The notes: generated by a model from the sequence alone, not told the origin. Counted from the first letter of the stretch, positions 1 through 58,631 are shown. The stretch is DNA of 58,631 nucleotides from Mycoplasmataceae bacterium (GCA_031259945.1 JAIRKU010000004.1:1-58631); one strand, 5' to 3'. Numbers and translations: made by a program.

Positions 1-251
1 TTAGAACATTGAATTTGATTGTAATAAGCATTAGTGCAATTAACTCGTATTCGAGCAATTAATTCATTTTCGCTAGGTGTTGTCTGAAATTGACCAAGAT
101 TTGTATTATTTGGTATATCGTTGGTTATCGGTATAGGCATAACATTACTATTAGTTGTATTAAGTGTTAATGATAAAGATGGTATCGTTACAACAGCAGG
201 TAATGCAATGCTACCAACAATCGGTAAAAGTAATTTACTAATTTTTAACAT
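1..251 (-). CDS. predicted secreted/surface protein, N-terminal part (runs off the window)
   Basis: The minus-strand reading frame starts with ATG at 251-249 and stays open to the window edge (83 whole codons). The N-terminus is typical of a signal peptide: MLKISK followed by a hydrophobic stretch (LLLPIVGSIALPAVV). After it comes a Ser/Thr/Asn/Pro-rich segment, as in mycoplasma surface proteins. A GGAG site lies about 10 bases before the ATG, and the start overlaps the stop of the upstream gene (ATGTTAA), so the two are co-translated. The family is not recognised. The export prediction is inference from the N-terminus. Confidence 0.7.
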   Translation of the reverse strand, partial: MLKISKLLLPIVGSIALPAVVTIPSLSLTLNTTNSNVMPIPITNDIPNNTNLGQFQTTPSENELIARIRVNCTNAYYNQIQCS

Positions 252-517
252 ATTTTTTTATTCTCCATCTCTTTAGCAAAATAAATACCTAATTTCTTTT
301 CTTTTGTTGGCGTTGATGAATTAAAAATAGCATATCCCGCTCCTATACCGCCGCCAATACCGACAGCTAGTGCGCATGCTACTAGTGCTATTTTAACTTT
401 ATTACGTCTTTTTCATATGCGATGTTGTTTAGACGTTAGCGCATTATTATGCGCATTAGAAAATTCACCATCTTCCCTACGAAATTTTAGCGACTCCGTT
501 TGATTTTTAGTTTTCAT
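245..517 (-). CDS. small single-pass membrane protein, 90 aa
   Basis: The frame runs from ATG 517-515 to TAA 247-245, with an AAAGGAG ribosome site 6-7 bases upstream. A charged N-terminal half (about 40 residues, one Trp encoded by TGA) is followed by a glycine-rich hydrophobic segment at about residues 42-65 (ALVACALAVGIGGGIGAGYA) and a short lysine-rich tail. This suggests one membrane span with a cytoplasmic N-terminus. It overlaps the start of the secreted-protein gene, so both form one operon read from the right. No family was recognised, so the function is unknown. Confidence 0.7.
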
Positions 518-553
518 TTTTTTCTCCTTTGTGAAAATGATCAACTAGACACG

Positions 554-593
554 AAAAAAGCAAGAACTAGCGAATGCTAAATTCTTGCTTTTA
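554..593 (-). terminator. terminator/attenuator-like hairpin in the leader of the minus-strand surface-protein operon
   Basis: An 11-bp perfect stem (AAAAGCAAGAA at 556-566, its complement at 582-592) closes a 15-base loop. Read on the minus strand, the stem is followed by six T (the A-run at 554-559), so it is a good intrinsic terminator in that direction. It sits only about 37 bases before the ATG of the minus-strand operon, upstream of its GGAG site. It may therefore attenuate that operon rather than end another gene. Confidence 0.6.
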
Positions 594-626
594 AGAAAAA
601 CTAAAGCGTCAAGAGCAACTAAGTTG

Positions 627-650
627 CTCTCTCTCTCTCTCTCTCTCTCT
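627..650. repeat. (CT)12 / (GA)12 dinucleotide microsatellite
   Basis: Twelve perfect CT units lie immediately after a small hairpin (AGAGCAAC at 612-619, GTTGCTCT at 623-630). They lie upstream of the minus-strand operon, where they read (GA)12. An outer inverted repeat (GATCAAC near 539-546, GTTGATC at 654-660) brackets hairpins and repeat. Perfect dinucleotide runs of this length are prone to slippage. Confidence 0.9.
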
Positions 651-784
651 TGTGTTGATCATGTTAAAATTAATGTAATACTTATACAACAAATTACAAA
701 CAATATAGAAATTATTTTTGTCATTCAATTAATTTTTAATCCAAGATTCAAAGTAAATCCCAATTAATAACTAGAAACTATAGA

Positions 785-790
785 TATAAT
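785..790 (+). promoter_or_regulatory. -10 box for ybeY (apparent leaderless start)
   Basis: A perfect TATAAT ends 8 bases before the ybeY ATG. There is no Shine-Dalgarno between them, so transcription would begin at or within a base or two of the start codon. Confidence 0.5.
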
Positions 791-798
791 TTATCCCA

Positions 799-1224
799 AT
801 GAAATTTACTATATCTGATCCATTCAATTTTATTAACATAAAACAAAGAAAAATATTCAAGCGGGCTAATATTTGTCTAAAAAAATTGCAACCTAATAAT
901 TATTTTTATGATGTTAATATCACCAATGATAAAGCAATTAAAAAAATTAATTTTAAGTATCGACATCAAAACAAAACTACTGACGTTTTAAGTTTTGCAA
1001 TGCATGAAAATAATAAAATTAAGACGCCATTACTTGGTGAAATTTTTATTAATTATCAACAAGCACAACGACAAGCAAACGTATCAAATGAATATGAATT
1101 AACTTTATTGTTTATTCATGGTGTATTACATTTACTAGGTTATGATCATCATAATAAAAATGCAAAAAAAAGAATGTTTGATTTACAAAATAAGATAATT
1201 AAACAATTAAAACTAGTGGGATAA
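799..1224 (+). CDS. ybeY: endoribonuclease YbeY (16S rRNA maturation)
   Basis: This 141-residue protein carries the family zinc-binding motif H-x3-H-x5-H at about H107, H111 and H117 (HGVLHLLGYDHH). It also has the conserved TDVLSF block near residue 61. YbeY is a single-strand-specific metallo-RNase that takes part in 16S rRNA 3'-end processing and 70S quality control. The length matches the family. It heads the block ybeY-dgkA-era-recO, an arrangement common in Firmicutes and Mollicutes. The ATG is preceded by TATAAT at 785 rather than a ribosome site. Confidence 0.95.
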   Translation: MKFTISDPFNFINIKQRKIFKRANICLKKLQPNNYFYDVNITNDKAIKKINFKYRHQNKTTDVLSFAMHENNKIKTPLLGEIFINYQQAQRQANVSNEYELTLLFIHGVLHLLGYDHHNKNAKKRMFDLQNKIIKQLKLVG

Positions 1225-1231
1225 TGAAACT

Positions 1232-1612
1232 ATGGAAAAAAAGAAAACAAAATGAACTTGATTAAAGAAGTTCGGTTATGCCTTTAGGGGCTTATTTACT
1301 TCAATTAAAGAAGAAATGTCGTTAGTAGTTCATCTAATAATAGGTTTGATTGTTTTAGTAGTTGCTGCTTTATTACATAAACAAATGCAACCGCTAGATT
1401 GGGCTGTAATTGTTTTGGTCATTGGTGTCGTCATCGGCATGGAATTATTAAATACAGCTATTGAAAATTTAGTAGATATTGTTGCTTTCAAATATAACTA
1501 TAACGCTAAGAAGATTAAGGATATTTCAGCAGCTGCCACCTTAGTATTAACTATTACTTCGATAGTTGTTGGATTAATTATTTTTATTCCAAAAATTATT
1601 GCAATATTTTAA
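1232..1612 (+). CDS. dgkA: diacylglycerol / undecaprenol kinase
   Basis: The frame from ATG 1232 gives 126 residues. Near the N-terminus, tryptophans encoded by TGA lie in the amphipathic segment [14 protein letters not shown], so a search stopping at TGA would miss the start. Three membrane helices follow. The hallmark motif [12 protein letters not shown] is at about residues 71-82, with [10 protein letters not shown] after it. The family phosphorylates diacylglycerol or undecaprenol at the membrane. In a wall-less organism the likely role is lipid turnover, but this is inference. It lies 7 bases after ybeY and 5 bases before era. Confidence 0.93.
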
Positions 1613-1617
1613 TTGAT

Positions 1618-2496
1618 ATGCGTAATGGATATGTTTCAATTACTGGAAAACCTAATGTTGGGAAATCAACATTAATTAATGCATTTTTAAAATATCATGT
1701 CGCCATTACTTCACCTAAACCACAAACTACGCGTAACCAAATTCGTGCAATCTATCAAACAGCAGATTGTAAGATTGCTTTCATTGATACTCCCGGCTGA
1801 CACGAACCAAAATTTAAATTAGATTTATTTCTTAATTCCGAAATTAAAAATAGTTATAAAGTTGCTGATGTCATATTGTTGTTAATAGATTTAACTAGGC
1901 TAATTGACGATGAGGATAGAAAAGTTATAGAGACCATTAATAAGTTTAATCTCACCAATGTCATCCTAGTATTAACAAAAAAAGATATTTCTAGCCCCAA
2001 AAAAATTAATGAATATACTCAACAGTTGGCAAAAATGATTAATCCATTGGATACAATTGCTATTTCAAGCAAGAAAAACTTAAGCTTGGATCAGTTAATT
2101 AAGACTATTTCTTTACATTTGCCAATTGAAGAGCAAACATTGATGGTTGAAGAAAATGATAATAAAACTATTAGTGAAATTATTCGTCAGCAAGTTATTT
2201 TTAATACTAGGCAGGAATTACCTTATGCTTCAACCGTGGTAATCGAACTTAATAATTATGACGAATTTACCAATACTCTAAATGTTCAAGCAACCATCGT
2301 CGTTGAAAAAGAATCACAAAAACCGATTTTAATTGGTAAGAACGGTTCAATGATTAAAAAGATTGGTATCATGGCTCGTAAAGATCTAATGAATATTTAT
2401 AGTTCTAAAATAAATTTAAAATTATTTGTCAAAGTTGAAAAAGATTGAAGAAATAATGAAAAATTTTTAAAAGACATCGGCTATAGTAATAAATAG
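1618..2496 (+). CDS. era: GTPase Era (30S ribosome assembly)
   Basis: The protein has 292 residues, close to the family norm. The P-loop GKPNVGKST is at about residues 10-18. G3 is DTPGW with its Trp encoded by TGA, G4 is TKKD, and a C-terminal KH domain contains [12 protein letters not shown]. Era binds the 3' end of 16S rRNA and helps 30S maturation, in keeping with ybeY two genes upstream. The frame ends at TAG 2494-2496, and recO starts two bases later. Confidence 0.96.
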
Positions 2497-2498
2497 TT

Positions 2499-3203
2499 AT
2501 GGCAGAAACAATTTATCAGGGTTATGTAATTAACAGAATACCTTTTCAAATTTTTGACGAAATTGTAACTTTTTTAATTTCCGCAGGTCAAAAGATACCT
2601 TGTATGTCTAGAGGCAGTCGAAGACTGATTTCTAAAAATGCTCGTAACTTATTTATCGGTAGTTATGTTGAATTACAAATTTTTCAAAGCACAAGAGAAG
2701 ATAAGTTAAGTAAATTAAAAAAAGTAGTAGCTATTAAGGCGGCAGATTGAAATTATGAAAATAATGAAGCTTTTAATTTACTTAATGAGTGTATCGTGTT
2801 GATCAACGTTCAAAATCAAAATATTTTTTCATTCTATAAAGAAAGTTTACAAATGATTTTAGACCAGACATACAATGATAAAATCATGGTTTTAATAATC
2901 ATGCGCAAATTTTTTGCGCTGTCTGGTGGACATTTGGAAGTTAATAAATGTATTAAGTGTGGTAATAATAAGCTTAAAACAATTTCGTTTAAAGAACACG
3001 GTATGTTGTGTAATTTATGCTTTAATTCTAAAAGAGATAAATATTACGAGTTGCCTATTTCTAAAGCCATTCATTATTTATTTAATGATCAATATAGTCA
3101 ATTAACTCAATATTTTCATGAAATTGATTTTTTAATTAAAATATTGAAAATTTATATAGAAGATATGTTAGGAATCAAAATTAAGACATTAATTAAATAT
3201 TAA
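2499..3203 (+). CDS. recO: DNA repair protein RecO
   Basis: The 234-residue frame has one internal TGA Trp codon at 2748. The N-terminal OB-fold region ([18 protein letters not shown], then a basic RGSRR segment) is followed by a helical domain. A four-cysteine zinc-binding segment of the pattern C-x2-C...C-x2-C (CIKCG, then CNLC) lies in the C-terminal half. RecO loads RecA in RecFOR recombination repair. Its position directly after era is a well-known synteny. Confidence 0.9.
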
Positions 3204-3210
3204 TAATTAT

Positions 3211-3216
3211 TATAAT
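3211..3216 (+). promoter_or_regulatory. -10 box for glyS
   Basis: A perfect TATAAT ends 6 bases before the glyS ATG at 3223. A GAGGA also falls between them but is too close to the ATG to act as a normal ribosome site, so a leaderless transcript is plausible. Confidence 0.45.
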
Positions 3217-3222
3217 GAGGAC

Positions 3223-4614
3223 ATGAAATCGGTAAAAAATAACCACATGGCTCAAGAGAAAATTGTTAATTTTCTTAAAACTTATGGTTTTATTTTTCCT
3301 AGTTCAGAGATTTATGGTGGGTTAGCAAACGCATGGGATTATGGACCATTAGGCATTTTGCTAAAAAAAAATATTAAAGATCTATGATGAAGGACTTTTA
3401 TCATTAAAGATTCGCAAGCTGTCGGAATAGATTCTTCAATAATTGTAAATCCTAATATTTGAAAAGCTAGTGGTCATATCGGTAGCTTTAGTGATCCGCT
3501 CATAGAGTGCAAAAATTGTCACAATCGTTTTCGAGCAGATAAATTAATTGAAGAAAATTTAAGTGATGTTCAAATTACCGAACAAACAGATTTTAAAATT
3601 TTGGAAGGAATAATTGCTAAGAACCAAATAAAATGCCCGGTTTGTGGCAAAATGAGTTGAACACCGATTCGTCACTTTAATTTGATGTTTAAAGTAAATC
3701 AAGGAATTGTAGACGATAACACTCAAATAAATTATTTACGACCAGAAACTGCTCAGGGTATTTTTGTTAATTTTGCTAATGTTCAACGCACGATGAGATT
3801 GAAGCTACCATTTGCAATTGGACAAATTGGTAAATCATTTCGTAATGAAATTACTCCTGGGAATTTCATTTTTCGTACACGTGAATTTGAACAAATGGAG
3901 TTAGAATATTTTGTTTATCCCAAACAAGCTGATGAAATTTTTACCAATCAATTAGATAAAATTAAAAAATTTTTATATGAAACTTTAGAATTAAATAAAT
4001 CAAATATACGCCTACGCGAGCATGATAAGAAAGAATTGTCACATTATGCAAAGAAAACTATTGATATTGAGTATAGTTTTCCACATGGTTGAAAAGAATT
4101 GTGGGGGATCGCCAACCGTACAGACTACGATTTAAAATCACATATAGAGCACTCTAAAGCGAATCTTTGATATTTAGATCCATCCACATCAGAAAAAGTT
4201 ATTCCTTACGTAATTGAACCTTCTGTAGGTGTGGAGAGATTGTTATATGCTATTATTGTTGACAAATATGTAGTTGAAGAATTAGAAAATAACGAAACGC
4301 GTGAAGTTTTACATTTACCATATAAGTTAGCTCCTTACAAAATTGCAATATTACCACTTGTTAACAAATTAAATGCCCATGCGCGTAATGTTTTTGATGT
4401 GCTAATTGATAATGGGATTGAAGCTATTTATGATACGAGTGGTTCAATTGGGAAACGCTATCGACGTCAAGATGCAATCGGTACACCGTTTTGTGTAACA
4501 TACGACTTTGAAACTGATAACGACCAAAGGGTTACGATTCGTTATCGTGATTCCATGAAGCAAGAACGAGTCGCTATCAAAGATTTAAAAAGCTTTTTAG
4601 ACAGTCATGCTTAG
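3223..4614 (+). CDS. glyS: glycyl-tRNA synthetase (single-chain class II)
   Basis: The 463-residue protein is of the alpha2 (eukaryote/Mollicute-like) type. It begins with a [12 protein letters not shown] segment. Zinc-binding cysteine pairs follow (CKNC around residue 95 and CPVC around residue 138). Class II motif 2 (FRNEITP and [13 protein letters not shown]) and motif 3 ([12 protein letters not shown], around residues 328-340) are intact, and an anticodon-binding domain makes up the last 110 residues. Several Trp codons are TGA. It charges tRNA-Gly. An in-frame ATG at 3247 is an alternative start. The 3' end overlaps dnaG by 8 bases. Confidence 0.96.
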
Positions 4615-6658
4615 TCTACCTAATCTTAAAATTATTCGAGAAATTCAAAATAAAGCTGATATTGTCGCTGTTATTTCTAATTTTATTAAATTGAATCGTC
4701 GTGGGAATAATTACATCGGTTTATGTCCTTTTCATCCAGATAAAAATCCTTCTTTAGTTGTTTCACCAAAAAAAAGAATATTCAAATGTTTTGTATGTAA
4801 TGCCAAAGGTAATGTTTTTGGTTTTGTGCAACAATATCAAAAAATTCCTTTTATGGAAGCTGTTAGAGTTGTAGCCAAATTAATTGGTTACGATGATGCT
4901 AAATTAACTTTTGTTTCTAGCGACACTTACTTAGATCCAAAAGTTAGGCGCTTACTAGATTTAAATAAACAGGTTGGCTTATGGTATGAAGGATTCTTGC
5001 GTAATCCTGAAAACAAAGACAAATTAATGTATCTCCATCAGCGTGGCTTAGATAACGCCATTATTAAAGAATTTGGTTTTGGTTATGCACCTCGTCAAAA
5101 TGATTTAATTTATCGGATGGCTACAAATGCTAATGGAATCTTTGGAAACACACGTAGTAAAGAATTAATTTGAAGCGATAAAGAATTACTAGACGTTGGC
5201 TTGATTAACATTAATCAAAATGGAACAATATTTGATTTTTTTACTGATCGAATAATGATTCCAATTCATGATAATAACGGATATTTAGCGGGATTTAGTG
5301 GTCGAGTATTGAAAAATGTTGAGCCCAAATATTTAAATACTGGCGAAACTAAATTATTTTCAAAAAGTAACATATTATTCAACTATTACAAAGCAAAACA
5401 ATTTGTTGATGACAAAATTATTATTGTTGAAGGTTTTATGGACGCCATTACTTACGTTAGGGCGGGACATAAAAACGTTGTAGCAACTATGGGAATAGCA
5501 CTAACCGATGAACATTTAACAGCTTTACATTTTTTCAACAAACTTAATGTAGTTATTCTGTCATTTGATAATGATGCCGCAGGAGTTATGGCAACCATAG
5601 CAAATGGTCAAAAACTTATGGAAAATGATTTTAATGTTTATGTTGTTGCTCCATATGACAAAAATATCAAAGATGTTGATGAATTAAGTCAACGAAACGG
5701 TAAAGAAGCTATTCAAAATATTTTAGATGAAAGAATTGATTTCGCTACTTTTATGATTAATACGGAATTTGCTTCTAAGAAACCGTTAGACGAAATCCAA
5801 AAATCAGTTAATAAAATAATTAGTCAAATGATTAACTTCGGTTCTAATTCTTTATTATTACGTCAAAAGCATTTGAAACTATTATCGGAAAAATCAGGTT
5901 TAGCTTTTGAAGACTTAAAATCTAAGTTTGAATATGATTTTACCCAAATTAATCAATTATCACAAAATCAAAAAATTTACTCTAAATATATGCCTACTAA
6001 ACCAGATAACGATGTAGGATTACCCAAAACTTTTATAGAAACAGAAGAGATTATTAAAGAAAAAGAAAACAACAATATAGTCTCTGGTAAATTTTATGAT
6101 GCATTAGTCGAAGAACAATTAGCATTAAAAAAAAGACTATCGCAGGGATATGACAAATTAATTTTAGCAATTATGAATAATTCCGATAAATCGTTTAATT
6201 TTTTAAAAGATCTTAATATTAGACAAACTGATTATGAATTTATTGAGCAAGAATATATTTTTAAAAGCATTGATTATATGAGCATCAAAGGTGACAAACC
6301 AGATGAGAAAAAATTAGGAGAATTTCTTGTTGAGCAATCTAAAGGAGATAACGCTATTGCGAATAATTACAAAAAGGCTTATGCTTATTTGCAACGTTTA
6401 ATTGAGAAACCAATTTATTTAAATTTTGAAAAAAAATTATTATCAGATAAATATGAAGAACGATTAAAAATAGTCAATGATATTAAGGCTCAAAAGTATG
6501 AATTAATTATGAAATCTAAAACCTTAGAAATGTGACAATTAAAAAAACAAGATAATACAAAAAATAAAAATAAAATCAATAAATTACTTTCAGACATCAG
6601 CGATATAAAACAAAACTTTAGGCAATGACAAAAACAAAGTAAAATAACAAAGGGGTAA
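4607..6658 (+). CDS. dnaG: DNA primase
   Basis: The 683-residue protein has the CHC2 zinc finger at C40, H43, C61 and C64. It also has a central Toprim domain with the catalytic Glu in VEGFMDA at about residue 275 and the DND pair in SFDNDAAG at about residues 321-323. A long C-terminal helicase-interaction region follows and is longer than in many primases. The enzyme makes RNA primers at the replication fork. The start lies inside glyS, and deoD begins four bases after the TAA. Two TGA Trp codons (5171 and 6533) interrupt standard-code reading. Confidence 0.96.
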
Positions 6659-6661
6659 AAT

Positions 6662-7381
6662 ATGACACCACATAATAAAGCTAAATTAAATGACATTGCT
6701 AAAGTTGTCTTAATGCCTGGAGACCCATTGCGGGCTAAATGGATTGCTGAAAATTTTCTTAAATCTGCTAAGTTAGTAAATGACGTTAGAGGTATGTTTG
6801 CTTATACGGGAACGTATAAGAACAAAAAAATTACTGTTATGGCGCACGGTATGGGCATGCCGTCTATTGGCATATATTCTTATGAGCTATTCAAATTTTA
6901 TAATGTTAATACTATCATCCGTGTTGGTTCAGCCGGAGCTTTTGCTAAAACCATAAAATTAGGCGATGTGATTATTGCCAAAGAAGCTTTTAGTGAATCT
7001 ATCTATGCCAAAGATGTGGGTGTTAAAGTGCCTAGCAGTAAAATTTTAAAGGCTTCTAATAGAATATTAAATGTATGTTTAGCAACAACTCAACAAATGA
7101 AAATAAAACCGCATGTAGGTAAAGTGTTGTGCGAAGATGTATTTTATTCAGCGACACCATGACAAAAGCGTATGCATTTGTCAGCTAATCTTATTGCTGT
7201 GGAAATGGAAGCTTTTGCGCTTTATGCTAATGCTATTAAGTTAAAGAAACAAGCGCTTTGTTTATTAACTGTAAGCGATTCGTTTGTTAATAAACAATCA
7301 ATGACACCAATTCAACGTCAGACATCTTTTAAAGATATGATTACATTAGCTTTGGAAACTGCTGTGAAAATTCTTAAGTAA
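6662..7381 (+). CDS. deoD: purine nucleoside phosphorylase, DeoD type
   Basis: The 239-residue protein has the hexameric PNP features. These are the phosphate-binding loop MPGDPLRA near residues 18-25, the IIRVGSAGAF segment, and the nucleoside-contact motif VEMEAFALY near residue 180. It splits purine nucleosides to base and (deoxy)ribose-1-phosphate and is central to nucleotide salvage in Mollicutes. AGGGG just before the ATG is the ribosome site, and the spacing to dnaG suggests co-transcription. Trp in ATPW is encoded by TGA at 7160. Confidence 0.95.
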
Positions 7382-7405
7382 ATTTATTTTGTAGTAGAAG
7401 AATGT

Positions 7406-10111
7406 ATGGATTATAAAAATACTTTAAATATCTTAAAAACAGATTTTGAGATGAAAGGAAATCTTTCCAAAAAAGAACCTTTAGTTCAACAATGATGATT
7501 AGAGCAAAATATTTATCAAAAAATATTAGAACAAAATAAAGCTGGCAAACAATGAATATTACATGATGGTCCACCATATGCTAATGGCAATATTCATGTT
7601 GGTCATGCTTTAAATAAAATAATTAAGGATGTTATTGTACGTTATCGTAATATGCAAGGTTATTATTCCGAATATATTCCTGGATGGGATACGCACGGTT
7701 TACCAATTGAGCATGCATTACTATTAACTGGTGAAAACAAAGATCCAAAACTAAGTGTTGCACAGAAACGTAACAATTGTCAACGTTTTGCTGATAAATA
7801 TATTAACTTACAAAAACAGCAGTTTGCCAAACTAGGACTTGCAACAGATTTTAAAAATACTTATGTAACTTATGATAATGATTATGAAAATCGCCAATTA
7901 CAATTATTATTAGAAGCATTTAAACAACACCTTATTTATCAAGACTTAAAACCAGTCTATTGATCATGGTCTAGCAAATCTGCTCTGGCAGATGCAGAAG
8001 TAGAATATCGTGATATTAAGTCCCCAAGCATTTATGTTGCTTTTAGTGTTAGTGATGGTAAAAACATACTTCATGAAAACGATCAAATCGTTATTTGAAC
8101 TACGACACCATGGACCATTCCGTGTAATTTGGCCATTGCAGTTAACCCTAAATTTAATTATGTACGAGTTCAAGTAGAACAAAATGTTTTTGTTGTTTCG
8201 CAGCAAAGAGTGGTAGAAATTGCAAAAATTTTAGACTGAAAAAATTATAAAATTTTAGATGAAATTCCTGGAACTAAATTAGAAAATATTCAATATCGTC
8301 ATCCTCTATATGACAGAATTTCGCCTATTATTTTAGCTGCATATGTTTCCAATGAAGATGGCACGGGATTAGTGCATAACGCCCCGGGTTTTGGCGAGGA
8401 TGATTATCTAGCGTGTAAGCGTTATGGTATCAATCCATTTTCACCAATTGATGATTATGGTAAATTCACTAATGAAATTAGTGATAAAGATATTGTCGGG
8501 ATATTTTACGATACTGCTAATAAAATTATTTCTGATAAACTAGACAAAGCTAAAGCCTTATTAAAATTAAGTTTTATTACGCATACAGCAGCTCATGATT
8601 GAAGAACTAAAAAGCCTGTAATTTATCGTGCCACAAAACAATGATTTATTGATATCAAGAAAATTCAACATAAAATTCTTGCTGCTTTAAAAAATGTTAA
8701 ATTTAATAATGAGCAAAACCGTAAACATATGGAGGACATGATGAAAAACCGTGTTGAATGGTGCATTAGTCGTCAACGTGTTTGAGGTGTACCTATCCCG
8801 ATAATTTTTGATGAACACGACGAACCTATCATGGATTTTGATTTAATCAAACATGTTATCGAAATCTTACACTGTGAATCTTCAAACGCTTGATTTGACA
8901 AACCGGTTGATTATTTTTTGTTAGATAAATATAAAGATGGTCGAAAGTATCGCAAAGAGACAGACATCATGGACGTTTGATTTGATTCTGGGACATCGTT
9001 TACTTTACTAAAATCATTCGGGCTCAATTATCCTGCACAACTATATTTTGAAGGCAACGATCAATATCGAGGTTGATTTAATTCTTCTTTAATTAATGGT
9101 GTGATTTATTCTGGTGAATCGCCATATCTATTTTTATTAAGCCATGGCATGGTGCTTGACGAACAAGGACGAAAAATGTCTAAGTCGATTGGTAATGTAG
9201 TTGACCCACTTATTGTTTGTGAAAAATTTGGTGCCGATATTTTAAGATTATGGGCAACTAATTCAAACTTTGAAGATGATATGAGAATTTCTGATAATAT
9301 TCTGAATCAAATTGCTGAAATTTATCGACGCATTAGAAATACATTATTTCGATTTTGCTTAGCCAATATTTCAGACTTTGATTTTGAGATAGATCAAAAT
9401 TTCAACTTTGATAATGTGGATAGTTTTGTCTTAACAAAACTACAAAATAATATTACTAAAATTAATGCTCATTACGAAAAGTATCAATTCAGTAATATCA
9501 TCAAAATTATTAGCAACCATGTAATTGAATTATCGGCTTGGTACTTTGATCTTATTAAAGATACCTTATATTGCGAAGCAAAGAATAACCCAAGAAGGCG
9601 TTGTATTCAAACTGTTTTATATACAATTGTTAAGTCATATTTAATTTTATTAACACCAATAATTCCGCATACATGTGAGGAAGTTTATAAATTCATCAAA
9701 GTAGAAAAAAAATATGAATCTGTATGTTTGGAACATTGAAACAATGAAATCACAGTTCCTTTCACTAAAGAAGATGAACAAAAATGGTTATATTTTCATT
9801 CACTAAAAGATGTTGTATATGCTGAATTAGAAATTTTACGTAATACTAAATTAATAAATAAAAATAACCAAGCGTTCGTAGAACTTTATCTTAATAATCA
9901 TAATTTATATCATTTTAAAGAAGAAGATTTGGCTCGATATTTAAATGTTGCCAAGGTTAAAATTATAGATACGGATAATGATAAAATTGTGGCTAAAGTA
10001 AGTGATGCTAAATTTATTAAGTGTGAACGTTGCTGGAATTATTATGAACCAGAAAAAATGTACGATGAACACATTTGTACAAGGTGCCATAAAGTATTGG
10101 TAGAAAATTAG
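7406..10111 (+). CDS. ileS: isoleucyl-tRNA synthetase
   Basis: At 901 residues this is a full-length class Ia synthetase. The HIGH-like motif HVGH lies at about residues 64-67 within [16 protein letters not shown]. The editing-domain signature TTPWTIP (here with TGA-coded Trp) and KMSKS at about 590-594 are present. A C-terminal zinc finger has cysteines at about 873, 876, 891 and 894. The start at ATG 7406 is chosen because the alternative ATG at 7402 runs into a stop. The last codons (VLVEN, TAG) form the left arm of an 18-bp direct repeat flanking an inserted element, so the original stop was probably TAA. Confidence 0.96.
10093..10110 (+). repeat. direct repeat, left copy (putative target-site duplication)
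   Basis: The 18 bases AGTATTGGTAGAAAATTA at the end of ileS recur with one mismatch at 10376-10393. The two copies lie immediately outside the inverted-repeat element between them. This is what an insertion that duplicates its target would leave. Confidence 0.75.
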
Positions 10112-10375
10112 GTAACTATTCACCGGAAATAATTTAAACCATAGGCTTACTTAGATTTTTGTAAAAATTTGATAAATTATATATTTTACAAATTTGGTAA
10201 AAAGTGATCAAATTCACAAAAAATCTGATTTTTTTTAAAAAATTAAAAAATATTTTTGACATCATTCTTAGATGCTTTTTTATCTATGAAAACTGAATGA
10301 AGCATTGATTTTTCAGCATCGTGTGTGTGTGTGTGTGTGTGTGTGTGGACGCAAACAAACCCGGAGAATAGTTAC
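10112..10375. mobile_element. small non-coding inverted-repeat element (MITE-like), copy A
   Basis: The 264-base segment begins GTAACTATTCACCGG and ends with its complement CCGGAGAATAGTTAC (14 of 15 positions pair). It is flanked by an 18-bp direct repeat. It contains no ORF of note, an inner inverted repeat (GATGCT at 10271, AGCATC at 10315) and a (GT)13 run. The first 34 bases recur identically at 58514. Terminal inverted repeats plus a target duplication indicate a non-autonomous mobile element. The transposase that would move it is not in this window. It separates ileS from the exporter genes that originally lay about 30 bases downstream. Confidence 0.7.
10321..10347. repeat. (GT)13 dinucleotide microsatellite
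   Basis: Thirteen perfect GT units plus one G lie inside the inverted-repeat element, about 75 bases before the likely -10 box of the exporter permease gene. The run is slippage-prone. Confidence 0.9.
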
Positions 10376-10393
10376 AGTATTAGTAGAAAATTA
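10376..10393 (+). repeat. direct repeat, right copy
   Basis: AGTATTAGTAGAAAATTA matches 10093-10110 at 17 of 18 bases and abuts the right inverted repeat of the element. It is followed by the A that would restore the original ileS TAA stop. Confidence 0.75.
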
Positions 10394-10406
10394 ATTTAAA
10401 TAAATA

Positions 10407-10412
10407 TATAAT
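10407..10412 (+). promoter_or_regulatory. -10 box for the exporter operon
   Basis: TATAAT ends 10 bases before the GTG at 10423 and no ribosome site intervenes. This fits a leaderless GTG start. It would give the exporter genes their own promoter downstream of the inserted element. Confidence 0.45.
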
Positions 10413-10422
10413 TTCTTCCAAC

Positions 10423-12771
10423 GTGCGTAAAATTGGGTGGACGTATTTCTTATTTCTCATACAAAGTTTAGCAAAACGAAAAACTATTTGGATTTTTGGA
10501 GGGCTATACATTTTATTTACAATAGTATTACTAATTATTCTCCCAGCCATTATCAAAACTAGTCCATGATTGTTATGACACAATATTAGTGTTAATCCAC
10601 AAGCAATTTTACTTTATGTTGCTGCTATTTTTGGCGCATTAATTTCTGTTGCTATTTTTAAAAATTATCAGGATGATGGAACAGAATTAATATTATTATC
10701 CAAGCCCATTAGCAGAAGTAAAGCTACGTTAATTAAATTCGTTGTTTTCTTTTGTTTCAGTTTCTTTTTTGCTTTAATATCAATATTTATCGCTCCATTG
10801 ACTTTCCTGTTAAAAGATGTAACGGAGGCAGAAGTTGGTGGATTGGTGGTCTCCATGTTATTTTCCAATTTTATTGCTTTAGCAATTTTTGGAATGTTAG
10901 CTACTTTAATTTCGTTATTTGCAAATAAAATTTGAACTATTTTAGGCAATGTAATCGTTATTGTTTTATTAACAATATTGTCTACAGTGAATATGATTGT
11001 TGTCAAAACACCTGCCGGGATTACTGAAGATAATGGCTATCCCATTACTAGTGTACGTTATTTAGGCAACGACAATAAAGATCATTCTTTTGCTGCATTA
11101 ACACCAAAAATCGATTTAAATAATATAGATAAACCTATTAGTTTTTTAAATCTAGAAGAAGAAAAAAAACTTTGGGCTATCTACACAAATGAAAGTAACA
11201 GTCATGCTACTAATCTTTTTGATTTTGTAGGACAATTTAATTTTTTAAATAACATGGCAGGTCTCTCGGACTCTGCTAATAAAGATGCATCACAATTTTA
11301 TGGCAGTAATCGCTTTTATGATTACAATTTTGACAAACAAGTAATAAATCAATCTAACAATAATTTACCTTATTATTTTGTGCAAAATTCTGATCAATTT
11401 AGTTGTCTAAATTTTGATTTTTCATCAGAAGAGTCAATTGCCGATGGTCTATTAAAAGTTATTAACAAATATCTTGAACTAATAACTGGTCAAACAATTG
11501 TAATGTTAGGAGACATGCAAACTACTGCTTCTTCTTTTACTATGTCAACATTAAAATCTAATGAATTCAATGTTGCTTATGGGCATAAAGGTTATATTGG
11601 TAGTGGTAATGATTTAATAAGATATGGATATTCTGATCTTCAGGTCAATGAGTCACAAAAAAATGTTTTTGATAAAATTTTAACAGCAATTTGCGGTGAT
11701 GATACTGCTCGTACTAGTCCTACATTTAATTTTTATGATAATAGTGAAGCTAATAAAGATTTGTCAAGCATTGTAAATTACATAAATGATCCAGTAAATG
11801 CTACTGCGCCTATGATTGATGCATTTAGCAGTCTTTTTTCTCCCACCATAAACTTTGATAAAGATATTGACATTTCAAGCGTAAGCAGCTATCAATCAGT
11901 TTTGGATACAGATGATTTAAAACGATGCAAAAATACATCTAGTCAAACTGGTTCATTTAGTACTCTTTATAATTTTATTCATATGTGTATTATTGGTGCA
12001 AATAAAGGAATAACAGACTTAGATGGTAATAAAACATCAACTGGTGAATACAAAAATGTATTTTGGGATAGTGATCTATCATTAAAACAAGCCAATGAAC
12101 AATTAATGCAAACAATGGTAAAATTTAAATTGTATATTTTTCAAAAATATACTAAAGAAATAAATTCCGATTTATATAAAGCAGCAAATACCACTTCTTT
12201 AAATTTGGGAAAAAATTTAGATTTTAATTCATCTCCTGTTTTACCTTTGCAAATTAATAGCAATGGGCAGTATGATATGGACGCCCCCTTGCCAACGCCT
12301 TTTGAAAAGATTAAAATTCCCGTAGGTGTATGGATGTCCATATGTCCTACACTACAAGCTGATTTTAAGAAATATTCAACGGGCATTTGAGAACTGAACC
12401 AAAAGTACAATTGAGCTAATGGGACAGACCAAGATTCTTATTTTACTAATGCAAATATTTTGAAAATGAGAGCGCTTTTGGACTGAGCTATAAAAACATC
12501 AAACATAGGTTATAGTAACGCTAATCTCTCTGGGATGATTGAGGATACATCTGATAGTGAATTAGGACAAGCCCTTGAACGAGACCGTAATTATGATTTT
12601 AATCTCTCCACTAGTAATCTAAATTTTCCAATAACTTACGAATTACTAGGTGCAACTTATACGGTAACGTTAAAATATCAATCAAGTCAATTAGTATTAA
12701 TATGAGCAGCAATTGCTTTACTTCTAACATCTATGGCTTTTGTGATATATCTAAGAACGGATTTTAAATAA
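10423..12771 (+). CDS. ABC-2 type exporter permease 1, with large extracytoplasmic domain
   Basis: The 782-residue frame starts at GTG 10423. No in-frame ATG fits, and alignment with the paralogue at 13816 (both have an LxKRKxIW segment shortly after the start) places the start here. Hydrophobic helices occupy roughly residues 20-45, 60-85 and 95-190. A soluble Ser/Asn-rich domain runs from about 200 to 750, and a last helix precedes the terminal RTDFK. The shared signature DDGTELI-x2-SKPI lies at about residues 84-96. It would form the membrane part of an exporter with the ATPase and second permease downstream. The substrate is unknown. Confidence 0.85.
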
Positions 12772-12772
12772 T

Positions 12773-13816
12773 ATGAAACGAAAAGCAAAATTTTTAGGTA
12801 AAAAAATTAATAAACCTTTTTTCATTACAAGTAAATGAGATGAAAAAGACATGCAGGAATATTTAACGCTAAATAAGCGCCCTATTTTGTATGTTAAAAG
12901 TTTAACAAAACGTTATTTTGCTAAAAAGCTTCCTGCGATTCAACAAATATCTTTCAATGTTTTTCCTGGGGAATTTCACGCCTTTATAGGCGCTAATGGT
13001 GCTGGTAAAACTACCACAATTAAATGTTTAATTGGGGCATATATAAATTGAAATGGTACGATTTTAGTAAATGGTTTCAAAAATAGCATGGAATTTGCTA
13101 AACGTAAATTAGGTTACATTCCTGAAAATGCACGTTTTCCAGAAAAACTTTCATCTTTAAAATATTTACAATGGATGACAATGTTATCTGGTTTAACTCG
13201 TAAAAATGCAAAAAGCTTCGCAGTCTCTAAGCTAAAATCTTTAAAAATGTGAAGTCTGCGTCATAAATCACCAAATTCATTCTCCAGTGGACAAAAAAAG
13301 AAAATTCTTTTAGCGCAAGCATTGATTCATGATCCCGATGTAATCATTATGGATGAGCCAGTTGCTAATCTTGATCCAAAGGCACGAACCGAATTTTTTG
13401 ATTTGTTAATGGAGTTAAAGAAAAAAGGGAAGGCTATTTTTATTTCATCACACGTATTGGCGGAACTTGACCGTTATGCAGATTCTGCTACTATTTTAGA
13501 TGGTGGCAAAATCATTTATTCTGGTGACAAACACACACTAATTAAAAAGTTTGTAAGTTACCAATACGAAGTGGCTACTAATAACGATAAACTAGCCCAT
13601 AAATATTTTTTAAAAAAACATATTAAATATCGTAAAAGTAATGCACGTGATATTACCGTTGTTGATTTTCATAACGATGCAAATGCTTACGCTTGCCAGA
13701 AAGAATTAATTCGTAAAGGGATAGTTTTTGAACGCTTTCTTAAAATTGAACCAAGCTTAGATCAAGTTTACAATAAATTAATCGTAAAGGGATCGGTAGA
13801 TACCCAGGAAGAATAA
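12773..13816 (+). CDS. ABC transporter ATP-binding protein
   Basis: The 347-residue protein has Walker A GANGAGKTT at about 73-81, a Q-loop region and Walker B VIIMDEP with D194/E195. The signature is SFSSGQ (about residues 169-174) where LSGGQ is usual. The H-loop is SSHVL. The N-terminal about 40 residues precede the nucleotide-binding domain and are variable. It belongs to the CcmA/ABC-2 exporter class. It starts two bases after permease 1 and its stop overlaps the ATG of permease 2, so the three proteins are translationally coupled. Confidence 0.95.
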
Positions 13817-15744
13817 TGTCAAATTATTTTAATTATTTATTAGTTAACTCCTTAAAACGTAAGTCAATATGATTTTCAGTAGGATTATTTTGGTTATATC
13901 TTTTTTTAATTTTAATCTTTGTTCCTGCCTTGCTTAAATTAGCACCTACTTTTATTTGGAATAATAATTTAATTGACATTAAAGTATTGTCTATTTTAAT
14001 TTTGTCAGTAATTTGTTCTATTGTTGCTGTTGTAATTTTTCGTGAAGGACGAGATGATGGAACAGAACTTATCATTATGTCCAAACCAATTAAGCGTATT
14101 AAAATTATTTTGGTTAAATTTTTGTGTTTTTTATTAATCATTTTTACGGCAACTATTTCTGCAATGATTTTAGCGTTGGGTATGTTTTTCTTCGGTGAAT
14201 ACGATCCAATGAAAAACCCTAATGGTGTGGTTTATAAAGACGTTTTAAACATTGAGTTAGGGATTTTATTGGGTAATATTGTTGCTTGTTTATTTTTTGG
14301 TTCAATTGCAATTTTAGTAAGTGTTATTTCTGGCAAAATTCCTATTATGGTTACCACGATTGGCATTGCAATAGTTTTTAACTTGATTAATATGGTTTTA
14401 CCAGTTACTATTAAAACGCCTAATAAGTATATTAGTGATCAGTATTCTATTTCCATGGATAGCACTAGATACATAGATGTAAATGGTAATTTTCATGATG
14501 CGACTAATGCTGCCTATGTTAAATATTTTACGGATGATCATAATGATCCAAATGTTAATTTAAACACTTTATATTATGCTAATCAAGGCACAAAGAACAC
14601 ATTCAATAGTTTTGCTTCATATTTGGACATAGGTCAGCAAATGTCTGGATTGTACAACGCTTTTACTGAAACCAAAGACACTGAAGAACATAGTGCTTTT
14701 GGTTCTAAAATAAATCATCGCTATAACATAAATAATGAAACAGTTTTTATGAATAAGAATAAGGACTCTTGGCCAATTTGCTATTACAAGTTAAAAGAAG
14801 AAGAAGGATTATTGTCCACTTATTGAACGCTAGTCGGTTTTCCATTAAAATATTTAGATATTTATTCATTAACTGGGGCTCGAGTAGATACTATAGTTTA
14901 TAGTAAACCTTTATCAAGGGATATTTCTTCATTGACTTCTGCACATTTTTACGCTTTGAAAGATTTATTAGTTTTTAAAGATGATGCCGCTAAAACTCAA
15001 ATCATTGAATATATTCATAAATTAGAAAACCCAGCTAGTGCAGATTTTTATGGGTGTAATGTATGACAAACTACTGATCAAATACAATTTAGTTCAAAAA
15101 CCATATTAGAATACCGCAATCGATTTTTAGATGATTTGTTCACAAATCCTGATTCTGGTATTTACTATGAAAGTCCCGATTTTCCGTTCTATTATTCTGT
15201 AAAACAGAACGATTCATCTTATGATCAAGCGTTACAGATGAATTTTTTACTAATTTGATATTTAATTATGCAAGATTGTGCAAAAGGGGTTAGCATTGAA
15301 CTAAATAATGCTTTAGCTGCATACCAAAATAATACGTCAACTGGCTTACCACCTTTTAATCAATGAACGGATAAAGCGGAAAATCAAAAATCTATTTCTT
15401 ATCGTTTAAATAATTCCAACACTTTCAAATTAAGTTCATTCAGTGATAGCTCTGACACTTTGCGTAATTGGTTACTTGGATTTATTGCTAGTATCGGAGG
15501 TAATTTTCCTGCTTTTTCAACTAATCCATCTAGTAAATCAGGTGATGTTCCATATGCTAAAAATAATGAAGTACTGTGTACTTTATTTAATGAAATATAT
15601 TCTTCTGATTCGTTTAGTAGTTTGTATGAATATAGTCAAAGTTATTATTACGATAGCAAAAGCGTAACTATTTTTTGATCATTATTTGCAATTATTTTAT
15701 TATGTGGCGCAGCTATTGTTCATATTAGAACTGACATTGCATAA
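13816..15744 (+). CDS. ABC-2 type exporter permease 2, paralogue of permease 1
   Basis: The 642-residue frame from ATG 13816 has many TGA Trp codons. It shares with permease 1 the start region, the DDGTELI-x2-SKPI signature (about residues 78-90), the helices that follow, a large soluble domain (about 200-615) and a final helix ending HIRTDIA. The two permeases plausibly form a heterodimer around the ATPase dimer, with paired extracytoplasmic domains. The soluble domains are far less similar to each other than the membrane parts. The stop lies directly against the stop of the convergent gene at 15745. Confidence 0.85.
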
Positions 15745-16194
15745 TTAATGTGTGTAAACATGATCTGTTAACTTGATATTATGGTTTTTGATAACGTTTG
15801 GTGCAAAAATAATTATGTTTCTAGTTATTTTTAAAAAACTTGGTATGCTGTCAGGTGATAAATTTATAAAGGTTTGAATAACATTATGACGACAGTCAGT
15901 AGCAATGACATCAACTGATGAATTAAATAATAAAGTGTCAAAAGTCCTAGCGTGTTTTATAAGATAACAACAATTAATGTCTAAATTTGCATAACCACCA
16001 ATTTCTGATAAAAATGAATCAGATGGTTTTAATTTAACAACTCGAATTTTAGTCGGAATACCATTAATTGCTAGATTACGACGAAAAAGTTTGGTCTTGC
16101 GAGCAAGAGAATTAGCAATTAATTTATCTATATATTTACGTTCTTTTGTATTTCGATACACAAAATTATTATAAGGTGTTAAGTTATAATTCAT
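15745..16194 (-). CDS. DUF192-like protein, 149 aa
   Basis: The frame runs from ATG 16194-16192 to TAA 15747-15745. An upstream in-frame TTG at 16206 is a weaker start. The first 60 residues are basic. The second half has the pattern of the DUF192 family: a SVDVIATD strand segment, then INLSP, then a region ending with a hydrophobic strand and NIKLTDHV. I matched it only by this pattern, so the family call is tentative. DUF192 proteins are small beta-barrels of unclear function. It is divergent from, and nearly overlaps, the gene at 16198. Confidence 0.5.
   Translation of the reverse strand: MNYNLTPYNNFVYRNTKERKYIDKLIANSLARKTKLFRRNLAINGIPTKIRVVKLKPSDSFLSEIGGYANLDINCCYLIKHARTFDTLLFNSSVDVIATDCRHNVIQTFINLSPDSIPSFLKITRNIIIFAPNVIKNHNIKLTDHVYTH
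16185..16190 (+). promoter_or_regulatory. -10 box for the gene at 16198
   Basis: TATAAT ends 7 bases before the ATG at 16198 with no ribosome site, so transcription would start at the ATG itself. The box lies within the first codons of the divergent minus-strand gene. Confidence 0.5.
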
Positions 16195-16197
16195 GAT

Positions 16198-16863
16198 ATG
16201 CAACAAATTAAATTATTTGAACGTAATTCAAATGACTACGAATACGTTATTTACAAGTATAAAATGGTTAATCAATTACATTTTAAAAATTTAATTCATT
16301 TAAATCGAAAAAAAATAAAAGGTTTTTTTGTTCGAAATGAAACGCAACATTTTTTACGATATCGTTTTGAAATTTTAAGAAATTGGATACGCCAAAATGA
16401 AATTTATAGTCAAAATTACATAAATAGTTTAGATAAAATTATTCATAAATTGTATTTGACTAATGAGCTTTGTTCCTATGAAAAGGAATATTTAAATCAT
16501 TATCATGGCATAGTTTTTGCTAAAACTCGTAATTTGAAAAATTTAATTATTGATTTTCCGATAAATAAAAATGAAAAGGTTTACTACAAATACGAAAATG
16601 CAAGTCTATATAAATTTGTGAACAAAAAAATGATTTTGATACAAAACCAAGGTGAAATATTTATTACAACTCAAAAAATTTTACTAAGCCATCATATGAA
16701 TATTTATCCTATAGAATTCGAAAATATTAAAGATTATAAAATTTCACCGTATGGCTTAATGATTTTGATTAAAAATCAAACATATATTTTTAAAACTTAT
16801 GATGATTTTTTAACTTATGTGTCATTGGAACGAATTTTTAAATTACGAAAGATCATATTGTAA
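16198..16863 (+). CDS. hypothetical protein, 221 aa
   Basis: The frame runs from ATG 16198 to TAA 16861-16863, with uvrC starting three bases later, so the two are probably one operon. The protein is basic and rich in Tyr, Asn and Lys. The first 100 residues look helical (RYRFEILRNWIRQNEIY). The last 90 alternate in a beta-rich pattern (GEIFITTQKILLSHH, then KISPYGLMILIKNQTYIF) that recalls PH-like or GRAM-like folds. No signal peptide or membrane helix was seen. The family is not recognised. Confidence 0.75.
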   Translation: MQQIKLFERNSNDYEYVIYKYKMVNQLHFKNLIHLNRKKIKGFFVRNETQHFLRYRFEILRNWIRQNEIYSQNYINSLDKIIHKLYLTNELCSYEKEYLNHYHGIVFAKTRNLKNLIIDFPINKNEKVYYKYENASLYKFVNKKMILIQNQGEIFITTQKILLSHHMNIYPIEFENIKDYKISPYGLMILIKNQTYIFKTYDDFLTYVSLERIFKLRKIIL

Positions 16864-16866
16864 AAA

Positions 16867-18654
16867 ATGATTAATCAACAATTGCAATTTAAGTTAGAGC
16901 GTATTCCCAAAAAACCAGGTGTTTATTTGTGAAAAAATAAATATGGACAAATTATTTATGTTGGGAAAGCTAAAAATCTTTTTAATCGTACGCATCAATA
17001 TTTTACGCATTCACATAATGATAAGACATCACTTTTAGTACAAAATATTACAGATATTGATTTTATCGTTGTACAAAATGAAATTGAATCTCTTCTGTTA
17101 GAGGCTAATTTAATTCGTAAGTATCATCCTAAATACAATATTTTTTTAAAAGATGGTGCAGGGTATCCTTACATTTTATTAACAAACGAAATACATCCTA
17201 GATTGCTTTACACGCGCGATTACAAAAAAATAAAAGGTTGTTATTATGGGCCTTTTGCTACTGCTAAAAGTAACCGTTATGATACATACAACTTAATGTT
17301 AAAATTATTTCCTTTTCGAAAATGTAGCAGGATTCCCAAAACTAAATGTTTATATTATGATGTGGGTCAATGTTTAGGACCATGTATTAATAATATTGCT
17401 CCATCTAAATATGAACCATTCATTGAACAAATTGATAATTTCTTCAAAGGCAAGCCACAAAAGATTATTAATACTTTAACAAACGCTGAAAAAAAAGCAG
17501 TTAAAGAGCTTAATTTTGAAGAAGCTAAAAGAAATTTAGAATTAATCGAACAGATAAAAGTGGTTTCCAAAGAAATGTCGTTATCTCAGAATGTTAATTT
17601 ACAAGCTTCGCAAAATGAAGATATTGTCGGCTACTATATTCATAATAATGTTTTAGCAATCGTAATATTTTCTTATGTAAATGGTAAGTTATTAACTAAA
17701 CATCAGCAAATTATTGAAATTTTTGGTGAATTAGAAGAAACATTAAACGACTATTTGGTGCAATATTATTATGAATCATATAACCTACCTAAAAAATGTT
17801 ATGTCAATTTGCCTAAAAATATGCTTAAGCAATTAACTGATTTGAATAAATTTAATTTTATTAATCCTATTTCTGGTAAACATAAATCTATTTTACAAAC
17901 GGCTGTTATTAATGCCAAAAATTTTATGAATACAAATTATTTAATTTATAAACAACATCAAGCTCAAACTGATAAATCTTTTGAAGAATTAAAACAATTA
18001 CTCGGTTTTGATAACCTTGCCCTTATTAACGTCTTTGATATATCTAATATATATAGTGGCGATAAAGCCGGCGGTATGATTGCACTAGATGATGGTAAGT
18101 TTAATAAAAATTTGTATCGCAAATTTATCGTAAAAGAACAAGAACGTAATTCCGATTATGATTCGATGTATGAAGTAATTAAACGCCGATATACCAAAGT
18201 AATTAAAGACAATAATTCCTTTTTACCAAATCTAATTATAGTTGATGGTGGTTTAATTCAAGTGAATGCAGCAATTAAAGCACTTCAAGAATTAAATTTA
18301 CATAAGGTAATTCCTGTTATAGGTTTATTTAAAAATGACCGACATCGGACTGCGGGGATAGTTTTCCCTAATAAAAAACAGATTATTTTGGATCAATATT
18401 CAAACTTATATTTATATTTGTTTAATATCCAGGAAGAAGTACACCGTTACACTATAAACTTTTTCAGACAGAAATTTAAAGATTCAAGTTTCAGGTCAAT
18501 ATTGAATGAAATTCCTGGATTAGGTATCAAAACAATTAATAAGTTATTAAGTCATTATGACAATGTGGCTAATATTAAAATGGCAACTGTTAATGAATTA
18601 AAGCAATATGTGAGCGAAAAACTAGCTAAACTTATTAAAGCGAAATTAAATTAA
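16867..18654 (+). CDS. uvrC: excinuclease ABC subunit C
   Basis: The 595-residue protein has the GIY-YIG nuclease domain at the N-terminus (PGVYLW, then IIYVGKAKNL near residues 16-37). A UvrB-interaction helix follows near residue 210 (NFEEAKRNLELIEQI). The RNase H-like second nuclease (VFDISNIYSGD, LIIVDGG) and C-terminal helix-hairpin-helix (IPGLGIKTINKLLSHY) are present. It makes both incisions in nucleotide excision repair with UvrA and UvrB. All domains are present and the length is normal. Confidence 0.96.
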
Positions 18655-18656
18655 TA

Positions 18657-19130
18657 ATGAAAAAGCGAATATTGATTTTATCAGATAGTCATGGTGTTAA
18701 TGATTTAATGGTTAGAATTATTCAAAAAGAGACTGCCGACTTAGTTGTACATGCTGGTGATTATTCAACATCAATTAGTTGAATGAAGCAACATTTTCAT
18801 TACTTTATTGATGGTAACAACGATTATGATTGAAAAAACGTTGAAGTATTTTCGTTTGACGGATTTAAGTTTTTGTTAACTCACGGTTCAGAACAATGAT
18901 CATGAGATCAAAATAAATGAATGAAACGTTTAAGAGAGTTAGGTAAAGAAAATGAAGCCGATGTCGTTATTTTTGGTCATTCACACAAAGAGCTTATAGA
19001 TACTAGTGATAAACCTTTTTTATTAAACCCAGGTTCTATATCTTTACCGCGCAATCGCGAACTACAAAAAAGTTACGCAATTATTGAAATTGAAAATAGT
19101 CAACTACGATTTCAAATTAAACGAATCTAA
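18657..19130 (+). CDS. YfcE/MJ0936-type metallophosphodiesterase
   Basis: The 157-residue protein carries the calcineurin-like metal-binding motifs in order: LSDSHG near residue 8, HAGD, GNND, LTHG and GHSH. It then has a NPGSIS segment typical of the YfcE/YsnB group. Several Trp codons are TGA. Family members hydrolyse phosphodiesters with two metal ions; the cellular substrate is not known. It starts two bases after uvrC and is probably co-transcribed with it. Confidence 0.9.
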
Positions 19131-19159
19131 TCCATCGTGGACCATAATTTTTTAACTAA

Positions 19160-19165
19160 TATAAT
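19160..19165 (+). promoter_or_regulatory. -10 box for purL
   Basis: TATAAT lies in the 69-base gap before purL, with a weak TGGACC at 19138-19143 as a possible -35 element (16-base spacer). The AGAAAGGG ribosome site before the purL ATG at 19200 follows. purL thus seems to have its own promoter. Confidence 0.5.
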
Positions 19166-19199
19166 TAACACATTGTTTATCAAGAAAGGGTGCAAGTAA

Positions 19200-22100
19200 A
19201 TGAGCTCACAAAAGATGCGTGTTATATATGTAGAAAAAAAACAACCATTTACTATAGAGGCATCTCACCTTTTACACGAACTAAATAAAATCGTAGGTGT
19301 TAAAGAATTAAAACATGTGCGCATGTTAATTAAATACTTAATCACTGGAGTAGATGATAAAACGTTTAAAGCCTCATTAAACACGATTTTCAGCGAACCA
19401 CCTGTAGATCTTCTATATCTTGAAAAATTTCCAATCAGCCCACAAGAAATTGCTTTTGGGGTAATGTTATCACCAGGACAATTTGACCAACGAGCTGATT
19501 CTGCCGAACAATGTATTAAGTTACTGAGCCCCAATAGTAGACCACAAGTAAAAGTAGTGACAGTGTATGCATTAACTGGTAACATACCCACAAAGGCGTT
19601 GGATAGAATAAAACAATATTTAATTAATTCAATTGACTCGTTAGAAGTTAATGCTTATACACATAAATATCAAGAACACGTTAGCACACCAAGAGCGATA
19701 GAAGTTATTTACAACTTTAATATTTGGACTAAATCACAACTTACAACATTTCATAAAAAGAACAAGTTGGCGATGTCATTACAAGATTTAATTTTAATTC
19801 AAAATTATTTTAAAAAGGAAAATCGCTTACCAACAATTACTGAAATTAAAGTTATTGATACTTATTGATCGGATCATTGTCGTCACACTACTTTTGAAAC
19901 TAAAATAGATAGTATAGATATTAAGAGTAGTCGCTATACACATCCAATCAAAAAGGCGTATAGAGCATATTTAAAATCAAGAAAATACGTGTACGGACAC
20001 AATACTGCTAGGAAAATATCGTTAATGGACCTTGCTACTATTTTTGCTAAAGAATTATTCAAGCGCGGTAAATTAAAAGATGTAGATGTATCTGATGAAA
20101 ATAATGCATGCTCTATTAAAGTAGACGTAACTATTAATAACGCTATACATAAATATCTATTGATGTTTAAGAACGAAACACATAATCATCCTACAGAGAT
20201 AGAACCGTTTGGTGGTGCTTCTACATGTTTAGGTGGTGCAATTCGAGATCCGTTATCGGGTAGGACATATGTATATCAAGCTATGCGAGTTACGGGAAGC
20301 GCAGATCCAACTACTAGTATTACAAAAACCATTCCTAATAAATTACCGCAGCGCACAATCACTTTAGGCGCAACTAGAGGTTATAGCTCTTATGGTAATC
20401 AAATTGGTTTAGCGACAGGACAAGTAAATGAAGTATATCATCCAGGTTATGTAGCTAAACATATGGAAGTTGGTGCAGTAGTTGGAGCTGCCCCTATTAC
20501 TAATGTGGTTCGTAAAAAACCAATTAAAGGCGATGTTATTATCTTATTAGGCGGTCGTACAGGCAAAGACGGTATTGGGGGGGCGACAGGTTCTTCCAAA
20601 TCTCACAATAATAAATCGCTTCATGAAATGGGGGCAGAAGTTCAAAAAGGTAATCCTATTTGTGAACGCAAAATTCAAAGATTATTTATGCGTGCAGATG
20701 TTACTAGATTAATAAAAAAATGTAATGATTTCGGCGCCGGCGGAGCAAGTGTTGCCATTGGAGAACTATGCTCGGGGGTAGATATTAATTTAGATTTAAT
20801 TCCTAAAAAATATTTGGGTTTAAATGGCACTGAATTAGCCATTAGTGAAAGCCAAGAAAGAATGGCGGTGGTTGTAAGTAATAATGATGTCAATACTTTT
20901 ATTGATTTGGCTAATCAAGAAAATTTAGAGGCAACCGTTGTTGCTAAAGTAATGGACACTAATCGACTACGCATGTATTGGAATCAAACTAAGATAGTCG
21001 ATTTATCGCGGGACTTCTTAAACACTAATGGTGCGTTACAACATGCTAATATCAAGATATTACCCATTACAAAAAATAAATTGTCTAATGTAAGTGATAA
21101 ACAAAATATTAAAGTATCTTGAAATAAAATGCTTACTGATTTAAATGTATGTATCAAATTAGGGATGATTCAAAGATTTGATTCTACAATTGGTGCAAAT
21201 ACTGCGTTAATGCCATTGGGTGGTAAAAACCAATTAACTCCAGCTGAAGGCATGGCAGCATTAATACCATCTTTTAATAATAAAAAAAGTGAAACAGCTT
21301 CGCTCATGTCTTATGGTTTTAATCCTACTTTTAGTAATTGAAGCCCGTTTCATATGGCTTACTATAGCGTGATTGAATCAATCACTAAAATTGTTGCAAT
21401 GGGAGGCGAATGACGTAAAATTCATTTATCTTTTCAAGAATACTTTGAAAAATTGAAGCAAGATAGAGTTAGTTGAGGTAAGCCATTTGCTGCTTTACTT
21501 GGTGCTTATGCTGCACAAAAAGAAATGGGTTTGGGTGCAATCGGGGGTAAAGATTCTATGTCGGGTACATACGAAAAAATTAATGTACCACCAACTTTAA
21601 TTTCATTTGCAGTAACAACAGGATTAGCAAAAAACATAATTTCACCAGAGTTTAAAATGGTAAATTCTACAATTGCGCTTATATATCCAAAAGTTAATTT
21701 AGGTAAAACTATTGATTTTAAATGTTTGCAAAGAAATTATGATGTCGTACATCAAGGCATTGTTAATAAACAAATTGTTTCTGCTTATTCATTTAAACAT
21801 TTTGGTTTAAGTGAAGGATTGTCTAAAATGAGTATTGGTAACGATATCGGTGTTGAATTTTTTAATGTTAATAAAGATGAATTATTTGAACAAAATTATG
21901 GAACCATCATTGTAGAAATTCCTCACAATCATGATGTTACACAAGTGTTAAAAAATAGTAATTACAAAATAATTGGTAAAACAATTAATCAACCATATAT
22001 TGTTAGTAAACAATTAAGCTTTAAAATTAATATTAATGATGTTAAAGAAAAGATAACTTCTAAGCTATCTAATATATTTATTCATTCAACTCCTAAGGAT

Positions 22101-22973
22101 AACTCTAATATTGATTTACAACCATATCATTGTTCAAAACCGTGATTGTCTAAGAAGATAGTCAAAAAACCATTAGTTGTAATTCCGGTTTTTCCTGGGA
22201 CTAATTGTGAATATGATTCTCAATATGCTTTTGAACGAGTTGGTGCTATTGTTAAACAAGTTTTAATACGTAATAATAGCACTAAGTCATTGTTAGAATC
22301 TATTAATGAATTGGTAGAGGCAATTAAAACTGCTAACATACTAATGTTACCGGGTGGTTTTAGTGCAGCCGATGAACCAGACGGTAGTGCAAAATTTATT
22401 GTAAATGTTTTTAACAACCCAAGAGTTAAAAAAACAACTACTGAGTTATTAACCCATCGTGATGGTTTAATATTAGGTATTTGTAATGGTTTTCAAGCTC
22501 TTATTAAATTAGGTTTATTACCATATGGAAAAATACAACAACCTAGTAAGAACTCTCCAACATTAACGTTTAATAAAATATCACACCATATGTCGACAAT
22601 TGTAAGAACTAAAGTAATTTCTAATAATTCTCCATGGTTAGCTTCGCTTAAACCTAATGATATACATATGGTACCTATCAGCCATGGTGAAGGAAGATTT
22701 GTCGCGGATAAAAAACAAATTAAACAAATGGAACAAAACGGACAAATCATCACTCAGTATATTGATTGAAATGATAGCCCCACCATGAATATGCCATACA
22801 ATCCCAATGGATCAATGTATGCGATTGAGGCTATTGCAAGTCTGGATGGAAAAATTTTAGGTAAAATGGGTCATAGTGAACGTATTGGCGAAAATTTATA
22901 TCGTAATGTCTTAGGCGAACACGATCAAAAAATTTTCGAAAATGGTGTCAAATATTTTACCCATAAATTATAA
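19200..22973 (+). CDS. purL: phosphoribosylformylglycinamidine synthase, large fused type
   Basis: The 1257-residue frame contains several TGA Trp codons. It fuses a PurS-like N-terminal region, two PurM-like synthetase halves (DTYWSDHCRHTTF near 220, NETHNHPTEIEPFGGA, GAGGASVAIGELCSG) and a C-terminal glutamine amidotransferase. That amidotransferase has the nucleophile in GICNGFQ (about C1095) and the His/Glu pair in MGHSER (about H1225 and E1227). It converts FGAR, glutamine and ATP to FGAM. Motifs look intact. The sequence resembles the single-chain PurL of Clostridia and streptococci more than the split Bacillus type. No other pur gene is nearby. Confidence 0.93.
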
Positions 22974-23115
22974 AGAAATCAAAAATATTAGTAATTTGTG
23001 CCTACACACACTACAGTGATCATAATTTAACTTGTCTTCTTGTTCTAACCCAATTACTCAAATATTGTAGCATTCTTTAAAATCACTTTTCATACTTACA
23101 AATAACATCCAACTT

Positions 23116-23330
23116 TTATTCAAGTAATCAGTCAATAATATTTTTTAAAATTATGCCTTCATTGGTTTTCCCATTCGATAAATCTAATGACAAAACCACC
23201 TTATCGTGATTATCATTAATGTTTAGTAGATTACCAATTTCATGTTTTCTATTTAATTCAGTAACTTGTTGCGTAACTTGAATATAAATTACATAATCAT
23301 TCTTTATGTATATATAAAATCAACTTAATA
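23116..23330 (-). pseudogene. 3' remnant of a DUF4143-type ATPase gene
   Basis: On the minus strand a frame of about 70 codons ends at TAA 23118-23116. It reads IYIQV, then HEIGNLLNINDNH, then NIIDWLLE. The intact ATPase at 52572-53756 ends with the same pattern (IYIQV, NEIGNLLKIKDG, NIIEWLLIEK). Only the last fifth or so of such a gene is left; the frame is closed by a stop and a probable frameshift upstream, next to a VDF-like codon run. The 140 bases between it and purL hold only a 41-codon minus ORF (22968-23093) of doubtful status. Confidence 0.7.
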
Positions 23331-23331
23331 T

Positions 23332-24621
23332 TTATTTATCAACAACAAATTCATTGCCATAAATTAGTAAAGTATCGCCCGGCTTCGCCCCTTGAGCTTT
23401 AGCAGTTTCTTCAACATTGATACTTTGCATTTTTTGGTTATAGCGCAATATGTTGTCTTTGGTATCTAGAGGAATTTTATGAGTTCAATATTGCATGAAT
23501 TGACTATGTACTTCTCATTGGTTATTATCTATTTGTTTAATTTTCAAATCTTTGGCATAATCTTTTTGTTGCTTTAATTCAATTATTTTTGTTTTAGTTA
23601 TCTTACCCAACAGACGTTTTTTATTTTCTAATTGGATCTTGTTAAACTTTTGAAAAATATCATCAAGTAATTCGTCAATACCTATGCGATGTAACGCACT
23701 AATGACATAAATTTTAGACTTTATACCTTTTTTTAATTTTGTTAAATTTCTAGTGGCATCATTAACGTCGATTTTGTTAGCGACATATATAATGGGTTTT
23801 TGAGAAATAACTTTGCTATATTTTTTAAGTTCATTGTTAATTGTCTTGTAAGCTTTAATTACATCAATATTATCTAATGGGTTTAATGAAATTAAATGAA
23901 TAAGAATTGAACAACGTTCAATATGCTTTAAAAATTCATGGCCCAAGCCCTTGCCTTCTGACGCCCCCTCTATTAACCCGGGCAAATCAGCGAATACCAT
24001 TTTATTCTGTTGTTTTGTGACGGTTCCTAAAACCGGTGTTAACGTAGTGAATTGATAATTGGCAGTCTTTGGTTTAGCATTAGATATTTGACCAACCAAA
24101 GTTGATTTTCCAGCGTTTGGTAAACCAACTAATCCGACATCAGCAATATACTTCAATTTGAAAATAATATTTTTTTCCTCACCGATATCGCCGTTTTCGT
24201 GCAAAGTGGGTGCTCGATTAAAAGATGATTTGAAAGAAGCGTTACCTCTACCGCCTCTACCACCTTCACAAATAATGTGAGTTTGACCAGTCTCTAATAT
24301 ATCAATAATTAGTTCGTTGGTTTGAGCATCATAAACTGAAGTTCCTAGAGGCAAGTTCATGTAAATATCTTTGCCATTATGACCCGTTTCTTTAGCCGTA
24401 CGTCCGTTTTCTCCGTTTGCGGCTATAACAGTTTTACGACTTCTTCATTCAAATAAGGTGTTAATATTGTGATTGCCAATCAAAATAATGTTACCTCCAT
24501 CACCGCCATCACCGCCATATGGGCCACCCATTGGTACATTAGGCTCACGACGTCATGAAACAATGCCGTTACCACCTGTACCGGCTTTTAAATTAATGAT
24601 ACATTCATCAACTAATTGCAT
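23332..24621 (-). CDS. obg: GTPase Obg (CgtA)
   Basis: The 429-residue protein starts at ATG 24621-24619. The glycine-rich Obg fold ([24 protein letters not shown]) fills residues 1-160. The G domain has P-loop GLPNAGKST at about 166-174, DLPGLIEGA and NKID. After a TGA Trp codon near residue 370 the frame continues through a C-terminal OCT domain to TAA 23334-23332. Obg acts in 50S ribosome assembly and stress or growth control. Confidence 0.95.
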
Positions 24622-24641
24622 GATTGAACAATTTTAACAAA

Positions 24642-25388
24642 TTAATCATCTTTACTTATGTCAATGTGTGTTAGATCATCTTGCTTTTTATATTCATCTT
24701 TTAGTTTTTGTAAAGTTGCACGAGATTGACTGCGTTCGCGTTCTTGTGATGTAATGTCAATAATCATTTGTTCGTTTGATGCACTATAGCCAATAATAGT
24801 ATTAATGACTCTGTTACAAACAATAAACAAAATTATTAATACCGCAAAAAATATTACAATTCGAGCAAATATTAATCAACCATTATTGTTGACACTTGGT
24901 ATAAGGCCGCAAAATATATAAGTAATGGCAGCCAAGGTGATCGGGATGGAAAAAATATAAGTATCAATGTACATTAATTTAAATAAATGTAATATTAAAG
25001 GAATGACAAAGCTAATAAAAGCAATAATGATAATAGGCAACAATATTCAAGCGTTAAATTTAAGTTCGCTTGATAAAATGGTTAATCCATTAGGATATTG
25101 TGTATTAGCAAAGTTATAAAATGATTGAGCATCGGTAACGTTCCATCCATTTTTATTGCTTCAATACAAAATATCTTTTTGATAAGTTGTAAAAACATTA
25201 TGGTAATTTGATTGAGTTATATTTCCCGATCATTCTTTACCGTTATATGGTATTAACCACTGTAATTGTAATAAGTTCATATCAGCTAACAATAACCAAA
25301 CTAAAATAAAACCAATCAAAACTGCACCACACAAGAGCAGAGTGGTTATATTTTTGGTTAAATGATGCTTTTGATGTAATAAACCCAT
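24642..25388 (-). CDS. hypothetical membrane protein, 248 aa
   Basis: The frame from ATG 25388-25386 to TAA at 24642 reads through several TGA Trp codons. A first helix (residues about 15-36) is followed by an approximately 75-residue soluble loop rich in Asn and Tyr, then three helices (about 115-138, 145-168, 175-198). The charged C-terminal tail (SQERERSQSR, then LKDEYKKQDD) is probably cytoplasmic. It sits 20 bases upstream of obg and may share its transcript. The family is not recognised. Confidence 0.75.
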
Positions 25389-25412
25389 TAGGTAGTTAAT
25401 TATATGTTAGTG

Positions 25413-25433
25413 TTAGAACCTAAATAGTTCTAA
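25413..25433. promoter_or_regulatory. inverted repeat in the divergent spacer upstream of rpsP
   Basis: TTAGAAC (25413-25419) and GTTCTAA (25427-25433) form a perfect 7-bp dyad with a 7-base centre. It lies between the divergent gene pair and could be an operator or a small hairpin. Confidence 0.35.
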
Positions 25434-25492
25434 TAATTTTAAATCAACTACATATGGGTGTAAAGTATTTTTACTATAAAGCTACATTAATA

Positions 25493-25498
25493 TATAAT
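25493..25498 (+). promoter_or_regulatory. -10 box for the rpsP-trmD-rplS operon
   Basis: A perfect TATAAT lies 31 bases before the TTG start of rpsP. The implied leader of about 24 bases carries the ribosome site GAAGTGAGG. Confidence 0.55.
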
Positions 25499-25528
25499 GT
25501 ACAAACATTTTAGAAGTGAGGTATTAAA

Positions 25529-25909
25529 TTGGTAAAAATTAGATTAACGAGACTTGGCAAACACAAAGATCCATTTTATCGTATTGTAGCAACGGATTCA
25601 CGCACCAAACGTGATGGTAAATACATAGCGTTATTAGGAACATTGGAACCAAATAGTGGCACAATTAAAATCAAGAAAGATTTGGTTATTGATTTCTTAG
25701 TTAAAGGAGCACAACCAACAGAAACGATTTTAAATATACTTAAAGAACAAGGCATTTGAGCAGATTATCTTAATACAAAGAAAATCATAAAAAAGCATAA
25801 ACGTAAATTAACAAAAAAACGTTTTACTATTAAGAAAGCTAAAAAAGAAGCTAGGAAAGCTTTATTAGCCAAAAGCGAAACAACAGTTAAAGCTGAGTCA
25901 TCAAAATAA
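25529..25909 (+). CDS. rpsP: 30S ribosomal protein S16
   Basis: The 126-residue frame starts at TTG 25529, with the ribosome site GTGAGG about 7 bases before it. The family core is MVKIRLTRLGKHKDPFYRIV, then DSRTKRDGKYI, then GAQPTETI. A basic lysine-rich extension of about 40 residues follows TGA Trp near residue 77, as in some Mollicutes. S16 is a primary binding protein of the 30S body. It heads the classic rpsP-trmD-rplS cluster. Confidence 0.96.
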
Positions 25910-25912
25910 CAA

Positions 25913-26596
25913 ATGCGCACCACCATATTAACTTTATTTCCAGAATTACTTGACAAGTTTTTAAATTATTCAATAATCAAAAAAATAATTCATAAAAAGA
26001 TAATCAAGATTGATATTGTTAATTTTCGTGAATTTTCTAAAGATAGAAATAAACGAGTCGATGATTATCAATATGGTGGTGGGCCGGGAATGGTGATTGC
26101 TTTGCCCGCCATTGTTGCAGCAATCAAAAAATATAAGAAAAAAAATAGCAAGGTTATCTTGCTTAGCCCACAAGGCAAAACTTATACACAAGAGTTAGCC
26201 AAAACATATACAAAATGCAAACATTTGATTTTAATCGCAGGTCATTACGAAGGTTTTGATGAAAGAATTTTAAATTATGTAGATGAAGTTATATCAATTG
26301 GTGATTATGTTTTAACGGGTGGAGAGGTTCCGTGTATGGTAATGGTTGAAACCATAGCACGATTACTAGAACAAGGTATTAGTAAGGAAAGTTTACAAAG
26401 CGAAACATTTAATGAAAATTTATTAGATTATCCTATTTATACTAAACCATTAAATTTTGAAGGATATAATGTTCCTAAAGTACTTTTGAGTGGTAATCAT
26501 CAATTAATTAATAAATATCGTCGAGAACAACAAATGAAAAAGACAAAAAAATATCGTAATGATATGTATAAAAAATATTTAAAGGAGCATAAGTAA
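25913..26596 (+). CDS. trmD: tRNA (guanine37-N1)-methyltransferase
   Basis: The 227-residue SPOUT enzyme has DDYQYGGGPGMV near residues 48-59 and LIAGHYEGFDERI. The knot motif SIGDYVLTGGE follows near residue 130. It methylates G37 of tRNAs reading CNN codons, which prevents frameshifting. The stop TAA overlaps the ATG of rplS by one base, and an AAAGGAG in the 3' end of trmD serves rplS. Confidence 0.97.
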   Translation: MRTTILTLFPELLDKFLNYSIIKKIIHKKIIKIDIVNFREFSKDRNKRVDDYQYGGGPGMVIALPAIVAAIKKYKKKNSKVILLSPQGKTYTQELAKTYTKCKHLILIAGHYEGFDERILNYVDEVISIGDYVLTGGEVPCMVMVETIARLLEQGISKESLQSETFNENLLDYPIYTKPLNFEGYNVPKVLLSGNHQLINKYRREQQMKKTKKYRNDMYKKYLKEHK

Positions 26597-26952
26597 TGAC
26601 AAAGATAAATAAAACCGCAATAATTCAACGAATTGAAAAATCACAAATGCGTGAAGATCTACCAGAATTTCGTGCAGGTGATACTGTTTCAGTTCACATT
26701 AAAATCGTGGAAGGTAACAAAACTCGTGTACAAAGATTTGATGGCATTGTTTTAAAAATTACTGGTAAAGGATTATCAAGAACTTTTACTGTTCGTAAAG
26801 AATCTAGTGGCATTGGGGCTGAAGAAACGTTTTCTTATCATTCACCATTAATTGTAAAAATTGATGTGTTGAAACGCGGTAAAGTACGACGCGCTTATAT
26901 TTCATATATGCGTGGCCGTTCTGGTAAATCTGCAAGAATTAAAACAAAGTAG
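26596..26952 (+). CDS. rplS: 50S ribosomal protein L19
   Basis: The 118-residue protein matches L19 through PEFRAGDTVSVHIKIVEG, RVQRFDGIVL, TFTVRK and the basic C-terminus with RRAYISYMRGRSGKSARI. L19 lies at the 30S-50S interface. Length and synteny are as expected. A further gene starts 19 bases downstream. Confidence 0.97.
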   Translation: MTKINKTAIIQRIEKSQMREDLPEFRAGDTVSVHIKIVEGNKTRVQRFDGIVLKITGKGLSRTFTVRKESSGIGAEETFSYHSPLIVKIDVLKRGKVRRAYISYMRGRSGKSARIKTK

Positions 26953-26970
26953 TAGAATTATTAACCTACA

Positions 26971-28269
26971 ATGGCTAATAGGGCAACATCATCTAATAAA
27001 AAAAATAAAAAGGACACCAATAAACATGGTGTTTTTTCCTTCATACATCGCAAAGAAATAACGCCTGAATCCTTCGAGATTGGTAAATTTGATTATGTTC
27101 AATTAAAAGCAGGTAGCATTAAATTTAAATCATTGTATGGGCGTAAGTCTTTATGAAAGAGATATCTTATCGCTATTGTAATTGGTTTAATGATGGGTAC
27201 AGTAGTACAATTTTTAATCAAAAATACAGGGTTATATAATGCTGGGTTGAATGCTATTGTCCAGGGTATTGCTCGTATTACCAATACATTAATGTTATCT
27301 AATGATAGTACTAAAGATATAGCACCAGTCGTTTTTAACATTTTATTCTGGGGCTTATATATTGTAGCTAATGTACCTTTATTTATTTTTGCACACCGGA
27401 AAATTGGTAAAACATTTGCCAATTTAACGATGGTATTTGTGATTGTGAATAGTCTTTGAGGTTTTACTTTATCTTACATCCCAGGCATTGATCAAGTTTT
27501 TTTATTTGGTAATTCTATCGCAGAGGGTTCATCTTCTTCGTTTGATGCTTCAAATAATATTTTTGTTTTAAAAGGCATTTATAACATACCTTTTTGGTAC
27601 AAACCTGCTTCTAACGTAACACTAGATCCCACTATTTTTAATCCCGATTATGATCCTTACAAAGCATTATTGTTGTTTGTTTATGCAATTACTTATGGAT
27701 TTTTATCTTCAGTAGGATATGCAATTTTATATATTGTTGGTGGTTGCAGTGCTGGTGGTGATTTTATTTCTATTTATTTTTTCTCTATTAAGCATAAATC
27801 ACTTGGTGGCTTAATGATAATAGTTAACTCTACACTCATGATTATTGGTTCCATCATCGGTTCATATATTTCGGCAGGAATTGTAAATCCGCAAGGGTTT
27901 TCTTTTCCGTTTTTATTGTCTGCTAATTTAGTAGCATCATTTCTATCTGTGGTAATATTTGGTTTATTGTTAAATCGCATATATCCAATGCACCGCATTG
28001 TAAAAGTAGAAATCATTAGTGAACGTATCATGGACATTCGTGATGAATTGTTTGCTTCTAAATTTACACATTCAATGACAATTGATAAGTGCTTTGGGGC
28101 TTACACATTAAAAGAAAAAGATGTGCTTTGAACAATCTGCATGTATGTCGAAATGCCCAATTTAGTAAGACACATTCGCAAAGTTGACGAAAAGGCTTTG
28201 GTAACTGTTAGTATCGTAAGCGATGTAGACGGTTACATGAAAATATACCGTCAGGGATCAACTGATTAA
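26971..28269 (+). CDS. YitT-family membrane protein (C-terminal DUF2179)
   Basis: The 432-residue frame reads through several TGA Trp codons. A hydrophilic lysine-rich N-terminus of about 65 residues precedes five or six hydrophobic helices. The family-typical segment GYAILYIVGGCSAGGDFI is near residue 255. A soluble C-terminal DUF2179 domain has IDKCFGAYTLKEKDVL and a closing DVDGYMKIY-like end. The function of YitT proteins is not settled. It is followed after three bases by rbgA, giving an rplS-yitT-rbgA-rnhB order. Confidence 0.88.
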
Positions 28270-28272
28270 TCT

Positions 28273-29073
28273 ATGGCAATCAATTGATTTCCAGGGCACA
28301 TGGCGAAAAGCCTTCGTGATATACGCTCCATCCAAAACATTGACATTATTATTGAAGTAGTTGATGCTAGATGCATCAACTTATCATCTAATCAAGAATT
28401 AAGCGAAACATTTCATAAACCTAAATTAACTATCGCCTTAAAAAGTGATTTAGTCGACATAGTCACAACTAATCACAAAAATGATTTACTAATCGGCTCA
28501 ATTAAAAAACGTAAATTTAAAGATAAAATTATTGAAAAGTTAGATGTAATTTTTGCTAAAAAAAAACAAGAATTAAAACTCAAAGGATTGGTTAATCCTC
28601 AATTTTATGGTGTGGTTGTTGGTTTACCAAATGTTGGTAAATCATCATTAATTAATTTTTTGGCGACTAAGACAAAATTAATCGTCGCCAATAAACCAGG
28701 AGTTACAAGAAATAAACAATTAGTCAAAATTAATAATAATTATTTTCTATATGATACACCAGGAATTTTATTTAAAAAAATATCAAATGATATTGATGGA
28801 TACAAATTAGCGCTTGTTGGTGTTATTAGAAGGGAAGTGTTGCCTTTGGCTGAAGTAGTTGAATGGGGCTATACATTTTTAAAGAATAACTATTCAAATA
28901 TTCTTCACAATAAATATAAAGCAATATCTTCTGATAGTTTTAGTGATTTCATTCAACACGTTGGACATAAATTTAATTTTGTGAAAAACAATTCACAAAT
29001 TGATATAGATCGAACTATTTCTTTTCTTTATGATGATTGGAAAAACAACATAAAGGTAAATTATGAAAAATAG
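28273..29073 (+). CDS. rbgA: ribosome biogenesis GTPase RbgA (YlqF)
   Basis: The 266-residue protein begins NWFPGHMAKS, the family hallmark. It has circularly permuted GTPase motifs: a modified G4 (IALKSDL), then P-loop GLPNVGKSSLIN near residue 117, then DTPGIL. RbgA is needed for late 50S assembly. The G4 motif NKxD reads KSD here, a mild deviation. The 3' end overlaps rnhB by 11 bases. Confidence 0.94.
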
Positions 29074-29704
29074 AGCAAACATGTATGCTTTTGAAAATAA
29101 ATATCGTCTTAAAGGTTATAAAAGCATTGTGGGGTTGGACGAAGTTGGTCGCGGATCGTGAGCCGGTCCCTTGGTTGTGGCTGCAGTAATATTGCCAGAA
29201 AGATACCATAATGATGAAATTAATGATTCCAAAAAAGTTTCTATTAAGAAACGCGAATTACTTTATGATGTCATTGTTAAAGTTGCATTAGATTATGCAA
29301 TTATTTTTATTGATCCTATTGAGGTTGATAGATTAAATCCTAAAGCTGCTTCAATAAAAGGAATGAAAATGGCGCTAGATGAATTGAAAGTTAAACCACA
29401 AATTGCTTTAATTGATTCGGAAATTATTGAAAGTAAAGTGGAAACTAAATCTATTGTTAAAGGTGATGAAAAATCTATTTCAATCGCTGCTGCTAGTATT
29501 TTAGCTAAAGTTTCGCGTGATCGATATATGGAAAAAATTAGTGAGCAATATCCCCAATATCATTTTGCTAAACATAAAGGTTATGGAACTATTCAACATC
29601 TAAAAGCCTTACAAAAATTTGGGCCAATCAAGAACTTTCACCGTTTTTCTTATAAACCTATTCAGAAGATATTAAATAATTCTCATATAACAAAAACATT
29701 ATAA
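29063..29704 (+). CDS. rnhB: ribonuclease HII
   Basis: The 213-residue frame starts at ATG 29063. It has the active-site segment GLDEVGRGSWAGPLVVAAV (Trp coded by TGA), the DSKKVS motif, a third acidic residue in ALIDSE, and the conserved SIAAASILAKVSRD. The enzyme nicks RNA in RNA-DNA hybrids and removes ribonucleotides. Its overlap with rbgA is a common Firmicute/Mollicute arrangement. Confidence 0.95.
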
Positions 29705-29731
29705 TAGCATTCATTATTTTGAAGGTACCAA

Positions 29732-30385
29732 ATGAAATCAACTGTTAAAAAAATATCAGAAATTAATATCAATATGGAAGAAACAATTAAAGCATTAATG
29801 ATTGATCGTAGTGCGCTTGAAATGCACATACGTCGTTTAACTCATTTGTTTAAGAACGATACACAACAACAAATTGAACAAAAATTACGCAACATTTTAG
29901 CGCGTGATAATATATTCAATGTAATCATGAACGAAGTAGCTAGAAGTTATGAAGTTACTTTTGATGGAGACGAGATTAAAAATACTGCAAAACAATTAGA
30001 ACAACATTTTCAAGGCAGAGACCCCAAAGTAGTTGAAGAAATTGCTAAAAAAGCAATTACTAAGTCCTTAATCTTTGGCGAAATTGCCAAAGAATGAAAT
30101 ATTACGGTTTCTGATCAGGAAGTTGATGATTCACTTGAACAATACTATAAGTTTAGTAATGAACCAATTCGTCCATTTAAAGAAGATAAAGCTAAATTTG
30201 AAAATATTCGAAGTGCAATGTTAGAAGAAAAAATTGTAAATGAATTAATGCGTCGTTTTTCTAAAGTTCGTTTAGATTACGAAGCGATTCAAAGACAATT
30301 TCAAGAAATTGCTGAACGCCAAGCAGCTACTAAAAAACAACAAGAAGAAGCGCAACAAAAAGAAAAAAACCGAGAATTCTTCTAA
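29732..30385 (+). CDS. trigger-factor C-terminal-like protein, 217 aa
   Basis: The frame runs from ATG 29732 (GAAGGT ribosome site just upstream) through a TGA Trp codon to TAA 30383-30385. The predicted structure is almost wholly helical. The run of helices with IAKEWNITVSDQEVDDSLEQ resembles the chaperone (SurA-like) C-terminal domain of trigger factor, and the tail is a Gln/Lys/Glu coiled coil. There is no PPIase domain, and at 217 residues it is about half a normal trigger factor. A ribosome-linked or folding role is inference. Confidence 0.6.
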
Positions 30386-30400
30386 TAAACCAAATCAAGC

Positions 30401-32092
30401 TTAAACATCAAAAATTGTTGTTCTAACTAGTGGTTTTTTCTTTTTATTTTTTCACACAAAAATACCGGTAGTATTTTCAGCAATTTTTCTTATCTCATTA
30501 TTATTGACATTGTAGTTTTTGCGTTTCATTAGTGCTTCTACACCATCTTTAATGGTATAAGCTATTTTAGTAATTAAAGGCGCTGATGTTTTAGCATAAA
30601 ACGATCCTCTAGTAGAAATAACTGGTAAATCAAGTACCCGTTTATTTTCGCGATCCACTAGCATAGTAACATTGAACACACCATCTTGCGATAATACACG
30701 ACGATATTTTAGAACATTTGTAGAATCAGAATTTATTTTATTGCCATCCACATAAACTTCATTGCTATCAATAAATTGATCAGTTGGTGTTAAAACACGA
30801 TTTAGTAATTGGACTTTCTGACCATTAACTATTTGAATAACATTATTTTCATTTATGCCAGATTCTACTGCGTTAATTTTTAATGCTTTTAACATTTTAA
30901 ATTCACCATGGATGGGAATAATGTATTGTGGATTAATTAGTTTAAACATTAATTGTTGTTCTTGTTTAGTAGCATGACCAGAAGCATGAATTTTGCGTGT
31001 TGGGGTATTTTGAAAAATTGTCATACCGGTTTTATACATTTTATTAACTAATTGTTCTACCGCCGCATAATTACCAGGGATAGGGTTAGACGATAAAATC
31101 AAAGTATCACTTGGTTTTAAAGTGATTCAGCTATGTTTTCCATTAGCCATTTGATTAAGTGCTGCCATTTCTTCGCCTTGGGAACCAGTCGATAAAATAA
31201 TAACTTCCTCATCCTTGTATTGGCTTACATCGCGTGATTCAATAAAACAAGATTGATTAACATTTAAGAACCCAACATTAATTGATGTTTCTATGTTAGT
31301 TTCCATTGAACGCCCACACAAACATATTTTGCGGCCAGCTTTAACTGCTATTTCAATAATTTCTTCAATTCGTCCTAAATTTGAAGCAAATGTTGAAAGA
31401 ATGATTCTGCCTTTAGCTTTCAATATTAAACGACGAAGCTCATCAATAATGAATCTTTCACTCATACTAAATCCAGGTGTATCAGCATTAGTGGATTCGC
31501 ATAATAAAACATCGATTTCACGACGCCCAAAATCAGCCATTTTTAAAATATCAGATTCATCACCTTGTGTACAAAAGTCAAAACGAAAGTCACCAGTGGA
31601 TACTATTTTGCCATTAATTGTTTCAATGTAAACACCAAAGGCATCTGGAATAGAGTGACAAACTCTAAAAAATTCAATTTTAAAATATTTACTATTAATT
31701 TTAGTGTTATCGTCAAAGTGTTCAAAATGATGTGGCAATAATTCTTTATGTTCTTTAAGTTTTTTTTGAATAATACCAGCCGTTAATTTTGCGGCATAAA
31801 TTTTAGGTATTGGTAGAGTTTTTAGTAAATATGGAATACCGCCGATGTGATCTTCGTGGGCATGAGTTACGATTAATGCTTTAACTTTATCTTTATTTTC
31901 TAATAGATAGTCAAAAGGGCAGATTACTGCGTTTACTCCTAGTAAAACGCTTTCATCAGCAAATTTAATGCCACAATCAATGATAAAAATTTCATTGTCG
32001 TGTTCAACCACATACATGTTTTTGCCGATTTCTTCAACACCGCCTAAAGCATAGATGTATGTTGGTATTTGATTTATATTTTCTGTTTCCAT
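30401..32092 (-). CDS. rnjA: ribonuclease J
   Basis: The 563-residue frame starts at ATG 32092-32090 behind a GAGAAGAG site. It reads through TGA Trp codons near residue 322 and near the C-terminus to TAA 30403-30401. It has the metallo-beta-lactamase motif HAHEDH at about 77-82, GGVEEIGKNMYVVE near the start, the beta-CASP segment LSTGSQGEEMAAL, and HASGHA. RNase J is a 5'-to-3' exo- and endonuclease in mRNA turnover and rRNA maturation. It converges with the gene at 29732. Confidence 0.95.
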
Positions 32093-32111
32093 AATTATTT
32101 TTCTCTTCTCT

Positions 32112-32660
32112 TTAATATTTAATTCATTCTGGTTCTATCGTTAATGGTTGGTTTTTATTAATTCGATCATAGTATAAAATACCTGATAAGTGATCAATTT
32201 CATGTTGCAAGCATATAGCCAATATGCCTTCTGCATCAATTGTAATATTTTTTTTATTAATTAAGTCATAAGCTTCAACAACAATGCGATTACGACGTTT
32301 GACTACTCCCTCATATTCTTTAGGTACGCTTAAACAACCCTCGCCTTGCTCAATAAAACCATAAGTGATTGATTCAGCTATTATTTTCGGATTAGCAATT
32401 AAATATTTGTGTTCAATCTTATTTAAATCGAAATGAATATATATTACTTTTTTTAATAATCCAACTTGTGGCCCAGCCAAAGCTATACCTTCACGAATTT
32501 TATATTCCTTGGCTTTTTTAGTATAACAAGCATCAATGTAAGAAACCATACGATTAATTAATAATTGATCTTTTTCATTTATAGGCAAAATTACGTCCGC
32601 ACTCTTTTTACGTAATTTTTGGTCTATATCGTTTAGTAACCAAGTGTCACTAGGTATCAT
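32112..32660 (-). CDS. def: peptide deformylase
   Basis: The 182-residue frame starts at ATG 32660-32658 and ends at TAA 32114-32112 after a late TGA Trp codon. Motif 1 is GIALAGPQVG, where G-x-G-L-A-A-P-Q is usual. Motif 2 EGCLSVP and motif 3 QHEIDHLSG give the metal ligands Cys, His and His. It removes the formyl group from nascent proteins. It is probably co-transcribed with rnjA, 19 bases downstream. Confidence 0.95.
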
Positions 32661-32695
32661 ATTCTAAAATAAGCTTATCCCGAATTGTTTGAAGT

Positions 32696-32701
32696 ATTAT
32701 A
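32696..32701 (-). promoter_or_regulatory. -10 box for def-rnjA
   Basis: The minus strand reads TATAAT here, 36 bases before the def ATG, implying a leader of about 29 bases. Confidence 0.45.
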
Positions 32702-32941
32702 GCATATCTAGTGACATTTCTGATTCATTTATTGTTACTAAACACTGTACTAATTTTATTAAATTTTTATAATCCATTTGCGCCTCCGTAATAGGCATTT
32801 AAAATGGCACCTTTATGGGTCTTTTTAATTCTATTAATTAAAGATAAATTCACTTAATAAACAGATTCACTTAATTTATTTTCAATCCAAGTGACAAATT
32901 TATCGTATTTTAATTAAATAAAAGTGCTATATTTTTTAAAA
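32702..32941. other. gene-poor spacer with minus-strand micro-ORFs
   Basis: No normal gene is visible. On the minus strand a 28-codon frame (GTG 32853 to TAA 32767) reads KKTHKGAILNAYYGGANGL at its end. A second, 26-codon frame (ATG 32777 to TAA 32697) starts behind a perfect GGAGG (32787-32783), rare in this sequence, and both overlap. They may be micro-ORFs or the tail of a lost gene. On the plus strand TATATT at 32928-32933, 8 bases before the next ATG, looks like the -10 box for the gene at 32942. Confidence 0.35.
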
Positions 32942-33199
32942 ATGGAGTTTGTTGATAAACGCAAAGATAAAAACGAAGCTTCACGCTGAAACGCTTTAGA
33001 TGACAAACAAAAGCGTTTTATTTATTTAGGAATGATTATTGGTATGCTAATAGCGGGTGTCGGCATTATCTTTTTAACTGGTAAATATTCGATTGTAGCA
33101 GGTTGCATTATCGCCGCCGCTGGTGCAGCTATCCTAATTAGCGTGAGTATTGTTTGGTTATATTGAACGCATAAAATTAGCAAACAAAGTCAAGGGTAA
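32942..33199 (+). CDS. small two-helix membrane protein, 85 aa
   Basis: The frame from ATG 32942 to TAA 33197-33199 has two TGA Trp codons. A charged N-terminus of about 28 residues leads into two hydrophobic helices (about 29-48 and 53-75) joined by a short TGKYS turn, with a short basic tail. The next gene starts three bases after the stop, so it appears to be the first member of an operon ending in the PTS gene at 33700. The family is not recognised. Confidence 0.7.
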
Positions 33200-33202
33200 A
33201 TT

Positions 33203-33697
33203 ATGACAAAACGTAAACTTATAAAAATTTATGCTTGTATATTTGGCGGGGTGACAGCGGTAATGTTGATTGCCACACCTTTTATTGTTGTTGCTAATTC
33301 TATTCCTAATAAGTTGCCAAACGCTGAAATTAAACTAACTACTAAAAGTGAACAAGAGACAGATGTTGACATGGATATTAAAGCATATTCACAATATACG
33401 GTAGCACTTGCTAGTTTAAAGGTAGAATGCACGGACGATCAAGGTAAAACTGTTTATTTAGAATTTGTTAAAGATAACGCATTCGATTATGATGATGCAA
33501 TCGCTAAATTTAAAACTTATACTGGTTACAATGTTCCCGACGGAGAAATTTTTCCTGATGTTGACCACCCCTTAAATTTACAAATTACTGATACCAAAAA
33601 CATTAGTAAAACAGTTCGTTTTCAAGCTCAAGTACTTTATCAAGATGGCAATAAAAAATATACTCAATACTCAAATATTGTTAGTTATAAGGGATAG
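33203..33697 (+). CDS. membrane-anchored or secreted protein, 164 aa
   Basis: A basic start (MTKRKLIKIYACIF) and a hydrophobic stretch to about residue 32 form a signal peptide or N-terminal anchor. No lipobox cysteine is evident. The remaining 130 residues are soluble, acidic and beta-rich (AEIKLTTKSEQETDVDMDIKA, then TVRFQAQVLYQDGNKKYTQY). It lies between a small membrane protein and the PTS EIIBC with only 2-3 base gaps. An extracytoplasmic role linked to sugar uptake is possible, but this rests on position only. Confidence 0.7.
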   Translation: MTKRKLIKIYACIFGGVTAVMLIATPFIVVANSIPNKLPNAEIKLTTKSEQETDVDMDIKAYSQYTVALASLKVECTDDQGKTVYLEFVKDNAFDYDDAIAKFKTYTGYNVPDGEIFPDVDHPLNLQITDTKNISKTVRFQAQVLYQDGNKKYTQYSNIVSYKG

Positions 33698-33699
33698 TT

Positions 33700-35292
33700 A
33701 TGGCACAGAATTACAATAAAATTGCAGAAGACATTTTTAATGAAGTAAAGTGATACGGTATTGTTAATGCTGATATTTGCATGACACGTTTACGTATTAA
33801 ATTAAAAAATACTAATGTGGATATGGCAAAATTAAAAAAAATTCCTATGGTAATGGGTGTAATTGTTTCCAAAGATGAATTTCAATTTGTAGTTGGTCCA
33901 AGTGTTGTTAAACGTGTTTATGAACATTTTAAAATTTTATTAGAAAAAGATGTTGAAGGAGGCGAATCAGGTGTAATTGCTGCTAGTGCTACTGATTTAA
34001 AAGAAGCAGCAGCACAAATGAAACATGAAAATAAGGTGAAGCGACAATCTAATTTAGTAGCTGTCGCTTTAAGTAAGTTTTCTAAAATTTTTACACCATT
34101 GATTCCGACTTTTATTGCTGCTGGTATTATGGCAGGAGTTGCCGGTATACTACAATCTCTATATACTACTGCTGATATTACCGGTGCACGAGTTTGAACT
34201 AATATAGTTGCTAGTGAATGATACAATGTATTTAATTTATTAATATCTGCATGAACGACAGGCTTTCTAATTATTGTTGGTTATCGTTTTTCTGAAGCCT
34301 TTGGTGGTACAGGTTGAATCGGAGCTTTAATTGGTGCTATTTTTACACCGTTAGCTGGTACGGCTTTTAGTGCAATGTATAATGAGGCTTCGCAAACATT
34401 TTTAGGACTTCATGTTGCTAAAGATCATTTAGACACATTTTGATTAACATCAGGTTTGGTAACGCTAGGAAACGACGGAACACCAAGTGGTATTGGTACT
34501 GCTCATGGTTCAATTTTTGGCATTATTTTAGGATGTACAGTAGCTATTTATTTAGAAAAACATATTACCAAAGTAATGCCAATACAATTAGACACAGTGT
34601 TTACTCCTTTTTTAGTTGCTCTATTTATGGTATTTATTAATATCTTTTTAATTATTCCTGTATCTGGTTACTTGTTCTTTGCTATGACATGATTGTTCAG
34701 TAAATTATGTCAAGGACCTGGAGCGCCATTTGGCGATATGCTACTTGCAGCTCTTTTCTTGGTTGCTGTGATGTTTGGTATTCACCAAGGTTTCTTACCT
34801 GTGTATGTAGCGATGATACAAGACCCAAACATCGGTATTAATATTTTATTTCCAGTATTAGCTCTTGCTGGAGCTAGCCAAGTAGGCTGTGCATTAGCAA
34901 TGTGAGTAATTGCTAAAAAAGGTGGTGTTTTCCGTAAACAAGTTCAAGGCGCTATTATTCCTGGGTTTCTAGGTATTGCTGAACCGTTAATTTATGGTAT
35001 ATCGTTACCACGTATCGTGCCATTTGTTTCTGCATGTGTTGGCGCGGCGATACCAGGTTTCTTTGTTGGTGCTATTAACACTTGAGCTGGAATTGATATG
35101 GGATTAAATTCTATTTCTGGACCAAGTGGTATATTAGCTTTACCAATGATTACTAGCACCAAAGGCATGGGTATCGGAATCGCCATTTATGCATCAGCAT
35201 TGTTTATTGGTTATTGCTCAGGATTTACTACTGGTTGATTAGGCTATCGTATATTTAAAAATAACCGGAAGATTAACTGAAATTTAGAATAA
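33700..35292 (+). CDS. PTS EIIBC component (glucose superfamily, sucrose/trehalose/MurNAc-like)
   Basis: The 530-residue frame contains many TGA Trp codons. An N-terminal EIIB domain has its phosphorylation cysteine at C27 in [11 protein letters not shown], the pattern of the sucrose, trehalose, beta-glucoside and MurNAc group. A linker of about 40 residues follows, then an EIIC domain with about ten helices. EIIC landmarks are [14 protein letters not shown] and [17 protein letters not shown] (35 residues after KKGGVFRKQ). No EIIA domain is attached. The exact sugar cannot be told from sequence by eye. Confidence 0.88.
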
Positions 35293-35306
35293 TCAGTTAA
35301 TAATTT

Positions 35307-35597
35307 TTATTTATCATCAGCAAATGAATCAATATCATCGCCTGCCAAAGCTTCTACTTTTTTAGTTAAATTACCTTTTTTAAATTCATTGCTATTATTG
35401 TGTACCATAAATTCTTTACGTTTATTTAAGCGTTCAACAAATTGAATATAAGAGTTACGATCTTTCAAATATCAATCTGGAGTTGGCTTAGAATAATATT
35501 CTTGTTTTCTCTTTCAAGATTCAATACGAAAAGCCTGTCATTCTTCTGGCGTCATTGCTCTAATTTGTTCTGGGGTGATTTTTTTATTATTTGTCAT
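35307..35597 (-). CDS. hypothetical protein, 96 aa
   Basis: The frame runs from ATG 35597-35595 to TAA 35309-35307, with several TGA Trp codons (EEWQAFRIESWKRKQEYY). The protein is hydrophilic and highly charged, with a helical N-terminal half and an acidic tail (EALAGDDIDSFADDK). No signal or membrane segment was seen. It starts only two bases after the ppa stop and so belongs to the ppa transcript. The family is not recognised. Confidence 0.7.
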
Positions 35598-35599
35598 TG

Positions 35600-36157
35600 T
35601 TAAACCTTATATTTTTCTGGATGCTCTCTCTGCATTTTTTTGAGAAAATCATCTTTAGATAATTTACCATATTTTTTCATTAAATTAACACATTCTAAAT
35701 ATTCTTTATTAGCCCAAGCTAAATCTTTGAAGCCTTTAACGATTACTTTTTTATTTTGTAATAGTTTATATGTTTCAAAAAAATTCTTAATTTCTTTTAG
35801 AGTATGTTCTGGTAAATCTTGTAATGATGTTTTATTGGCGAACCTTGGATCAACAGCAATGACACCAATTAATTTAGTGTCGGTTTCGCCATCATCAATC
35901 ATTTCCATCGCTCCTAAAATACGCGTTGGCACGAGAGTTCCTGGATTAAATGATTGTTGTGCATATACTAAAACATCTAATTCGTCACCATCTCAGTCTA
36001 AGGTTTCAGGAATAAAACCGTAGTTTTGAGGATAAACATTAGCTCCGTACAAAACACGATCTATTTTGATTTGTTTAGTTTTACGATCGTATTCGTATTT
36101 TACCTTTGATTCTTTAGGAATTTCGATGATTACATCAAGTATGAATTTATTTATCAT
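35600..36157 (-). CDS. ppa: inorganic pyrophosphatase
   Basis: The 185-residue protein is a family I soluble pyrophosphatase. It has an N-terminal [16 protein letters not shown], then [12 protein letters not shown], the metal-binding DGDELDVLV motif (TGA Trp just before it), and [10 protein letters not shown]. It hydrolyses PPi made by synthetases and polymerases. The ATG overlaps the 3' end of the upstream membrane-protein gene by 11 bases. Confidence 0.95.
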
Positions 36158-36725
36158 GTTTTATTGATTGATGCTCACTATGAGGAGCAGAATGATTTTT
36201 TGAATCGTCTTTTAAAAATAGTGCACCAGCAACTATTAAAAGAGTAATACCAACCAAGCCCAACAATGCTTCAATTATTAAAATTGGTTCTCAACTTCAT
36301 GTTTTAATATATGACGTTGGTATATAGAATACGCTAATAAATAAAGCGATGGCAGAAACGACAAATGATATTAATAAAAGCACACTTCCTACATTTTTAT
36401 TCTTAATGTTTTTGGTTAACTGTGTTTTTTTTCATGCAAACATTATGATAATTACTACAAAAATTAAGAAAACAAATTGAACGATACTTAAACCTGGGCT
36501 TGCTCAACGAGCTATCAAGCCAACAATTAGACAAAATAATCAAATACCAACTGCAATAAAAGGAAATATAGCGGTAACATTTGCTAAATTTGACTTTACA
36601 GCAGTTGTGAATGTTTTAATATCTTTGGCTAACTCTGATGTTAATGATGCGGGCGTACCATTATTATTATCACTTTCAGGATTTACAGGCTCTACTTTAT
36701 TGATTGTCTTTGTTGTATTAGGCAT
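36147..36725 (-). CDS. hypothetical membrane protein, 192 aa
   Basis: The frame starts at ATG 36725-36723 behind an AAAGAGAAAA site. A longer in-frame ATG at 36776 lacks one. The N-terminal about 55 residues are hydrophilic (Asn, Pro, Ser and Thr-rich). Four hydrophobic helices follow at about 63-85, 90-108, 118-138 and 150-172. The His-rich tail ([16 protein letters not shown]) is unusual and might bind metal. It overlaps ppa. The family is not recognised. Confidence 0.7.
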
Positions 36726-36783
36726 ATTTTTCTCTTTTTTACAAAATAACTTATGACAAGCATTATAGTAAATCATATGAACG

Positions 36784-36990
36784 ATGTATAGATATTTTCA
36801 ATCCAAAATTTATGCGTTAGTTAAGGGGCTGCTATATTATAAAAACGGTATATTATGTTACCCAAATGGTGTAAAAGTAATTAGCAAAAATTACATACCT
36901 AAAATGTCATACTTTGATAAGTTTCAAACATTCATAGAACATCGTGCAAATAAAAAGAAAAATAGTACTGTTAATCTCGCCAATATTTAA
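36784..36990 (+). CDS. possible small protein, 68 aa
   Basis: The frame from ATG 36784 to TAA at 36990 is basic with a Tyr-rich first half (LVKGLLYYKNGILCYPNGVK). TATAGT at 36764-36769 could be its -10 box, and there is no ribosome site. It is divergent from the preceding operon. Nothing else fills this gap. It could equally be a chance ORF. Confidence 0.35.
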   Translation: MYRYFQSKIYALVKGLLYYKNGILCYPNGVKVISKNYIPKMSYFDKFQTFIEHRANKKKNSTVNLANI

Positions 36991-37156
36991 AAGTATTAGC
37001 CAAACAAAATGTTAATTATTTTGTTGATGTTAAACAAGAAATGTTTCATGCTTAATCAGTTTTTTGTGGTAGATAAAAATGCTAAAGAAACTAACAAAAA
37101 ATATTTGATAAAAAATAACAATATATAAATCATATTTAACCTTTCTTGGAATAAAA

Positions 37157-37185
37157 TTGACATTTGCATTTTTTTATGATATAAA
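37157..37185 (+). promoter_or_regulatory. full-consensus promoter TTGACA-N17-TATAAA
   Basis: TTGACA at 37157-37162 and TATAAA at 37180-37185 are 17 bases apart. This is one of the best sigma-70-type promoters in the window. It points at the structured segment that follows and not directly at a coding start, since the next gene begins 300 bases away. Confidence 0.65.
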
Positions 37186-37191
37186 CTAATC

Positions 37192-37297
37192 ATTAATTTA
37201 AAGGGTTAAGAGAGAGAACGGCGATGCTGTTTCTATGCTTTGGTTTTTAAACTATTTCTAAAGCAAAGACTGGGCGCTAGCTGGTCCTTGTTTTTTA
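37192..37297 (+). ncRNA. candidate structured small RNA or leader with terminator
   Basis: Three hairpins follow the consensus promoter. H1 is AACGGC (37217) with GCTGTT (37226). H2 is TGCTTTGG (37236) with CTAAAGCA (37258). H3 is CAAAGAC (37264) with GTCCTTG (37284), followed by six T. H2 and H3 share two bases, so they compete slightly. The H3 plus T-run is terminator-like, giving a transcript of about 105 bases. The G+C-rich core (GGGCGCTAGCTGG) stands out from its surroundings. It did not match SRP RNA, tmRNA, T-box or fluoride or preQ1 riboswitch motifs by eye. Confidence 0.5.
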
Positions 37298-37484
37298 TTT
37301 CACCAGTTGATAACTATTCAAAATGAAAAATGAAAGAGATATTAAACACAAAAAATATTGATCAATAAATCTTAGCTTATCTTGTTTTATTTTAATCTTA
37401 CAAAATCGCTTGATTAAGTAAAACCATGGCAACATTGAAACAATTACTTTTTATGAATAACAAAATATATAGGAGAAAACAAAT

Positions 37485-40400
37485 ATGAAAATCAATCAAA
37501 TAAAAACAAAAACGAAACTTTTAATAGGAGCTAGTGCCCTTCTTGCTGCATCTGGTGCTATTGCCACACCATTAGTATGTATACATTCCGCCAATACAAA
37601 TGCAAAAGGGAATGCTTTTACACTATCGCTCACTAAAAATGATTTGGAGTTTTACAAGAGCCAGCTATTATCCAAATATGCTGCACAATTGGAATATGAC
37701 AACTGACAATTTGACACCAACATAGATGTTAATAAAGAAGTCGGCATCATGCTAAATGATATGAATACTTTTACTCCGCGATATGCCAATGATTTAAATG
37801 AAGTTCAAAAAAACGATCAATGATATTTACATTACACAGATGTTGGTAATGCTTTAGGAGTAAGTGTAGTTGATACAAGTATTTACAAACATGATCGTGG
37901 TGGTAGCCTAGCAAACTATGCAAAAGAATATGCGCAATTAGATCCTAAAATTAGAAACAATAAAACAATCGACGATTACAAAGCAGCAACGATCAGCGCT
38001 ATTAATGCAGCCGATGATGCATTAATGGATAAGAACGAATTTAACTCTGCCCTTGTTTTAGCGCAAAAAAGTGCTAATTTATATTCATCATACGATTATG
38101 ATTCTGAATTAATTACTAATGCTTTGAATGTATTAATAGATGCTATTAAAACGAAAAACTTAGAACAAAATTCTGATTTAACTGTTCAAGCGGCGTTCTT
38201 AAAAAATGTAATTAATTACACAAAAACAGGTTCATTAAAAGCGGGCGATGAAATTCCTACAAACTTTGTAGGTAATTTATGTACTTATAACTACAACCGT
38301 TGCTATGGAGCGCCTCTAGATGAATTTAAAGAAGATATAAGCGATGTTACAGCAACTGCTGGCACACATTCAACTGAAGCCAACAATTTAATCAAATTAA
38401 ATTTTATTGGCTACAACGGTGATGGTAGTACATTTGGCATGGCTGAAATTTTACCAGGTTACACCGTTCATTTAAAAATTGACTCCATGGATCAAGACAC
38501 TGATTCACATACATGTAAATTAACTTTATTACCGGGAATCTCCAAAACAGGAGATGCTAATGTAATGTGAGCTCAAGCGACTAAAGATGATGATAAACCA
38601 ACTATCGAATTTAGTCTATCTACTAATTTTGACGAGATTAAATATATTAGTCAAAATACATGGTACAAAGACATTTCTCCTGTCACACTTACTTCTGCAG
38701 ATTACGATGGTTCTACTGGTTTATACTTTAGTACCAACGCTAACGCTCGATCAAAAATCGATGACATTATGAAAGGATGTGAAATTGATCCAGTCACTAA
38801 AAAATATGTTTTAGATGATCCAGAATATCCATGTTTAATGACAGGCCAAGATATCGCTGGAATTACTGCACCTGGTGATACTGACAAAGAACTTCATACA
38901 AATCAATTTTATGCCTTGCAAGTAACTAACATAGATTATGAAGATAGTTGATTACAAGCTCATTGAGTAGTTGCTGACAATGTTTCACCTCATGCTAAAA
39001 TTGTGCAAGATATTAAATGAAAAGATGAAAGCGGCAATATTTTTTCTGATATCTGCATAAAATATAATGCTGATCTTGAAACACAAAACGAAATTAAGTT
39101 TGCCAAAATCTTAATTGACATGTGCAATGCAATAGGAAATATATTTACTCAATATCAAGCTATTGAGGGCGAAGGTTTTGAATCTATCTATGATAAAGAA
39201 AAAGCTGATTTTTGATGTAGTACAGCGATGCTTGCACTATCTGTTGTAGGCGCGTTTGTGACCATTTTTGATGGAATTCAAACTTGGGTTCCAGGAGCAG
39301 GCACATGGGCAGCTGTTAGACTTGGTTTTGATATCGCGCTTAATGTGTTGCTTGTAGCCTTTGGTATTTTTCAAGAAGTGGTTTTAGGTTGAGAATACAC
39401 CGATTATGAAACATTCAACGACAACTACAATTACGCAACAACCGCTTCATCAAAAACACTGACTGCGGATATTCAAGATTTTAGCGACAATATTGTTAAA
39501 AAAGATGTAGAAAATATAAATGAGGAATTAATGAATATTCCTGATAGGAAAAAGAGTGCCGAAGCAATTATTAATACTTATAACAGTTCAAAACTTTTTA
39601 ATGATAGCGCAGTATTAAAAGATGCATTTGAATATGTGTCCAAGGATCATGCAAAAAGTGAAAAATTAGCTAAATATTTTTCAACACCATGAGCAAGCAT
39701 GAGCGGTTATATGATTGAAACCTCAGTTTTTGATGCTTGTACCTTCATCATTAGTGGATTAAATTTTGCATTCACTATTTTTATTAAAGTCAATGTATCA
39801 AGTGTAATTGAACAAACTCCAAAAGTTATGGATTTACTTGAACAAAGACTAAAAGGTTATGCAACAAACATTAAAAATGGGAATACATCAGCTAAAACCG
39901 TTATAAGTCAGAGACAATTTCAAGATGCTTTAAATTCTTTAGAAGATTTAGGTTGTAATCGTGCCGAAATGTTAAATTATTTTGATACAGTGGAAACATC
40001 TATAAATCCTACTAATCTTTTTTCTAACATCTACTCACGAGTAGCTAACATGAAGCCAGGATGAGTGGGTTCAGACGGTAATAATAGATTTATTAGTTGA
40101 GATGGAGATTTAGAACATCCAGCTAGAGTAACAAATAATTTTGACGAAGCTGGAAATATGACTGAATTAGTGGATTTAGAAACTAATGGCTTCAAATTTA
40201 ATGATATTATCGTCATACGAGATGGACGAAATGTTCAAATATCTACATTAGATTTTCAAACTGGGTACATTAAACCTCGTACTTTTAATCCAACAGTCAG
40301 AGATGCGAGTGGTCATGACATATCTTCACCTGGGGCAACTATTGAGCTCGGTAATAATCCTGCTGAAGGAAGCGATGTTGACATTGCAGGTTTCTTTCAA

Positions 40401-40709
40401 TCAAAACCCGACCAAGCAGATGAGCAGGACTTCATGAGTGGCACTTCTTATATAGATGATGTAGATGCTGCAACAAGAGATGTAGACCGAGCAATGAGAA
40501 TTGAGGAAACTGCAGATAGAACTGTGTCTAGTAGCATTGAATCTGTTAAAAACAGTACAAAAATTGTAAATAATGGAACTAAAGTTGCAAAAGCTGGAGT
40601 TGCTGCAGGATGCTTTTGAGCATCAATGTTTGTATTAATAGGAAGTATGCTAACATCATCTATACAAATAGCTTACGATAATCTCGTTAAAGATTACACA
40701 AAAACATAA
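37485..40709 (+). CDS. large surface-exposed membrane protein, 1074 aa
   Basis: The frame starts at ATG 37485 behind AGGAGAAAA and reads through about a dozen TGA Trp codons. A signal peptide or anchor lies at residues about 12-36. A soluble domain of about 540 residues follows. Paired hydrophobic segments (about 577-600 and 615-640), another near 740-765, and a C-terminal helix (about 1042-1064) suggest a multi-anchored envelope protein. Acidic Asp/Asn-rich composition is typical of mycoplasma surface proteins. No known domain was recognised. The preceding small RNA may regulate it. Confidence 0.85.
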
Positions 40710-40766
40710 AATAGAAAATAAGAACTGTCAATATCATCCTTAACATAGTCCCCACATTTTTAATAT

Positions 40767-40803
40767 ATGTACTAAGCGTCGTTTTTTGTTTAGATTAGTA
40801 CAT
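40767..40803. promoter_or_regulatory. 9-bp perfect dyad upstream of manA
   Basis: ATGTACTAA (40767-40775) and TTAGTACAT (40795-40803) pair perfectly across 19 bases. The right arm lies at the -35 position relative to the TATAAT at 40825. It could be an operator for manA or the terminator of the preceding gene, though no T-run follows. Confidence 0.45.
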
Positions 40804-40824
40804 TAATTGAGTTATACATGTTTG

Positions 40825-40830
40825 TATAAT
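40825..40830 (+). promoter_or_regulatory. -10 box for manA
   Basis: TATAAT ends 10 bases before the manA ATG, and no ribosome site is present. Confidence 0.5.
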
Positions 40831-40840
40831 ATGGTAGTCT

Positions 40841-41755
40841 ATGAAAAATAATATTCTTTTTCTAAAACCATATTTAGAGAAAAAAACATGAGGCGGGCAT
40901 AACTTAACTGATTTTAACATTAAGTTACCAAAAGATAAAATTGGTGAAGCGTGAGTTATTAGCGGCATTAAAGGTAAATCATGCTTGATAGTTAATGATG
41001 AATACAAAGACATTAGTTTGTATGAATTTTACCAAGATCATCGTGCTTTTTTTGACAATCATGAAGATAACCAATATCCATTGATTGTTAAGCTGCTTGA
41101 TTGTCAAAATGATTTAAGTGTACAAGTGCACCCTCTGCCAGAGTACGCTAAAGAAAATTCTAATGCGATATCAAAAACTGAAGCTTGGTATGTTTTAGAA
41201 GCATTGCCCAATGCCCAAATAGTTTATGGACATAAAGCTAAAACAAAAATAGAATTAGAGACATTCGTTAAAAACAATGAATGAGACAACTTGCTTAATT
41301 ATGTAAGGGTGAACGCACATGATTTATTTTACGTGCCAGCCGGTACATTACATGCACTTGGCAGAGGACTAGTTGTTTTAGAAGTTCAACAGGCATCAGA
41401 TACAGTTTATCGTCTTTATGATTATAACCGCAAACAAAATGATGCATCACGTAGTTTAAATATACGTGAAGCTATAGAAAATATTAGCATTCCATTTGAA
41501 AAACCCAATATGTTTTCTAAGAATGACGAATTAATAACTTCGCCATTCTTCTCTTTGTATGAAATTAATAACAACGGGACACACTCTTATGATTTTTCAT
41601 ACGCGAGATGAATCCAATGTGTTGTCGTGGAAGGTGAAGGAATAATTGAAGATATCCCTATTAAAAAAGGAAGTACTTTCATCATTGGGAACAATGATTT
41701 AAATTTTCAACTCTCCGGTAATTTAAAAATTATTGCTTCTTATATTAGAAGGTAA
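40841..41755 (+). CDS. manA: mannose-6-phosphate isomerase, class I
   Basis: The 304-residue frame starts at ATG 40841. It has the zinc-site segments LSVQVHPLPEYA (about residue 95), KTEAWYVL (about 112) and VPAGTLHALGRGLVVLEVQQASDTVYRLYDY (beginning about 165). The short length matches the Firmicute subgroup. It interconverts mannose-6-phosphate and fructose-6-phosphate and feeds glycolysis. The C-terminal cupin part follows a TGA Trp codon at 41609. The mutM ATG follows two bases after the stop. Confidence 0.94.
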
Positions 41756-41757
41756 CT

Positions 41758-42588
41758 ATGCCAGAACTACCTGAAGTCCAAACTATTATAAATACGCTCA
41801 AGACAAGCGGTTTGTTACATAAGCAAATTACAAATGTAAGTGTTTATAAGACTAAATTATTGAAGAATAGTACACTAATAAAATTTAAGAAGTTTCTCAT
41901 TGGTGAAAGTATTAATAATATTACACGCATTGGCAAGTATTTAATATTTCACATTACGCATAATAAGACATTAGTTGTTCATCTACGAATGGAAGGTAAA
42001 TTATTTTATGAACCTGCATCATCTTCTATATCGCATATACATTTACGTATTAAGTTTGATTTGAAAAATCACCATAAACTATATTATTATGACTCACGCA
42101 TATTTGGTACATTCCATATATACGAAGGACAAGAATATTTAAACGCATCACATTTAACGAAATTAGCTTTAGACCCACTAGATGCTGGTTTTAATTGAAA
42201 ATATTTAAAAAAGCACCTTCACGATGCTCACAGGGCAATTAAGACAGCATTACTTGATCAAACAAATGTTTCTGGCATTGGCAATATTTATGCCGATGAA
42301 ATTCTTTTTCTTAGCAAAATAAATCCAACAAAAAAGGCGAACCTATTAAAAGATCAAGATTTTAAAAATATTGCTAAATATAGTAGAGAAGTGTTATTAA
42401 AATCTATCAAATACGGAGGCACAACTATCGCTACATACAAATCAGCAGCTAACCATATTGGTAAATTTCAAAAAAAACTTTTGGTGCACACTAAAAAAGG
42501 AGAACCGTGTCCGGTCTGTGGTACTAAAATAGTAAAATGTAAAGTGAATGGGAGAGGGACATATTATTGTCCCAACTGTCAGAAATAA
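41758..42588 (+). CDS. mutM: formamidopyrimidine-DNA glycosylase
   Basis: The 276-residue protein begins MPELPEVQTI, with catalytic Pro2 and Glu3 after Met removal. It carries the conserved LVVHLRMEGKL segment with the active Lys and the helix-two-turn-helix NVSGIGNIYADEILF. A C-terminal zinc finger has CPVCGTKIVKC and YYCPNCQK. It removes 8-oxoguanine and formamidopyrimidines. It is followed by coaE and dnaB-dnaI, an order known from Firmicutes. Confidence 0.97.
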
Positions 42589-42590
42589 TT

Positions 42591-43184
42591 ATGTTAGTTT
42601 GTGTTACAGGTGAAGTTGGTAGCGGTAAGACTGAAGTCATTAAAATAATTAAGCGTCATAATTATCACACATTTGTAATGGATGATTATGTTCACCAAAT
42701 ATATAAAAAAAATAAAATAGGTTACCAACTAATTAAAAAACATTTTGGTTCTCAATATGTTAATAGTGAAAAAGTTAATCGTAAAAAGCTTGGAAAATTC
42801 GTCTTTTCAAATTTAGATAATTTAAAAAAACTTAATCGGATAATGATACCGATAATTCAAGCGAAAATTGAAGAAATTGCTGAAAAATCAAAGTTATTTT
42901 TCATTGAATTAGGTATTTATATTTACTACAAAAAACAGTTTTCAAAATATTTTGATAAAGTAATTTATGTCAATAGGAATAAAAAATTAAAAAATAAAAA
43001 TTTTCAAAAAAAAATACCATATTCTAGCAATTTTCCCACATTTCTTGTGGGAAAATTAAATAAGGCTATTAAAACGGCACATAATGGTGAATACATTATT
43101 GTGGAAAACCATGAAAATTTAAAAAAATTACAGGATAAAATTTTAAGAATTTTAAAAAAATTTTTAAAACAAAATATACTCTAA
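42591..43184 (+). CDS. coaE: dephospho-CoA kinase
   Basis: The start ATG 42591 lies two bases after the mutM stop, giving 197 residues; an in-frame upstream start inside mutM is unlikely. The P-loop is VTGEVGSGKTE (residues about 5-15), followed by the MDDYVHQIY segment where other members have a D-x-D-x-I-AH-like motif. Later parts are divergent and very lysine-rich. The enzyme phosphorylates dephospho-CoA in the last step of CoA synthesis. The call rests on the P-loop, the length and the mutM-coaE synteny. Confidence 0.85.
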   Translation: MLVCVTGEVGSGKTEVIKIIKRHNYHTFVMDDYVHQIYKKNKIGYQLIKKHFGSQYVNSEKVNRKKLGKFVFSNLDNLKKLNRIMIPIIQAKIEEIAEKSKLFFIELGIYIYYKKQFSKYFDKVIYVNRNKKLKNKNFQKKIPYSSNFPTFLVGKLNKAIKTAHNGEYIIVENHENLKKLQDKILRILKKFLKQNIL

Positions 43185-43258
43185 CAAATTTCATAAAAAA
43201 TACTTTGTATTTTAAAAAAATTTATTAAATATTTTTCGGTGAAGAAAGAGGTTTATTT

Positions 43259-44419
43259 ATGCTACACAATACTAGATTCTTTGTAGCAAAAAAATATGGA
43301 TTTTCTTCGAACCATATTTTTTTATACGACCTTTATTCACCAATAATTGGCGATAAAGCCATTAACTTATTTGTTAACTTAACTTACGAATCTGAAAAAC
43401 AAGCGAAAATGATGAACGTTGCTACAGAAATGAATGATTTTTTGAAACAATTAGGTATTTCCATAGTAGAGTTTGCTAAGACACGTACAATGTTAGAAGC
43501 AATGGGTTTATTAACTAGTTATCTTGAGATAAAAGACGACATAAGCACTTATAGCTTTATCATTAATGAACCATTGAATTTTAAAACTTTTAATGAAAAT
43601 CAAAAATATCGTCATTTGTTAATTAAAAATATTGGTGAAATAAATTATCAAAAATTAGAGTACATTTATGGTGCTAATCGTATTTCTAATCAAGCCAATA
43701 ATGTAACTGCAACTTTTGAATCTGTTTTTAATGATGCAGAAATTAGTCAAATTTCTCTTATGAACTTTGATGAACTTTATAAAAGAATTGCTGCATGTAC
43801 TTCACTACCAATCGTAATTGGTAATGAGGCTAAAACAATTGTTGAATCTTATTTCAAAAATTATGATTTATCGATTAGTGAAATAGAACATGTAATTTAC
43901 AATTCCACAATGATGACTGATGAAAAAGATTATCGTGTTGATCCAGACTTATTAAAAATAAAATTTAATCAATTAATTAATAGCGTTAACAATTTAAGCA
44001 TTCTTGGCAATATTAAGCTTAATCGTAATGCGCATATGTTTATGAAACATTTAGATAAACCTGAATTGACTAGCGTGTTTATGGATTACCAAACTTTGAA
44101 TGCTGAACAATATTTGCGGGCTATTACTAAAACAGCCTTAACGCCTGAACATGCTCAAACAATTAATATGTTACGCAATAAATACTTTTTACCAGATTAT
44201 GTAATTAACTTATTGGTTGATTACACCTTGTTTAAAACTAATGGTACTTTAAATAACAAATATATTAGCAAAGTAGCACAAACTGTTAATAATTTAGGAT
44301 TTAAATCTCTTGAACAAATATATGACCATTTTCATTTTGTTGGCAACATTAATTATCATGTTAACAAAACAAACGCTAAGGTTCAAGAAACATTGGTAGA
44401 ATGAGCGATTGAGGAATAA
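43259..44419 (+). CDS. dnaB: replication initiation protein DnaB (DnaB/DnaD family, Bacillus type)
   Basis: The 386-residue protein follows a good AGAAAGAGG site. The N-terminal winged-helix-like part (LYDLYSPIIGDKAINLFVNL) and a C-terminal DnaD/DnaB-type helical region (KYFLPDYVINLLVDYTL) match the Bacillus subtilis DnaB helicase co-loader. It is distinct from the replicative helicase of the same name. A late TGA Trp codon at 44402 extends it by five residues. dnaI follows immediately, as in Firmicutes. Confidence 0.88.
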
Positions 44420-44423
44420 GTTT

Positions 44424-45317
44424 ATGGATAATAAACACGCAAATATCCTTAAAAACTTACGTATCAAAACAACGATTGATGATGCTGAACTTCAACAATA
44501 CCGACATCATCCATCCATTATTGATTTAAATTTAACTGATAAAGAGTTTAAACAATATTTTGGTGTAATTACACGTATGGTAAAAGAACAAAGTACAGCT
44601 CCCCAAGAAAATCCTAATAACGAAGTTTTATTTTATACAAAGTTAATTAGAGACCAACGCGGTAAATTAAAAGTTATTTCAGTGCCTACTGAAAAAATTT
44701 ATGACTTAATGTTAATTAGGTTACATTATTTAATCCGTGATTTTCCTGATCGACAATTGAATATCTTGTTAAATGCTGCATCAATTGGTAAAGTAGTAGA
44801 TGTTAGTAAAAAGAAATTACTGCTTTATTACATTAATGATGTTTTAGGTAATATCAGCAAAGCCAGCGGAGCCTACGTTTATGGTAATGTGGGGATTGGT
44901 AAAACATATACTGCTATTGGTTTAGCCAATGAATTGGCTAAACGTGAATTTAATGTAGCCTTTGTTAATTGTGCGGATATTGCTTATAAACTTAAACGAG
45001 GGTTTGATAAAGATAATGATGTTAATGATGAACTTGTTAATAAGATGAAAGAAGCCGATGCTTTATTTTTAGATGATATTGGAGCTGAAGATGAAAAAGT
45101 TTGGTTTTATAACAATTATTTAATGATTATTTTAAATTATCGTATGGACCGCAAAAAATTAACTTTTTTTACATCTAATTTAAGTATTGATGCTTTTAGT
45201 CAAAGACTTTCTAACTTAATGCATAAATCGTTTAATGCTGATAGACTAATTGAACGAATTCGTGCCTTAACTAAAAATCAACAATTTGAAATTACCGGCA
45301 ATAATCAACGTTATTAA
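44424..45317 (+). CDS. dnaI: helicase loader DnaI
   Basis: The frame from ATG 44424 gives 297 residues; an upstream TTG at 44409 falls in the dnaB tail and is less likely. An N-terminal helical domain precedes a AAA+ module. Walker A is YGNVGIGKTYT at about 153-163, Walker B is ALFLDDIGAE, and sensor 1 is FFTSN. DnaI/DnaC proteins load the replicative helicase. Residues around RLHYLIRDFPDR match the DnaI linker region. Confidence 0.93.
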   Translation: MDNKHANILKNLRIKTTIDDAELQQYRHHPSIIDLNLTDKEFKQYFGVITRMVKEQSTAPQENPNNEVLFYTKLIRDQRGKLKVISVPTEKIYDLMLIRLHYLIRDFPDRQLNILLNAASIGKVVDVSKKKLLLYYINDVLGNISKASGAYVYGNVGIGKTYTAIGLANELAKREFNVAFVNCADIAYKLKRGFDKDNDVNDELVNKMKEADALFLDDIGAEDEKVWFYNNYLMIILNYRMDRKKLTFFTSNLSIDAFSQRLSNLMHKSFNADRLIERIRALTKNQQFEITGNNQRY

Positions 45318-45337
45318 CTTTTTTCTTATCGGATATT

Positions 45338-45343
45338 TATAAT
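45338..45343 (+). promoter_or_regulatory. -10 box for argS
   Basis: TATAAT ends 6 bases before the argS ATG and no ribosome site intervenes, an apparent leaderless start. Confidence 0.5.
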
Positions 45344-45349
45344 TACACT

Positions 45350-47023
45350 ATGAGTAAAATAGAAACCACCATTGAATTAATTAAAAAAGAGCTTTTTAAT
45401 GCCATTCGAAAACAAAATGAATTAATTAATGATTTTGGTGTTCGTCTTGATAATTTACAGATTCAAGTAGACTTAACTAAAAATCAACGAATGGGCGATT
45501 TTTCTTCTAATGTAATGATGACAATGGGTTTAAATCGTGAACAGACTATTGAATTTGCTAACAAGATTGCTAAAATATTACCATGTCATATTTTTAGTAA
45601 AGTTAAAGTTGCTCCACCAGGTTTTATTAATATGTTTCTTAATACTGATTTTAATAGTGAATGTATTTCAAAAATCTTAGCTGAAGGTGAAACTTATGGT
45701 AAGTTTTCTTCTAAAAAAACTTTTTATAACTTAGAGTTCATTTCAGCCAACCCTACAGGTTTATTACATATTGGTCATGCACGAAACGCTGCAATCGGTG
45801 ATACGTTAGCACGTATCTGAGAATGCTATGGTATTAAAACTAATCGTGAATACTACATTAATGATGGTGGCAATCAGATTGAAAAACTTGGCATGTCTGT
45901 ATTAGTGCGTTATAAGCAAGCGTGTGGTGAAAATATTGCTTTGCCAGAAGACGCCTATCACGCATCTGAAATTATCGATATTGCTAACAAAATTAAAAGT
46001 CAAGTAGGAGACAAGTTTTTACAGACCCCATGCAATGAAAATAAAGTTTTAGACGAAACAATAGGTAATTTTTTAAAAACATACGCTAAAGATTATTTAT
46101 TAAATGTGATTAAACAAACTTTAAATAAATTTGATGTAAGTATAGATATTTGATTTAGTGAATCCCAAATTTATGAAAAGAAATTAATTGCTACAACATT
46201 GGAAATATTACAACCAAATATTTATCAAAAAGATGGTGCCACTTGACTTAAAACAAATAGTCTAGGTGATGATAAAGACCGAGTATTAATTAAAACAGAT
46301 GGTACTTATACTTATTTTTTACCAGATATCGCTTATCACAATATTAAATTATCTCGTGGTTATGATAGATGCTTTAATATATGGGGGAGCGATCATAAAA
46401 GCTACGCTGATCGAATGAAAATTGCTATTCAACTATTAGGTTATCCGAAAGAAAGTCTAGAAATCTTAATTATGCAAATGGTTCGATTAATGAAGAATGG
46501 TGAAGAATTTAAAATGTCCAAGCGTAGTGGTAATGCATTAACATTACAAGATTTACTAGATACTATTGGTAAAGATGCTGCACGTTGGTATTTAATTAGT
46601 CAATCCATGTCTACGCATTTGGAAATCGATGTAGAACGGGCAATACATCAAAGTAGCGATAATCCATTGTATTATGTGCAATATGCACATGCTCGCATTA
46701 ATCAATTGCTTGCCAAAGCAGACTTAAAACAACCGCATTATTTTAATTTATTAATATCACCATCAGAACAGAACTTAATTAACATGTTGCATTATTACAA
46801 ACATACCATTCAAACAGTTGCAACCACTTATGAGGTTCACAAAATGACTTTATATTTAACTAATTTAGCTAAGGCTTTTCACTTTTTCTATGCTAACAAC
46901 CAAATTATTAATGCAACAGATCCTAAATTAAGCGCCCAAAGAGTTTATTTAGCTAATGCCGTTAAACAAGTAATCAGTAATGGTCTTAACCTCATCGGTA
47001 TAACGCCTATTAATAAAATGTAA
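45350..47023 (+). CDS. argS: arginyl-tRNA synthetase
   Basis: The 557-residue protein has an N-terminal Add-1 domain. The HIGH motif is at about residues 140-143 within SANPTGLLHIGHARN. The conserved segment REYYINDGGNQIEKL and a KMSKRSGNALT signature precede the C-terminal DALR anticodon domain (NPLYYVQYAHARI). It charges tRNA-Arg. Several Trp codons are TGA. The stop codon forms part of a terminator stem. Confidence 0.96.
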
Positions 47024-47046
47024 TACAAAAATATTTTTTTGTATTA
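47021..47046 (+). terminator. hairpin at the end of argS
   Basis: TAATACAAAAA and its complement TTTTTGTATTA form an 11-bp stem with a tiny loop, starting at the argS stop codon. The stem is all A-T apart from one G-C pair and lacks a separate T-run, so it is a moderate terminator candidate that works on either strand. Confidence 0.45.
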
Positions 47047-47129
47047 CTGTTTACTAGTCTTCTTGTTGCTATCAATATAATACGTTCATAATTTTTAAAA
47101 TAAAACATATTGAATTTAATGGAGAAACC

Positions 47130-47408
47130 GTGAAAAAAAGGAACCTAAACGAAGATTTTGATGATTCTACAGCCATTTCTAGTGTTGTCTGTTCAAAGAA
47201 CGAAGCAGAACTCTTTTATTTAATCCGCCTGCAATTCCCTAAAGTTAATGTAGAAGAAATTAAAATTCATTCTTGAAAACAAATGATTAACAACCAAGGC
47301 GAGGTTATTTTAGTTCCGACATGAAATAGCAAAAACTATTTTCACAACTCCACTGTAACCTTAGGCTTCAATTACAACATTGCAAGATTGTTTTCACAAA
47401 AGAAATAA
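47130..47408 (+). CDS. hypothetical protein, 92 aa
   Basis: The frame starts at GTG 47130 behind a clear TAATGGAG ribosome site; the ATG at 47119 is in another frame that stops at once. It runs through two TGA Trp codons to TAA 47406-47408. The protein is soluble with a mixed helical/beta pattern (ELFYLIRLQFPKVNVEEIKI, then NNQGEVILVPTW). A weak hairpin (AGTC, GACT, then T5) lies 25 bases beyond the stop. Family not recognised. Confidence 0.7.
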
Positions 47409-47482
47409 AATAAAAACTAAAAATCAAACAGAGTCCTTAATAGACTTTTTATTTACTGTTGCACTTGCAAATGGAATTCAGC

Positions 47483-47585
47483 GTAACTATTCCCCACAAT
47501 CATAACCGTTATAAGTTATGATACTTTCATAGAACACCTTCTTTATTGGGCGTTCGACTTTTGGGTGTACATCTAAACAAAATTA
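47483..47585 (-). other. possible insertion-sequence remnant (3' end)
   Basis: GTAACTATTC at 47483-47492 equals the first ten bases of the inverted repeats found at 10112 and 58514. On the minus strand a short open stretch (HPKVERPIKKVFYESIITYN) runs into a TAG placed inside this repeat. This is how many transposase genes end inside their right terminal repeat. No transposase motif is left to confirm it. Confidence 0.3.
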
Positions 47586-47615
47586 GTCAAAAAATTATTA
47601 GGTAAAAACAAAAGA

Positions 47616-47885
47616 TTACTTGTAATGTTCGCGACAAGTTAATAGATGAATCATATCTTGATTAACAACATAAACAATCGATGTTCATGTGTGATTCTTC
47701 TGCTTCAAAATCCTGGTCCACGATGTTTTAAAGGCTTAGGTTTCCCTATGCCGTTAAATGCGAAGTATGTATGCCATCTAATAAACTATGAATTTTATTT
47801 AAAACTTTTTTATTGTGTTCAGATTTTCATTTTTTAATATCTGATTGAAAGTCTGGCGTATAAAAAATATATAAGTTTTAGGCAT
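47616..47885 (-). pseudogene. YoeB-type toxin (RelE superfamily), frameshifted
   Basis: Starting at ATG 47885 the minus strand encodes a YoeB-like protein spread over shifted frames. The pieces read MPKTYIF, YTPDFQSDIKKW, then GIGKPKPLKH and GFWSRRITHEHR, then IVYVVNQDM ending TCREHYK and TAA 47618-47616. The order and the motifs GKPKPLKH, WSRR-x3-EHR and a terminal HY equal those of YoeB mRNA interferases. Breaks lie at the A6 run 47862-47867, near 47755 and near 47680. The first codons overlap the antitoxin-like gene by 8 bases, as in working toxin-antitoxin pairs. Confidence 0.8.
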
Positions 47886-48090
47886 TATTTATAAAATCCT
47901 GTACTTTTTGCAAAGACACAGCCTCAGCTCTTTTCATATTTTTAGAACGTTCTCAAACAATATCTAATCTATCTGGTTGTAGTTCGCTTTTTAGGTCAAC
48001 AACTTTATCGATAAATTTTTTAGCCATATTTCCATCAGTAAAGTCACCAACGATTTTATTATCATTAATTTTTATAATTATTTGAACCAT
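47878..48090 (-). CDS. putative antitoxin of the decayed YoeB-like module, 70 aa
   Basis: An intact frame runs from ATG 48090-48088 (GGAG site about 9 bases upstream) to TAA 47880-47878. The charged 70-residue protein (DNKIVGDFTDGNMAKKFIDK, then DIVWERSKNMKRAEAVS) does not show the YefM/Phd pattern usual for YoeB partners. The antitoxin role is inferred from position, size and the 8-base overlap with the toxin. It may be a different antitoxin family or be maintained only as an immunity gene. Confidence 0.6.
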
Positions 48091-48114
48091 AGTTCCAACT
48101 CCTAATATAACTTT

Positions 48115-48324
48115 TTAAATTGTAAACCATTTTTGTAAATAATCAGCGCCTTTGCTCCGTTGATTATAATCTTCGTTCAAAATCAAAGCTGAATTAGCAT
48201 ATAACAAAATTTCATATAAATCCAAAGAAATAATACACTTGATTAAATTAGCGATAAACCTAAAATAAAAATATGTAAAAATATAAAATCATTTAATGCA
48301 TTTTACTAAAATTATGATATACAT
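48115..48324 (-). CDS. doubtful small ORF or gene remnant, 69 aa
   Basis: The frame runs from ATG 48324 to TAA 48117-48115. The first 30 codons are A+T noise-like and hydrophobic. The last 40 (SLDLYEILLYANSALILNED, then QRSKGADYLQKWF) look like real protein. There is no ribosome site. It is probably the 3' part of a lost gene lying upstream of the antitoxin-like gene and divergent from the ATPase at 48330. Confidence 0.3.
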
Positions 48325-48329
48325 ACAAT

Positions 48330-49580
48330 ATGAAAAATAAACTATATAAACCAAGAATTATTGATCAAATATTACAACAATATATTTGCACATTTTCCGC
48401 CGTTCTATTAGAAGGTCCCAAATGATGCGGCAAATCATGGACTGCCAAACAAATATCTAATTCATACATTGATCTTACAGATCCTACTAATAACTTTCAA
48501 AATTTAAAACTATTAAAATTAGATATTGAGCGTTCTTTCATTGGTGAATTTCCTAGAACAATTGATGAATGAGAGTTATTGCCATCAATTTGGGACGCCT
48601 TGCGCAATAAGATAGATGATAAATGAGAAGGTAAAATTATATTAACTGGATCAACCAAACCAGAAAGAACAAAGGTTTTTCATTCAGGGGCAGGCAGAAT
48701 TGCTTCTCTTAAAATGAGACCAATGTCTCTATATGAAAGTAATGATTCAAATGGTTCTGTGTCATTACAAGATTTATTTGAACACAAAAAAATCATTGGT
48801 GAAAGCAATAAAACTCTTGATAACTTGATTGATTTCATTTTAAGGGGAGGATGACCGGAAAATTTAAACAAAACCATTGAACAAGCACTCTTATTCAATC
48901 GTAACTACATTGAAGCAGTTAGTAATGAGAGAAATATCGAATTTTCTATCAGTAAATACAACAAAACAGCCATGCTGTACGTCATTAAATCTATCGCTAG
49001 AAATGATCAAACATTTATAAAAAATAAAACTATTATGAATGAGACCAATATTTCAGAACCAACTTTAAACAAATATTTTGATATTCTAGAACGCTTTAAT
49101 TTGATTGAATCCTTGCCGAGCTGATCTCAAAACTTACGATCAAATCTAAGAATTAAAAAGAGTTCTAAAATTCGTTTGATTGATCCATCGTTATCTTGTG
49201 CAGCATTAGGATTAACCCATGAATCATTACTTAATGATTTAAGATTTTTAGGGTTTTTATTCGAATCCTTAGTTGTAAGGGATTTATTAACTTATATCAA
49301 TGTATTTGATGGTAAGTTATTTCATTTAAACCAAGATGATACTGACGAAGTCGATTTAATCGTAGAAAAACCTAACGGAGATTGAGGCATTATAGAAGTC
49401 AAGTTAGGCGCTAGCGATATCGAAAAATGAGAATCGAAATTAGACAAACTAATTTCCAAAATGATTAATAGTGGCGCAAAACCACCTAAATTTAAAGCAA
49501 TCATTAGTGGAGTATCTAAATATGCTTATGCAACCTCAAAGAATACATATGTAATACCAATTACTTGTTTGAGAGAATAA
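48330..49580 (+). CDS. DUF4143-type AAA+ ATPase, copy 1
   Basis: The 416-residue frame has an N-terminal P-loop EGPKWCGKS at about 28-36, a DLTDP-like segment, the REFPRTIDEWE-like acidic stretch (here EFPRTIDEWELL) and sensor segment ILTGSTKP. A C-terminal DUF4143 nuclease-like domain has RLIDPSLSCAALG, FESLVVRDLLTY and DEVDLIVE, and then IIEVKLG, matching the D...E-x-K core of PD-(D/E)xK folds. Such ATPases are frequent in accessory islands and of unsettled function. TATGAT at 48313 may be its -10 box. It converges with the primase-helicase gene, 11 bases away. Confidence 0.88.
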
Positions 49581-49591
49581 CTCTATAAAAT

Positions 49592-52333
49592 TTACATATC
49601 AAATAAAGTAGGTTGATTGATTGACTTACTCTGAAAATCATCTAAAATTTCGTTTGCAGTTACCGGATCATCAATTTTAAGTATTGTTTGCTCAAAATTT
49701 TGATATGAAAAAGGATTAATCCCTCCATATCAAACAATTCGTTTATCAATTACAATCATATTTGGTAATTCAGAGCTAGTTAATTTTGTAATGTTTATTG
49801 CAAACGGTTCGTATTTTGAGTTAAGTAGTATCGAAGTGTCTACTTTCATATATTTTATTAATTCATTAATTTTTTGTTTGCTACATTCATTAATGAGCAA
49901 ATGAATACTAATTTTTGCATTTAAAAGATCTTGCTTCAATAAATTTTCATAATTTTGTTCGGTATAAATGAAAACTGTATTACGATTACTCTTAGTTGAA
50001 CTAGCTACATAACCAAGACTGTTATAACCTGACTGACGAATGTCGTACATTCTTCTGAAAATATAATTTCTAATGTCAACATAATCGTAGACCTTCAATT
50101 CCTTAACTTTATTAATTTCGCGGTGTAATCTACCAACATATTGTGATAATGTGCCGATTCATCGAAAAGGAGATGTAATGAATAATGTATCGAGTCTTTC
50201 GTCATCAAAGCCTTCGCCAATAAATTTGCCTGTGGCTAAAATAATGAAATGTTCATCGTTATAGGATTTTAATTTAGCAAAATTTTCCAATCGTTCTTTT
50301 TCGGATAATTGTCCGTGGAGCATTAAGCAATTAGGACAAAATGATAAAATCTTGCTCCATAATTTTTGAATATGACTTAAACGATCTGTCAAAACAAGAA
50401 TATGCTTTTTCTGGTTGTATTCATGTTTGATGTCATCAATAATCATATTATTTCTATCTTTATCTACTATTAGTTCACTTACCATTGCTGTAGTGTTATT
50501 TATGAAATTACTAGTAAATCGTGTGAATCTCGGAATTAGAATTTTTCGAAATTTATCTTCATTAATTGTTTCTTGTTCAAATAAAACTGGTCCAATAATT
50601 AATTCAATAGTTTTTTCTAATCTATCAGAACGTTCAATTGTAGCTGTTTGACCGTAGATGTATTTAGGGTTAAAATCACGAAGAACAGTTTGATACGTAT
50701 ATGAACTTGCATGATGCACTTCATCACAAATGACTAACCCATATAAATTTTTCATTTTATTTCTTAGTTCCACATTGCTATTTAATAATTGAATAGTACA
50801 AATGTCAATCGAACCTGAATATTGAGGATTTTTACTATTAACAATTCTGACGTATGAAGAGTTATCATTAGTTTCAAATTTTAAAAATTTATTCAGAGAG
50901 TTATATCATTGTTCGGCTAGTTCTATTCTGTCAACGATAATCAAGGTGTTAATTTTTAACTGGTCAACTAAAGATATAGCAACTAATGTTTTACCATGAC
51001 CTGTCGGAGCCACCAAAATTCCATAATTCTTCAATAGTAATTTTTCAGCTGCTTGTGCTTGTCATTTTTTTAATTTTCCGGTAAACTTTATATTTATTTT
51101 TTTACCATTATTAGTTTTAACTTCTAATACATAATTAATTTTTAAAATTTTTAGTATTTGCAGTACTTGATCTAAGCAACCTCTTGGTAAAATGAGCAGT
51201 TTATTTTCCATGTCTTCCTTAAATAATGAATAAATTCTAGGAACTTGGTAATTCGAAATGTGTTTTCTTTCGTTAATATAGTATTGTTTATTGACAAATG
51301 ATGAAAGTCTTTTAAAAAAGCGTCTAGCTTTATTGGAAATCTCTTCTCAATGTAAATAAATTTCGTTAGAAAATGTGATTTTGATGTTTTCGTTAAAGTC
51401 TTCTTTAGTTAATTGATCAATTTCCACATTGACATTTCTATGAAAATTTCCTAATTCAGTAAATTCGTCTAATTTTGATACGATTTGAAGAATTTGATCA
51501 TATTTAACGAACCGCTTGCTATTTAAGTATCTAAATGGTTCAACAATGGGTTGAAAATAATCGTCAATAAAAATAGTTTTATTTTCTTTAATCCTCCCAC
51601 CATTTAAGGGCAAAGCAATTAAATTGCCAACTCCATTCTTATCGATAAAATCTTGACTTGGAAACATACGATCGTATGAAAGAAATGATAAATTGGGATA
51701 TTCATTCATTGTTTGAGTTAAAAGAAATGAACCAAATTTTCTTGCTTCTACAGCTTTTAACAATTTCTCAAAAAATATTCATACATGAATTCCCTCCCCA
51801 GACTGCGATACTTCTAACAGATAATCAATGTTAAATTTTTTCATAATTTTAGTTAAATGTAAAACTTCTGATATGTAATCTTTATTTTTCTTAGCATCAA
51901 AATCAAAAACTAATAATTTAGTCATATTATTTTCTAACATAGGATAAATTCCTATGAAAATATCACCATTTAAATGGCTATTTAAAACTTTCGGAGTTAA
52001 TGGTTCATATTTTTTATTTTGACATTTGTCACATTTTAATCGTGGTTTTCCACATAAGAAATAATCTCATAAATTTTTACACTTTATCTGCCACCAATGT
52101 TTGCCAGTAGTTGAATTAATTTTCATTTCCGCATAATGGTTAAAATTACCAGCAAAATATCTAAAAAATGTATTTATGTTTTTATTGACATTCAGAGAAT
52201 CAATATCATTATCGCTTTTGTTATTTCGAGAATTTAATAACAAGTTTAATCGTTCAATTTCAGCCCTAGCACTTTTTAATTTTTCAATCAATTCTTCTTT
52301 AGATAAATTAATCAAATTTTCATCATGTGTCAT
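49592..52333 (-). CDS. TOTE-type archaeo-eukaryotic primase fused to SF2 helicase
   Basis: The 913-residue frame starts at ATG 52333-52331, reads through many TGA Trp codons and ends at TAA 49594-49592. After a coiled coil (ELIEKLKSARAEIERLNLLL) comes a primase domain. It has a cysteine cluster (CGKPRLKCDKC), a PLT-x-H-x-GIYP region, catalytic DFD at about D144/D146 and GEGIHVWIFF with H183. SYDRMFPSQDF and GNLIALPLNGG complete it, as in the primase of TOTE conflict systems. Next is an SF2 helicase with APTGHGKT (about 442-449), CDEVHHA (about 536-542), GQTAT and QYVGRLHRE. Both modules look intact. Confidence 0.85.
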
Positions 52334-52571
52334 CTTTCAATATATTAACAAAAATACAATTAAAATAACAAACATATTGCTTGGCTAAAATCACAATTAA
52401 TAACACCAACACGATCCAACCTTAATATTTTTATTTGATAACAATGCATTGAAGCTATGAATATACTTAAGACATATGTATATGTAAAAATTAAATATCT
52501 ATTAATAAAAAAATACATTTTTGTATAAAATTTAACATAAATTAATAATTTTTGACATATAATTTCAATCT
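52334..52571. promoter_or_regulatory. divergent intergenic region with -10 box for ATPase copy 2
   Basis: This A+T-rich spacer separates the primase-helicase gene (left, minus strand) from ATPase copy 2 (right). TATAAT at 52558-52563 ends 8 bases before the ATG at 52572 without a ribosome site. The near-palindrome ACATATGTATATGT at about 52474-52487 lies roughly midway and might serve both genes. No ORF was seen. Confidence 0.45.
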
Positions 52572-53756
52572 ATGGAAATCAAAAGAAATAAATATCTTGA
52601 ATTGTTAGCTAATAAGAAAAATAATGGTCTTATTAAAATTTTAATCGGAACGCGAAAAGTTGGCAAGACTACCATTTTAAGACAATTCGCTACTTTACAT
52701 TTAAAAAATGAAGTAGTGCATACATATGATTTCAATGTCTATGAAAATCAAAACAAATATAGAGATCTTGATTATTTTAATCAAGAGATTCTTAATAAAC
52801 TAGTGAAAGATAAAATGAACTATTTATTTTTTGATGAAATTCAGGAAATTACCGGATGAGAAAAAATTATTAATAGTATATCTTTACTAAAAAATATTGA
52901 TATTTATATCACAGGGTCCAATTCTAAATTATTATCATCAGAAATATCCACATTATTAACTGGTAAAAATGCAAAAATTTATGTTTATCCATTAAGTTTT
53001 AAAGAATATTATGATTTTAAGAATTCCAATGAAAAAGAAAAAGTCTTCCAGGAGTACATTGAATTTGGAGCGATGCCTAAATGTTGCTTGACTGAGAAAA
53101 AATCAGAAAAAAACGAATACCTTAGAATGCTTTTTTCTGATGTCATCAACAACGACATCATCAATCGCTATAAGATTTTGGATATTAAAGAATTCCATAA
53201 CATTTTTTATTTTTTAATGGAAAATATTGGGACTGAATTATCTATTAATAAAATTGGTAACATTATTAGACAAAAGGACAAATCGGTTATTTCCAATAAT
53301 ACCATTTCTAATTACATTGAATATTTATGTAATTGCTTCTTGTGTTCTAAGATTAATAAAATTAACATTAAAGGTAAAACTGTTCTCGAAACTAATTACA
53401 AAATATATGCATATGACGTAGGAATTAGAAACTCATTTATATCGTCATTTAGTTTTAATCGTGGAAAACTTTTAGAAAATTTAGTGTATATTGAATTATT
53501 AAGAAACGGATATGAAGTTAATGTCGGTCAAGATCGATTTATTCCTGAAGTTGATTTTGTCGCTAAAAAAAATAATGAATATATTTATATACAAGTATGT
53601 GAAAATTTAAATGAGAACAACCAAGCTAATGAAATTGGTAATTTATTAAAAATAAAAGACGGCAGAAAACTTTTCATTAGTAAAGATTATTTTAATAAGT
53701 TTGAAAATGGTATTCAGATGATAAACATTATTGAATGATTGCTGATTGAAAAATAA
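52572..53756 (+). CDS. DUF4143-type AAA+ ATPase, copy 2
   Basis: The 394-residue frame has P-loop GTRKVGKTT at about 26-34 and Walker B YLFFDEIQEI at about 88-97. Sensor segment YITGSNSKLL and the PLSFKEYYDF motif typical of this ATPase group follow. A winged-helix part and the C-terminal DUF4143 domain (YAYDVGIRNSF, RGKLLENLVYIELLRNGYEV, PEVDFVAKK, YIYIQV) complete it. In the last part the E-x-K of the nuclease-like core is Q-V-C, so it may be inactive as a nuclease. It is more like the remnant at 23116 than like copy 1. Confidence 0.88.
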
Positions 53757-53815
53757 TTTTTATCTATGCTATGTCTTAATTATTTAGAAACTAGCAATTT
53801 TTAATAGTCCAATTT

Positions 53816-53845
53816 TTGATAAGCTAAATTAATCGAGACTATAAT
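53816..53845 (+). promoter_or_regulatory. promoter TTGATA-N18-TATAAT in front of the tiny RNA
   Basis: TTGATA at 53816-53821 and TATAAT at 53840-53845 are 18 bases apart. The predicted start is about 53851, directly at the stem described next, and no coding gene follows on this strand for 600 bases. Confidence 0.55.
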
Positions 53846-53848
53846 TTT

Positions 53849-53905
53849 AAAGGGTAAAGTTGTGAAGTCGGCCCTGGGACCAAGACCACTCTTTACTCTT
53901 TTTAT
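53849..53905 (+). ncRNA. candidate tiny RNA: a terminator hairpin directly behind a promoter
   Basis: AAGGGTAAAG (53850-53859) pairs with CTTTACTCTT (53891-53900; one G-T pair), followed by T-rich sequence. The 31-base loop is unusually G+C-rich (GTCGGCCCTGGGACC) and can form an inner GGTCC-like pairing. With the promoter just upstream, the product would be about 55 bases. It may be a sponge or decoy RNA, or simply a terminator between convergent genes. Confidence 0.45.
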
Positions 53906-54348
53906 TTGTATGGTAAGTATTTAGCAGCACATTTATTTGTTTTGTTCCTAATTCTACGTTTAATAGCGCGTTTAGTTTTATGTCCGATATAACGTACGAT
54001 AAATTGTTTGTCGCTAGTCTGAGCCGTTTTTAATATCGTTCTAAAGAAAGCAGTGCCTCTTATTCCACGTAACAAACCTTCGGTAGCGCCATAAGCCATA
54101 TCTTTTACAACGTTATCTCATTTCTCTCAGTAACTCTTTTTACTCATACGAACGGCACGATTGACTGTTCTATGAAAAACTATAACTCTCTCTATTCAAA
54201 TGGCAACTCAAGGTATGTATGTAAACCCTACGAATAAAGAATTTTGTCTTAAGAATTCACCAACAGATCAACCCCAAGCTATATTGCCTAAATAATAACT
54301 ACCGGTGCTTTCGGCATTTATAAATGGTTCGATAAATGTAACATAAAT
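53902..54348 (-). pseudogene. N-terminally truncated membrane/surface protein fragment
   Basis: An open minus-strand frame of 148 codons ends at TAA 53904-53902. It has no plausible start: the first codon after the upstream stop is ATT, and the next in-frame ATG lies far inside. It contains aromatic helices (NIAWGWSVGEFLRQ, then FTYIPWVAIWIERVIVFHR) and a very basic tail (HKTKRAIKRRIRNKTNKC). It looks like the 3' part of a larger gene. No family recognised. A gene with an unusual ATT start cannot be excluded. Confidence 0.5.
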
Positions 54349-54382
54349 TTATTGCGACGCTTTCCCTTTTGAATGACATTAT

Positions 54383-54437
54383 GTACAACTTATATGTCAA
54401 ACTATTGTACGAAGAAGCACTAAAAATACTTTATAAT
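54383..54437 (+). promoter_or_regulatory. promoter region of the lipoprotein gene with dyad
   Basis: TATAAT at 54432-54437 lies 13 bases before the ATG at 54451. Upstream, GTACAA (54383-54388) and TTGTAC (54405-54410) form a dyad with a 16-base centre, ending near the -35 position. It recalls the GTAC-containing dyad before manA. Confidence 0.4.
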
Positions 54438-54450
54438 TCTATCTACATAA

Positions 54451-56109
54451 ATGCGAGTGAGTGCTTTGATAAAGAGGTGTTTTTTGATATTTATACTGCT
54501 AATATCAGCGGTTACTATTTCTTCGTGCAAAGATAAACTGCCTTACGCTACTATCACTCTTAATCAAAACGAAATTACACTTAATCATACGAATAATACT
54601 AGTGTTATTATCGCAACAGTTAAATTAGCAGATAGTTCATCTCCCAAACAACCAGCAATTTATGAATGTGATAATATCAAAAATACTCCTATTTTATATT
54701 TGCAAGATTTTCAACAAAAAAACAATAATGAACTTGTCATTATGTTAGATGATGACCAAGAAATACCAGAAGCTTGTTCATATACAATTTTTGCTACTTA
54801 TGATAATTCATCCAATAAACCAAGAATTCCAATTAAAATAAACATCGAAAAATACATTCCCGATTATCCAAATGCACAGATAAGTGTTTCTAAAGATACT
54901 ATTAATTTAAACCAAACTGACTACAATGATAGTATAACGTCAACTGTCAGTTTAAATCCTCTACCTACGCAAGAAACCCCAATAGTTACTTATGACTATT
55001 CAGAAGTTGATAACTTACCAGTTTACTTTAATATTGATCAAAATATTTTAAACATAACATTAGAAAAAAATGTAGAAATTGCAGAAGACACAACCTTTTC
55101 CATTTATGCTACATATCCGCATTCTAAAAATAAACCCCAAGTACAAGTAACGATTAATGTTGAAAAATACACCGCACCTGTTCCTACACCAGAAGAATGA
55201 GATGATGCATGAATTCCAAAAGCTGATTTAAAAATTTCAGGCACTACTTTGACAGGTATTAAAAAAGTGACTAAGAGCACACTGCATGTCCCACGTGAAG
55301 TGACCAACATTGCTAATAAAGCTTTTGCAAATAACGCTTTAAAAGATGTCACGACTGTAGATTTTCCTGATGATAGTAAATGTGTAACCATTGGAGAATC
55401 CGCGTTTTATGACTGTAGCACTATTAAAGTCATCAATTTTCCCAAAACACTTGCCAATATTGGTACCTCGTCTCTTTATTTCTGTAAAGCATTAGAAAAG
55501 ATAGATTTTTCTTCTTGCACCGCACTTACTAACATACCTGGTTCCATGGCGCAAGGCTGTGATGGGTTAACTACAGTTCGATTACCACCCCAGTGTGTTT
55601 CCATCGGCGAAAAGGCATTTCAAGATGCATTAATACTCACTGGTGATTTGATTATTCCTAAATATGTTAAATCTATTGGTAGCGAAGCATTTCTCAATGC
55701 CGGTAGTAATCCTACTTCTGCCCGAACTTCAATAAATTTAATATTTGAAGAAGGCAGCAATTTGAGTTCCGCAGCTTATGCTTCATTTTCTAGCATGTCT
55801 TGTGTTGGGACAATAGACTTTCCATCTAGCTTAAAAACATATGGTAATAATTTCTTTGCCTTTAACCACGCTGATGTTATCAAAATTAATAGTCGCTCGG
55901 GAAATTTATTTGGTATGAATTGTTTTGATGGAGTTCATGCAAAAGAATTATATCTAAACGTGGATGCCTACTTCCCATATCCATCAAGTTTTCTTTCTTG
56001 ATCTCATATTTTGTTAAAAGATGATGGCAAAATTTATGTCCCTAATTCATTAATCGATCAATTTAAAAGTGGTTGAAGTGATTTTTCTCAGAAGTTCTAT
56101 CCCATCTAG
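54451..56109 (+). CDS. BspA-like leucine-rich-repeat lipoprotein
   Basis: The 552-residue protein has a lipoprotein signal peptide ending at C26 (AVTISSC). Two tandem Ig-like repeats of about 105 residues follow: each begins with a SxxxINLN/TLNQNEITLN-type strand and ends (I/F)YATY...NKP...(I/V)NIEKY or close to it. From about residue 265 there are BspA-type repeats (LRR_5) with the pattern IGESAFYDCSTIKVINFPKT and IGSEAFLNAG. Such proteins bind host surfaces and are common in mucosal bacteria. The start and apparent leaderless promoter fit. Confidence 0.9.
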
Positions 56110-56223
56110 GGTTTTTAAACAACGTTTTAAAATAACTACAAACGAGTTTTATGAGAAAGTAACAAAATCACCGATCTTTTAAATTATTTTTAGATCACAA
56201 TACTATATATCAACATAAGTGTG

Positions 56224-56229
56224 TATAAT
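56224..56229 (+). promoter_or_regulatory. -10 box for gap-pgk
   Basis: TATAAT 43 bases before the gap ATG implies a leader of about 36 bases with ribosome site TTGGAG at 56258. Confidence 0.5.
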
Positions 56230-56250
56230 GGAAAACAAATATAAAAATAA

Positions 56251-57273
<1,023 letters not shown>

Positions 57274-57277
57274 TTTT

Positions 57278-58534
57278 ATGAATGATATTTTAAATAAAAA
57301 AACGCTGCTTGATATAAACTGCAAAGATGAGCGTGTTATTGTTCGCGTTGATTTTAATGTTCCCATTAAAGATGGCAAGGTAGTTGATCCTAAAAGAATT
57401 GTTGCAGCCATCCCCACTATTAAACATTTGCTAGATAATAATTGTAAAGTGATTCTGCTTAGCCACTTATCTAGAATAAAAACTTTAGATGATATTAAAT
57501 CTGGTAAAAAATCACTAAAACCAGTTGCTGATGTTTTACAACAACTATTACCTAATAATCAGGTTATTTTTTTAAATTTCAACCGGGGAAGGAAATTAAT
57601 TACAGCGGTTGAGGAATTGCAACATAAACAGATTCTTTTATTAGAAAATACGCGTTATTGTGATGTAAATGATGCCGGAGAAGTTGTAAAACTAGAATCC
57701 AAGTGTGATGAACAACTAGGTAAAGAGTGAGCGTCACTTGCTAATATTTTTGTTAATGATGCTTTTGGTACAGCTCATCGTAAGCATGCCTCTAATGTTG
57801 GCATTGCTAAGCATATACCAACTTCTTGCATTGGATTTTTAATCCAAAAAGAAATTGAAAATTTATCCAAAATCGTTCATAACCCGCAACGACCAGTAGT
57901 GACTATTTTAGGTGGTGCTAAAGTTAGTGATAAATTAAAAGTCATTAATAATTTGCTTAAAATTGCCGATAAAATTTTGATTTGTGGTGGTATGGCTTAT
58001 ACATTTTTAAAAGCGCAAGGAGTTGACATTGGTTCTTCACTTTTAGAAACAGAAATGTTGGATGAAGCTAAGAATATTTTAGCAAAAGGTAAAGATAAAA
58101 TAATCTTACCCCAAGATTTTTATTGCGCACCTGAATTTGCTGATGTGTTACCAACCATTCGTACAGTAACCCAAGGATTAAATGGTGTGATGGGATTAGA
58201 TATCGGTGATCAAACATTGATTAACTTTGGTAGTGAATTAGTGGGTGCACAAACCGTTTTTTGAAATGGTCCTGCTGGTGTATTTGAATTTAAAAATTTT
58301 CAAACTGGTACAAGAGGAATTTGTAGTATTCTTAAAAAATTAACACAACACCATCATGCTTTCACTCTGATTGGTGGTGGTGATTCTGCATCAGCTGCTG
58401 TTTCGCTAGGATTTAAAGAAAGTGATTTTAGTTTTATTTCTACTGGTGGTGGTGCATCATTGGAATTTATTGAAGGCGCTACACTACCTGGTATTGAAGC
58501 AATCCAAAATAAAGTAACTATTCACCGGAAATAA
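57278..58534 (+). CDS. pgk: phosphoglycerate kinase, 3' end supplied by an inserted element
   Basis: The 418-residue frame has [14 protein letters not shown] near residue 20, a LLLENTRY-like segment and [25 protein letters not shown] and GPAGVFEF (preceded by TGA Trp) follow, with the nucleotide-site [10 protein letters not shown] near the end. It makes ATP in glycolysis. After the normal end GIEAIQNK the frame enters the inverted-repeat element, which adds V-T-I-H-R-K and the TAA at 58532-58534. The insertion replaced only the extreme C-terminus, so the enzyme is probably active. Confidence 0.95.
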
Positions 58535-58631
58535 TTTAAACCATAGGTTTATTTATTTTTTTACAAATATTTCATAAATTGTATTTACAATTTAATTTGT
58601 TGGTCTCACTAAAATGTTCAATTATTCTAAA
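58514..58631. mobile_element. small inverted-repeat element, copy B (left end only)
   Basis: The first 34 bases, starting GTAACTATTCACCGG, are identical to the start of the element at 10112. After that the two diverge, keeping only A+T-rich character. The window ends before a right end appears. The start coincides with the pgk C-terminus, as the other copy coincides with the ileS C-terminus. Confidence 0.65.

What the first reader, a model, noticed from the sequence alone, without database searches (positions are those of the whole stretch)
48330..53756. TOTE-type primase-helicase framed by two DUF4143 ATPases: a possible conflict/defence cassette in a reduced genome
Seen: a 913-residue protein joins a coiled coil, a cysteine cluster, an archaeo-eukaryotic-type primase core (DFD, then GIHVW) and a complete SF2 helicase. 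One AAA+ DUF4143 ATPase converges on it (11 bases apart) and a second diverges from it. Known: the primase matches the domain described for TOTE conflict systems, NTP-dependent systems thought to act against invasive DNA, and DUF4143 ATPases are common in accessory islands. Inference: the three genes may be one functional cassette, possibly anti-phage or plasmid maintenance. TGA Trp codons throughout show it has long been adapted to this genetic code.
Basis: partly seen in the sequence, partly recalled or inferred. Interest (0 to 1): 0.82.

Follow-up and report, generated by a model that had tools for sequence, protein, structure and literature searches.

The report
TOTE primase-helicase beside two mobile ATPases
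A small bacterial genome carries a probable anti-invader enzyme that copies and unwinds DNA, flanked by two ATPase genes; the enzyme belongs to a known family, often has such an ATPase as its next-door gene in other bacteria, but in this lineage the three genes arrived separately rather than as one fixed cassette.

Summary
Observation confirmed. The 49592-52333 (-) gene encodes a 913-aa AEP-TOTE primase (PF22548, E 1e-70) fused to an XPB-like SF2 helicase. The flanking genes are two AAA_14+DUF4143 ATPases.

The cassette idea is partly right. Across 80 TOTE loci in many phyla, DUF4143 is the commonest immediate neighbour: 8 seen, 0.28 expected. Six of the eight lie 1-47 bp upstream on the same strand. 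Adjacent slots exceed more distant slots 13-fold.

This three-gene layout is not a unit. None of about 120 TOTE loci shows the same bracket. In the window's genus both ATPase genes occur without TOTE, at 85-93% DNA identity against 74-79% for pgk. TOTE occurs without adjacent DUF4143 in the two other genomes of the family that carry it. All three sit in an 8.8-kb insertion between argS and gap that five related genomes lack at this site.

Side finding: each mobile ATPase unit is promoter plus gene. DUF4143 promoters in this genus, and in 20 independent relatives, carry gene-specific direct repeats with a 23-bp period.

Verdict: a new member of a known kind, with a real but loose DUF4143 partnership.

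The parts
47409..56236 (.). Insertion (about 8.8 kb) between argS plus a small ORF (47130-47408) and gap-pgk
   Evidence: argS-(orf)-gap-pgk contiguous in G041, G037, G061, G065 and G066; homology resumes at 56237 or 56263
48239..49580 (+). Mobile unit 1: promoter/operator region plus DUF4143 gene
   Evidence: same block at 92% (G037:C30), 91% (G043:C22) and 86% (G044:C91) DNA identity with unrelated flanks; boundaries about -70 to -109 and at the stop codon
48261..48312 (+). Three TAAAAT repeats with 23-bp period (48261, 48284, 48307), a putative operator
   Evidence: same register in all four genomes holding the unit
48330..49580 (+). AAA_14 + DUF4143 ATPase P0002, Walker A GPKWCGKS, PD-(D/E)XK-like EVD...EVK intact
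   Evidence: Pfam 4e-29, PADLOC PDC-S01 1e-56, motifs
49592..52333 (-). TOTE-type AEP primase - XPB-like SF2 helicase - degenerate PLD, 913 aa
51488..52180 (-). AEP-TOTE domain (DFD 51896-51904; catalytic His codon 51785-51787)
   Evidence: PF22548 E 1.1e-70; invariant D144, D146, H183
52022..52081 (-). Cysteine (zinc) cluster C85, C94, C101, C104
   Evidence: near-invariant in 48 homologues; absent in a few close Bacilli relatives
49953..51076 (-). SF2 helicase core (Walker A GKT about 50987-50995, DEVHH about 50713-50725), approximate limits
   Evidence: ResIII/Helicase_C; XPB fold match
49595..50053 (-). C-terminal PLD-like domain, HxK lost (LPNMIVIDKRIVWYGGINPFS at 49706-49768)
   Evidence: PLDc_2 in 39 of 47 homologues but not in this one; fold match to NucT/Nuc; HxK(x4)D kept in 27 of 119 homologues, not here
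52484..53789 (+). Mobile unit 2: promoter plus DUF4143 gene
   Evidence: 93% in G037:C37 (premature stop), 85% in G043:C7, internal-deletion derivative 93% in G038:C23
52572..53756 (+). AAA_14 + DUF4143 ATPase P0003, Walker A GTRKVGKT, nuclease-like motif degenerate (EVD...QVC)
   Evidence: Pfam 2e-31 and 3e-20, PDC-S01 1.6e-118, motifs
54451..56109 (+). BspA-type leucine-rich-repeat lipoprotein, same insertion, probably unrelated
   Evidence: PF13306 1.2e-24

Best explanation
An accessory genomic site between argS and gap has collected at least three independently mobile genes. The middle one is a self-contained TOTE-type conflict enzyme. A zinc cluster and primase-polymerase head are coupled to an XPB-like dsDNA translocase, which most likely engages foreign or stalled DNA, opens it using NTPs, and synthesises on or blocks it. 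Homologues with an intact PLD tail would also cut the DNA. In this lineage the tail has lost its active-site His and Lys, so damage would have to come from the primase-helicase itself or from a partner. The DUF4143 ATPases are frequent but interchangeable partners of TOTE across bacteria. Here they are recent, separately mobile promoter-plus-gene units, at most a loose functional association. Shown: domain make-up, loss of the PLD motif, insertion, independent mobility, enrichment of DUF4143 next to TOTE. Inferred: defence role, mode of action, any nuclease contribution by P0002.
For: Domains and fold. Rare accessory distribution: 3 of 95 family genomes, 28 of 395 class genomes. Insertion site empty in five relatives. 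Independent mobility: P0002 86-92% and P0003 85-93% DNA identity against pgk 74-79%; TOTE 75% and only in G044. Defence or toxin-antitoxin type neighbours elsewhere: AbiEii, Fic, RhuM, SLFN_AlbA_2, AAA-ATPase_like/PDDEXK_9, DNA methyltransferase plus helicase genes on a plasmid. No full-length relative in 50,697 phage records, but 21 plasmids with at least 80% coverage.
Against: No activity data. The TOTE source paper was not in the library, so the conflict role rests on the Pfam name and on context. The three genes still lie within 5.4 kb, and two of this genome's three DUF4143 genes flank TOTE, so selection for proximity cannot be excluded. The 80-locus sample is the best-scoring part of at least 584 relatives, not a random draw.
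Confidence: 0.6

Rival explanations
1. One reading: the three genes form one co-selected defence or plasmid-maintenance cassette, the ATPases acting as regulators or effectors of the TOTE enzyme.
For: DUF4143 is the commonest immediate neighbour of TOTE in other genomes, six times in tight upstream operons. G170 has both a P0002-like and a P0003-like gene within 5 kb of TOTE and no other DUF4143 in its genome.
Against: Not operonic here (convergent and divergent). P0002 and P0003 persist in genomes without TOTE (G037, G043). TOTE occurs without adjacent DUF4143 in G044 and G003. Identity levels differ. TOTE-adjacent DUF4143 proteins come from several subfamilies.
Confidence: 0.2
2. The primase-helicase is a DNA repair or replication-restart enzyme (XPB/RadD-like helicase with a PrimPol), not a conflict system.
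For: Closest solved helicases are XPB/Rad25; NCBIfam hits XPB and RadD below cut-off.
Against: Very patchy presence (3 of 95 in the family), plasmid carriage, toxin/defence-type neighbours; not expected of a housekeeping repair gene.
Confidence: 0.13
3. The gene is a replication module left by an integrated plasmid or phage.
For: Relatives on conjugative plasmids near transfer genes; island genes are mobile.
Against: No replicon, integrase or relaxase gene recognised in the insertion; no full-length phage relative; relatives sit singly in varied contexts.
Confidence: 0.07

Closest known systems
TOTE conflict system AEP-helicase proteins (Pfam PF22548)
   Same: AEP-TOTE domain, cysteine cluster, N-terminal coiled coil, fused SF2 helicase; at least 584 relatives in genome contigs
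   Different: C-terminal PLD-like tail shortened and without HxK; TGA-recoded Mollicute-type host; neighbours are DUF4143 ATPases in convergent/divergent layout
CRISPR-associated PrimPol (CAPP, PDB 7nqd/7p9j)
   Same: Prim-Pol fold (TM 0.77)
   Different: No Cas gene was recognised among the neighbouring genes scanned here; helicase fusion instead of TPR
XPB/RadD-type SF2 helicases
   Same: Helicase core
   Different: Below equivalog cut-offs; fused to a primase
COG1373 / AAA_14-DUF4143 ATPases (PADLOC PDC-S01)
   Same: Both flanking genes; COG1373 is on a published list of horizontally transferred gut genes (PMC10782964)
   Different: Promoter-plus-gene mobile units with 23-bp-period repeats are not described in the papers found here

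Membership tests
TOTE AEP-helicase | AEP-TOTE domain above curated cut-off | tested here: met
   238 bits against 27
TOTE AEP-helicase | AEP catalytic residues DxD and H | tested here: met
   D144, D146, H183 invariant
TOTE AEP-helicase | Fused SF2 helicase with intact Walker A and DExH | tested here: met
TOTE AEP-helicase | C-terminal PLD nuclease active (HxK...D), present in part of the family and so not strictly defining | tested here: not met
   HxK absent; intact in only 27 of 119 homologues, others lack the tail or the motif
TOTE AEP-helicase | Conflict function against invasive DNA | not testable with these tools
   needs phage/plasmid assays
DUF4143 ATPase (PDC-S01) | AAA_14 plus DUF4143 above cut-offs | tested here: met
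Fixed three-gene defence cassette | Same gene set and arrangement in other genomes | tested here: not met
   0 of about 120 TOTE loci; pairs only, or two DUF4143 on one side in G170
Fixed three-gene defence cassette | Co-inheritance of the genes among relatives | tested here: not met
   units found separately

The most novel reading that the evidence does not exclude
DUF4143 ATPases are autonomous single-gene mobile units that carry their own 23-bp-iterated control region and dock beside conflict genes such as TOTE, where they become interchangeable regulators or effectors. The same control repeats might also mark or guide their insertion.
Probability: 0.3. Interest if true: 0.75.

Novelty: new member of a known kind. 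Interest (0 to 1): 0.5.

Why it matters
It replaces a guess about one cassette with a testable statement. TOTE primase-helicases have a statistically preferred neighbour, the DUF4143 ATPases, in several phyla, yet the pairing is loose and repeatedly re-formed. It also points to DUF4143 genes, which are abundant (0-46 per genome in this genus) and lack a known function, as mobile promoter-plus-gene units with a fixed 23-bp repeat geometry, which gives a handle on what they bind.

Tried and rejected
A genome-contig scan with the single protein found nothing; the alignment-based scan found at least 584 relatives. The TOTE source paper could not be found in the library. Terminal repeats or target duplications around the insertion: only weak AT-rich matches. 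Promoter scan no better than shuffles. A phage-replication origin was rejected because no full-length phage relatives exist. The 23-bp repeat signal was not seen in the DUF4143 subfamily found in viral contigs, so it is not universal.

Full report
Check of the observation. The window is contig C23 of an 848-kb, 88% complete genome that reads TGA as Trp. Pfam identifies the central protein as AEP-TOTE (1.1e-70) plus SF2 helicase, and both flanking proteins as AAA_14+DUF4143. PADLOC calls the two ATPases PDC-S01. AlphaFold2 with 48 sequences gives a confident model (pLDDT 84.7) that Foldseek matches to the CRISPR-associated PrimPol (TM 0.77) and to XPB helicases.

A missed domain. Residues after the helicase form a PLD-like fold: 39 of 47 relatives hit PLDc_2, the profile matches NucT and Nuc, and the model's best fold hits include NucT, Nuc and Zucchini. 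Sequence alignments show three forms in the family: no tail (about 780-820 aa), a tail with intact HxKx4D (27 of 119), and a tail with the motif lost. The window protein and its G044 relative belong to the last. The loss is shared with the nearest Bacilli relatives, so it is old rather than a recent decay.

Where it sits. In G041, G037, G061, G065 and G066 argS, gap and pgk are contiguous. In the window an 8.8-kb stretch (47409-56236) separates them and contains the three genes and a BspA-type lipoprotein. AEP-TOTE occurs in 3 of 95 genomes of the family and 28 of 395 of the class, so it is accessory. In G044 the gene lies between genes that look like malic enzyme and UDP-galactopyranose mutase (both named by eye from their sequences). 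In G003 it is frameshifted and flanked by genes that look like glycosyltransferases. Neither has an adjacent DUF4143 gene.

Separate histories. The P0002 gene with about 90 bp upstream occurs at 92% (G037), 91% (G043) and 86% (G044) DNA identity, always without TOTE beside it. P0003 with its upstream occurs at 93% (G037, premature stop), 85% (G043) and as a deletion remnant (G038). In G037, G043 and G044 pgk is 74-79% identical. G037 and G043 have no TOTE match at all. TOTE itself is 75% identical in G044 only. The similarity of the ATPase blocks stops at the stop codon or about 30 bp beyond it and about 70-110 bp before the start. These look like recent transfers of single genes, not of a cassette. 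The genomes are incomplete MAGs (77-86% complete for these), so a missing TOTE gene in any single one could be an assembly gap; the separate locations of the ATPase units do not depend on that.

But a real partnership elsewhere. An alignment-based scan gave 80 named TOTE loci from many phyla. DUF4143 genes are immediate neighbours in 8, against 0.28 expected from counts of DUF4143 in the same genomes (P about 7e-10). Within the same loci, adjacent slots hold DUF4143 8/142 times and more distant slots 2/440 (p = 3e-4), so general island clustering does not explain it. Six of the eight are upstream on the same strand at 1-47 bp (Phocaeicola, Clostridia, Desulfonema, Paludibacteraceae, Ruminococcus, Desulfobacteria). 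In about 120 loci DUF4143 is the commonest neighbour family; SLFN_AlbA_2, RhuM/Fic, AbiEii and AAA-ATPase_like/PDDEXK_9 follow. The partner DUF4143 proteins belong to several subfamilies, so the pairing has formed repeatedly. The window's bracketed layout was not seen again.

How it most likely works. From the domains: NTP-driven translocation and opening of DNA by the XPB-like motor, with primer or strand synthesis by the PrimPol head (inference from family chemistry). With the PLD tail apparently dead, cutting, if any, would need a partner; P0002 keeps an ExK-type nuclease-like motif and P0003 does not. A conflict role is plausible from distribution and neighbours but was not tested.

A side finding. 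Upstream regions of 38 non-redundant DUF4143 genes in the genus show self-similarity at 23 bp (mean score 10.9 against 3.9 in shuffles, sd 0.2), with a second peak at 46 bp and only minor rises at 22 and 41; 20 independent genes outside the genus repeat the result (10.0 against 3.9). The strong signal comes from about a third of the genes (13 of 38 and 6 of 20 score 10 or more); many show no clear repeat. The repeats are gene-specific in sequence and often abut the -10 element. P0002 has three TAAAAT copies at 48261, 48284 and 48307, kept in all four genomes, one of them shifted by a base in G037. A DUF4143 subfamily from viral contigs lacks the peak, and another subfamily next to TOTE shows 32-33 bp spacing. 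The 23-bp period was noticed in the genus set first, so the 20-gene set is the actual test. An autoregulatory operator is the simplest reading.

Verdict. Ordinary in its core (a TOTE family member), partly right as a partnership, wrong as a fixed cassette. The novelty lies in the quantified DUF4143-TOTE adjacency and in the mobile ATPase units with their 23-bp repeats.

Noticed in passing
48229-48329 and upstreams of DUF4143 genes in L066-L094, L145-L168, L294-L315: Gene-specific direct repeats with a 23-bp period in promoters of DUF4143 ATPase genes, replicated in an independent set; absent from the viral-contig subfamily; 32-33 bp spacing in another subfamily.
   Followed up: partly
whole genus: DUF4143 copy number ranges from 0 to 46 per genome of 0.5-1.3 Mb within one genus.
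   Followed up: partly
L005 2121-4683: The G003 TOTE relative is split by a frameshift near 3970-4007.
   Followed up: no
47766-48136: A stretch of about 300 bp with a 70-aa ORF (47878-48090, -) recurs at 77% identity in G037:C7 and C31 and more weakly elsewhere in the window's own genome; possibly a small repetitive element.
   Followed up: no
53902-54147: 81-aa basic ORF without any family hit on the - strand inside the insertion.
   Followed up: no
L043, L054, L055, L182, L222, L223: SLFN_AlbA_2/HATPase_c_4-type proteins are among the next commonest tight upstream neighbours of TOTE genes.
   Followed up: partly
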